Assembly (NCBI GenBank): GCA_017623295.1
Contig: JAGAPK010000045.1
Span: forward strand, 1 to 43,064
Length of the DNA stretch: 43,064 bases
Source: Lachnospiraceae bacterium
GTDB taxonomy: Bacteria; Bacillota; Clostridia; Lachnospirales; Lachnospiraceae
Direction: 5' to 3'
Under the pieces are notes generated by a model that was not told where the DNA came from, ran no database searches, and was given only the letters and a program-made list of their open reading frames with translations. A program made the translations under genes and the position numbers. Positions 1 through 43,064 of this stretch are shown here, piece by piece. The stretch's first letter is position 1. Each line of letters starts with the position of its first letter.

Positions 1-2
1 AT

Positions 3-326
3 GGAAGTGGAAGCGGAGACGGAAGTGGAAGCGGAGATGGAAGCGGAAGCGGAGACGGAAGCGGACGTGGAGACGGAAGTGGAAGCGGAGACGGAAGCGG
101 AAGTGGAAGTGGAGATGGAAGTGGAAGCGGAGACGGAAGCGGAAGTGGAGATGGAAGTGGAAGTGGAAGCGGAGACGGAAGCGGAAGCGGAAGTGGAGAT
201 GGAAGTGAAAGCGGAGACGGAAGCGGAAGTGGAGATGGAAGTGAAAGCGGAGACGGAAGCGGAGACGGAAGTGGAAGTGGAGATGGAAGTGGAAGCGGAG
301 ATGGAAGTGGAAGCGGAGACGGAAGT
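3..326 (+). repeat. GGARRY hexanucleotide repeat coding a Gly-Ser/Gly-Asp linker
   Basis: About 54 consecutive hexamers of the form GGA-AGT, GGA-AGC, GGA-GAC or GGA-GAT, with a few variants (one GGACGT giving Arg, two GAAAGC giving Glu). In the frame of the downstream protein they code an alternating Gly-Ser/Gly-Asp chain, a flexible, acidic, probably extracellular linker. The unit is six bases, so expansion or contraction keeps the frame. The repeat continues to the left edge of the window, so its full length is unknown. It fades into Gly-Asn/Ile-Asp and Gly-Ser/Asp-Ser degenerate copies up to about 380. Confidence 0.9.
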
Positions 327-3300
327 GGAAACATAGACGGAAATGAAAACATAGACGGAAGTGACAGTGGAACTGGAGATGTACAGAATACAGGTGATAC
401 AACCACTTACTATGTGCTGACTTTTTCTTATGTAAGTGATTTGGAAACACCGATTGATTTATACCAGGTAAGCAGAATTATTGATGTGGCAGATGTTGGA
501 GAAGTTCCGCCTTATGATACTTATCAATTGTTAGAGCAAAATGAGGATACGGCAAACGGAGAATCGGATGAGGAATCCGATGAAGAATCTAATGAGAATC
601 GAAGCCTTGGCTTTGGTTTTGGATTTTCGTTGCGCCCGGGAAGTGGCACAGAGGATACATTCCTTTACGTGGGCCCTGGACAAGGCGAGTATATGTTACA
701 GCAGCTTCCGGAGGATTCTGACGATGCAATGCTTCTCAATGTAATCAATGCTCCGGTTTATATTCGATGCAAAAATCAGAATGACTGGTTAAAACAGTAC
801 GTTTTTAATTCTCTTGCCGGTGAAGAAAACGAATCCGATAGTTTCACCATTCAGATTCAGACAGTAAGAGCCAATGAAGTGACGGAGGAGATGGTTGCCA
901 AGGCGAATTTGATCTATTTGGAAGATGGTATGGTTAGTGTGCCGGGGAGCAGTGATGGACTTGTCAAAAATTTCGTGACAATGGATACTTCAGGCGGTAC
1001 TGGAAATGATATGAGTAGAAATGCTGTTTTTGCGATTGTATATCGTGCGGTGAGTGATTTACTTCCGGTGATTGTTGATTATGGTGTTGTGGCGAATACA
1101 ACAGATTATGCAGATACAAATTATCAGAAGTTGGCGAATATTATGTTGAAAAAGGATTTATCAACATATTTTTCTGATATGGAAAATGTGGATAATCTTT
1201 TTATGAATATTGCATCTTCTGATTATCCGAACAAAATAGACAACAACTATAATTATGTAAACCGAAATGTTTATATTGTAAATGACACTCCGGTAGCCGG
1301 AGAAGATTTTGACGAGGCTTTTAATGATGACAAAATCAATGCCGGATTTAAAGAGGTTAAGGCTACTATTTTAGCGGAAAACAGTACGTTATCAGAAGCG
1401 GATAAAATTTCGGAGAAAATAAGTAAGGCAAAGGTGATACAATATATTATTAATTATGCGGTAGGATTAATTAGTGAATACAGGGATATACGTGTCCTTG
1501 AATTACAACCTACTAGTAATAGTGTTTCTGATTTGCATATTTTTGATAATGCAGAGAAGGATTATACGACGCTTTATTGGAAGAAGGCAGATAGTAAGAA
1601 TGCCGGACAGCAGGTTCTTCGTAGCACAAAGGTGATTGATATTGTGATAGACCAAAAATCAGTTGATGATTTTGCGGGAGACACAAGTGATATCAATAAT
1701 AATTATCATATGATTTTTATTGGTCTGGATGGGCAACTGCTTAATTATGAAAATAAAAAGACAGTCTATAATGATACATCTTTGAATGGCAAAGTATATA
1801 CGGCAACAGGTGATATTGCAAATGATAGTGGAAGCCGTTATGCAGGAATTGATTTAACGCAGGAAAAGAAAAATGCATTGCTTGACTTTATGCGCGCAGG
1901 TTATCCGATTGTAGTAGAAGATGATTTCTTTGTGAATAAAACAGCCAAGGAGGTTGGAGCAGGGGCAATCAATACCCAATATGTAGAAGAAACCTCACAA
2001 ATGTTCGATTTTTTACAGAGAGCAATTTCAGAGTATCAGGATTATATTTATACGATTTCTGATCTTCATAGTAGTGCAATGTTTTCGGCACAAATTAACA
2101 TGAGTCGTCCACAAATCAGCTATCAGGAAGATGATACAGCTAGCGTGCAGTCTGTTGAAGTGGACGATGAAGGTAATTATAGAGGCAGTATTGCATATCG
2201 TATAACAGATGATAAAGGAGAGAGTTATGCGGGTACAGTGAATCTTCGTCTGTTTTTTGACTTGAACAATGACGGAAGATATACAGAAGCAGAAGAAGTA
2301 GGACTAGATAAATATAGTAATGAAAATGGAACGATTATCATTGATTTTGATGATGCGAATAAAGGTATTATACCGTGGAAGTTAGAAGTTTCGGATGAAG
2401 GAAATACATTCAGAAGAGATGATTTACAGGGCTTTTTTGTTGTTTCGCATGAAAATCTGACACCGGTTCGAATCCTTCAGATTGCAGATGAATCAGCAGA
2501 TGAGGCATCGAATTTGGAAGCTACTTACGAAGTGTCCAATACTATGCTGGGTTACTGTCTGCATGGAGCAGAAGGAATCACCGAAAGTAGTTTTAACATC
2601 AAAACATTGACACCAAAGCAGCTTCAGGAAAAACTTGCACAACAGAGCAGCTATTTGGAAGGTTGGGATGTACTCGTACTTGGGTTCGGTCCAAGTTATC
2701 AGTTGGGAGATGCTACCGACGCCGTTGCCGATTATATAGAAGCGAATCGCCCGGTGGTCATATCTTCTGTGGCAATCAGTGAAGAAAGCGGCTGTATGGG
2801 TTTAAGCAAGGCGATGCTTGGTTTATCGCAGACAGGTACGTATGAAAATCTCGGACAGACCAAAGGTGGTCAGAAGTATTATCGGTTTAATAACCTAAAA
2901 GAAGATATGTTCGGAGCAAGTCAGAACCAGATAGTGGAACAGATAAATAATGGTGTGATTTCACATTACCCATATGAGATTGATACAGCAAATCTTATGA
3001 TTTATCAGTCCGTTGAAGCAGGAGATTATTTGCTCGATTTTGCACAAAATGATTCAGGACAGGATAGCAGTGCTGTAACGGCATGGTATAGTCTTGGTAA
3101 TTCCTTTGCAGGAGGGAATCCGGGCATCTATGATGTGTCGAAACAAGATGCGGCGAACAATTATTATGTGTACAGCAAAGGAAGTATTGTCTATGTGGGA
3201 CAGGATTCCTATCCGTTCTCTTTTGACAGTACTACGACAGCAGATCCAATGAAAGAGGATGGTGCAACAGAATGTAGGATTTTTGTCAATGCACTGATGA

Positions 3301-3824
3301 CAGCTTACAATGCCGGTGTGAAGAATCCTACCGTATCTATTGTTGCGGGTTTTGCAAAAGATGCGCCGGAGATAGAAAGTGTATGTATTCCTTTTGATCA
3401 ACAGATTCAAGAGGCGGGTGATGCGGAAGGTGGTTTGCTAGAGCAGACTACGGATGTATTCTTTAAAATGAATGATCCCAATATTGCTTTTTCCAAAACA
3501 GTAGAAATCTCTTTCTACTATAATGATGATGCCGGAACTGAGGTGGAAATAGGCGGTCAAACAGTACATGCAACGGCATTTTCAACACCAATCTGGATGG
3601 TACAGAACGGACAGCTTGTCGAAGTTGGTAGCGATGAAGAGTTAAAGCAAGGATGTATTTACAAAATAAAAGCCCCTGTGGTTGCTTTGCGTGATGGTAA
3701 TAAAACCGGAGCGGGAATTTATGTAGTAGTACAATCGAAATTCCAGAAATTTGGAAGAGAGCAGACCGCAGTTGGCAGTGATTGTATTACGATTAATCGG
3801 GCACAGCTTTTCTTGTTGGAATAA
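3..3824 (+). CDS. Large DUF5057-like surface protein, 5' partial
   Basis: The 3' part of a very large protein; 1273 residues are visible and the start lies upstream of the window. The reading frame is open from the first complete codon (position 3). A GTG at 414 could be mistaken for the start, but it is internal. The visible part begins with about 108 residues of alternating Gly-Ser/Gly-Asp, then a short Asn/Asp-rich segment, then a long globular region. Around 2258-2295 an EF-hand-like loop ([12 protein letters not shown]) has Asp, Asn, Asp and Glu at calcium-ligand positions. Around 2650-2770 a segment containing [12 protein letters not shown] and RPVVISS looks like an amidotransferase-type Rossmann fold. 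The C-terminus is beta-rich. The overall look matches large DUF5057 proteins of Lachnospiraceae, a family name recalled from knowledge. The repetitive linker suggests an extracellular, possibly anchored protein, but no signal peptide can be seen because the N-terminus is missing. Function unknown. Confidence 0.7.
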
Positions 3825-3841
3825 CTTATTCGATATTATTT

Positions 3842-3865
3842 GGAAAAAGTTTAGAATATTTTTCC
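3842..3865 (+). terminator. Weak hairpin after the DUF5057-like gene
   Basis: GGAAAAA (3842-3848) pairs with TTTTTCC (3859-3865) around a 10-base loop, 17 bases after the stop codon. The stem is short and mostly A-U, and no separate U tract follows, so it would be a weak terminator. The -35 hexamer of the topA promoter follows directly. Confidence 0.4.
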
Positions 3866-3894
3866 TTGCATGTGTCAGAAAATTGGTGTATAGT
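3866..3894 (+). promoter_or_regulatory. Sigma-A-type promoter for topA
   Basis: TTGCAT (3866-3871), a 17-base spacer, then TATAGT (3889-3894). Both hexamers match the housekeeping consensus at most positions and the spacing is ideal. The predicted transcription start near 3901 leaves a leader of about 70 bases before the topA start chosen here. Confidence 0.65.
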
Positions 3895-3971
3895 GGGTCA
3901 CGTTAATAGTGGCACAATAATATATGTCAATAGAAGAGACAAAATCTAGTAATACGAATAGGGGAATTGCG

Positions 3972-6047
3972 ATGGCGAAATATTTGGTGATTGTGGAGTC
4001 ACCGGCAAAGGTGAAAACGATTAAAAAATTCTTAGGTGCAAATTATGAAGTTATGGCAAGTAACGGGCATGTGCGCGATTTGCCTAAAAGTCAGCTTGGA
4101 ATTGACGTAGAACATGATTTTGAACCGAAATATATTACAATCCGAGGAAAAGGTGATATTCTGGCAAGTCTGCGTAAAGAAGTGAAAAAAGCAGATAAAG
4201 TATATCTGGCAACTGACCCGGACCGCGAAGGAGAAGCAATTTCGTGGCACTTATCGGCGGCTTTAAAATTGGAAGGAAAGAAAGTATATCGTATTACATT
4301 TAATGAGATTACCAAAAGCGCAGTGAAAGAATCTTTGAAAAATGCCAGAGAAATTGATATGGAACTGGTAGATGCACAACAGGCAAGACGTTGTCTGGAT
4401 CGTATGGTAGGTTATAAAATTTCACCGGTACTCTGGGCAAAAGTCAAAAGAGGCTTGAGTGCAGGCCGTGTGCAGTCAGTTGCACTTCGTATTATCTGTG
4501 ACAGAGAAGAAGAAATTAATGCTTTTATTCCGGAAGAATATTGGACCTTAGATGCGGTACTTAAGATTCCGGGAGAAAAGAAGCCGTTAGTTGCGAAGTA
4601 TTACGGAACAACAGAGAAGAAGCAGGATATTTCCTCAAAGGAAGAAATAGACAAAATAGAGAAAGCATTGGAAAATGCAGCATATAAAGTAGCAGACGTA
4701 AAGCGTGGCGAAAGAACTAAAAAAGCTCCGCTTCCGTTTACAACCTCTACTTTGCAGCAGGAAGCAAGTAAGGTGTTGAACTTCTCTACCCAGAAGACAA
4801 TGCGCCTTGCACAGCAGTTGTACGAAGGTGTGGATATTAAAGGGAATGGAACGGTAGGTATTATTACTTATCTGCGTACCGATTCTACCAGGGTTTCAGA
4901 GGAAGCAGAAGCATCAGCCAAAGAGTATATTACCGGACAATTCGGCGAAGAATATGCAGCCGGAGCTGGTAACGAGAAAAAGAATACGCAGAAAATACAG
5001 GATGCGCATGAAGCGATTCGCCCGACGGATATTACAAGAACGCCATTATCCATTAAGGATTCTTTATCCAGAGATCAATTCCGTTTATATCAGTTAATAT
5101 GGAAGCGTTTTGTGGCAAGCAGAATGATGCCGGCAGTATATGAAACGACTTCTGTAAAAATTGATGCAGCAGGACACCGTTTTACCGTAGCAGCATCAAA
5201 GGTAAAATTTGATGGATTCCTTTGTGTTTATACGGATGAGGATGAGAAGGAAGAGAATAATACACTGGTAAAAAGTATTGATTCTGATACCAAGCTGGTA
5301 TTTGATTCTTTTGAAGAAAAGCAGCATTTTACACAGCCTGCACCACATTATACAGAAGCTTCTTTGGTACGTGCGTTGGAAGAACTTGGAATCGGAAGAC
5401 CGAGTACCTATGCACCGACCATTACAACGATTCTGGCAAGAAGATATATTGTAAAAGAAAACAAGAATCTCTATGTGACAGAACTTGGTGAAGTAGTAAA
5501 TAATATAATGAAAGAAGCGTTCCCGTCTATTGTTGATGTTAATTTTACTGCAACAATGGAAGCGCTGCTTGATGGAATTGCGGAAGGTACTGTGAAATGG
5601 AAGACAGTTGTTTCCAATTTCTATCCGGATTTGGCAGATGCTGTGGAAAAGGCAGAAAAAGAACTGGAACAGGTAGAAATTGCGGATGAGGTTTCGGATG
5701 AAGTGTGTGATGTCTGTGGCAGACAGATGGTAATTAAGTATGGACCTCATGGTAGATTCTTAGCATGCCCTGGATTCCCGGAATGCCGTAATACGAAGCC
5801 GTATTTTGAAAAAATAGGGGTGGCTTGTCCGAAGTGCGGTAAAGACATCGTTCTTAAGAAAACTAAGAAGGGTAGAAAGTATTTCGGTTGTATTGATAAT
5901 CCACAGTGTGATTTCATGGTATGGCAGAAACCGGTTGATAGGAAATGTCCGAAATGTGAATCTATTTTATTGCAAAAAGGAAACAAACTGGTTTGCTCCG
6001 ATGAAAATTGTGGTTATGTCGAAGATGCGCCAAGTGCAAAAGAGTAG
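3972..6047 (+). CDS. topA: DNA topoisomerase I (type IA)
   Basis: Relaxes negatively supercoiled DNA by cutting one strand through a 5'-phosphotyrosine link. 691 residues. An N-terminal TOPRIM domain starts with MAKYLVIVESPAK (Glu9) and carries DPDRE at residues 82-86. The catalytic tyrosine is Tyr300 in GIITYLRTDST. Three C-terminal zinc-ribbon motifs follow (CDVCG...CPGFPEC, CPKCG...CIDNPQC, CPKCE...CSDENC), as is usual in Firmicutes. The start at 3972 is preferred to an in-frame ATG at 3924 because it gives the canonical N-terminus and has AGGGG seven bases upstream. In Bacillus subtilis topA also lies upstream of codY, with other genes in between; here codY is the next gene. Confidence 0.96.
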   Translation: MAKYLVIVESPAKVKTIKKFLGANYEVMASNGHVRDLPKSQLGIDVEHDFEPKYITIRGKGDILASLRKEVKKADKVYLATDPDREGEAISWHLSAALKLEGKKVYRITFNEITKSAVKESLKNAREIDMELVDAQQARRCLDRMVGYKISPVLWAKVKRGLSAGRVQSVALRIICDREEEINAFIPEEYWTLDAVLKIPGEKKPLVAKYYGTTEKKQDISSKEEIDKIEKALENAAYKVADVKRGERTKKAPLPFTTSTLQQEASKVLNFSTQKTMRLAQQLYEGVDIKGNGTVGIITYLRTDSTRVSEEAEASAKEYITGQFGEEYAAGAGNEKKNTQKIQDAHEAIRPTDITRTPLSIKDSLSRDQFRLYQLIWKRFVASRMMPAVYETTSVKIDAAGHRFTVAASKVKFDGFLCVYTDEDEKEENNTLVKSIDSDTKLVFDSFEEKQHFTQPAPHYTEASLVRALEELGIGRPSTYAPTITTILARRYIVKENKNLYVTELGEVVNNIMKEAFPSIVDVNFTATMEALLDGIAEGTVKWKTVVSNFYPDLADAVEKAEKELEQVEIADEVSDEVCDVCGRQMVIKYGPHGRFLACPGFPECRNTKPYFEKIGVACPKCGKDIVLKKTKKGRKYFGCIDNPQCDFMVWQKPVDRKCPKCESILLQKGNKLVCSDENCGYVEDAPSAKE

Positions 6048-6059
6048 TGAAAATTTGAT

Positions 6060-6074
6060 AATTGTATGAAAATT
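6060..6074 (+). promoter_or_regulatory. Putative CodY box upstream of codY
   Basis: AATTGTATGAAAATT matches the published CodY consensus AATTTTCWGAAAATT at 13 of 15 positions; the mismatches are at positions 5 and 7. It lies between topA and codY, ending 24 bases before the -35 hexamer of the predicted codY promoter. This suggests codY autoregulation. The match is seen directly; binding is inferred. Confidence 0.5.
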
Positions 6075-6098
6075 GTGCAAAAATACCAACAAAACGCA

Positions 6099-6127
6099 TT
6101 GAAAATACCGAAAAATTGTGGTAGTAT
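6099..6127 (+). promoter_or_regulatory. Sigma-A-type promoter for codY
   Basis: TTGAAA (6099-6104), a 17-base spacer, then TAGTAT (6122-6127). It lies in the 145-base gap between topA and codY and would give a leader of roughly 60 bases. The -35 hexamer is close to consensus; the -10 is weaker. Confidence 0.55.
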
Positions 6128-6192
6128 ATGGATGTATTAAGAATTTGCGTTATATCAAAGCTTGAGAATTGATTTTTGAGAGGCGATGGGTA

Positions 6193-6978
6193 ATGAGCGG
6201 CGTACAATTATTGGATAAAACCAGAAAAATAGGAAAACTTTTGCATAACAATAATTCCGGCAAAGTTGTTTTCAATGACATATGTGATGTCTTGAAAGAA
6301 ATATTGGTATCCAATGTTTTGGTTATCAGTAAAAAGGGAAAAGTGCTCGGAATAGGCGATTTGAATGAAGTGGAATCCATTACAGAGCTGATTGTAGATC
6401 ATGTAGGTGGTTTTATCGATCCGCTTCTGAATGAGCGATTGCTGGCAGTTCTTTCCACCAAAGAGAATGTCAATCTGGAAACACTGGGATTTGAAAATAT
6501 TGATACCAAGAAGTTTCAGGCGATTATTACACCGATTGAGATTTCGGGAGAACGTCTTGGCACACTTTTCATTTATAAATGTAATGAACAGTATGACATT
6601 GATGATATTATTCTTTGCGAATACGGAACAACCGTAGTTGGTCTGGAGATGCTTCGTGCGGTAAATGAGGAAAGCGCAGAAGAAAACAGAAAGGTTGCAG
6701 TTGTAAAATCGGCAATCAGTACACTTTCTTTTTCTGAGATGGAAGCGATTACACATATATTTGATGAATTAAATGGTATGGAAGGAATTCTGGTGGCAAG
6801 TAAAATTGCAGATAAAGTAGGAATTACCCGTTCTGTTATCGTGAATGCGCTTCGCAAGTTTGAAAGTGCAGGTGTCATTGAATCCCGTTCTTCCGGCATG
6901 AAAGGAACTTATATTAAGGTACTGAATGATGTAGTTTTTACAGAAGTTGAAAAGCTGAAAGAACAAGGAAGATATTAA
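6193..6978 (+). CDS. codY: Global nutrient-responsive regulator CodY
   Basis: A DNA-binding regulator that senses branched-chain amino acids (and, in many Firmicutes, GTP) and represses stationary-phase, transport and motility genes in rich conditions. 261 residues, the usual CodY length. The N-terminal GAF ligand-binding domain begins LLDKTRKIGKLL. The C-terminal winged helix-turn-helix contains ASKIADKVGITRSVIVNALR, followed by ESAGVIESRSSGMKGTY, the most conserved part of the family. The start at 6193 (MSGVQLLDKTRK) is chosen over a TTG at 6169 because it gives the family N-terminus and has GAGAGG at 6178-6183. Its position just before the fla cluster is conserved with Bacillus subtilis, where CodY represses fla/che. 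Confidence 0.96.
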   Translation: MSGVQLLDKTRKIGKLLHNNNSGKVVFNDICDVLKEILVSNVLVISKKGKVLGIGDLNEVESITELIVDHVGGFIDPLLNERLLAVLSTKENVNLETLGFENIDTKKFQAIITPIEISGERLGTLFIYKCNEQYDIDDIILCEYGTTVVGLEMLRAVNEESAEENRKVAVVKSAISTLSFSEMEAITHIFDELNGMEGILVASKIADKVGITRSVIVNALRKFESAGVIESRSSGMKGTYIKVLNDVVFTEVEKLKEQGRY

Positions 6979-6995
6979 ATTACAAAAAAAACAAA

Positions 6996-7040
6996 GGATT
7001 TATAGCGTGTATAAAAAACGGCTATAAATTCTTTTTTTTT
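6996..7040 (+). terminator. Rho-independent terminator after codY
   Basis: An 11-bp stem (6996-7006 with 7021-7031, one G-U pair) around a 14-base loop, followed directly by nine Ts (7032-7040). This is the clearest intrinsic terminator in the window. It separates codY transcription from the flagellar cluster, which has its own promoter starting 11 bases later. Confidence 0.85.
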
Positions 7041-7050
7041 CTGTTTGCAC

Positions 7051-7079
7051 TTGTATTTTCATTTGAAAATCTTTATAAT
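7051..7079 (+). promoter_or_regulatory. Sigma-A-type promoter of the flagellar cluster
   Basis: TTGTAT (7051-7056), a 17-base spacer, then a perfect TATAAT (7074-7079), right after the codY terminator and about 38 bases before flgB. This is the only strong promoter seen upstream of the flagellar genes, so it probably drives much of the cluster. Its -35/-10 pattern is housekeeping, not sigma-28. Confidence 0.75.
7055..7070 (+). promoter_or_regulatory. Perfect dyad in the fla promoter spacer (candidate operator)
   Basis: ATTTTCA (7055-7061) and TGAAAAT (7064-7070) form a perfect inverted repeat separated by TT. It fills the spacer between the -35 and -10 hexamers. Bound protein would block RNA polymerase, so a repressor site is likely. 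The half-sites contain the ATTTTC / GAAAAT cores of the CodY box, but the spacing is wider than the 15-base consensus, so CodY is only one candidate. Confidence 0.5.
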
Positions 7080-7116
7080 AGATAAAGAATTTTATTATTG
7101 TGGGAGAGGTATGACT

Positions 7117-7515
7117 ATGAGTTCCTTAATTGATACAAATGCATATGATTACATAAATGTATTGGACAAGGCTGCTGATGCATCCTGGCTTCGTAATGAT
7201 GCGATTTCCAATAACCTGGCAAATGTGGATACTCCTGGATATAAAAGACAGGACGTGGACTTTGAAACGCAGCTTGCACAGGCATTAAAAAGATCCCGCT
7301 ATACATCTATGGATGACAAGGTTGCAGATGTTAAGATGAACAGATTAAATCCGGTTACTTATACAGACTATGCAGGCTTTTCTTATCGTCTGGATGGCAA
7401 TAATGTGGATGTAGATACAGAAGGCGTATACCTTGCAAAGAACCAGATTGTATATCAAGGTTTAACACAGAGTATTACACAGGAATTTAAAAACTTACAG
7501 TCAGTTATGAAATAA
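7117..7515 (+). CDS. flgB: Flagellar basal-body rod protein FlgB
   Basis: Proximal rod subunit that assembles on the MS ring and is exported by the flagellar type III apparatus. 132 residues. The N-terminus has the rod/hook family signature, with NDAISNNLANVDTPGYKRQD, and the C-terminus has the amphipathic helix typical of axial proteins. The ATG at 7117 is chosen because GGAGAGG at 7103-7109 lies seven bases upstream; the ATG at 7111 is too close to it. A longer frame from 7045 would start inside the promoter and is rejected. First gene of the fla cluster; its stop overlaps the ribosome-binding site of flgC. Confidence 0.93.
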   Translation: MSSLIDTNAYDYINVLDKAADASWLRNDAISNNLANVDTPGYKRQDVDFETQLAQALKRSRYTSMDDKVADVKMNRLNPVTYTDYAGFSYRLDGNNVDVDTEGVYLAKNQIVYQGLTQSITQEFKNLQSVMK

Positions 7516-7529
7516 AGGAGATATAGAAT

Positions 7530-7976
7530 ATGGGTATGTTTACATCATTTGATATTAATGCTTCCGGTATGACAGCAGAGCGTTACCGCATGGATATTAT
7601 TTCTGAAAACGTGGCAAATGCGAATACTACTCGTACGGAAGATGGCACACCATACCGCAGAAAGGTTGTTGTGTTTGAAGAGAAAAATTCACAGACACCA
7701 TTCCATCAGGTTCTGAACAAAGCAACAGACCGTTATTCCGGTAATGGCGTTAAAGTTACGGGTGTTTATGAAGATGAATGGACCGAGATGAATATGGTAT
7801 ACGATCCATCCCATCCGGATGCAGATGAAAACGGCTATGTAACTTATCCAAATGTTAATACAATCACAGAAATGACCAACTTAATTGATGCAAGCCGTGC
7901 TTATGAAGCAAATTCAACTGCTTTTACGGCAAGCAAGAATATTGCGACAAAAGGGTTGGATATGTTAAATATGTAA
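7530..7976 (+). CDS. flgC: Flagellar basal-body rod protein FlgC
   Basis: Rod subunit that follows FlgB. 148 residues. The N-terminus FDINASGMTAERYRMD and ISENVANANTTRTEDGTPYRRK carry the conserved rod-protein motif. The C-terminus (NLIDASRAYEANSTAFTASK) is the typical axial-protein helix. AAGGAG overlapping the flgB stop lies about nine bases before the ATG, so flgB and flgC are probably translationally linked. Confidence 0.94.
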   Translation: MGMFTSFDINASGMTAERYRMDIISENVANANTTRTEDGTPYRRKVVVFEEKNSQTPFHQVLNKATDRYSGNGVKVTGVYEDEWTEMNMVYDPSHPDADENGYVTYPNVNTITEMTNLIDASRAYEANSTAFTASKNIATKGLDMLNM

Positions 7977-8040
7977 ATAAATGCAATAGATATTGCAAAT
8001 AAATAAGGGGTAAACTGGAATACCGGAGGAGATAAATAAT

Positions 8041-8367
8041 ATGGCTTTAGATATTACAGCATTATATAATGTGTCATCTGGCGTGGTAAAAGAGGCTGCG
8101 AAAACTGCACCGACCACCACTGAAACTACTTATGTGGACGCCAGCTTTGATGACTTATTAAGTACCGCACTTGATAACATTAATACAACAAACAGTTATC
8201 TTTCAGATGCAGAAAACGAAGAAATCAAATGGGCACTTGGTGAAACGGAAAACACCCATGATCTTACGATTGCATTGCAGAAGGCATCTACTGCTTTACA
8301 GTACACTGTTGCTATCAGAGACAAGCTGTTAGATGCATATAAAGAAATAATGCAGATGCAGATTTAG
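8041..8367 (+). CDS. fliE: Flagellar hook-basal body complex protein FliE
   Basis: Small adaptor that joins the rod to the MS ring and export gate. 108 residues, normal for the family. The C-terminal half carries the conserved region (TALDNINTTNSYLSDAENE, THDLTIALQKASTALQYTVA, DKLLDAYKEIMQMQI). The N-terminal 35 residues are poorly conserved and Thr-rich. GGAGGAG sits about nine bases upstream of the ATG. The 64-base gap before it holds only a small dyad (7983-7996). Confidence 0.93.
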   Translation: MALDITALYNVSSGVVKEAAKTAPTTTETTYVDASFDDLLSTALDNINTTNSYLSDAENEEIKWALGETENTHDLTIALQKASTALQYTVAIRDKLLDAYKEIMQMQI

Positions 8368-8424
8368 TCGTAAGACAGTTTTTGCATGGAGCATGGCGGA
8401 ATTACTTAAGGAGAAGAAATTGCT

Positions 8425-10032
8425 GTGGATAAATTGTTAGAAAAATTAAAAGAATTAGGCAATCGAATAATGGAGTGGTGGAACCGCTTTACGACGAAAC
8501 AGAAAACTCTGATTGTCATGGTGGCAGCAGCAGTAGTGCTGGCAATTGCTATTCTCGTAACTGTATTAAACCAACCTCAGTATGTGCTTTTGATGGAGTG
8601 TGAAGATACAACACAGGGATCAGAAGTAAAAGACTTGCTCGAAGAAGAAGGATTGGATTATACCGTTTCAGATGATGGATTAGAATTCAAAATTTTAAAA
8701 TCCCAGAAGTCAGATGCAGAACTCTTACTTGGTGCAAACAGCATCCGTTCTGCAGGATATGGCATTGAAAACGTAGCAGATGGTGGATTTTCAACAACAG
8801 AATCTGATAAACAGCGTAAATATGTTTTGTATCTGGAAAAATATCTGGAAGATAACATGTTAGAGAACTTTTCAGCTATTAAAAGTGCTAATGTGACTTT
8901 AAATATTCCGGAAAATACAGGTACATTGATTGATTCGGGAGAAGAGTCATATGCAAGTGTAGTGTTAGAGTTAAGTGATGAATTTTCTACAGAAAGTGCG
9001 GCTTATCTGGCACGTGCGGTAGCAACGGCAATCGGTAACGAAACAACGAATAATATCGTTATTATGGATACCGAAGGAAATATGCTTTTCTCGGGAGATG
9101 ATAATTATACGGTATCCGGTACTGCAAACGCGCAGTTGTCTGTGAAAGCAGAGGCGGAAAGAGTTGTTACCAGTGCGGTAAGACAGGTATTGCTTGGAAC
9201 TAACGAATTTGACAATATCGAAGTTGCAAGTAATCTGGTACTTGATTTTTCAACCAGTTCCAAAACAGAACATACATATACACCGGCAGATGGACAGGAT
9301 CAGGGTGTGCTCAGTCATGCTGATATTTACAGCTCTGAAAATGAGAGTGGAAGCGGTGGTGTTCCGGGAACAGATTCTAACGGTGATGAAACAACTTATG
9401 TATTAGAGGATGATACAAATTCCAGTTCTACCGTTTCAGAAGAATCTTATGATTACTTACCAAACGAAACAATTACCAGTACAGAAACACCTGCTGGTGT
9501 TATTGATTATAGTGAATCTTCTCTTTCTGTAACAGCTATCAGTTACAATGTTATTAAAGAAGAGGATGCAAGAACACAGGGACTTTTAGATGGTATTACA
9601 TGGGAAGAATACCAGCTTGCAAATCAGGGACGTACGAAAATAGAGGTTGATGAGGATTTATTTGATGTAGTTGCCAAAGCAACCGGTATCGATGCAGAAA
9701 ATATTGCTATTGTTGCTTATAGCGAGAATGTATTCTTTGATGCAGAATCCAGTATCAGTGCAACCGATGTAATGCAGATTGCTTTGATTGTTATTATTCT
9801 GGCATTGCTTGCATTTGTAGTACTTAGAAGCATGCGTGGCGATAAACATGAAGAGGAAGAAGAAGAGCTTTCTGTGGAGAATTTATTGCAGTCTACCGCA
9901 GAGATGCAGTTAGAAGATATTACATTGGAAGAAGAAACAGAGACCAGAAAACTGATCAACAGATTTGTGGAAGAAAATCCGGAAGCGGCAGCCAACTTGC
10001 TACGCAACTGGTTGAATGAGGACTGGGGGTAA
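8425..10032 (+). CDS. fliF: Flagellar MS-ring protein FliF
   Basis: Forms the membrane-embedded MS ring that houses the export gate and carries the FliG rotor ring. 535 residues. Two membrane segments, at about residues 28-48 and 447-467, enclose a large extracytoplasmic ring-building region. The cytoplasmic tail ends RFVEENPEAAANLLRNWL, the FliG-binding segment. The start is GTG at 8425, with AAGGAG about 11 bases upstream. Residues about 300-360 form a low-complexity Ser/Gly/Asp/Thr-rich segment, which is normally variable in FliF. fliG starts six bases after the stop. Confidence 0.95.
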   Translation: MDKLLEKLKELGNRIMEWWNRFTTKQKTLIVMVAAAVVLAIAILVTVLNQPQYVLLMECEDTTQGSEVKDLLEEEGLDYTVSDDGLEFKILKSQKSDAELLLGANSIRSAGYGIENVADGGFSTTESDKQRKYVLYLEKYLEDNMLENFSAIKSANVTLNIPENTGTLIDSGEESYASVVLELSDEFSTESAAYLARAVATAIGNETTNNIVIMDTEGNMLFSGDDNYTVSGTANAQLSVKAEAERVVTSAVRQVLLGTNEFDNIEVASNLVLDFSTSSKTEHTYTPADGQDQGVLSHADIYSSENESGSGGVPGTDSNGDETTYVLEDDTNSSSTVSEESYDYLPNETITSTETPAGVIDYSESSLSVTAISYNVIKEEDARTQGLLDGITWEEYQLANQGRTKIEVDEDLFDVVAKATGIDAENIAIVAYSENVFFDAESSISATDVMQIALIVIILALLAFVVLRSMRGDKHEEEEEELSVENLLQSTAEMQLEDITLEEETETRKLINRFVEENPEAAANLLRNWLNEDWG

Positions 10033-10037
10033 GAAAT

Positions 10038-11054
10038 ATGGCACGAACTTCTGACGAGAAAATTACCGGGGTACAAAAGGCAGCCATTTTGCTTATTGCC
10101 CTTGGACCAGAGAAGTCAGCAGCAATTTTCAAACATTTGAAAGAAGAAGAAGTAGAAGAACTGACTTTAGAGATTGCGAATACAAGAACGATTACACCAC
10201 AGATGAAAGAAGAAGTGGTGGAAGAATTTTATCAGATTTGTCTTGCACAACAGTATATTGCTGAAGGTGGTATCAACTATGCAAAAGAACTTTTGGAGAA
10301 ATCCTTTGGTTCCGATCGTGCAAGAGATGTTATTGGCAAGCTGACAGCATCTTTACAGGTAAAACCTTTCGAGTTTGTCAGAAAGACAGATGCAACACAG
10401 CTGCTTAACTTTATTCAGGATGAACATCCACAGACTATCGCGCTTATTTTGTCTTATTTATCGCCGGCACAGTCAGCCCTTATTGTTTCAGCTTTGCCAC
10501 CGGATAGACAGGCGGATGTTGCAAAACGTATTGCGGTAATGGACAGAACAAGTCCGGAGGTTATCAAAGAAGTGGAGAAAGTTTTGGAATCCAAGCTGGC
10601 ATCCTTGGTAAATCAGGATTACACCATTATTGGTGGTGTCGATGCGGTTGTAGAAATTTTGAATACCGTAGATCGTGGTACAGAAAAACATATTATGGAA
10701 ACATTGGAAATCGAAGAACCGGAACTTGCAGACGAAATCAGAAAGAAGATGTTCGTTTTCGAAGATATCCTGCTTCTGGACGACCGAGCTATTCAGCGAG
10801 TGCTGCGTGATGTTGATAATAGTGACCTTGCAATCGCTCTGAAAGGTTCTAACGAAGAAGTTCAGAATGCTATCTTCAATAACTTGTCCAAACGTCTTGC
10901 TGTTATGATTAAGGAAGATATGGAATTCATGGGTCCTGTTCGTATGAAGGATGTTGAAGAAGCACAGCAGAAGATTGTAAATATTATTAGAAAACTGGAA
11001 GACTCTGCAGAAATTGTTATCTCCAGAGGTGGAGGTGACGAGATCATTGTCTAG
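10038..11054 (+). CDS. fliG: Flagellar motor switch protein FliG
   Basis: Rotor protein that couples stator movement to rotation and sets direction together with FliM and FliY. 338 residues. The N-terminal FliF-binding domain begins GVQKAAILLIALGPEKSA. The middle domain has the EHPQ motif (DEHPQTIALILSYL). The C-terminal torque domain contains MFVFEDILLLDDRAIQRVLR with the usual charged residues facing MotA. The extreme 3' end overlaps the start of fliH. Confidence 0.96.
   Translation: MARTSDEKITGVQKAAILLIALGPEKSAAIFKHLKEEEVEELTLEIANTRTITPQMKEEVVEEFYQICLAQQYIAEGGINYAKELLEKSFGSDRARDVIGKLTASLQVKPFEFVRKTDATQLLNFIQDEHPQTIALILSYLSPAQSALIVSALPPDRQADVAKRIAVMDRTSPEVIKEVEKVLESKLASLVNQDYTIIGGVDAVVEILNTVDRGTEKHIMETLEIEEPELADEIRKKMFVFEDILLLDDRAIQRVLRDVDNSDLAIALKGSNEEVQNAIFNNLSKRLAVMIKEDMEFMGPVRMKDVEEAQQKIVNIIRKLEDSAEIVISRGGGDEIIV
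11031..11038 (+). promoter_or_regulatory. Strong ribosome-binding site deciding a TTG start for fliH
   Basis: GGAGGTGA lies inside the last codons of fliG, eight bases before TTG at 11047. This near-perfect Shine-Dalgarno identifies the otherwise unremarkable TTG as the fliH start and implies translational coupling with fliG. Confidence 0.7.
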
Positions 11055-11919
11055 AAATTTGTATAAATCAAATTGGGTTGTAGTTCAGAACGATGACAAG
11101 TGTGTGATTGACAGTAATTCTAAACTTGCCAAAAGAATAGAAGAACTGGAAGAGTTAAGATTGCATCGTGCTGCAGCACCAATAGGGGAATCAGAAGAAG
11201 ACGGCTTTACGAGTGGTCTGGAAGGTGAGCAGATAGATGCTTTACTTTATGACGGCGAGGAAAGCGGCAATGTAATAAAAGCACCGGAAGAAGCTATAGA
11301 TGTGCCGGATTTAGAAGAAATCCGCGCACAGGCAGAAGCTGAGATTGAAGCAGCGCATGCGGAAGTTGAGCAGATTAAGCAGCTTGCAAGAGAAGAAATT
11401 GAACTGCAACGTCGTGAGGTTTTGGAAGAAGCAAAACGTAATGGTTATGATGAAGGACTGAAACGTGCGCAGTTGGAAGCTGATAAGATGCGTAAAGAAC
11501 TGGAAGCAGAACGTACCAGACTGGAAAAAAATTATGAACAGATGGTAGAACAGCTGGAACCTCAGTTTGTTGATACAATTACAGCTATTTATAACCATAT
11601 TTTTCAAGTGGAATTACAGAATGAAAGAAATATCCTGGTGCATTTAATTGAAACTACTTTGCGAAAAGTAGAAAGTAGCAGGACTTTTATTGTGCATGTT
11701 TCTAAGGAAGATTATCCTTATGTGAGTATGCAGAAAAAGGCATTAACCGAGGGCGCAGTAAGTGGTCGCGGCGTTGTAGAAATCATAGAAGATGTTACCT
11801 TACGCAAGAATGAATGTATGATTGAAACAGACGGCGGTATTTTCGATTGTGGTTTAGGAACTCAATTAGAAGGTTTGACCAATAAGCTGAAGGTATTGTC
11901 ATTCGAAAAATGTGAGTGA
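11047..11919 (+). CDS. fliH: Flagellar export ATPase regulator FliH
   Basis: Negative regulator and peripheral stalk of the FliI export ATPase, which docks it to the C ring. 290 residues from the TTG at 11047, overlapping fliG by eight bases. The N-terminus SRNLYKSNWVVVQ fits clostridial FliH. The middle (about 90-190) is a long Glu/Ala/Arg-rich helix expected to form a coiled coil. The C-terminal part (VDTITAIYNHIFQVEL onward) resembles the FliH / V-type ATPase E-subunit domain. In-frame GTG codons at 11029 and 11035 and a TTG at 11014 are possible but badly placed relative to GGAGGTGA. Confidence 0.88.
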   Translation: MSRNLYKSNWVVVQNDDKCVIDSNSKLAKRIEELEELRLHRAAAPIGESEEDGFTSGLEGEQIDALLYDGEESGNVIKAPEEAIDVPDLEEIRAQAEAEIEAAHAEVEQIKQLAREEIELQRREVLEEAKRNGYDEGLKRAQLEADKMRKELEAERTRLEKNYEQMVEQLEPQFVDTITAIYNHIFQVELQNERNILVHLIETTLRKVESSRTFIVHVSKEDYPYVSMQKKALTEGAVSGRGVVEIIEDVTLRKNECMIETDGGIFDCGLGTQLEGLTNKLKVLSFEKCE

Positions 11920-11928
11920 TACAAAGAT

Positions 11929-13239
11929 ATGATGGTTAACTTTAACAAATATAGTAAAATTGCAGACGATACTTTCTTTAAGAGTATGGGCCGTGTGGAA
12001 AATGTTGTAGGACTTACCATTGAATCGGCAGGACCGGCGGCAAAACTGGGTGATTTATGCAGGATTTATCCGGCAGACAAAGAATTACCACCGATTATGT
12101 CTGAAGTAGTAGGATTTAAAGAAAGAAAAACTTTGCTGATGCCTTACGAAAATACAGAAGGTATTGGCATTGGTTGTGTTGTAGAGAATACAAAGGAGCC
12201 TTTATCCGTACAAGTTAGTGATGCGTTGCTTGGACAGGTTTTGGATGGTCTCGGAAGAAGTAATCAGCCTGATTTTATTCCGCAGGGTGTGAATTATCCG
12301 ATAGAGGCAGCACCACCGGATGCTATGAGTCGAGAAATTATTGATGAAGTGCTTCCGCTCGGTGTAAAAGCGGTAGACGGCTTGATGACAGTTGGTAAAG
12401 GACAGAGAATTGGTATATTTGCCGGTTCTGGTGTAGGAAAATCAACTTTAATGGGTATGTTTGCCCGTAATACCAAAGCGGATATTAATGTCATTGCGCT
12501 GATTGGTGAGCGAGGCAGAGAGGTTAGAGAATTCATAGAGCGCGATTTGGGACCGGAAGGTATGAAACGCTCGGTTGTTGTTGTTGCAACATCTGATAAA
12601 TCAGCGTTGGAACGCAAGAAAGCAGCTCAGACAGCGACGGCGATTGCGGAGTATTTCCGTGATCAGGGTAAAGATGTTCTTCTGATGATGGACTCCTTAA
12701 CTCGTTTCTCTATGGCGCAGCGGGAAATCGGACTTGCCAGTGGAGAACCGCCGGTATCCAGAGGTTATCCGCCAAGTGTTTATTCAGAAATGCCGAAATT
12801 ATTAGAGCGTGCTGGACGTTCTGACAAAGGTTCTATTACAGGACTTTATACCGTGTTAGTAGATGGTGATGACTTTAATGAACCGATTACCGATACGGCG
12901 AGAAGTATTCTGGATGGGCATATTATGCTCAGTCGTAAGCTGGTACATAAAAATCATTATCCGGCAATTGATGTATTGCAGAGTATTTCACGTTGTATGA
13001 GTCAGATTGTACCAAAGGAACACAAAGCAGTAGCTGGTAAATTAAAAAATGTACTGGCAACTTATAACGAAGCAGAAGATTTAATCAATATTGGTGCTTA
13101 TAAGAGTGGAAGCAATCCGAATATTGACTATGCAATAGAGAAGATTGATGCTGTAAACGAATATCTGATGCAGGATGTAGACAGCAAATTTGATTACGAA
13201 CAGGAATTAGAACTGTTAAAAGCATTGTTTGAAGAATAA
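11929..13239 (+). CDS. fliI: Flagellum-specific ATP synthase-like export ATPase FliI
   Basis: Hexameric ATPase that releases export substrates from chaperones and feeds the type III gate. 436 residues. Walker A is AGSGVGKS (165-172), followed by GERGREVREFIERDLG. Walker B is VLLMMDSLTRFSMAQREIG. The motif SRGYPPSVYSEMPKLLERAG is diagnostic of the FliI/YscN family. The ATG pair at 11929 has only a weak Shine-Dalgarno, so translation is probably coupled to fliH nine bases upstream. Confidence 0.96.
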   Translation: MMVNFNKYSKIADDTFFKSMGRVENVVGLTIESAGPAAKLGDLCRIYPADKELPPIMSEVVGFKERKTLLMPYENTEGIGIGCVVENTKEPLSVQVSDALLGQVLDGLGRSNQPDFIPQGVNYPIEAAPPDAMSREIIDEVLPLGVKAVDGLMTVGKGQRIGIFAGSGVGKSTLMGMFARNTKADINVIALIGERGREVREFIERDLGPEGMKRSVVVVATSDKSALERKKAAQTATAIAEYFRDQGKDVLLMMDSLTRFSMAQREIGLASGEPPVSRGYPPSVYSEMPKLLERAGRSDKGSITGLYTVLVDGDDFNEPITDTARSILDGHIMLSRKLVHKNHYPAIDVLQSISRCMSQIVPKEHKAVAGKLKNVLATYNEAEDLINIGAYKSGSNPNIDYAIEKIDAVNEYLMQDVDSKFDYEQELELLKALFEE

Positions 13240-13265
13240 AATGCGTGCAGAAAGGCGCAAGTAGC

Positions 13266-13712
13266 ATGGCAAAGTTCCGTTACAGAATGCAAAGTATTCT
13301 GGATATCAAAAGGAAGATGGAAACTCAGGCGAAAATGGAGTTTGGGCAGGCGCAGAGCAGACTTTTGGAAGAACAGGAACGATTGGAGCAACTGTACCAG
13401 AGAAAGGAAGCTTATCTGGAAGAGGCAAGAAGACTCCGTCTGAATTCTCTGAAGGTACGGGAAATGCGCGACAATGAATATGCATTGGCACGCATGGAAG
13501 AATTTATCATGGCGCAGATGGAAAATGTGCAGAAGGCAGAAGAAGAAGTAGAAGCCGCGCGAGAGAAGCTCAAAGAAGTTATGATGGAGCGTAAGACACA
13601 TGAGAAGCTGCGTGAAAAAGCGTTTGAGCAGTTTATGAAAGATGTAAACGCAAGTGAAAGTAAAGAAGTAGATGAGCTGACAAGCTATACCTATGGACAA
13701 AAAAGAGGATAG
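13266..13712 (+). CDS. fliJ: Flagellar export chaperone/escort FliJ
   Basis: Coiled-coil stalk protein of the export apparatus that links the FliI ring to FlhA. 148 residues, with charged heptads through almost the whole length (MAKFRYRMQSILDIKRKME at the start, then Glu/Arg/Leu-rich helices). The ATG at 13266 is preferred to an in-frame GTG at 13245 because it starts at the conserved FRYRMQSIL motif and has AAAGG about ten bases upstream. Sequence conservation in FliJ is low; the call rests on position after fliI plus the N-terminal motif. Confidence 0.88.
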   Translation: MAKFRYRMQSILDIKRKMETQAKMEFGQAQSRLLEEQERLEQLYQRKEAYLEEARRLRLNSLKVREMRDNEYALARMEEFIMAQMENVQKAEEEVEAAREKLKEVMMERKTHEKLREKAFEQFMKDVNASESKEVDELTSYTYGQKRG

Positions 13713-13716
13713 AAGA

Positions 13717-14589
13717 ATGGCAGAAGTTTTTGACGAGGTAGTAGATACCAAGGCAGAGAAAAAAAGATTAAAAGAAGAGCGTAAAAAAATAAAAGATGAG
13801 CAGAAGGCACAACGAAAAGAGGCCAAACAACGTGCTAAGGAGATTTCTGTACAGGAAGCACAACTTAGTGAAGATGAAGAGGCAGGCGGTGTGTCTGTTT
13901 TTCTTGTAACCGTTGTTATCGTAATTATCTGGATAGCAATCCTTTGTCTTCTTATCAAATTGGATGTTGGTGGATTTGGTTCTAATGTATTGGCACCTGT
14001 TTTGAAGGATGTGCCGGTAATTAACAAAATTCTTCCGGCAGAATCAGTGGTTTCTACAGATGATGAAGAGTCTTATGGCGGTTATACCAGCCTTCGAGAA
14101 GCTGTTGACTATATCAAGGAACTGGAATTAGAAATAGAGCAGATGCAGTCTAACAGTAATTTGGATTCTGAGGAATTGGATGAACTTCGTGCTGAAATAG
14201 AACGTTTACAGACTTTTGAAGACAGTCAGGTAGAATTTGAACGTATTAAAACAGAATTTTATGAAGAGGTTGTTTATGCCGAGAATGGTCCCGGACCGGA
14301 AGAATATCAGAAATATTATGAAACAATCGATCCGGCTACAGCAGAATATCTTTACAAGCAAGTTGTAGAGCAGTTAGAGCAGGATGAAACACTTGAAGAT
14401 TATGCTCAGGCTTATTCTGAAATGAAGCCAAAAGAGGCGGCAGCTATTTTTGAGGCAATGACAGACGATCTTGATTTGGCAGCGAAAATTTTGAATCTGA
14501 TGAGTGCAGAAGACAGAGGAAAAATAATGGGTGTTATGGACCCGGAAGTTGCAGCAAGATTAACAAAGATTATGGACCCGGAATCTTAA
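13717..14589 (+). CDS. YlxF/MotE-like flagellar protein (MgtE N-domain type)
   Basis: 290 residues. A very basic N-terminus (about 11-45, Lys/Glu/Arg) precedes one membrane segment at about 60-81. An extracytoplasmic acidic coiled-coil region (about 120-180) follows, then a C-terminal FliG/MgtE-N-like helical repeat (PKEAAAIFEAMTDD ... ILNLMSAEDRGKIMGVMDPE). This arrangement, straight after fliJ, matches YlxF of Bacillus and the MotE family (names from knowledge). MotE helps stator or export function in some bacteria; a precise role here is not known. The ATG at 13717 has AGAGG eight bases upstream. The ATG at 13693 would overlap fliJ by 20 bases and is less likely. Confidence 0.8.
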   Translation: MAEVFDEVVDTKAEKKRLKEERKKIKDEQKAQRKEAKQRAKEISVQEAQLSEDEEAGGVSVFLVTVVIVIIWIAILCLLIKLDVGGFGSNVLAPVLKDVPVINKILPAESVVSTDDEESYGGYTSLREAVDYIKELELEIEQMQSNSNLDSEELDELRAEIERLQTFEDSQVEFERIKTEFYEEVVYAENGPGPEEYQKYYETIDPATAEYLYKQVVEQLEQDETLEDYAQAYSEMKPKEAAAIFEAMTDDLDLAAKILNLMSAEDRGKIMGVMDPEVAARLTKIMDPES

Positions 14590-14612
14590 TAAAATACTAC
14601 TTTTTTACGATA

Positions 14613-14657
14613 TATATTGTGTAGGTAACTACACCTTATATAAAATGCCGAAAGGCA
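14613..14657 (+). other. Two tandem GNRA-tetraloop hairpins upstream of fliK
   Basis: The 105-base gap before fliK contains GTGTAG-GTAA-CTACAC (14619-14634), a perfect 6-bp stem closed by a GUAA tetraloop. A/U pairs (14613-14617 with 14638-14642) could extend it beyond a small internal loop. Twelve bases after the main stem, TGCC-GAAA-GGCA (14646-14657) is a perfect 4-bp stem with a GAAA tetraloop. No U tract follows, so this is not an ordinary terminator. It may be an mRNA processing, stability or translation-control element. I recognise no known riboswitch. Confidence 0.5.
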
Positions 14658-14694
14658 GATGAACATTGAAAATTAAAAGAAAGGAGGAAGGAGA

Positions 14695-16182
14695 ATGGCG
14701 AGCGGAACAGTTAATAATAACTTGAACGCGCTAATGAACACTGTTAATCAGACAGCAAATGTTTCTAACACACAAAGTTCTATGTTGAACAAACAGTCTG
14801 AAATTGTGAAAGACAGTTTTGATATGGTTATGAATCGTATCAATAGTCAAGTAAACAACCAGATGAATGAACAGTTTTCGGCAGTTGTGAACAGTAAGTC
14901 TATGGCATCGGATGTATCAACAGATTATTCCAGACAGGATACTGTGAACAAGACAGTTGAAGCCAAAGAACCTGTAAAGACGGAAGAAGATGTTGCGAAA
15001 CAGACAGAAGGTGAAGCTGTAGAGAACGAAGTTTCTGAAAGCAAGGAAGAAGCAGTAAAAGAAGCCGGTGAAGAATTGGTGGAAGAAGTTGCAAAGGAAA
15101 TGGATGTTACAACAGAAGAAGTCGAGAAAGCAATGGAAGCTTTGGGATTTGATGTAGCAGCATTGTTAAATCCGGAAAACATGAAGCAACTTTTAGTTAC
15201 TTTATCCGGCAACGAAGATCCTTTGGCTATTGTGACAGATGGAGATCTTTATGCACATTTGCAGAATCTATTGGAAACTGTGAATGAAAGTCTGGAAACA
15301 TTACAGACAGAATTAAGTCTTTCTGAGGAAGATTTAAATGCTTTAATTGCTGATATGGCAACTGTTGATGATGTGGCAGAAGGTGCTGCTATGGCAGAAG
15401 AACTTCTGACAGGTCAGGACGAAGTGGCTGATGATGTTTCTCTGGAAGGCATGAAAGATTATTCTGTAACTGTACAGAAGGATGGCGAAACAGTACAGGT
15501 TAAAGTAACTGTCGATGATGCAAGTGGTGAACAGAGCATGAAGGAAAATGTTACTGCTGTATCCAAGAATGACATGCAGCAGGATGCAAAAGCGGGTGAA
15601 AGAAATGCTTCCGGCAAAGGAGAAGGTAATGCGGCAGGAAATATGGTAATGCAGATGCCAACTCAGCAAGTGGACATAACGAGTGTCACACAGGAACAGC
15701 CGATTATGGAACGTTTTGTAAGTACAGAGGATATCATGAATCAGATTATGGACTACATGAAAATCAATCTGAAGGGTGATGTACAGGAGCTGGAATTACA
15801 GCTTCATCCGGCGAGTCTTGGTAATGTTAATGTACAGATTGCATCAAAGGACGGCGCAATAACAGCACAGTTTACAGCGCAAAATGAAATTGTAAAAGCA
15901 GCAATTGAGAGTCAGCTGGTTCAGTTGAAAGAACAATTTGCTGAACAAGGTATTAAAGTGGATGCAGTGGAAGTTACTGTAGCTAATTACGAGTTCGAAC
16001 AGAGCTTTTCCGGAAACGAAAAAGAAGCCGGAGAAGAACAGAACAGTGGTAAGAAGAACCACAGAAGAATCAATTTGAGTGAATTGAATCTGGAAGAATT
16101 ACCAGAGGATATGGATGATTCCGAGAAAATTGCTGCGGATATGATGGCAAGAAGTGGTAATACGGTTGATTACACAGCATAA
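14695..16182 (+). CDS. fliK: Flagellar hook-length control protein FliK
   Basis: Secreted molecular ruler that ends hook growth and switches export specificity through FlhB. 495 residues. The N-terminal two thirds is low-complexity, Gln/Asn then Glu/Val/Lys-rich, as expected for a disordered ruler. The Flg_hook domain lies at about 350-432, with the signature ELELQLHPASLGNVNVQI and KEQFAEQGIKVDAVEV. A strong AAAGGAGG-type ribosome-binding site precedes the ATG. The conserved order fliK-flgD-flgE supports the call. Confidence 0.93.
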   Translation: MASGTVNNNLNALMNTVNQTANVSNTQSSMLNKQSEIVKDSFDMVMNRINSQVNNQMNEQFSAVVNSKSMASDVSTDYSRQDTVNKTVEAKEPVKTEEDVAKQTEGEAVENEVSESKEEAVKEAGEELVEEVAKEMDVTTEEVEKAMEALGFDVAALLNPENMKQLLVTLSGNEDPLAIVTDGDLYAHLQNLLETVNESLETLQTELSLSEEDLNALIADMATVDDVAEGAAMAEELLTGQDEVADDVSLEGMKDYSVTVQKDGETVQVKVTVDDASGEQSMKENVTAVSKNDMQQDAKAGERNASGKGEGNAAGNMVMQMPTQQVDITSVTQEQPIMERFVSTEDIMNQIMDYMKINLKGDVQELELQLHPASLGNVNVQIASKDGAITAQFTAQNEIVKAAIESQLVQLKEQFAEQGIKVDAVEVTVANYEFEQSFSGNEKEAGEEQNSGKKNHRRINLSELNLEELPEDMDDSEKIAADMMARSGNTVDYTA

Positions 16183-16229
16183 CAGAACTTGTGAAATTCA
16201 AGCAAATTCACAAGATGAAAGGAGAAAAT

Positions 16230-16949
16230 ATGGCAGTAGCAGTTGTAGAAGATGGAAAACTTGTAGAATCTACGTCAGCCGCATCTATTGCGCAGGGCAG
16301 TAAATCATCAACAAGTAATTCTACGGTAGACAAAGACCAGTTTTTACAGCTTTTGGTAGCACAGATGAAATATCAGGATCCATTGGAGCCTACTTCTAAT
16401 ACAGAGTATATTTCACAGTATGCAACCTTCTCTGAATTGGAGCAGATGCAGAATATGAGTGCTTCTCTTGAGTTGGCAAGAGCTTCAAGTCTGGTAGGTC
16501 AGACAGTAGTGGTTAAGGTAACAGATAGTTCCGGTAATACAACGACAACACAGGGTAATGTGGATTATGTTGTTTATGAAAACAACAAAGCATATCTTTC
16601 TATCAATGGAGAGTTATATTCTATGGATAGTTTGGATACTGTTGCGGATCAGGAATATCTGGCAGCATATCAGGTAGCAGGTGATTGGCTTAACTTATAT
16701 AACAAGCTTCCTTCCATTGGTGTTTTATCATTAGATGATGAAGAAGCACTTACAAAAGTAAAAGAAACATATGAGAATATGTCTGAATATGAGAAGAAGT
16801 TTATCACAAGCGATTATGTGACAGGTCTTAACAAGTATGTAGCAAGAATGGAAGAATTAAAGAAAGTTGCAGCAGAAGATGATGCGAATAATGCGGATGA
16901 TGCTGATAACAATGATGATTCTACAGATGATACAAATAAGACAGAGTAA
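16230..16949 (+). CDS. flgD: Hook capping protein FlgD with unusual C-terminal extension
   Basis: Scaffold that caps the growing hook. 239 residues. The N-terminal export/cap region is typical: KDQFLQLLVAQMKYQDPLEP and YISQYATFSELEQMQNM, then SLVGQTVVV. The usual C-terminal Ig/Tudor part is reduced to a short beta segment (about 95-145). After it comes a helical stretch (about 160-215, LPSIGVLSLDDEEALTKVKE ... YEKKFITSDYVTGLNKYV) that resembles the three-helix modules of Gram-positive surface proteins. An acidic Asp/Asn tail (about 216-239) ends the protein. ATG 16230 is chosen because AAAGGAG ends five bases upstream; the longer frame from 16191 is unlikely. Confidence 0.9.
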   Translation: MAVAVVEDGKLVESTSAASIAQGSKSSTSNSTVDKDQFLQLLVAQMKYQDPLEPTSNTEYISQYATFSELEQMQNMSASLELARASSLVGQTVVVKVTDSSGNTTTTQGNVDYVVYENNKAYLSINGELYSMDSLDTVADQEYLAAYQVAGDWLNLYNKLPSIGVLSLDDEEALTKVKETYENMSEYEKKFITSDYVTGLNKYVARMEELKKVAAEDDANNADDADNNDDSTDDTNKTE

Positions 16950-16982
16950 GGATGCGTGTTAATCTCAAGGAGGAGAATGATT

Positions 16983-17384
16983 ATGAAGATTCAGAATAGT
17001 CAATTCCTTTCCCTGGAGCAGTTACAGGATCAATATCTGAATCAGAACAGGCAGATACAGAGCAGTGTTACTCAGAGCGGACTTCGGTTTCAGGATATTT
17101 TAACACAGAAAACGGAAGTTTCTGCTGAAAATGAAGTAAAATTCTCTAAGCATGCCGCTAACAGACTGGTCGATAGAAATATCGAGCTGACCAAGGAGCA
17201 GGTGGAACGCCTGAATCAAGGAACAGCCAAAGCCGGTGAGAAAGGAATTAATGAGTCATTAGTTATAGTTGATTCCCTTGCATTTATTGTGAATGTTCCG
17301 AATAATACGGTAATCACAGCAATGGATAAGACAGAAACAGATGAAAATGTTTTTACAAATATTGACGGAGCCGTAATTATGTAG
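16983..17384 (+). CDS. Flagellar operon protein, TIGR02530 type
   Basis: 133 residues. Diagnostic segment VKFSKHAANRLVDRNIELTK, followed by ERLNQGTAKAGEKGINESLV and VIVDSLAFIVNVPNNTVITA. This matches the small conserved protein usually coded between flgD and flgE in Firmicutes (TIGR02530, recalled from knowledge). Its role is not established; the position suggests hook assembly. AAGGAGG ends nine bases before ATG 16983; the ATG at 16977 is too close to it. Confidence 0.85.
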   Translation: MKIQNSQFLSLEQLQDQYLNQNRQIQSSVTQSGLRFQDILTQKTEVSAENEVKFSKHAANRLVDRNIELTKEQVERLNQGTAKAGEKGINESLVIVDSLAFIVNVPNNTVITAMDKTETDENVFTNIDGAVIM

Positions 17385-17404
17385 CCGGACCTTATGGAGG
17401 CTTG

Positions 17405-17428
17405 CGTTCCCGACTGACAGAAGGAACG
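17405..17428 (+). other. Short inverted repeat in the flgE leader
   Basis: CGTTCC (17405-17410) and GGAACG (17423-17428) could form a 6-bp stem with a 12-base loop, 35 bases before the flgE start. No U tract follows. It may only be a leader hairpin affecting flgE mRNA; the evidence is structural and weak. Confidence 0.3.
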
Positions 17429-17463
17429 AAACGGTTTGTCACAAATTAAGGAGGTCATTCATT

Positions 17464-19458
17464 ATGATGAGATCATTGTTCTCTGGTGTGGCAGGTTTGA
17501 AAGTACACCAGACAAGAATGGACGTTATTGGTAACAATATCGCAAACGTTAATACAACATCTTACAAATCACAGTCTATGGTATTTAGTGATTTGTTATA
17601 CCAGACAACACAGGCGGCATCTGGTGCAAATGCAGCAACAGGTCGTGGTGGTACAAACGCAAGACAGATTGGTCTTGGTGCGAAAACTGGTGCTATTTCT
17701 ACAGCAATTACAACACAGGGTTCTGCGCAGTCTACAAATAACCCGTTTGATATTATGATTACAGGTGATTCCTTCTTCGTAGTAAGCAACGGTTCTGAGA
17801 ACTTCTTTACAAGAGATGGTTCTTTTACAGTAGACGGAGCTGGTAATCTGGTTATGTCTTCCACAGGTTATACGGTAATGGGATGGCAGACAGATAAGGA
17901 AACAGGCGAAATTATTCCGGATACAGTATCTGCACTGAAAGTTATGAATGCAGATAACCTCACATATCCACCGGAATCCACAACATCCGCATATGTTTCC
18001 GGTATTCTGGATAAATATGACAGCAATACAACAAGTTCAACAGGTAAAATTATTACTTTGAACTTCTTTGATAAGCTTGGTTATACATATACTGCAAAAT
18101 TCAGTATTCATGCAACCGATGAAGAGGGTAACTACAAAGTACGTCTTGATGATATCTTAGATGAAGCAGGCGATTCTCTTGTAACAAAATACAACTTGAA
18201 CAGTATCAATGATATTGCAAGCTTTGGTGAAACAACAGTAACAACTTCAGAAGCATTATATGAAGTATTAAGTAATGTTACGTGTGATGCTACTGCTACA
18301 CCACCAGTATACAGTCAGGTTTTATCCGGCGAGGAAGTGTTAAAAGGTTTTGGAGATAATTCCATGATTAAACTGGCTGATACATGGGAAATTGCAGCAA
18401 CAGCAGGAACACAGGTTTCAGCTGGAAGCACCGTTGATGTAAAAGGAACTGTAACACTGGATAAGAATACTCTGGAAGGAGAACCATTCAATCTTATTTT
18501 TGAGAGTGATGGAGCTGGTAATAACAAGTATTATTACAACGCTGCAGATCCGGGCGCAGATCCTGTAAAAGGTCAGGAAGTAACTGACTGGACAGATGCA
18601 TTAACAAGCTTAAATGTTACTGGTATTGATGGAACACCTACTGTAGATGCAGATGGTAACCTGGTAATTAACTTTACACAGACTTTTGAAGCAACAAAAG
18701 AATCTGTTGTAGCAGACACCAAATCTTTTAAATCCCAGATTACTCCGTTAGAAGCATTTGGTCTGGAGAATTCGGAAGATACAACTTACCAGATTGATTT
18801 TACTTCTCAGGATGGTTTATCAGCACAGATTATCAAGACTGTAACACAGACAGGCAATAATCTTGTTTATGATATTGAGAATGGTAAGTTCAAATATGTT
18901 GGTACTGTTAATAATGACAGTGTTACAATGGCATTTAATGCAGCAGCAACATCCAAAACAGGTGATACAATTGATTTGATTAACTTCTCTGATATTGATA
19001 TCGATTTCTCTCTTTCCAACATGTTCAACAACGGTGGAACATCTACGATTGGTGCTACAAATGGTGATAAGAACGGCTACAATACCGGTAGAAAAACAGG
19101 TGAAATGATTGGTATTGAAGTAGGACAGGATGGTAAAATCACAGCTTCCTATGACAATGGTCAGACTAAGTTACTTGGTCAGATTGCAGTAGCAAGCTTT
19201 GCAAATGCTTCCGGTTTATCCAAACAGGGTGATAACCTTTATTCCGCAACAATGAACTCCGGTGAGTTCGATGGTATCGGAAAGGATATCACAGCAGAAG
19301 GTGGATATATGACATCCGGTGTTCTGGAAATGAGTAACGTAGATTTATCTTCTGAATTTACAGAAATGATTACAACACAGCGTGGTTTCCAGGCAAACAG
19401 CCGAATCATTACAACATCTGACAGTATGTTGGAAGAACTTGTTAACTTAAAGAGATAA
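17464..19458 (+). CDS. flgE: Flagellar hook protein FlgE
   Basis: Main subunit of the hook. 664 residues. The N-terminal D0/D1 region begins MRSLFSGVAGLKVHQTRMD, then NNIANVNTTSYKS, and includes NPFDIMITGDSFFVVS. The C-terminal axial helix is DLSSEFTEMITTQRGFQANS with RIITTSDSMLEELVNLKR. The long central part (about 165-540) is a variable, Thr/Asp-rich surface domain larger than in enteric FlgE, consistent with clostridial hooks. AAGGAGG lies about ten bases upstream; the start may be 17464 or the adjacent ATG at 17467. Confidence 0.95.
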   Translation: MMRSLFSGVAGLKVHQTRMDVIGNNIANVNTTSYKSQSMVFSDLLYQTTQAASGANAATGRGGTNARQIGLGAKTGAISTAITTQGSAQSTNNPFDIMITGDSFFVVSNGSENFFTRDGSFTVDGAGNLVMSSTGYTVMGWQTDKETGEIIPDTVSALKVMNADNLTYPPESTTSAYVSGILDKYDSNTTSSTGKIITLNFFDKLGYTYTAKFSIHATDEEGNYKVRLDDILDEAGDSLVTKYNLNSINDIASFGETTVTTSEALYEVLSNVTCDATATPPVYSQVLSGEEVLKGFGDNSMIKLADTWEIAATAGTQVSAGSTVDVKGTVTLDKNTLEGEPFNLIFESDGAGNNKYYYNAADPGADPVKGQEVTDWTDALTSLNVTGIDGTPTVDADGNLVINFTQTFEATKESVVADTKSFKSQITPLEAFGLENSEDTTYQIDFTSQDGLSAQIIKTVTQTGNNLVYDIENGKFKYVGTVNNDSVTMAFNAAATSKTGDTIDLINFSDIDIDFSLSNMFNNGGTSTIGATNGDKNGYNTGRKTGEMIGIEVGQDGKITASYDNGQTKLLGQIAVASFANASGLSKQGDNLYSATMNSGEFDGIGKDITAEGGYMTSGVLEMSNVDLSSEFTEMITTQRGFQANSRIITTSDSMLEELVNLKR

Positions 19459-19482
19459 TATTAGCAATAGTTCTTAAATTAA

Positions 19483-19516
19483 AAAAGAGGAACTTTCGGG
19501 TTCCTCTTTTCCTTTC
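19483..19516 (+). terminator. Intra-cluster hairpin terminator/attenuator after flgE
   Basis: An 11-bp perfect stem, AAAAGAGGAAC (19483-19493) with GTTCCTCTTTT (19500-19510), loop TTTCGG, followed by the pyrimidine run CCTTTC. It lies 24 bases after flgE. The following tract is only partly U, so termination may be incomplete and downstream genes would be read at a reduced level. A weak -10-like TAAAAT (19524-19529) follows without a convincing -35. Confidence 0.7.
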
Positions 19517-19553
19517 TATGTGTTAAAATAGTAAGAAGGGCATGGTGACAATA

Positions 19554-19739
19554 GTGATTGAAGTAACAAAAATCAATGGTAGTAAAGTGCTTGTGAATCC
19601 CGATTTACTGGAACTTGTAGAAGAAACTCCTGACACAGTTCTTTCTTTTACAACAGGCCGGAAAATAATTGTAAAAGAAAGTAGACAAGAGGTAAAAAAT
19701 TTAGTAAAATCGTATAGAAAGGATATTTTTGCAGATTAG
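19554..19739 (+). CDS. flbD: FlbD/SwrD family motor protein
   Basis: 61 residues: MIEVTKINGSKVLVNPDLLE, then DTVLSFTTGRKIIVKES. This is the small FlbD family; its Bacillus subtilis member SwrD, at the same place after flgE, raises flagellar motor power. The start is uncertain: GTG at 19554 gives the family N-terminus, while ATG 19542 would add four residues but lies only one base after GAAGGG. Next to motAB, which fits a stator-related role. Confidence 0.85.
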   Translation: MIEVTKINGSKVLVNPDLLELVEETPDTVLSFTTGRKIIVKESRQEVKNLVKSYRKDIFAD

Positions 19740-19760
19740 TGTAAAAACGGGTGAAAATTC

Positions 19761-20558
19761 ATGGATATAGCATCAATTTTAGGATTAGTTTTATGTTTTG
19801 TACTGGTTTTATTTGGTATTCTGTGGGGAAATGACACATCGGCACTTATGCGATTTGTCGATATACCATCTGTGCTTATTACCTTTGGCGGTTCTTTCTG
19901 TTGTATTTTGGCGAGTTACACGGTAGAGAACTTCTTTGGTGGTCTTAAGAGTATAGGATTGATATTCAAAACATCTAATATGAATGTTCCGGAGACAATT
20001 CAGAAAATTATTGATTTATCCAATGTTGCGCGTAAAGAAGGCTTGCTTTCTTTGGAAGAAGCAGCAGGTGATATAGATGATCCTTTCTTACAGAAAGGTA
20101 TTTTGTTAGTAGTTGATGGTACAGACCCGGAACTGGTACGTGCCATTATGGAAACAGAATTAGTAAGTATGGAAGATAGACATAAATCCAAAATCGGATT
20201 CTGGGAAGATGTTGGAGCGATGGGACCGGCATGGGGTATGATTGGTACACTGATTGGTCTTATCAACATGTTACAGGATATGGATGACCCATCGTCTATC
20301 GGTCCTTCTATGGCGGTTGCTCTTATTACAACTTTGTACGGTTCTTTGCTTGCTAACTGGATTTGTGCTCCGGTTGCTACGAAGTTAAAGAGTAAGAACG
20401 CTGATGAAATGATGATGAAAGAGATTGAAATCGAGGGTCTGCTGTCTATTCAGGCAGGTGAGAACCCGCGTGTTATAGAGGAAAAACTGAAATCCTTCTT
20501 GGCACCGAAGGATAGAGGAAGCAACGCAGAGGAAGGTATGGGTGAAGTAAATGGCTAA
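19761..20558 (+). CDS. motA: Stator protein MotA (PomA-like)
   Basis: Channel-forming stator subunit that uses ion flow to push on FliG. 265 residues with four membrane segments (about 5-22, 32-52, 150-170, 180-200). WGMIGTLIGLINMLQDMDDP, AVALITTLYGSLLANW and a C-terminal NPRVIEEKLKSFL are very close to Vibrio PomA as I recall it, including the two threonine sites. The cytoplasmic loop between segments 2 and 3 carries charged residues for FliG contact. It overlaps motB by eight bases, so the pair is translationally coupled. Confidence 0.92.
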   Translation: MDIASILGLVLCFVLVLFGILWGNDTSALMRFVDIPSVLITFGGSFCCILASYTVENFFGGLKSIGLIFKTSNMNVPETIQKIIDLSNVARKEGLLSLEEAAGDIDDPFLQKGILLVVDGTDPELVRAIMETELVSMEDRHKSKIGFWEDVGAMGPAWGMIGTLIGLINMLQDMDDPSSIGPSMAVALITTLYGSLLANWICAPVATKLKSKNADEMMMKEIEIEGLLSIQAGENPRVIEEKLKSFLAPKDRGSNAEEGMGEVNG

Positions 20559-21360
20559 GAAGAGCAAGCCGGATGAAGTCAAGCCGGGAGCACCGGCGTG
20601 GCAGTCAACATTCGCTGATTTGATGAACCTGTTGCTTTGCTTCTTCGTTTTGCTGTTTTCTATGTCTACAGTGGATGCGCAGAAGTTTGAGGCGATGGCA
20701 GCATCATTTAACCAGACTTTCAGCATTTTTGAAGCTGGTGCAACAGCAATTGGTGATGGCATACTGATTAGTAATGGTGTCAGCCAGTTAAACGAACTGG
20801 ATGAATTTATCAATAGTACAGGTAAACTGGTAGAGGGAGAGACTGTTACAGACGAACTTGCAACTGTTCAGGAGAAAATGCAGGAAGCTCAGATGGAAGA
20901 ATCTGAGAAACTGGCTGAACAGATTGAGGAAGCAATAGAAGAACAGAATCTTGGCAAAGAAATCGATATTGAATTTACAGCACAGTATGTGCAGCTGACA
21001 TTGAAAGGCTCACTGCTCTTTGATTCGGGAAGTACACTGCTTAAAGAGGAAGCAATACCTGTTCTTGATCAGGTAGGTACGATTCTGGAGAGTTATGCGG
21101 AGAGCGGAATTGAGATTGAAGGACATACCGATAATGTTCCGATGTCCGGAGCAAAATACTCTAACAACGATGAGCTTAGTTCTGGTCGTGCGTTATCAGT
21201 ATTTAATTACTTAATAGAAACAACAAATCTCGATCCGGCGGTTATTAAACATACCGGTCGTGGAGAATATGTGCCGATTGCAGATAATTCAACTGCAGAG
21301 GGCAGAACAAAGAACAGACGTGTTGAAATTAAAATTTACAACTCGCTGAGTTCTTACTAA
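20551..21360 (+). CDS. motB: Stator protein MotB (PomB-like)
   Basis: Peptidoglycan-anchored stator subunit. 269 residues. The single membrane helix carries the ion-binding aspartate, Asp23, in TFADLMNLLLCFFVLLFSMS, more like PomB than proton-type MotB. A plug/linker region (about 45-135, Glu-rich) follows. The C-terminal OmpA-like peptidoglycan-binding domain has IEGHTDNVPMSG and GRTKNRRVEIKI. The ion type is inferred from resemblance only. Confidence 0.94.
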   Translation: MAKKSKPDEVKPGAPAWQSTFADLMNLLLCFFVLLFSMSTVDAQKFEAMAASFNQTFSIFEAGATAIGDGILISNGVSQLNELDEFINSTGKLVEGETVTDELATVQEKMQEAQMEESEKLAEQIEEAIEEQNLGKEIDIEFTAQYVQLTLKGSLLFDSGSTLLKEEAIPVLDQVGTILESYAESGIEIEGHTDNVPMSGAKYSNNDELSSGRALSVFNYLIETTNLDPAVIKHTGRGEYVPIADNSTAEGRTKNRRVEIKIYNSLSSY

Positions 21361-21387
21361 TAAGTAAAAGGAGAGAAGGGCTTAATA

Positions 21388-21906
21388 ATGAAAAAGAATC
21401 TAATTTCCATTATTATACTGGCATTACTGGTAGTAAACATTGTATTAACAGCCATTATGATGTTCAGTGTGACAAGTGCATCCAGAAAAACAGCAGCATT
21501 GGTAGACAATATTGCAACAGCACTGGATTTGGAATTAACGGCAGCAGCCGGAGAGGGAGAAGTAGAGGAAGTAATTCCAATGGAAAATATCGTTGTTTAC
21601 GATATTATAGAATCCATGACAATTCCGTTACAGACAGGTGAAGACGGAAAGAGTCACTTCGTTTTAGTTTCTGCAAGCTTCTCAATCAATACAGAGGATG
21701 AAGGATATAAAACATATGGTTCTGATTTGTCTGGACAGGAAAGTTTGATTAAGGACAAAATCAATACTGTGTTTGGAAAATACACAATGGAAGAGGCAAA
21801 AGTGAATCAGGAACAGATTCGTAAAGAGATTTTAGATGAGGTTCAGGGATTATTTGATTCTGAATTTATCTTTAATGTTGCATTCAGTGAAATTGTGTAC
21901 CAGTAA
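21388..21906 (+). CDS. fliL: Flagellar basal body-associated protein FliL
   Basis: Membrane protein that surrounds and supports the stator. 172 residues. One N-terminal membrane helix (about 5-27, LISIIILALLVVNIVLTAIM) is followed by an extracytoplasmic stomatin-like domain ending VQGLFDSEFIFNVAFSEIVY. AAAGGAG lies upstream. Position between motB and fliM is typical. Confidence 0.9.
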   Translation: MKKNLISIIILALLVVNIVLTAIMMFSVTSASRKTAALVDNIATALDLELTAAAGEGEVEEVIPMENIVVYDIIESMTIPLQTGEDGKSHFVLVSASFSINTEDEGYKTYGSDLSGQESLIKDKINTVFGKYTMEEAKVNQEQIRKEILDEVQGLFDSEFIFNVAFSEIVYQ

Positions 21907-21948
21907 GCCCCCTTTTAATTTGTAAAACCGCAGGGGAGGTGACGTTTC

Positions 21949-22929
21949 GTGGGCGAGGTACTATCTCAAAATGAGATTGATAATCTGCTTGCAGCATTGA
22001 GCAGTGGAGAATTAGATGTGGATCAGATGCAGGATTCCGGGGATAAACAGGTAAAGAATTACGATTTTAAGCGACCTACGAAATTCTCGAAAGAACATCT
22101 TCGTACTTTGGAAATTATTTATGAACATTACGGAAGATTATTATCAACCAATCTTCCTGTATACTTAAGAAAAAATGTACAGGTTTCGGTAGCAAGTTCG
22201 GAAACAGTTATTTTCTCTGAATTCAGTAATGCCTTATCGAATCCGTTGATTCTTGGTATTGTTAACTTTCAACCATTGGGAGGAACAATTCTGGTGGAAC
22301 TGGCAGCCAATCTTGGATTTTCCATGATAGACAGGATGTTAGGTGGACAGGGTGATCCTCTTGAAAAGAGCAGGGAATTCTCTGAAATAGAAATGACGAT
22401 TATTGAGAAAATGATGGTTGTGTGTATGCAACTTATGCGCGAACCTTGGAAAAACGTAGTGGATATTAATCCGGTTATGGAGAGGATTGAAACGAACTCA
22501 CAGTTTGCGCAGGTTATCGCACCGAATGATATGATAGCTTTGGTTACCTTGAATATGAAAATAGGAGAGGTAGAAGGATTCATGAATGTTTGTCTGCCGT
22601 TCTTTACATTAGAGAATGTAATGGATAAGTTGAATACCAAGTATTGGTATGCAAATATGCAGGAACAGAATGAAGAGGACTTTGAAGAATATATTGAAGC
22701 ATTAATTCGCAGGGTAGATGTTCCTGTGAAAGCAGTGCTTGGTAGAAGCCAAGTATCCGTTAGCGATTTTGTCAATTTACAGGTTGGCGATATCATACGG
22801 TTAGACACCGATATAAACAATGATTTAAGTGTATATGTCGGTAATATTAAAAAATTCACCGCATTACCGGGCTCCAACAAGGATAAGTATGCTGTCAGAG
22901 TAACGTCGGTAATTAGAGAGGGGGAATAG
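21949..22929 (+). CDS. fliM: Flagellar motor switch protein FliM
   Basis: C-ring protein that binds phosphorylated CheY and FliG. 326 residues. The N-terminal CheY-binding peptide is VLSQNEIDNLLAAL. The middle CheC-like domain contains RTLEIIYEHYGRLLSTNLP and GIVNFQPLGGTILVE. The C-terminal SpoA domain contains VPVKAVLGRSQVSVSDFVNL and VGDIIRLDTDINN. The start is GTG at 21949, with GGAGGTGA six bases upstream. fliY begins four bases after the stop. Confidence 0.95.
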   Translation: MGEVLSQNEIDNLLAALSSGELDVDQMQDSGDKQVKNYDFKRPTKFSKEHLRTLEIIYEHYGRLLSTNLPVYLRKNVQVSVASSETVIFSEFSNALSNPLILGIVNFQPLGGTILVELAANLGFSMIDRMLGGQGDPLEKSREFSEIEMTIIEKMMVVCMQLMREPWKNVVDINPVMERIETNSQFAQVIAPNDMIALVTLNMKIGEVEGFMNVCLPFFTLENVMDKLNTKYWYANMQEQNEEDFEEYIEALIRRVDVPVKAVLGRSQVSVSDFVNLQVGDIIRLDTDINNDLSVYVGNIKKFTALPGSNKDKYAVRVTSVIREGE

Positions 22930-22933
22930 AAGC

Positions 22934-24160
22934 ATGGATGGAATGTTATCACAAGATGAAATAAATGCATTGCTGAGTGGCGTGGATACAACTGCTGACG
23001 AGAGTGCGGCAGAAGAAGTGCCAGCAAAAGGCAGCGCTGTTATAGATGACAGTTTATTGTCTGATATTGAAAGGGATGCTATCGGTGAAGTTGCTAATAT
23101 CAGCATGGGTTCTTCAGCAACAACATTATATTCACTTGTTAACCGAAAAGTAAATATTACGACCCCAACTGTTAGTTTGGCAACTTGGGAAAATGTACTG
23201 GAAGAATATGAGAAACCATGCGTATTTATTCAGATTAAATACACAGTTGGTCTGGATGGCTCCAATATTATGATATTGAAGGAGCATGATGTTAAAGTTA
23301 TCACTGATTTAATGATGGGTGGTGACGGAAGCAATACAGATGGAGAGTTAGGCGAATTGCATTTAAGTGCAATTTCCGAAGCAATGAACCAGATGATGGG
23401 TTCCGCAGCAACTTCTCTCTCTACCATGTTAGGAAAAATGATTGATATCAGCCCGCCGGAAGCAAGCTTGGTTGATTTGACTGCTTATAAGTCAGGCGGC
23501 GATATAGCACAATTCTTAGAAGGAACTTTTGTTAAAATTGCATTCCGCATGGAGATTGATGATTTAGTAGATTCAACCATCATGCAGTTATATCCAATTG
23601 ATTTTGCGAAGGAATTATGCAGCACCTTCTTAGGCTCTCAAATGGGCGAAGAAACACCTGCACCAGCTCCAGCAGCGACGGCACCTACACCAGCACCGGC
23701 TCCTGCACCAGCACCACAGATGGACATGAGTCAGATGAATATGGGAATGCCGCAGATGGACATGAGCCAGATGAATATGGGCATGATGCCTCAGATGAAT
23801 ATGGGTATGCCGCAAATGAATATGGGTATGCCACAAATGATGGGAATGCCGCAGATGATGCCAAATATGAACATTCAGCCTGCGCAGTTCCAGAGTTTCT
23901 CTAATGACTATAATGCAATGCAAAGTCAGGAGAATATTGGTTTAATCCGAGATGTTCCGTTGGAAGTTACGGTAGAACTTGGAAGAACCTCTAAATCTAT
24001 TTCAGATATTCTTGATTTTGCACCTGGAACGATTATCGAATTAGATAAGATTGCCGGAGAACCGATTGATGTATTGGTAAATGGCAAGTTTGTAGCCAAA
24101 GGTGAAGTAGTTGTAATTGAAGAAAGCTTTGGTGTTCGAGTAACCGAAATTATTAAATAA
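22934..24160 (+). CDS. fliY: Motor switch phosphatase FliY
   Basis: Firmicutes C-ring protein that joins a CheY-P phosphatase to a FliN-like domain. 408 residues. The N-terminal MLSQDEINALLSG peptide resembles the FliM CheY-binding peptide. Two CheC-type active sites are intact: DAIGEVAN and SAISEAMN, each followed by proline after exactly 22 residues. A central Ala-Pro stretch and a Met-rich repeat (residues 262-313) precede the C-terminal SpoA/FliN domain (DVPLEVTVELGRTSKSISDI ... GTIIELDKIAGEPIDVLVNG). The Met-rich linker is unusual. Confidence 0.94.
   Translation: MDGMLSQDEINALLSGVDTTADESAAEEVPAKGSAVIDDSLLSDIERDAIGEVANISMGSSATTLYSLVNRKVNITTPTVSLATWENVLEEYEKPCVFIQIKYTVGLDGSNIMILKEHDVKVITDLMMGGDGSNTDGELGELHLSAISEAMNQMMGSAATSLSTMLGKMIDISPPEASLVDLTAYKSGGDIAQFLEGTFVKIAFRMEIDDLVDSTIMQLYPIDFAKELCSTFLGSQMGEETPAPAPAATAPTPAPAPAPAPQMDMSQMNMGMPQMDMSQMNMGMMPQMNMGMPQMNMGMPQMMGMPQMMPNMNIQPAQFQSFSNDYNAMQSQENIGLIRDVPLEVTVELGRTSKSISDILDFAPGTIIELDKIAGEPIDVLVNGKFVAKGEVVVIEESFGVRVTEIIK
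23717..23872 (+). repeat. Methionine-rich repeat inside fliY
   Basis: 52 codons with 23 methionines, built from variants of Met-Asn-Met-Gly-Met-Pro-Gln and Met-Asp-Met-Ser-Gln. It is preceded by an Ala-Pro run (about 23657-23716). The DNA repeats imperfectly with 21- to 45-base periods. It forms the linker between the phosphatase and SpoA domains of FliY. Confidence 0.9.
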
Positions 24161-24181
24161 TAAGTGATAGGAGAAGAGAGA

Positions 24182-24544
24182 ATGGCAAAAAATATTTTAA
24201 TATGTGATGATGCAGCGTTCATGCGTATGATGATTAAGGACATCCTGACAAAAAATGGATATAATGTTGCCGGTGAAGCTGAAAATGGTGCGAAAGCCGT
24301 TGAAAAGTATAATGAGTTAAAACCGGATCTTGTGCTTATGGATATTACAATGCCAGAAATGGATGGTATCCAGGCTCTTAAGAAGATTAAGGAAGGCGAT
24401 CCAAGCGCAATGGTTATTATGTGTTCTGCTATGGGTCAGCAGGCAATGGTTATTGAATCCATTCAGTCCGGAGCAAAAGACTTTATCGTTAAACCATTCC
24501 AGGCAGATCGTGTATTGGAAGCGGTTAAGAAAGTAGTGGGTTAA
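24182..24544 (+). CDS. cheY: Chemotaxis response regulator CheY
   Basis: Single-domain receiver that carries the CheA signal to FliM and FliY. 120 residues. The acidic pocket is Asp9/Asp10 with phosphoacceptor Asp54 (LMDITMPEMDG). The switch residues are Ser82 and Lys104 (VKPF). The ATG at 24182 follows AGGAG; the GTG at 24164 would add six atypical residues. Its stop TAA touches the ATG of fliO, suggesting coupling. Confidence 0.95.
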   Translation: MAKNILICDDAAFMRMMIKDILTKNGYNVAGEAENGAKAVEKYNELKPDLVLMDITMPEMDGIQALKKIKEGDPSAMVIMCSAMGQQAMVIESIQSGAKDFIVKPFQADRVLEAVKKVVG

Positions 24545-24934
24545 ATGATACTTACTGTATCAGACAACTTGAATTCTTATGTACAGTTTATTACTGTGCT
24601 TATCATCTTTGTTTTTGTTCTGGTAATTACCTATTTCACTTCAAAGTGGATGGCTGGTTATCAGAAAAACAAAGGATTAAATTCTAATGTAGAAATGATA
24701 GAATCATTTCGGTTAACGAATAATAAATATATTCAGATTATTCGTGTTGGGCAGAAATATTTGGCAGTGGCAGTTGGAAAAGATTCTGTTACAATGTTAA
24801 CAGAGATACCAGAAGACCAACTGCTGCTTTCAAGTGATGGTAATGAAGGAGCCCATAGCTTTAAGGAATTATTTGAAAAGGTTCAACAAAAGAGTTTTCT
24901 GGAAAAAGAAGATGACCGAAAGAAAAGTGAGTAG
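24545..24934 (+). CDS. fliO: Flagellar biosynthetic protein FliO
   Basis: Assembly factor for the FliP ring of the export gate. 129 residues. One membrane segment (about 14-34) is followed by a small cytoplasmic beta domain (VEMIESFRLTNNKYIQIIRV and QKYLAVAVGKDSVTML), the typical FliO/FliZ form. The ATG follows the cheY stop with no gap and no clear Shine-Dalgarno, so it is probably read by coupling. Confidence 0.88.
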   Translation: MILTVSDNLNSYVQFITVLIIFVFVLVITYFTSKWMAGYQKNKGLNSNVEMIESFRLTNNKYIQIIRVGQKYLAVAVGKDSVTMLTEIPEDQLLLSSDGNEGAHSFKELFEKVQQKSFLEKEDDRKKSE

Positions 24935-24944
24935 GCGAATAAGT

Positions 24945-25820
24945 ATGAAAAAATATTTTTCCGGACATTACATTAAGAAGTTTATGTGCCTGCTGTTTTT
25001 GGCAGGCATATTGTGTATCAGTAGGAAAGAAGTTGTATATGCTACGGGGAGTGCATATGTGGAATCTAACCTGACTGGAACATCAAATGAAAGAACAAAT
25101 GTAGAGAATCCGGGTACTTCTGAATCGGAAGAAGACCTAAAAGAATTGAATATAGCGAATACGGTGACGGTTACATATAACGATGGTAATGGTAATTTGA
25201 ATGGAGCATTGAGAATTCTGATTACCCTTACTTTAATTGCTATTGCACCGTCATTGATTATTATGTTAACCTCGTTTACCAGAATTATTATCGTTCTGCA
25301 CTTTACGAGGGCAGCACTAAATACACAGACGGCTCCGCCTAATAATGTTTTAATCGGGTTGGCATTATTTTTAACATTTTTTATTATGAAGCCAACTTTA
25401 TCAACGATTTATACAGAAGCGTATGTTCCGTTTGAAAATGGTGAATTGACACAGGAAGAAGCGATTGAAGAGGCACTGGACCCAATCAGAGAGTTTATGT
25501 ATAGCCAGACACAGAAAAAAGACGTTAGTCTTTTTATGGAAATCAATCGAACGGAGTGGAATGGTGAATTAGAAGAAATTCCGATGAGTGTTCTTATCCC
25601 TAGTTTTATCATAAGTGAACTTAGAACAGCTTTTATTATCGGATTCCTCATATATATTCCGTTTATTGTAATTGATATGGTAGTAGCATCTACCTTGATG
25701 AGTATGGGTATGATGATGTTGCCGCCGACGACGATATCCATGCCGTTCAAGATATTGTTATTCGTTCTTGCAGATGGATGGTATCTCATTATTGGTAATT
25801 TGGTTAAGACGTTTTATTAG
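24945..25820 (+). CDS. fliP: Flagellar export gate protein FliP
   Basis: Core subunit of the FliPQR export pore. 291 residues. The N-terminus has a signal-peptide-like helix (KKFMCLLFLAGILCI), typical of FliP. Conserved segments are PSLIIMLTSFTRIIIVLHF, LNTQTAPPNNVLIGLALFLT and PSFIISELRTAFIIGFLIYI with SMGMMMLPPTTISMPFKILL. The ATG at 24945 lies 11 bases after fliO; longer starts inside fliO (24834, 24912) would spoil the signal peptide. Confidence 0.94.
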   Translation: MKKYFSGHYIKKFMCLLFLAGILCISRKEVVYATGSAYVESNLTGTSNERTNVENPGTSESEEDLKELNIANTVTVTYNDGNGNLNGALRILITLTLIAIAPSLIIMLTSFTRIIIVLHFTRAALNTQTAPPNNVLIGLALFLTFFIMKPTLSTIYTEAYVPFENGELTQEEAIEEALDPIREFMYSQTQKKDVSLFMEINRTEWNGELEEIPMSVLIPSFIISELRTAFIIGFLIYIPFIVIDMVVASTLMSMGMMMLPPTTISMPFKILLFVLADGWYLIIGNLVKTFY

Positions 25821-25858
25821 CGGCTTATGAAGAAAGATGATAGAAGGGAGTGGAAAAT

Positions 25859-26128
25859 ATGACAATAGATGACGTGACCGCCATAGCAGGTGATGCTTTA
25901 TTTACGATTATTAAATGTTCTGCACCGGTATTGCTGGTTTCACTTATAGTAGGTCTTATCATCAGTATTTTCCAGACAGTAACCTCTATTCAGGAACAGA
26001 CACTTACCTTTGTTCCTAAGATATTGGCGATTTTTCTTGCGTTAATGTTATTGGGACATTGGATGCTTAACAATATGGTAGAATTCATGATGAATTTGTG
26101 GAATAACTTTAGTATGTATATCAGGTAA
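25859..26128 (+). CDS. fliQ: Flagellar export gate protein FliQ
   Basis: Small two-helix subunit of the export pore. 89 residues, the family's usual length. It starts MTIDDVTAIAGDALFTIIK and contains VGLIISIFQTVTSIQEQTL, the conserved hairpin. ATG 25859 has GGGAG upstream; a GTG at 25850 would add three residues. Confidence 0.93.
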   Translation: MTIDDVTAIAGDALFTIIKCSAPVLLVSLIVGLIISIFQTVTSIQEQTLTFVPKILAIFLALMLLGHWMLNNMVEFMMNLWNNFSMYIR

Positions 26129-26132
26129 CGGC

Positions 26133-26912
26133 ATGATAGATATTTCTTTTACTTATGCAGAATTAGAATATTTTTTATTGATATTGGTGCGTGTGTCCTG
26201 TTTTGTCTTTGTTGCACCGTTCTTCAGCATGAATAATACGCCAAGACAGATAAGAATAGGACTTAGTATTTTCCTTTCTTATTTGTTATTTTTGTCACTT
26301 GATCGCAATGAAGTGGTATATGACAGTGTTGTGGAATATGCAGTTATTGTTATGAAGGAGGCTGTGACCGGCTTTTTGATAGGTTGGGGAGCGCAGCTTT
26401 GTACGACGATTGCAGCATTTGCCGGAAGTATTGTAGATATGGAAACTGGTTTGTCTATGGTATCTTTAATGGACCCGGCAACGAAAGAAACGGCAACATT
26501 CACCGGTGTATTTTATCAGTATATGTTTACATTGTTTTTAATTATTACTGGAATGTATCAGTATCTGTTACAGGCACTTATTGATACGTTTACACTGATA
26601 CCGGTAAATGGTGCAGTTTTTAGAACAGATGCTTTGTTGGAATCCATGATACGTTTTATGAGTGATTATGTGATTATCGGTTTCCGAATCTGTTTACCAA
26701 TTTTTTGCGTTATGTTGTTACTCAACTGTACACTTGGTGTACTTGCAAAAGTATCTCCACAGATGAATATGTTTGCAGTTGGTATGCAGATGAAAATTCT
26801 GATTGGTTTAATTGTGATGTTTCTTACAGTTCGTATGCTGCCGGATGCAGCTAATTTTATCTTTGATGAAATGAAAAGGATGATTGTGTCTTTTGTGGAG
26901 GGTATGATGTGA
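26133..26912 (+). CDS. fliR: Flagellar export gate protein FliR
   Basis: Membrane subunit of the export pore. 259 residues with about six membrane segments. Conserved regions are LVRVSCFVFVAPFFSMNNTP, FLIGWGAQLCTTIAAFAGSI and LGVLAKVSPQMNMFAVGMQM. The stop overlaps the GTG start of flhB by four bases. Confidence 0.93.
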   Translation: MIDISFTYAELEYFLLILVRVSCFVFVAPFFSMNNTPRQIRIGLSIFLSYLLFLSLDRNEVVYDSVVEYAVIVMKEAVTGFLIGWGAQLCTTIAAFAGSIVDMETGLSMVSLMDPATKETATFTGVFYQYMFTLFLIITGMYQYLLQALIDTFTLIPVNGAVFRTDALLESMIRFMSDYVIIGFRICLPIFCVMLLLNCTLGVLAKVSPQMNMFAVGMQMKILIGLIVMFLTVRMLPDAANFIFDEMKRMIVSFVEGMM

Positions 26913-28021
26913 TTTTAGAATATAATCTCCAATTTTTTGCCAAAGATGGTCCTGGTGGTGAGAAAACAGAAGAACCTACTTCCAAGAAACTGGAAGATGC
27001 CAGAAAAGAAGGACAAGTTGCCAAGAGTAGGGAAATAACCAATGCTTTTGAATTATTGGCAGTTTTTGTCATTCTCAAAGTGTGGGTTGGCTATATGGGA
27101 GAGTCTTTTGTAGGAATCTTCCGAAACCTTTATTCACAGATACCGGAGTATATCAAGATGTATGATGGTTATCTGCCGAATGCGACATTTGACACAATCT
27201 TTTTTCAGACGATGGTAAGAATGCTGATTATGATTGTACCAGTCTTGTTAGTAGGATTTCTGATTGCTTTTTTGTGTGATGTTGTACAGGTAAAATGGAA
27301 ACCAACCGGAAAACCATTACAGCCTAAGTTTAGTAAATTGAATCCGGTAAATGGATTCAAAAGAATTTTTTCTGCAAATTCTTTGATGGAATTGTTTAAA
27401 TCCATTGCTAAAATTGCGATTATTGTATATGCGGTGTATTCCTATTTGAGTAAAAATGCACCAAGTATTTTCCTGTTATATGATATTTCATTGAATCAGG
27501 CAATTGCTCAGATAGGTGATCTGGTAATTAATCTTGGATTTCGTATTTCAATCTTTTATATGATTATTGCGATAGTCGATTTTGTTTATCAGAAAATCAA
27601 ATTCAAGAATGACATGAAGATGACCAAGCAGGAAGTAAAAGACGAATACAAAAACCAGGAAGGTGATCCGCAGATTAAAAGCAAGCAGAAAGCCAGAATG
27701 CAGGAAGCTTCCAGACGGCGTATGATGCAGAAACTTCCGGAAGCGGATGTGGTTATTACCAACCCGACGCACTATGCAGTAGCAATTAAATATGATCCGG
27801 AGGTTTATGATGCTCCTTTCGTAATTGCTAAGGGTGCTGATTATCTGGCACAGAAAATCAAGGAAACGGCAAGAGAGAATAATATTGAAATTGTAGAGAA
27901 TAAACCGCTTGCCAGAATGTTATATGCAAATGTAGATGTTGGTGGAATTGTTCCACCGGAATTATATCAGGCAGTAGCAGAAGTGCTTGCCTTTGTATAT
28001 CATTTGAAGGGTAAGGTTTAA
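26909..28021 (+). CDS. flhB: Export specificity switch protein FlhB
   Basis: Membrane export protein whose self-cleavage changes substrate class from hook to filament. 370 residues. The N-terminus has DGPGGEKTEEPTSKKLEDAR, then four membrane segments. The cytoplasmic domain carries the cleavage motif NPTH (residues 285-288) and CheY-like C-terminal structure. The start is GTG at 26909, with GGAGGG five bases upstream. Confidence 0.96.
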   Translation: MILEYNLQFFAKDGPGGEKTEEPTSKKLEDARKEGQVAKSREITNAFELLAVFVILKVWVGYMGESFVGIFRNLYSQIPEYIKMYDGYLPNATFDTIFFQTMVRMLIMIVPVLLVGFLIAFLCDVVQVKWKPTGKPLQPKFSKLNPVNGFKRIFSANSLMELFKSIAKIAIIVYAVYSYLSKNAPSIFLLYDISLNQAIAQIGDLVINLGFRISIFYMIIAIVDFVYQKIKFKNDMKMTKQEVKDEYKNQEGDPQIKSKQKARMQEASRRRMMQKLPEADVVITNPTHYAVAIKYDPEVYDAPFVIAKGADYLAQKIKETARENNIEIVENKPLARMLYANVDVGGIVPPELYQAVAEVLAFVYHLKGKV

Positions 28022-28086
28022 TTGATAAATAGGAAGTATATGAAAAAAGGGAAAAGAATGAAGAAGAAGGGAAAGGAGGAGAGGAT

Positions 28087-30129
28087 ATGAAAAATATGCA
28101 AAAAGCGGATATTGGTGTAGCAGCGTATGTGCTTGCAGCGTTTGCTATGTTGATTATACCGATTCCGTCACAGCTTTTGGACGTTTTACTGGCATTTAAT
28201 ATAGCAGTGTCATTCACTATTATGTTCGGCTGTATGTTTGCCAATGAAGTATTACAGATGTCATACTTTCCTACCATTCTGTTATTTACGACCATTTTCA
28301 GAATTGCGCTGAATGTATCCTCTACCAGATTGATTTTAACAACCGGTGATCCGGGTAACGTTGTCGAAACATTTGGACAGTATGTAGGCGGCGGTGACTT
28401 GATTGTAGGCTGTATTGTTTTCGTAATTTTGATTCTTGTACAGTTTATGATTATCAACAAAGGTTCTGAACGTGTTGCTGAAGTAACAGCCAGATTTACA
28501 TTGGATGCTATGCCTGGTAAGCAGATGGCAATTGATGCCGATTTGAATACCGGTGCAATTACGGATGCAGAAGCCAAAAGAAGACGTGATAAGATACAGG
28601 AAGAAGCAAGTTTCTTCGGCTCAATGGATGGTGCTGTAAAGTACGTTAAGGGAGATGCAACAGCAGGTCTTGTTATTACCGCCGTCAACTTGATTGGTGG
28701 TATTGCTATGGGTATGTTCCGTCAGGGTATGGAACTTACAGATGCTTTGAACCAGTATACTATTTTGACAATCGGTGATGGTCTGGTAAGCCAGATCCCA
28801 TCCCTTCTGATTTCATTGTCAACCGGTATCCTTGTTACAAAAGGTTCCAAAGATGCCGATTTTGGTACTGTTTTAGTCAGACAGTTATTTGGTGTGCCGA
28901 AGGTACTTTATCTGGTAGGTGCAGTACTTGTTGTACTTGGTATTGTAACACCACTTAATCCGATTATATTTGTTGGTCTTGGTGCTGCGTTTATCGTAGT
29001 CGGAAGAGTGATTGCGGGTACTCTTGAAACCGCTAAAATTGAACAGGAAGTGGATGTGGAGGAAGCAACGGCAGAAGAAATTCGCCAGCCGGAAAATGTT
29101 ACCTCCTTATTGCAGGTTGACCCGATTGAACTGGAATTTGGTTATGGTATCATTCCACTTGCCGATGTAAATCAAGGTGGTGACTTGTTAGACCGAGTTG
29201 TTATGATTCGTAGACAGATTGCACTTGAACTTGGTACGGTTGTGCCGATTATCCGTCTGCGAGATAATATCCAGTTAAATCCGAATCAGTATATTATTAA
29301 GATAAAAGGTGTTCAGGTCAGTGAAGGTGAGATTTTGTTTGATCACTATATGGCGATGAATCCTGGGTATGTAGAGGAAGAAATTACCGGTATACCTACT
29401 TTTGAACCATCGTTCCATCTGCCGGCAATCTGGATTACAGAGGGACAGCGAGAACGTGCGGAAAGTATGGGTTATACGGTTGTTGATCCACCTTCCATCA
29501 TTGCAACCCATTTAACAGAAATTATCAGACAGCACATAGCAGAATTGCTTACCAGACAGGATGTACAGAATCTGGTCAACAATCTCAGAGAGTCCAATCC
29601 TTCTCTTGTGGACGAGCTTGTACCAAAACTGCTTGGACTTGGCGAAATCCAGAAAGTATTGCAGAATCTTTTGCGGGAAGGTATTTCTATCAGAGATTTA
29701 CTTACAATATTCGAAACATTGGCGGACTATGCATCCACAACAAGAGATTCGGATATTTTGACAGAGTATGTCAGACAAAGTTTGAAACGTGCAATTTCTA
29801 ATAAATTTTTCCCTGCCAATGAGACAACCAGCGTGGTAACACTGGATCCGAAATTGGAGCAGGAGATTATGGGCAGTGTGAAACAAACGGAGCAGGGGGC
29901 TTATTTGACCCTGGACCCTGCCAAAACGAAAGCGATTATGGACTCAGTTGGAGTTGAAGTAAAGAAATTGGAAGATATGGGCAGAGTACCGATTGTTATT
30001 ACTTCGCCGATTGTGCGTGTTTATTTTAAAAAGTTAACAGAAGATTATTATAAGGATTTGGTCGTTGTATCTTATAACGAAATTGAATCCAATATTGAAT
30101 TACAGTCTGTTGGGATGGTGACAGCATAA
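28087..30129 (+). CDS. flhA: Export gate protein FlhA
   Basis: Largest export-gate component; its nonameric cytoplasmic ring receives chaperone-substrate complexes. 680 residues. Eight membrane segments in the first half include FRIALNVSSTRLIL, and the FHIPEP-type loop contains RFTLDAMPGKQMAIDADLNT. The C-terminal cytoplasmic domain begins around PENVTSLLQVDPIELEFGYG. The 65-base gap after flhB is purine-rich and ends in AAGGAGGAG. Its stop shares one base with the flhF start. Confidence 0.96.
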   Translation: MKNMQKADIGVAAYVLAAFAMLIIPIPSQLLDVLLAFNIAVSFTIMFGCMFANEVLQMSYFPTILLFTTIFRIALNVSSTRLILTTGDPGNVVETFGQYVGGGDLIVGCIVFVILILVQFMIINKGSERVAEVTARFTLDAMPGKQMAIDADLNTGAITDAEAKRRRDKIQEEASFFGSMDGAVKYVKGDATAGLVITAVNLIGGIAMGMFRQGMELTDALNQYTILTIGDGLVSQIPSLLISLSTGILVTKGSKDADFGTVLVRQLFGVPKVLYLVGAVLVVLGIVTPLNPIIFVGLGAAFIVVGRVIAGTLETAKIEQEVDVEEATAEEIRQPENVTSLLQVDPIELEFGYGIIPLADVNQGGDLLDRVVMIRRQIALELGTVVPIIRLRDNIQLNPNQYIIKIKGVQVSEGEILFDHYMAMNPGYVEEEITGIPTFEPSFHLPAIWITEGQRERAESMGYTVVDPPSIIATHLTEIIRQHIAELLTRQDVQNLVNNLRESNPSLVDELVPKLLGLGEIQKVLQNLLREGISIRDLLTIFETLADYASTTRDSDILTEYVRQSLKRAISNKFFPANETTSVVTLDPKLEQEIMGSVKQTEQGAYLTLDPAKTKAIMDSVGVEVKKLEDMGRVPIVITSPIVRVYFKKLTEDYYKDLVVVSYNEIESNIELQSVGMVTA

Positions 30130-31382
30130 TGATTATCAAGAAATTTTTGGGTAAAACAGAACAGGAAGCAATAGAAAATGCCAAAAAGGAATTGGGCGCG
30201 AATGTAGTTGTTATGAACGTGAAAAATGTGAAGCGCAAAGGACTTTTTGGATTCCTAAAACCACAAATGAAGGAAGTAACTGTTGCACTGGAAGAAGAGA
30301 ATACGAATACTGATACAGTAAGTGCAGAGATGAAAGCAGCGGTTTCTGCCATTAATAATGTAGTGGTATCCAGTATGAACAATGCACAAGGTGCAGCGAC
30401 AGAAGCACAGAGTGCGGTGAAACCACAAAATGCAGCAAAGACTCAGATTATTCCGGAAGAAGTAGCTGAGAAAAAAGATAACAATGCGCTGGAAGAAAAA
30501 CTGGATAGTTTACAGTCTCTTTTGGAACAGCAGTTGCAGAAGCCGGAGCCGGAAAAAGAAAAGCAGGAAGAGGAAGAAGTCAGTGAAACTGATATGTTTA
30601 TGCAGCTTCTTCATACAACCATGCTTGATAATGAAGTAGATGAAAAGTATGCAGAACAGGTAATTGATGAAATTGAGAAAATCAATAAACCTAATACACC
30701 GTTTGATTATGCGCTTGCCAATACTTACCAGAAAATGATTCTGAAATTTGGTAAGCCAATAGGAATTTCTCCTTCGGAAAAAGGGGTAAAGGTTGTGTTC
30801 TTTATCGGACCAACCGGTGTTGGTAAAACAACTACAATTGCCAAGATTGCATCTAAATTCCGTGTAGATGAGAAGAAAAAAATTGCATTGCTGACTGCGG
30901 ATACCTATCGAATTGCTGCCGCAGAACAGCTCAGAACCTACGCGAATATTTTGGAAGTGCCGTTTCGAGTTATTTATACCGTAGAAGAAATGGAACAGGC
31001 ACTTGTTGATTTTAAGGACTATGATTATATTTTTGTGGATACAGCAGGACATTCCCATCAGAATCAGGCACAGAAAGAAACGATGAGTAAGTTTATTCAT
31101 TCTGTAGATGATATGGTTGAGAAAGAGGTATTTCTTGTACTCAGTGCCACTACAAAGTATAAAGATTTAGTAAGTATTGCAGATGCGTATAAAGAAATTT
31201 CAGATTATAAACTGATTTTTACGAAATTAGATGAAACGACTACTTTAGGAAATCTGTTGAATTTGAAGTTATATACAGGGGCATCACTTTCCTATGTGAC
31301 TTGTGGGCAGAATGTGCCGGATGACATTGAGGACTTTAATCCGCAGAAGACGGTAAAGAGATTACTTGGTGGAAAAAACTAA
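30129..31382 (+). CDS. flhF: SRP-type GTPase FlhF
   Basis: GTPase that sets the place and number of flagella. 417 residues. The N-terminal B domain and charged linker (about 60-170, Glu-rich) precede the NG domain. The P-loop is GPTGVGKT (227-234), followed by DTYRIAAAEQLRTYA and TKLDE. The G3 motif reads DTAGH rather than the SRP-family DTAGR. Overlaps flhA by one base. Confidence 0.94.
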   Translation: MIIKKFLGKTEQEAIENAKKELGANVVVMNVKNVKRKGLFGFLKPQMKEVTVALEEENTNTDTVSAEMKAAVSAINNVVVSSMNNAQGAATEAQSAVKPQNAAKTQIIPEEVAEKKDNNALEEKLDSLQSLLEQQLQKPEPEKEKQEEEEVSETDMFMQLLHTTMLDNEVDEKYAEQVIDEIEKINKPNTPFDYALANTYQKMILKFGKPIGISPSEKGVKVVFFIGPTGVGKTTTIAKIASKFRVDEKKKIALLTADTYRIAAAEQLRTYANILEVPFRVIYTVEEMEQALVDFKDYDYIFVDTAGHSHQNQAQKETMSKFIHSVDDMVEKEVFLVLSATTKYKDLVSIADAYKEISDYKLIFTKLDETTTLGNLLNLKLYTGASLSYVTCGQNVPDDIEDFNPQKTVKRLLGGKN

Positions 31383-31394
31383 GGAGGAAAACGA

Positions 31395-32270
31395 ATGGAT
31401 CAGGCTGAACAACTGAGAAATATAATAAAAGCGACCAGCCAGCCACAACGCCCTTTAGCAAGAGTTATTACCGTTACAAGCGGAAAAGGCGGTGTAGGAA
31501 AATCGAATACAGCAATCAATCTGGCAGTCCAGTTTAAGAAAATGGGGAAACGTGTCATTATTTTAGATGCTGATTTTGGGCTTGCAAATATTGAGATAAT
31601 GTTTGGCGCAGTACCAAAACATAACTTATGTGATTTGATATACCAAGGGAAGAAAATAAGCGAAATTATTACATGGGGACCAATGGATGTAGGATTTATT
31701 TCCGGAGGCTCTGGAATTGCAGGTATGTCTAATCTGAGTAAGGATTATCTGAATTATATTATTCAGAATCTGGCAGAACTGGATGAAATGGCAGATGTTA
31801 TTATTGTAGATACAGGCGCAGGAATATCGGATGCAGTGTTGGAATTTCTGGTAGCAAGCGGGGAAATTCTGCTTGTAACAACTCCGGAACCAACTTCCAT
31901 TACCGATTCTTATTCTTTAATTAAGGCATTGAATCGCCATCCAAGATATTCCAAAGAAGTATCTCAGATTAAAGTAATTGCCAATAAAGTGGTAAATGGA
32001 GAAGAGGGAAAACTTCTTTTTGAAAAACTGGATTCGGTTGTTACCAGATATTTGAAAGTTCCAATTACTTATCTTGGTATGGTGCCACAGGACCCACAGT
32101 TGGCGAAAGCGGTTATGCAGCAGATGCCGGTTTCTATTCAGAATCCTGAGAGTAAATCAGCGTGTGCTTATGAGTTGCTGGCAGCAAAGCTTATGAATAA
32201 GGAATTAAATAAAAATTTGACAAAACGTGGTATGGCAGCATTTTTCTCGCATATCATATCAAAAAGATAA
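31395..32270 (+). CDS. flhG: Flagellar number regulator FlhG (MinD/ParA-like ATPase)
   Basis: Membrane-associated ATPase that limits or spaces flagella and stimulates FlhF. 291 residues. Deviant Walker A SGKGGVGKS (29-37) with IILDADFGLANIEIMFG and IIVDTGAGISDAVLEFL. An N-terminal MDQAEQLRNII helix resembles the FlhF-activating helix. A basic C-terminal helix may bind membrane. Confidence 0.94.
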   Translation: MDQAEQLRNIIKATSQPQRPLARVITVTSGKGGVGKSNTAINLAVQFKKMGKRVIILDADFGLANIEIMFGAVPKHNLCDLIYQGKKISEIITWGPMDVGFISGGSGIAGMSNLSKDYLNYIIQNLAELDEMADVIIVDTGAGISDAVLEFLVASGEILLVTTPEPTSITDSYSLIKALNRHPRYSKEVSQIKVIANKVVNGEEGKLLFEKLDSVVTRYLKVPITYLGMVPQDPQLAKAVMQQMPVSIQNPESKSACAYELLAAKLMNKELNKNLTKRGMAAFFSHIISKR

Positions 32271-32296
32271 TAGAAGCAAAGAGCAGGATAGCAAAT

Positions 32297-33028
32297 ATGG
32301 GAATTATTCTTTCAAAATATGTAATGCCGGGAAACCGGATAGACTTACAGGAGATTCAAAGGGTAAAAGAGGAAGACGGAAGTAAGAGAAAATCATATCA
32401 GAGTCAGGTTATAGATATTGTATCTGATGACAGAATGGAAATTGCTATGCCGATCGATAAATCCAAACTGATTTTATTGCCGGTAGATACAGAGTACGAT
32501 TTGTACTTTTATACGCCGAACGGTCTGTACCAGTGTTATGCAAGAGTAGTTGACCGATATAAAAATAACAATATTTATATTTTATTGTTGGATTTAACGA
32601 GTAATTTAAGAAAATATCAAAGAAGAGAATATTATCGATTTAGTTGTGCTTTGGAAATGAATTCAAGACCATTGCAGGAGGAAGAGGTTAATGCAGTAGA
32701 GCAGCGTGCAAATCTTTTGGTGCCGGGCTTGCCTTTGCAGAGAAGCGTTATTGTTGATATCAGTGGCGGTGGCTTGCGATTTGTTGCGGATTATGCATAT
32801 GAAGTGGCTAGCCTTATCTTGTGCAAGTACCAGTTATGGATAGAGAATGAAAGCAAAGAGTACAGTCTTGTAGGGAAGGTTTTAAGTTCGAAAGAGGTTG
32901 AAAACCGACCGGGAATATATGAACACCGTGTTCAATATGTAAATATGGAAGCTGGTAATCGGGAGGAGATTATCAAATACATATTTGATGAAGAACGTAA
33001 AACAATCAAAAATCAGAAGGGTGTTTAG
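32297..33028 (+). CDS. YcgR-like PilZ domain protein
   Basis: 243 residues. The N-terminal YcgR-type beta domain (about 40-110) is followed by a PilZ domain with both cyclic di-GMP motifs: RxxxR in QRREYYRFSC and DxSxxG in DISGGGLRF. Such proteins brake the flagellar motor when cyclic di-GMP is high (YcgR in enterics, MotI/DgrA in Bacillus). Its place in the cluster supports a motor role. In Bacillus subtilis cheB follows flhG directly, so this gene is an insertion relative to that order. Confidence 0.88.
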   Translation: MGIILSKYVMPGNRIDLQEIQRVKEEDGSKRKSYQSQVIDIVSDDRMEIAMPIDKSKLILLPVDTEYDLYFYTPNGLYQCYARVVDRYKNNNIYILLLDLTSNLRKYQRREYYRFSCALEMNSRPLQEEEVNAVEQRANLLVPGLPLQRSVIVDISGGGLRFVADYAYEVASLILCKYQLWIENESKEYSLVGKVLSSKEVENRPGIYEHRVQYVNMEAGNREEIIKYIFDEERKTIKNQKGV

Positions 33029-33066
33029 CATAACTATAATGAAAAAGAAGTTGTGGAGGGAGAAAA

Positions 33067-34137
33067 ATGAAAAATATATTGGTGGTTGACGACTCTGCAC
33101 TTATGAGAAGGGTATTGTGTGATATAATCAATGGAGATGAAAGATTCCATGTACAGGATCGAGCTAACAATGGATTGGAAGCGTTAGAATTGCTTAGCAA
33201 AAAATCCTATGATGCGGTTGTTTTAGATGTGAATATGCCGCAGATGAATGGATTAGAATTGCTGAAGGAATTGCAGAAACGCAAAATTTCCGTCAGAGTT
33301 ATGATGGCAAGTACAGATACCAAGGAAGGCGCGAAGACAACATTAGATGCATTGGAATTGGGAGCACTTGATTTTATTCACAAACCGGACAATGCAATGG
33401 CTTGTCGTAGTGGTGAATTTAAAGAAAAATTGCTTCAGGTTCTTGCAGTTGTAGTAGAGTCTAAACCGCCGGTATTTGGTAAGACCTTCACAATGGAAGA
33501 AGTTAAAACTTCCAAGAAAATGGTTGAACTTGTCGGAAAGCATACTGGTTCTGTTCCGGGTAATAAAATTGTTGCAATTGCAAGTTCTACGGGTGGACCG
33601 AAAGCTTTACAGGCGGTCATCCCAAGATTGCCGAAGAATCTGAAAGCACCGGTAGTTGTTGTACAGCATATGCCGGCAGGATTTACAGCATCTTTAGCAG
33701 AGCGACTGGACTCCTTAAGTGAAGTGCATGTAAAGGAAGCAGCAGAGGGAGATATTCTGGAAGCAGGAAATGTATATATTGCTATGGGTGGTAAACATCT
33801 GAATGTCATTACGATGGCCAGTAAATATACGATTCATTATTCGGACGAGCCATCCAGAGAAGGTGTGAAACCATGTGCCAATTATATGTATGAGTCTTTG
33901 GCTGGAAGTAAATTCGATCAGGTTGTATGTGTCGTTATGACAGGTATGGGAGCCGATGGTACAAAAGGAATCCAGAATTTGAGAGAAAAAAAGAAACTGC
34001 ATGTTATTGCGCAGGAATCCAGTACATGTGCAGTATATGGAATGCCAAGAAGTATTGTAAATTCCGGACTGGCAGACCAGATTGTACCGCTGGAACAGAT
34101 AGCGCAGGAAATTATAATGAACGTGGGGGTAAGATGA
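33067..34137 (+). CDS. cheB: Chemotaxis methylesterase CheB
   Basis: Removes methyl groups (and deamidates) chemoreceptors for adaptation. 356 residues. The receiver domain has Asp54 as phosphoacceptor. The methylesterase domain has the Ser-His-Asp triad, seen as Ser174 (ASSTGGPKA), His201 (VVVQHMPAGFT) and Asp297 (MTGMGADGTKG). The partner methyltransferase CheR is not in the window. cheA begins one base after the stop. Confidence 0.96.
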   Translation: MKNILVVDDSALMRRVLCDIINGDERFHVQDRANNGLEALELLSKKSYDAVVLDVNMPQMNGLELLKELQKRKISVRVMMASTDTKEGAKTTLDALELGALDFIHKPDNAMACRSGEFKEKLLQVLAVVVESKPPVFGKTFTMEEVKTSKKMVELVGKHTGSVPGNKIVAIASSTGGPKALQAVIPRLPKNLKAPVVVVQHMPAGFTASLAERLDSLSEVHVKEAAEGDILEAGNVYIAMGGKHLNVITMASKYTIHYSDEPSREGVKPCANYMYESLAGSKFDQVVCVVMTGMGADGTKGIQNLREKKKLHVIAQESSTCAVYGMPRSIVNSGLADQIVPLEQIAQEIIMNVGVR

Positions 34138-34138
34138 T

Positions 34139-35308
34139 ATGGACGTAAGCCAATATTTGGAGATTTTCCTGGATGAAACAAACGAACATTTACAGAATCT
34201 GAATACACAGATTCTCTCATTGGAGCAGGAGCCAGACAATATGGACACTATCAATGAGATTTTCCGTGCTGCACATTCCTTAAAAGGTATGGCAGGAACA
34301 ATGGGGTATAAAAGAATGCAGACTCTTACCCATGATATGGAAAATGTATTTTCTGAAGTGCGTAACGGGAATATTACAGTTAAGGCTAATATGATTGATA
34401 TTTTATTCCAGTGTCTGGATGCATTGGAAGAGTATAACACTAATATTAGAGAAAGTGCTGATGAAGGTACAAATGATAATGAACCATTGATTAAGCAGTT
34501 AAATGATATTCTTAATGGTGGTTCCGGTGAAGCGGTGCAGCAGGAAGAAACATCTGCAAAATCTGAGCCGGAAAGCACTGATACAGCGGAAGAAACAGAT
34601 AACAGCGATAAGAAATGGCTTGATATTAAACTGGATGAATCTGAAATCAATGTTTTAAAAGAAGCAAAGAAACAGGGCAAAAAAATCTATGGGTTGACTG
34701 TAAAAGTGCAGGAATCCTGTATTTTGAAAGCAGCAAGAGCATTCCTTGTATTTAAAGCAGTAGAAGAAACCAGTGAGATTATCGTTTCCAGCCCATCTGC
34801 ACAGGATATTGAAGATGAGAAATTTGATTTGGACTTTAGCTTAATTATTGTTTCTGACAGTCCGATTGATACCATCTTAAAAGCAGCAAAAGATGTGTCT
34901 GAAATCGAAGATGTTTTAGGCGACGTATTTGATGTTGCAAAGGTGGCAGCAGGAGCGAAAGAAGAAAAAGCTGATGCTAAAGTAGAAGTGAAAGAAACTG
35001 TGAAAACAGAAGTTGCAGCAGCTGCACCTACACAGGCGGCACCTGCAGCTACAGCAGCACCTGCACAGGCAGCAGGTAAGAATGATAAGAAACCGGCAGC
35101 AGGTAAACCGGTTGTAAATAGAACAGTCAGAGTAGATATTGAGAAACTCGACACTCTGATGAATCTTGTCAGCGAGCTTATTATTGCAAAGAACTCTCTG
35201 GTATCTGCATCCTCAACAGAGAACAATGCAAATTCAGAAGTACTTGAACAGATTGAATATTTGGAAAGCGTAACAACATCCTTACATGAATCCGTAATGA
35301 AAGTATGA
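34139..35308 (+). CDS. cheA: Chemotaxis kinase CheA, N-terminal part (ends at an in-frame TGA)
   Basis: First 389 residues of CheA. The P1 domain has phosphoacceptor His46 (AAHSLKGMAGTMG). The P2 CheY/CheB-binding domain spans about 160-265. An Ala/Pro/Gln-rich linker follows, then the start of the P3 dimerization domain (VRVDIEKLDTLMNLVSELII). The frame stops at TGA (35306-35308) inside the second P3 helix, where other CheA proteins have the Arg of the Arg-Met-x-Pro motif. The next codon is ATG and the same frame continues through the rest of CheA. One base change (for example CGA to TGA) would explain it. Either a true mutation, a sequencing error, or a natural split. Confidence 0.93.
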   Translation: MDVSQYLEIFLDETNEHLQNLNTQILSLEQEPDNMDTINEIFRAAHSLKGMAGTMGYKRMQTLTHDMENVFSEVRNGNITVKANMIDILFQCLDALEEYNTNIRESADEGTNDNEPLIKQLNDILNGGSGEAVQQEETSAKSEPESTDTAEETDNSDKKWLDIKLDESEINVLKEAKKQGKKIYGLTVKVQESCILKAARAFLVFKAVEETSEIIVSSPSAQDIEDEKFDLDFSLIIVSDSPIDTILKAAKDVSEIEDVLGDVFDVAKVAAGAKEEKADAKVEVKETVKTEVAAAAPTQAAPAATAAPAQAAGKNDKKPAAGKPVVNRTVRVDIEKLDTLMNLVSELIIAKNSLVSASSTENNANSEVLEQIEYLESVTTSLHESVMKV

Positions 35309-36265
35309 ATGGTGCCAATCGAAAGTGTTGTTACTAAGTTCCCACGTATGATTCGTGACTTGTCCAAGAAATTGAACAAGAAAATGGAATTATATATGTC
35401 CGGTGAGGAGACAGAACTTGACCGTACTGTAGTAGATGAAATTGGTGATCCTTTGATGCACTTGTTACGTAATTCTGCTGATCATGGCTTAGAGTCTGCT
35501 GAACTGCGTAAAGAAAGAGGAAAGCCAGAAGTTGGATCTATTTTCCTGGATGCTTATCAGGATGGTAACAACGTTGTTATTGAAGTTAGAGATGATGGTA
35601 ATGGTATCGATACAGAAGGTGTTAAGAATAAAGCGATTGATCGTGGCATAATTACACCGGAACAGGCTGAAAGCATGAATGAGAAAGAAATCATTGATTT
35701 ACTTTTCCACGCAGGCTTTTCAACAGCAAAGGTAGTATCTGATGTATCCGGTCGAGGAGTTGGTCTGGATGTTGTCAAATCCAAGATTGAAGCTTTAAGC
35801 GGTGAAGTAGAAGTTAAGAGTAAACTTGGCGAAGGAAGTACATGGATTATCAGACTGCCACTTACACTCGCAATTATCCAGGCACTTATGGTTGATATTG
35901 GTAATGAGAAATATGCGATTTCTCTTGGCTCTATCCAGACAATCGAAGATATTTCTATCAGCGATGTGAAGTTAGTTCAGAATAAAGAAGTTATCAATTT
36001 AAGAGGTACGGTTATTCCGTTAATTAGATTAAATGAGATTCTGGATATCCCAAGCAAAAAAGATTCACAGGATAATCTGATTGTTGTTATTGTAAAGAAA
36101 GGTGACAAACAGGCGGGTCTTGTTGTTGATGAATTAATTGGACAGCAGGAAATTGTTATCAAGTCTATGGGCAAATATATCAACAAATGTAAGATTATCA
36201 GTGGTGCAACAATTCTTGGTGACGGTGAAGTTGCATTGATTCTGGATGCAAACGCAGTGATTTAA
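35309..36265 (+). CDS. cheA: Chemotaxis kinase CheA, C-terminal part (in frame after the TGA)
   Basis: 318 residues in the same frame, directly after the TGA. They start MVPIESVVTKFPRMIRDLSK, the end of P3. The P4 ATPase domain follows with the N box LMHLLRNSADHGLE, G1 box VRDDGNGID and G2 region STAKVVSDVSGRGVGLDVV. The P5 CheW-like domain begins about ALMVDIGNEKYAISLGSI. All ATP-binding residues look intact. No Shine-Dalgarno precedes the ATG at 35309, so it would be made only by stop readthrough or translational restart. Intact CheA would be 708 residues. Confidence 0.9.
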   Translation: MVPIESVVTKFPRMIRDLSKKLNKKMELYMSGEETELDRTVVDEIGDPLMHLLRNSADHGLESAELRKERGKPEVGSIFLDAYQDGNNVVIEVRDDGNGIDTEGVKNKAIDRGIITPEQAESMNEKEIIDLLFHAGFSTAKVVSDVSGRGVGLDVVKSKIEALSGEVEVKSKLGEGSTWIIRLPLTLAIIQALMVDIGNEKYAISLGSIQTIEDISISDVKLVQNKEVINLRGTVIPLIRLNEILDIPSKKDSQDNLIVVIVKKGDKQAGLVVDELIGQQEIVIKSMGKYINKCKIISGATILGDGEVALILDANAVI

Positions 36266-36285
36266 GCAGAGGGAGGAACAGTGGA

Positions 36286-36738
36286 ATGGAAGAATTAAGA
36301 GTAGCCGGAGAAACAACTCAGTTCATCGTAATTAAGTTGGGCGACGAACAGTATGGCATTGATATTAAATACATAGACAATATTGTAAGAATGCAGCACA
36401 TTACCAGAGTGCCAAAAGTAGCTTCCTATCTGAAAGGAGTTATCAATCTGCGTGGTGAAGTTATCCCTGTTATGAGCATTCGTATCAAAATGGGATTACC
36501 GGTTGATGAAATTACCAAATCCAGCAGAATTATTATTCTGAAAATGGAGCAGCAGGGTACAATTGGTGTGATTGTGGATGAAGTAAAAGAAGTAGTAACT
36601 TTGGACACAGCACAAATTGAAAAAGTATCTTATGATTCCAAGGATGAAAAAGCTAATTTTATTTCCGGAATCGGTAAGTATGAAGGTGGTCTGATTTCCT
36701 TGTTAGACCTTAATCTCGTAGTACCTGAAAATGCTTAG
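36286..36738 (+). CDS. cheW: Chemotaxis coupling protein CheW
   Basis: Couples CheA to chemoreceptors. 150 residues, a single CheW domain: QFIVIKLGDEQYGIDIKYID, then VASYLKGVINLRGEVIPVMS with the conserved NLRG, and ISLLDLNLV at the end. AGGGAGG lies upstream. Its stop is followed by the cheC ribosome-binding site. Confidence 0.96.
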   Translation: MEELRVAGETTQFIVIKLGDEQYGIDIKYIDNIVRMQHITRVPKVASYLKGVINLRGEVIPVMSIRIKMGLPVDEITKSSRIIILKMEQQGTIGVIVDEVKEVVTLDTAQIEKVSYDSKDEKANFISGIGKYEGGLISLLDLNLVVPENA

Positions 36739-36749
36739 GAGGTTATCAC

Positions 36750-37367
36750 GTGGGTGATTTAAGTTTAGATCAAATGTCCCAGGAATATTTTGATATTTTA
36801 AAAGAACTGGGCAACATTGGAGCAGGTAATGCTACTACTGCATTGGCGCAAATGCTCCAATGCAAGGTAGATATGTCAGTTCCACAGGTTAATTTGCTTG
36901 AATTTAAGGAACTGGGTGCTGTTATGGGTGGAGAAGAACAGATTATGGCAGGTATTTATCTCGGCGTGGAAGGAGATATTACAGGCAGTATTATGTTTCT
37001 TCTGGAGAAAAACTCAGCAAAACATCTGGTAGGCAAATTAATGGGAATGACGTCAGAAGGAGAAGAGTTTTCTGAAATGGAGTTTTCTGCTTTGAAAGAA
37101 GTGGGAAATATCATTACAGGTGCGTATTTAAATTCTCTTTCAACATTGACCAATTTAGTAATTTATCCATCGATACCGGATTTGACAGTAGATATGGCAG
37201 GCGCGATTTTAAGCGTGCCTGCAATCGAATTTGGTGCTTTGGGAGACAGAATATTGCTGATTCAGACCCAGTTTTTTGATGAGGTTGCAATTGATGGATA
37301 TTTTATCCTGATTCCTGATTTGGATTCTTACGGGCGAATATTATCAGCGTTGGGAATGGCAGGTTAA
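36750..37367 (+). CDS. cheC: CheY-P phosphatase CheC
   Basis: Dephosphorylates CheY-P and is stimulated by CheD. 205 residues. Two active-site motifs are intact: DILKELGN and SALKEVGN, each followed by proline after exactly 22 residues. The start is GTG at 36750, with AGGAGG seven bases upstream. Confidence 0.95.
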   Translation: MGDLSLDQMSQEYFDILKELGNIGAGNATTALAQMLQCKVDMSVPQVNLLEFKELGAVMGGEEQIMAGIYLGVEGDITGSIMFLLEKNSAKHLVGKLMGMTSEGEEFSEMEFSALKEVGNIITGAYLNSLSTLTNLVIYPSIPDLTVDMAGAILSVPAIEFGALGDRILLIQTQFFDEVAIDGYFILIPDLDSYGRILSALGMAG

Positions 37368-37402
37368 CAATACTGATAGTGTAAATAGGAGATGTCAGGA
37401 GT

Positions 37403-37888
37403 ATGGGAGAAATTATAAAGGTCGGTATGGCCGATTTGAATGTATGTGTCAGTCCTGATGGTATTACTACTTTAGGGCTTGGCTCGTGTGTCGGGATTGC
37501 GTTAAGAGATCCGGTAACAAAAATAGGTGGTCTGGCGCATGTAATGCTTCCGGACAGTACAGCGATTAGAAATAACAGTAATATTCCGAAGTTTGCAGAT
37601 ACAGGAATTGAAGAACTGGTGCGTAAAGTAGTTGCAAAAGGTGCAAGCAGAACAAGATTGGTAGCCAAAATTGCTGGTGGCGCGCAGATGTTTGCGTTTC
37701 AGAGTAAATCGGATATGGTGCGTGTTGGCGAGAGAAATGTGGAAGCCTGTAAAAAGAAACTTGCAGAACTTAGAATACCGATTCTGGCAGAAGATACCGG
37801 TGACAGCTATGGAAGAACCGTTATTTTTTATCCGGAAACAGGCGATTTTATTATTCGTGCGGTAGGAAAACCGGAGAAAGTTATTTAA
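37403..37888 (+). CDS. cheD: Chemoreceptor glutamine deamidase CheD
   Basis: Deamidates receptor glutamines and regulates CheC. 161 residues. Catalytic Cys29 lies in LGLGSCVGIALRDP and His46 in GLAHVMLP, with threonines at 22-23 at the expected catalytic position. The end (SYGRTVIFYPETGDFIIR) is typical. AGGAG precedes the ATG. Confidence 0.95.
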   Translation: MGEIIKVGMADLNVCVSPDGITTLGLGSCVGIALRDPVTKIGGLAHVMLPDSTAIRNNSNIPKFADTGIEELVRKVVAKGASRTRLVAKIAGGAQMFAFQSKSDMVRVGERNVEACKKKLAELRIPILAEDTGDSYGRTVIFYPETGDFIIRAVGKPEKVI

Positions 37889-37920
37889 TCACTATTTTGT
37901 ACGTTTGGAAGGTATAAAAA

Positions 37921-38301
37921 TTGGAGAAAGAAAATCAAAAGTATATCACGGATATCGTGGATACAGATAAAGAAAGACAACGTGAACAGGAGCAGAAAGA
38001 AGCAGCTAAACGGGCGAAGAAAAGAAGATTGATTCCCCCGTTTGTTATGCTCCTTGCAGGTGCCGTTACCAGTATTACAATGTATGTACTGCACTATAAT
38101 GTTAAAGACATGCTTGTTATCCTGTTTTGGGTATTGCTTGGCTTTTATGTTGCCGGCGATCTGATTAAGTGGATGATTGACCGGTTTGAAGCACAGATAG
38201 AGCAGAAACGCATGGAAGAAGGAGAAGTAATAGAGAAGGAACTCGCCGAGGAAGATGGTACAGAGCAGGCTGTAGATGAAGAGGAAAAGAGCGAAGAATA
38301 A
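37921..38301 (+). CDS. Small membrane protein of unknown function upstream of sigD
   Basis: 126 residues, not recognised. A charged N-terminus (about 1-36, Lys/Glu/Arg) precedes two membrane helices at about 38-56 and 61-79 (IPPFVMLLAGAVTSITMYVL and MLVILFWVLLGFYVAGDLIK). A very acidic tail follows (about 95-126). The start is TTG at 37921, with GGAAGG about eight bases upstream. It lies tightly between cheD and sigD on the same strand, so it is probably expressed with them; a motility role is only inferred. Confidence 0.75.
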   Translation: MEKENQKYITDIVDTDKERQREQEQKEAAKRAKKRRLIPPFVMLLAGAVTSITMYVLHYNVKDMLVILFWVLLGFYVAGDLIKWMIDRFEAQIEQKRMEEGEVIEKELAEEDGTEQAVDEEEKSEE

Positions 38302-38343
38302 TGCGCTTTTTGAAAATGAGTTCAATGTAATGGGGAAACGTGC

Positions 38344-39120
38344 ATGGATGAAGCAGGCAAAAAAAAGCTTTGGGAAGAGTATGGTAAATCCAAATCGCCT
38401 GAAGTAAGAGAAAAAATTATATTGGAATATGCTCCGCTTGTGAAACTGGTCGCAGGAAGACTAAGTATGTATCTTGGATACAATGTAGAATATGAAGATT
38501 TGGTAAGTTATGGTATTTTTGGGTTAATCGATGCAATTGATAAATTCGATTCATTGAAAGATGTCAAGTTTGAAACCTATGCAAGTCTTCGTATCCGAGG
38601 GGCTATACTTGATCAGATTCGAAAGATGGACTGGATACCCAGAACAATCAGACAAAAGCAGAAGAAAATTGATGCAGCAATCAAAGAAATTGAATTAAAA
38701 TATGGTAGAAGTGCTACCGATGAAGAGATTGCAGTAAGTCTGGGGATTTCCAATGAAGAATATTTGGAATGGCAATCTCAGATGAAGGTAACCAATGTTG
38801 TTTCTCTGAATGAATTTATGGAACAGGGAAGCGAGATTCCGACCGATAACAGTTATAATCGTAAAGCTCAGTTTGATGGTCCGGAAGAGGTTATTGAGAA
38901 AGATGAGTTAAAACAAATTCTGGCACAGGCACTTGAACTTCTGACAGAAAAGGAACGTAAAGTTATTGTGCTTTATTATTATGAAGATTTAACACTGAAG
39001 GAAATCAGCAGCATTTTGGAAGTGTCAGAATCAAGAATTTCACAACTTCATACGAGAGCTTTGCAGAAGATGAAAAGTAAATTGGGCAATTATATGGGTA
39101 TATTAACGGAAGCACGCTAA
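38344..39120 (+). CDS. sigD: Flagellar sigma factor SigD (sigma-28, FliA family)
   Basis: Directs RNA polymerase to late flagellar and chemotaxis promoters. 258 residues. Region 2: EDLVSYGIFGLIDAIDKFDS, then FETYASLRIRGAILDQIRKM. Region 3: RQKQKKIDAAIKEIE. Region 4: ALELLTEKERKVIVLYYYED with LTLKEISSILEVSESRISQL. Its anti-sigma factor FlgM is not in the window. Lying near the 3' end of a long transcript may limit its amount, as shown for Bacillus subtilis. Confidence 0.96.
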   Translation: MDEAGKKKLWEEYGKSKSPEVREKIILEYAPLVKLVAGRLSMYLGYNVEYEDLVSYGIFGLIDAIDKFDSLKDVKFETYASLRIRGAILDQIRKMDWIPRTIRQKQKKIDAAIKEIELKYGRSATDEEIAVSLGISNEEYLEWQSQMKVTNVVSLNEFMEQGSEIPTDNSYNRKAQFDGPEEVIEKDELKQILAQALELLTEKERKVIVLYYYEDLTLKEISSILEVSESRISQLHTRALQKMKSKLGNYMGILTEAR

Positions 39121-39135
39121 ATAAATGAGGTAGAG

Positions 39136-40725
39136 ATGAACGGGTATTTCAGATTAGTAAACGAAGCAACAAAAACCAGTATAAAATTGTTTCCACCTAC
39201 GGATGGGGGAAGTGCGCTTGCTTTTAATGAGGTAGCAGAGTATCTGACGCTCAAGGATATTATGTATGATCGTGTTACATTAAATAAAGCAGTTGAGGAA
39301 GCAGCGAAAGAAGCAACAGTTGTGTTATTGGAAAACAAGGCACGGCATGTAGAAAGAGAGTGTTATAAGTTCGTAGTAACACCGGATAACATGCAGGCAT
39401 ATGTCAGATTCTATGCACCGTCTATTGGTGGAGAAGAAATGGCAGCAGAAGAACTGTTAAAAGATTTGGAAATGAAAGGCATTACACATGGCATTAAAAA
39501 GGATGTGATTGATGCCTATTTTGCGAAGCGTGAATATTGTACCAACATTTTAATTGCAGAAGGAACTGCGCCGGTACAGGGAAAAGATGCCTATATTGAG
39601 TATTATTTTAATACGGACAAAAAGGCGAAACCAACTTTGAAGGAAGACGGAAGTGTAGATTTCTTCCAATTAAATGTAGTACAGCACTGCAATAAAGGTG
39701 ATGTGCTTGCGAAGCTTTTTCCGGAAGAAGCAGGAGAAGCGGGAATGAATCTTAATGGAGAACCGATTCGACCAAGAGAGGTCAAAAAAGCGGTTCTGAA
39801 ATATGGTAAAAATATTGAAATATCAGAGGACAATATGACTCTGACTTCTTTAGTTAACGGACATGTTGAACTGGTGGAAGACAGAGTATTCGTTTCCGAT
39901 GTATTAGTAGTTGAAAATGTAGATACAGCAACCGGAAATATAGATTATGAAGGCAGTGTTCAGGTCAATGGTAATGTATGCACAAACTTCCAAGTAAAGG
40001 CAAAAGGCAATATTGAAGTAAAAGGTGTTGTAGAAGGTGCTTATCTGGAAGCAGGTAAAAACATCATCATTGCGCGTGGTATGAATGGAATGAGTCGTGG
40101 CGAATTAAAAGCTGGCGGCAATATTATTGCGAAGTTTTTGGAGAATGCCAAAGCAGAAGCAGCCGGCTATGTTGCATCAGAATCCATTTTGCACAGTCAG
40201 GTTATTGCCGGAACAGAGGTAAATGTAGATGGTAAAAGAGGATTTATCACTGGCGGTAAGGTGAGTGCTGCACATAGTGTCAATGTAAAGACATTAGGTT
40301 CTTCAATGGGTGCAGATACTACTGTCGAAGTAGGTGCAGACCCTAATATGAAGATTCGTGTACAGGAATTACAGAAGCAGATTGGAGAAGATAGCAAGGC
40401 GTTGAAGTCTATTCAGCAGGTTTTAATTGCCACTAAGCAGAAGATTGCACAGGGGGCGAAATTAAATCCGGAACAGCTGAAATATATCCAGTCTTTGGCA
40501 GTTGCCAACCAGCAGAAAACAGAGGCAATAAATACCAACACTGCAGAGCTGGATAAATTGCAAGAACAGTTGACAGGCGATGAAAATGCTCATATTATAG
40601 TCAGAGGTACTGTTTATCCGGGAACCAAAATCTGTATTGGCGATGTTTCGATGGTAGTACAGAAGGAAGCACAATACAGTCGATTTGTAAAGTCACGAGG
40701 CGATGTAAAACTGACCGGTATATAG
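39136..40725 (+). CDS. FapA / DUF342 family protein
   Basis: 529 residues. The N-terminal 200 residues are mixed alpha/beta. The central part (about 190-400) is a Gly/Val/Asn-rich right-handed beta-helix with short turns (GNIDYEGSVQVNGNVCTNFQ, VKGVVEGAYLEAGKNIIIA, KRGFITGGKVSAAHSVNVKT), characteristic of DUF342/FapA. A coiled coil (about 412-480) and a last beta segment (IIVRGTVYPGTKICIGDVSM) end it. Often coded next to sigD in Clostridia; role unknown, possibly scaffolding at the membrane. Confidence 0.88.
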   Translation: MNGYFRLVNEATKTSIKLFPPTDGGSALAFNEVAEYLTLKDIMYDRVTLNKAVEEAAKEATVVLLENKARHVERECYKFVVTPDNMQAYVRFYAPSIGGEEMAAEELLKDLEMKGITHGIKKDVIDAYFAKREYCTNILIAEGTAPVQGKDAYIEYYFNTDKKAKPTLKEDGSVDFFQLNVVQHCNKGDVLAKLFPEEAGEAGMNLNGEPIRPREVKKAVLKYGKNIEISEDNMTLTSLVNGHVELVEDRVFVSDVLVVENVDTATGNIDYEGSVQVNGNVCTNFQVKAKGNIEVKGVVEGAYLEAGKNIIIARGMNGMSRGELKAGGNIIAKFLENAKAEAAGYVASESILHSQVIAGTEVNVDGKRGFITGGKVSAAHSVNVKTLGSSMGADTTVEVGADPNMKIRVQELQKQIGEDSKALKSIQQVLIATKQKIAQGAKLNPEQLKYIQSLAVANQQKTEAINTNTAELDKLQEQLTGDENAHIIVRGTVYPGTKICIGDVSMVVQKEAQYSRFVKSRGDVKLTGI

Positions 40726-40741
40726 AAGGAAGGAATGAAAA

Positions 40742-41062
40742 ATGGCAATCGGACAAATTGAGTTACAGGGACAGATTACCAGAGCACAGGATTTTACTAC
40801 GGTAAAACATAATGAAGATACCAGAGGAATGGTGGAACAGGCAAATGTGGGAAACCAGTTTGCAAAAATTGTAGAAAATCATGTAAAAAAGGTCAATAAA
40901 GGTGAACAGCCGGAATACCACAATAAAAAGTTTGATGCCAAAGAAAAGGGAAGTAACGAATATAGCGGTGACGGTGGTCAGAAAGGCAGAAAAAAAGAAG
41001 AAAAAGAGCCGGATGGCAAAGTGCTTTTAAAAGGGGTAGGAAATTTTGATATATCCCTATAA
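40742..41062 (+). CDS. Small hydrophilic protein of unknown function
   Basis: 106 residues, not recognised. N-terminus MAIGQIELQGQITRAQDFTT, a predicted helix around 28-52, then a Lys/Glu/Gly-rich disordered part and a short hydrophobic end (KVLLKGVGNFDISL). GGAAGGA lies upstream. Flanked by the DUF342 gene and the SwrB-like gene with short gaps, so it is a likely member of the cluster. Confidence 0.7.
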   Translation: MAIGQIELQGQITRAQDFTTVKHNEDTRGMVEQANVGNQFAKIVENHVKKVNKGEQPEYHNKKFDAKEKGSNEYSGDGGQKGRKKEEKEPDGKVLLKGVGNFDISL

Positions 41063-41077
41063 AGGACGGAGGAAGAA

Positions 41078-42145
41078 ATGAGTATTATAGAAATCATTTT
41101 AATTATTGTTGGTATTGTGATTTTTGCATTAGGATATCTTTTACCAGCCAGAAAAAAGGACATGGATGAGGACGTACAGTTAATCAGTGAGGATGAAGTC
41201 AGAAAGCTGGTGGCTCAGGAGGTAGAAGGAGCCAAAGAGCATATTGCTGATATTGTAGATGAAACAATTACTTATGCTATGGAGAAAACAGAGCGTTCTA
41301 TGGAACGTGTTACCAACGAAAAAATCATGGCAGTGAATGAGTATTCAGATACTGTATTAGAAGAAATCAACAAGAATCATAAAGAAGTCTTATTTCTGTA
41401 TGATATGTTAAATGATAAACATGAAAATCTGAAAACGACTGTTAGTGAAGCAACGAAAACTGCAGAAGAAGTCAAACAGACTGTGAAAGATGCAGAAATT
41501 ACAGCACGAGAAGCGGAAGAAACAGTAAAAAATGCGATGGATACTGTATTGGATGCCGTAGAAAATGTGCCGGAAGAAGTTGTAGAGATTCATGATGCAT
41601 CGGAATATAATGAGATGCTTGTAGACGAAGTGCAGCAGGCAATGGAAGACGACCAGAAAGCAGTTCAGAAACCAGAAGAAGTTAAGTCAGAAAATGATAA
41701 TTTGATAGAAGAAGCACAAGAGAAAAAAGAAGAGGAAGCTGATGAATTCATTCCGATAGCACCTCCGCGAGTAGAAATTATTCATAATCCGGATGGCGAC
41801 TATGATTATGTAGCTGATACAGCAGAGGCTTCACAGGAGATTATGGAACTTCTTCAACAAGAAGGACCAAAGGAGCCGAAAACGACAAAGAAAAAAACAA
41901 GAACAAAGAAAACCGCTAAAACAGCAGAACGCAAGGACACCAAATCGAAAGAGACAGAAGCAAAATCAGTAGATGCGCCAGCCGTTGATATTCAGTTTGC
42001 AAATGGAAAAGATAATAGCAGAAACAGCAATGAGAGAATTTTAGAATTGCACAAAGCTGGTAAATCTAATATGGCAATTGCAAAAGAATTGGGACTTGGC
42101 ATTGGAGAAGTTAAATTAGTCATTGATTTGTTTGAAGGACTATAA
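41078..42145 (+). CDS. SwrB/YlxL-like membrane protein (DUF6115 type)
   Basis: 355 residues. One N-terminal membrane helix (about 3-22) and a long coiled coil (about 35-170, Glu/Lys/Thr-rich). An acidic then Lys/Thr-rich linker follows. The C-terminal helix-turn-helix-like module (NERILELHKAGKSNMAIAKE, LGLGIGEVKLVIDLFEGL) resembles the end of Bacillus SwrB, which is also coded just after sigD and promotes basal-body maturation through the export gate. The match is by architecture and position; this protein is about twice as long as SwrB. Confidence 0.7.
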   Translation: MSIIEIILIIVGIVIFALGYLLPARKKDMDEDVQLISEDEVRKLVAQEVEGAKEHIADIVDETITYAMEKTERSMERVTNEKIMAVNEYSDTVLEEINKNHKEVLFLYDMLNDKHENLKTTVSEATKTAEEVKQTVKDAEITAREAEETVKNAMDTVLDAVENVPEEVVEIHDASEYNEMLVDEVQQAMEDDQKAVQKPEEVKSENDNLIEEAQEKKEEEADEFIPIAPPRVEIIHNPDGDYDYVADTAEASQEIMELLQQEGPKEPKTTKKKTRTKKTAKTAERKDTKSKETEAKSVDAPAVDIQFANGKDNSRNSNERILELHKAGKSNMAIAKELGLGIGEVKLVIDLFEGL

Positions 42146-42158
42146 GTACAGGTGGGTT

Positions 42159-42875
42159 ATGGAATTAAAATATTATTTACGTGGTCTGGGACTGGGAATT
42201 GTAGTGACAGCATTGATTATGGGCTTTTCCTTATCCGGGAAACAGCCAATGACAGACGATGAAATTATAGCGAGAGCAAAACAGCTTGGAATGATTGAAG
42301 ACACTGTTCTTTTGGCAGATACATCTGAGGAAGAGGAAGAAACAACAGAAGTTATCACCAATGAACAGCCGGATACTGACAAGGAAGATATTTCCAGAGT
42401 TGAAGAAATTCAGGACAAAGCAGATATGGTTGGACAGGAAGATGCTGAAGCAGATACTGCGGCAGACACTAAGGAAGATGCCGAAGCAGATACTGCGGCA
42501 GATACTAAGGAAGATGCCGAAGCAGACACTAAGGCAGATGCGGAAACTGATGTAGAAGAAACGGAAGCAGAAGTAGAAAACGAGGCAGAAATAAAAGCGG
42601 AAACTGAAGTGGCGGATGTTGAAGCGGAAGTACAAGACAACGCAGATGAACTGGTTACTTCCGGTGCATCAATGACAATTACGATTAGCAGTGGTGATGG
42701 TTCTTATACCGTTAGTAAGAAACTTGCAGATATTGGAGCCGTGTCTTCGGCAGAAACTTATGACAAATTCTTATGTCAGAATGGATATGATAAAAAAATC
42801 CGAACCGGAACGTATACAATTCCTGCAGATGCCAGCGATGAACAGATGGCAAGAATTATTACAGGACTTGAGTAG
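42159..42875 (+). CDS. Membrane protein with MltG-like LysM-type module, no catalytic domain
   Basis: 238 residues. A membrane helix at about 8-28 is followed by an acidic Ala/Asp/Glu-rich region with a 12-residue repeat (DAEADTAADTKE). The C-terminal module (about 172-238) includes GSYTVSKKLADIGAVSSAET and KKIRTGTYTIPADASDEQMA. It resembles the LysM-like part of the endolytic transglycosylase MltG, but the protein ends where the catalytic domain would start. It may bind cell wall near the motor. ATG 42159 has AGGTGGG upstream; the frame from 42123 would overlap the previous gene. Confidence 0.72.
   Translation: MELKYYLRGLGLGIVVTALIMGFSLSGKQPMTDDEIIARAKQLGMIEDTVLLADTSEEEEETTEVITNEQPDTDKEDISRVEEIQDKADMVGQEDAEADTAADTKEDAEADTAADTKEDAEADTKADAETDVEETEAEVENEAEIKAETEVADVEAEVQDNADELVTSGASMTITISSGDGSYTVSKKLADIGAVSSAETYDKFLCQNGYDKKIRTGTYTIPADASDEQMARIITGLE
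42441..42536 (+). repeat. 36-base tandem repeat in an acidic linker
   Basis: Two near-identical 36-base units (42441-42476, 42477-42512) code DAEADTAADTKE, followed by a partial third copy to about 42536. They extend the acidic spacer of the MltG-module protein between its membrane helix and its wall-facing domain. Confidence 0.85.
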
Positions 42876-42898
42876 AAAATTTATACAAAGTAAATTTT
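42876..42898 (+). other. A/T dyad after the last gene
   Basis: AAAATTTA (42876-42883) and TAAATTTT (42891-42898) form a perfect 8-bp inverted repeat with a 7-base loop directly after the last stop codon. It has no G-C pairs, so it would be a weak terminator at best. Confidence 0.35.
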
Positions 42899-42969
42899 CA
42901 AAAGTTACACAATCAGCAGATTATGGTAAAAGTCAACAATAATTTCTAAAATTTGTTCAAAATAGCACT

Positions 42970-42997
42970 TTGCACAACTGTTGAAATGTTAAATAAT
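42970..42997 (+). promoter_or_regulatory. Possible promoter for the next operon
   Basis: TTGCAC (42970-42975), a 16-base spacer, then AATAAT (42992-42997), in the non-coding 3' end of the window. In Bacillus subtilis rpsB follows swrB; a ribosomal-protein operon here is only a guess. Confidence 0.35.
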
Positions 42998-43032
42998 GGG
43001 ATTTTTGTGCAGATTGTATAAAAATGAGCGCG

Positions 43033-43057
43033 GGAAATAGACTTGCTGTCTATTTCC
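43033..43057 (+). other. Strong hairpin at the window end
   Basis: GGAAATAGAC (43033-43042) and GTCTATTTCC (43048-43057) form a perfect 10-bp stem with loop TTGCT. TTAGCAA follows, not a U tract. It could be a terminator for the cluster or the 5' leader of the next operon; the window ends too early to tell. The remaining bases from 42899 to 43064 contain nothing else I can support. Confidence 0.5.
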
Positions 43058-43064
43058 TTAGCAA

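What the first reader, a model, noticed from the sequence alone, without database searches (positions are those of the whole stretch)
35306..35308. CheA interrupted by a single in-frame TGA at the conserved Arg of the P3 domain
Upstream and downstream pieces lie in one frame with no missing residues: SLHESVMKV, stop, MVPIESVV. Other CheA proteins have Arg exactly here (the Arg-Met-x-Pro motif), so one base change (CGA or AGA to TGA) suffices. An ATG follows the stop at once, so the two halves could be read by restart or readthrough, though no Shine-Dalgarno is seen. If real, the dimerization helix is split while P1, P2, P4 and P5 are all intact. Options are a recent loss of chemotaxis in this strain, a natural two-piece kinase, programmed readthrough, or a base-calling error.
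Basis: partly seen in the sequence, partly recalled or inferred. Interest (0 to 1): 0.75.

Follow-up and report, generated by a model that had tools for sequence, protein, structure and literature searches.

The report
Chemotaxis kinase gene with premature stop
The only copy found of the chemotaxis kinase gene in this bacterium's draft genome carries one stop codon in the middle that none of the relatives examined has at that place, so it looks like an ordinary, very recent knock-out mutation (or a draft-genome error) rather than a new kind of kinase.

Summary
In detail: an in-frame TGA at 35306-35308 cuts cheA into 389 + 318 codons with nothing missing, and ATG follows at once. One correction: Pfam's P3 dimerization domain is complete upstream, and solved P4 and P4-P5 constructs begin aligning at the stop. 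The helix is not split; P4 is cut from P3.

The stop is private to this genome among those examined. 119 of 119 distinct related coding sequences read Arg here. It is the only CheA found in this 88%-complete draft. Matches to CheR, receptor and flagellin domains show no stops. By parsimony, the P4-P5 half fixed 37 synonymous and 0 amino-acid changes on the window's branch, so the stop is very recent, or the halves are still made, or the base is wrong.

Restart is weakly supported: Shine-Dalgarno pairing is nearly absent, and an overlapping out-of-frame ATGA competes. Readthrough has no support: no tRNA-Sec or SelB over cut-off and no UCA anticodon seen.

Best reading: a recent nonsense allele abolishing chemotaxis, with consensus error the main rival. 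Ordinary.

The parts
34139..35308 (+). 5' piece of cheA: P1 (Hpt), P2 and complete P3 (H-kinase_dim), 389 aa, ending at the TGA
   Evidence: ORF list; Pfam Hpt, P2 and H-kinase_dim all over cut-off
35306..35308 (+). in-frame TGA at a column that is Arg in all relatives examined; P3-P4 junction
35309..36265 (+). 3' piece of cheA: P4 (HATPase_c) and P5 (CheW-like), 318 aa, ATG directly after the stop
   Evidence: 37 synonymous and 0 non-synonymous changes on the window branch by parsimony
35305..35337 (+). out-of-frame ATG overlapping the TGA (ATGA); 10-codon frame ending in TAA, a competitor for any restart
33067..34137 (+). cheB (receiver + methylesterase), intact, directly upstream
36286..36738 (+). 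cheW, intact
36750..37367 (+). cheC, intact
37403..37888 (+). cheD, intact
38344..39120 (+). sigma-70-type factor at the fliA position, intact
   Evidence: Sigma70_r2, r3 and r4; the name fliA is inferred from position

Best explanation
A single-base nonsense substitution arose very recently in the only CheA gene found in a genome whose chemotaxis and flagellar genes otherwise look intact. Translation makes a P1-P2-P3 fragment that can dimerize and offer P1 and P2, but it carries no catalytic P4 and no P5. The P4-P5 half is made little or not at all. Without P4 there is no phosphoryl donor for CheY or CheB, so the flagella should still be built but the cell should be non-chemotactic. Shown: the stop, its uniqueness among the relatives examined, intact neighbours and strong past constraint on both halves. 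Inferred: the lack of P4-P5 production and the phenotype. Not resolved: whether the base is real in the strain.
For: The TGA is private: 119 of 119 distinct relatives have an Arg codon there. The window departs from only 1 of 227 otherwise invariant CheA columns, the stop itself. On the window branch there are 37 S and 0 N in the 3' half and 33 S and 4 N in the 5' half, against about 675 S and 128 N summed over the other genes aligned to both relatives, so no decay has accumulated. No other + strand gene showed an internal stop relative to G041 and G021 where they cover the window. There is one H-kinase_dim in the genome. One CheR, 17 MCP signalling-domain matches and 2 flagellins have no stops. 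The start at 35309 lacks a Shine-Dalgarno. Isolated nonsense codons also occur in other relatives' cheA, at other sites with another stop: TAA at 665 in one same-genus species (L019 and L048 show the same codon) and TAA at 244 in G092.
Against: The same lack of decay is expected if the base is an assembly or base-calling error, or if both halves are still made. The cut falls between P3 and P4 with ATG next, which is where a workable split would be. No reads, second assembly or other strain of this species could be examined.
Confidence: 0.65

Rival explanations
1. Consensus error: the draft assembly took a wrong or minority base at this position, and the organism has an ordinary CheA.
For: The genome is a 74-contig draft, 87.75% complete by the tool's estimate. 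The rest of the protein matches every other invariant column and both halves are constrained, as expected for a working gene.
Against: No sign of a poor consensus: no frameshift or other nonsense in the window's + strand genes against two relatives where they cover it, and no stops in 85 ABC-transporter matches or 17 MCP matches genome-wide. These checks would see indels and nonsense errors, not most substitution errors.
Confidence: 0.22
2. A working two-piece kinase: the ribosome stops at TGA and restarts at the adjacent ATG, giving P1-P2-P3 and P4-P5 proteins that meet again in the receptor array through P5-CheW and P1-P4 contacts.
For: The distance between stop and start is 0 nt, and reinitiation needs very short distances (PMC10666635: abstract and section 6 read). 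The P4-P5 piece starts close to where solved P4 and P4-P5 chains (1i58, 2ch4) start aligning. Both halves were under purifying selection. Split CheA pairs exist in Rhodobacter sphaeroides (PMC3591291, passages).
Against: Not conserved in any relative examined. No Shine-Dalgarno (-0.7 kcal/mol). An out-of-frame ATGA start competes. In R. sphaeroides the passages seen say that CheA3 lacks P3 and P4 and that CheA4 lacks P1, and CheA4 keeps P3 with P4 (recalled), whereas here P4 is cut from P3. PMC6954272 (passages) reports tight structural coupling between P3 and P4.
Confidence: 0.08
3. UGA readthrough, by selenocysteine, a suppressor tRNA or leaky decoding, makes enough full-length CheA.
For: Constraint on both halves. 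The RNA around and after the stop folds somewhat better than shuffles (z -2.1; -2.0).
Against: No tRNA-Sec over the gathering score. No SelB over its cut-off. No UCA anticodon in the ARAGORN reading of the loci of all 37 tRNA matches (10 of 160 first-look candidates were not scored). TGA ends 3 of the 41 other window ORFs aligned to relatives, so it is an ordinary stop. Of 13 relatives chosen without this stop, one folds at z -2.9 and one at -2.5, while the two nearest do not fold better than chance. The draft is incomplete.
Confidence: 0.05

Closest known systems
Sporadic nonsense mutation (recent pseudogene) in a bacterial chemotaxis gene
   Same: Single in-frame stop, otherwise intact and conserved gene, private to one genome among those examined, neighbours intact
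   Different: Nothing distinctive except the position at a domain junction with an adjacent ATG
Split CheA3/CheA4 kinase of Rhodobacter sphaeroides (PMC3591291, passages read)
   Same: CheA domains on two polypeptides
   Different: There CheA3 lacks P3 and P4, CheA4 lacks P1, and both bind the cluster by P5. Here the P1-P2-P3 piece has no P5 and the P4-P5 piece has no P3, and the arrangement is not conserved
CheA P4-P5 and P4 constructs in the PDB (2ch4, 4jpb; 1i58)
   Same: Their alignment to this protein begins at residue 390 (chain residue 3), next to the start of the 3' piece
   Different: Those were made for structure work; here production of the piece is unproven
Termination-reinitiation gene pairs (PMC10666635, abstract and one section; PMC6728339, search listing only)
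   Same: Stop and start within the distance that allows coupling
   Different: Typical pairs overlap by 4 or 1 nt (abstract of PMC10666635); here the in-frame pair is at 0 nt without SD, and the 4-nt overlap (ATGA) is out of frame

Membership tests
CheA (chemotaxis histidine kinase) | P1 (Hpt), P2, P3 (H-kinase_dim), P4 (HATPase_c) and P5 (CheW-like) in order | tested here: met
   All five Pfam domains over cut-off across the two pieces
CheA (chemotaxis histidine kinase) | All domains on one polypeptide | tested here: not met
   In-frame TGA after P3 under table 11
Recent nonsense allele / pseudogene | Intact orthologues in close relatives; stop private to this genome | tested here: met
   119 of 119 distinct relatives have Arg at this column
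Recent nonsense allele / pseudogene | Base present in the organism (reads) | not testable with these tools
   No reads or same-species strains held
Natural split CheA | Split conserved across related genomes | tested here: not met
   0 of 119 distinct relatives carry a stop at this column
Natural split CheA | Second piece has its own ribosome binding site or an established coupling | tested here: inconclusive
   No SD, but 0-nt spacing permits reinitiation
Selenoprotein / UGA recoding | tRNA-Sec and SelB in the genome | tested here: not met
   None over cut-off, in an 87.75%-complete draft

The most novel reading that the evidence does not exclude
A newly born two-piece CheA: one substitution at the P3-P4 junction yields, by stop-restart, a P1-P2-P3 dimer and a separate P4-P5 catalytic and array-binding protein that still signal in trans. 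That would be a natural test of whether P4 must be tethered to P3.
Probability: 0.06. Interest if true: 0.6.

Novelty: new member of a known kind. Interest (0 to 1): 0.15.

Why it matters
If the base is real, it is a recent knock-out of the only chemotaxis kinase found in a flagellated genome of Lachnospiraceae kinship (inferred from the titles of the relatives) that keeps 17 receptor signalling-domain matches. That is a snapshot of chemotaxis loss before any decay, in a family where 188 of 397 sampled genomes, incomplete ones included, had no CheA match at E <= 1e-60. If the two halves are made, it would test how far CheA catalysis depends on the P3-P4 tether. Otherwise it is one ordinary nonsense codon or a draft error.

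Tried and rejected
Selenocysteine and suppressor-tRNA readthrough: no tRNA-Sec over the gathering score (the two sub-threshold hits looked at were tRNA-Ser and tRNA-Gly genes), no SelB over cut-off, no UCA anticodon seen. Structured readthrough element: the window fold has z -2.1, but folds of 13 chosen relatives without this stop range from z 0.5 to -2.9 and the two nearest show none, so it was dropped. Rfam families in the window: none at gathering scores. A second CheA to cover the loss: none found. Genus-wide or family-wide conserved split: rejected. Chemotaxis genes as a broken set: no sign in this genome; one of the 17 MCP matches (C69) is partial and lies in a short frame between other genes, and whether it is a small protein or a remnant was not settled. 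Two apparent stops in relatives' cheB (L069, L079) turned out to lie at the edge of matches to a methylesterase without a receiver, not to be clear nonsense codons. Five stops in relatives' copies of the poorly conserved ORF 37921 were not followed.

Paper searches: in the titles and abstract openings listed (20 of 46 papers; 15 of 72), 38 and 43 I saw no report of a natural CheA cut at the P3-P4 junction; searches returned no paper. Read in part only: PMC10666635 (abstract, outline, section 6), and passages of PMC6954272, PMC3591291 and PMC10057733 (the last gave nothing used). PMC6728339 was seen only in a search listing.

Full report
Check of the observation. The sequence reads AAA GTA TGA ATG GTG across 35300-35314. 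The TGA at 35306-35308 ends ORF 34139-35308 (389 aa), and ORF 35309-36265 (318 aa) begins at the next base in the same frame. Read with X at the stop the product has 708 residues and aligned over residues 1-708 in 110 of 111 first-pass loci, two of them the window itself; the exception, L104, is cut by its contig. Pfam finds P1 (Hpt), P2 and H-kinase_dim upstream, and HATPase_c and CheW downstream, all over cut-off.

Where the stop lies. H-kinase_dim (P3) is matched to its last profile position by residues 328-389, all before the stop. Solved P4 and P4-P5 chains of CheA (1i58, 2ch4, 4jpb) align from residue 390, the stop itself, which is their chain residue 3. So the stop is at the P3-P4 junction.

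Relatives. With 30 more loci of the family added, 139 loci gave 119 distinct coding sequences: Arg in 119 of 119 at this column and ATG in 119 of 119 at the next. The window differed at one of 227 otherwise invariant columns, the stop. In leave-one-out (one short row of the 119 dropped), 95 of 118 other sequences differed at none of the columns invariant among the rest, and the mean was 0.35. Family-wide, 209 of 397 genomes, this one included, had a match at E <= 1e-60. Of the 150 rows printed (my count; more were not listed), two had an internal stop, this genome (TGA) and G092 (TAA). G092's stop is at residue 244, and a same-genus species (L019 and L048) has a TAA at residue 665. Lone nonsense codons thus occur in cheA of relatives, at scattered places and with a different stop, which fits sporadic loss or draft errors rather than a conserved split.

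Selection. G021 was taken as the nearer relative and G041 as outgroup (85.3% and 81.5% DNA identity). Window-branch changes by parsimony were 33 synonymous and 4 non-synonymous in the 5' piece, and 37 and 0 in the 3' piece; on the G021 branch they were 48.5 and 15.5, and 34 and 5. The other window genes aligned to both relatives summed to about 675 and 128 on the window branch. By hand arithmetic from those counts, and assuming neutral decay gives at least 2.5 non-synonymous changes per synonymous one, zero changes in the 3' piece means that less than about 3% of the branch is likely to have passed without constraint. The stop is very young, or the 3' piece is still used, or the base is wrong. 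This test cannot separate the three.

Surroundings. cheB lies upstream, and cheW, cheC, cheD, a sigma factor and fapA lie downstream, intact; flhA- and flhF-type genes also lie upstream. In the reverse test, 126 ORFs of the two relatives (80 aa or more, both strands, 55% identity or more) hit the window. cheA was the only + strand gene with an internal stop; the other rows with stops were - strand ORFs antisense to the window's genes. One + strand ORF was covered to only 78% because it runs off the contig start. Genome-wide, the tool found one H-kinase_dim, 17 MCP signalling-domain matches, one CheR over cut-off and two flagellins, none with stops, and 85 ABC-transporter matches without stops. 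One MCP match, on C69, is partial (positions 15-108 of 172) in a frame of about 104 codons from a GTG; it could be a small protein or a remnant of a receptor. The genome is a 74-contig draft, 87.75% complete, so a second CheA in a missing part cannot be excluded.

In the relatives' loci (61 to 80 loci by gene), the neighbouring genes flhF, flhG, ycgR, cheW, cheC, cheD, fliA and fapA had 0 internal stops and cheA had 1. cheB had 2 apparent ones, which belong to receiver-less methylesterase matches. The weakly conserved ORF 37921 had 5, which I did not follow.

Could the halves both be made? Restart at 35309 has the right distance (0 nt). PMC10666635 (abstract and section 6) shows that reinitiation depends on very short distances: at +2 nt it fell by 5, 20 and 70% in three E. 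coli pairs. But the site has almost no Shine-Dalgarno pairing, -0.7 kcal/mol against -5.0 to -11.9 for 11 other starts. The TGA also overlaps an out-of-frame ATG that opens a 10-codon frame ending in TAA, and overlaps of 4 or 1 nt are by far the commonest arrangement (abstract). Readthrough lacks its usual means: no tRNA-Sec over the gathering score, no SelB over cut-off, and no UCA anticodon in the ARAGORN reading of the loci of all 37 tRNA matches (30, 7; 10 of 160 first-look candidates were not scored). The RNA around the stop folds slightly better than shuffles, but so do some of the 13 relatives without this stop that I chose, and not the two nearest.

Mechanism committed to. If the base is real, translation yields a P1-P2-P3 dimer without kinase or array-binding domain. 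PMC6954272 (passages) assigns dimerization, ATP hydrolysis and receptor/CheW binding to P3, P4 and P5. Without P4, CheY and CheB receive no phosphoryl group, so a non-chemotactic but flagellated cell is expected (inferred from established knowledge of CheA; not tested). I give about 0.65 to a real recent nonsense allele, 0.22 to a consensus error, 0.08 to restart and 0.05 to readthrough; these are judgements, not computed.

Comparison. The closest natural split kinase I know is CheA3/CheA4 of R. sphaeroides (PMC3591291, passages), which is divided differently and is an established pair. This case fails the conservation test for a natural split. It is an ordinary interrupted gene unless proteomics shows otherwise.

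Noticed in passing
L048:5823 (same codon seen in L019): A same-genus relative has its own lone TAA in cheA at residue 665, inside P5, with the rest of the frame open; a second sporadic interruption of the same gene in the genus.
   Followed up: partly
L151 (G092:C284): Another family member has a TAA in cheA at residue 244 (P2).
   Followed up: partly
L069:3260-3886 and L079:3239-3883: In two relatives the cheB match covers only the methylesterase part (residues 147-356 and 130-355) with no receiver match found in the locus; possibly stand-alone methylesterases at the cheB position.
   Followed up: partly
L186:1519-1833 (contig C69 of the window's genome): A 104-codon frame holding only part of an MCP signalling domain, alone between other genes; a small protein or a receptor remnant.
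   Followed up: partly
window 37921-38301: A 126-aa ORF between cheD and the sigma factor with no Pfam match, poorly conserved (about 74% identity to the two nearest relatives); five relatives show stops inside the alignment, four of them at residue 110 or 111.
   Followed up: no
window 414-3824: A large protein with a DUF5057 match next to topoisomerase I; its frame is open to the window's first bases, where the contig begins.
   Followed up: no
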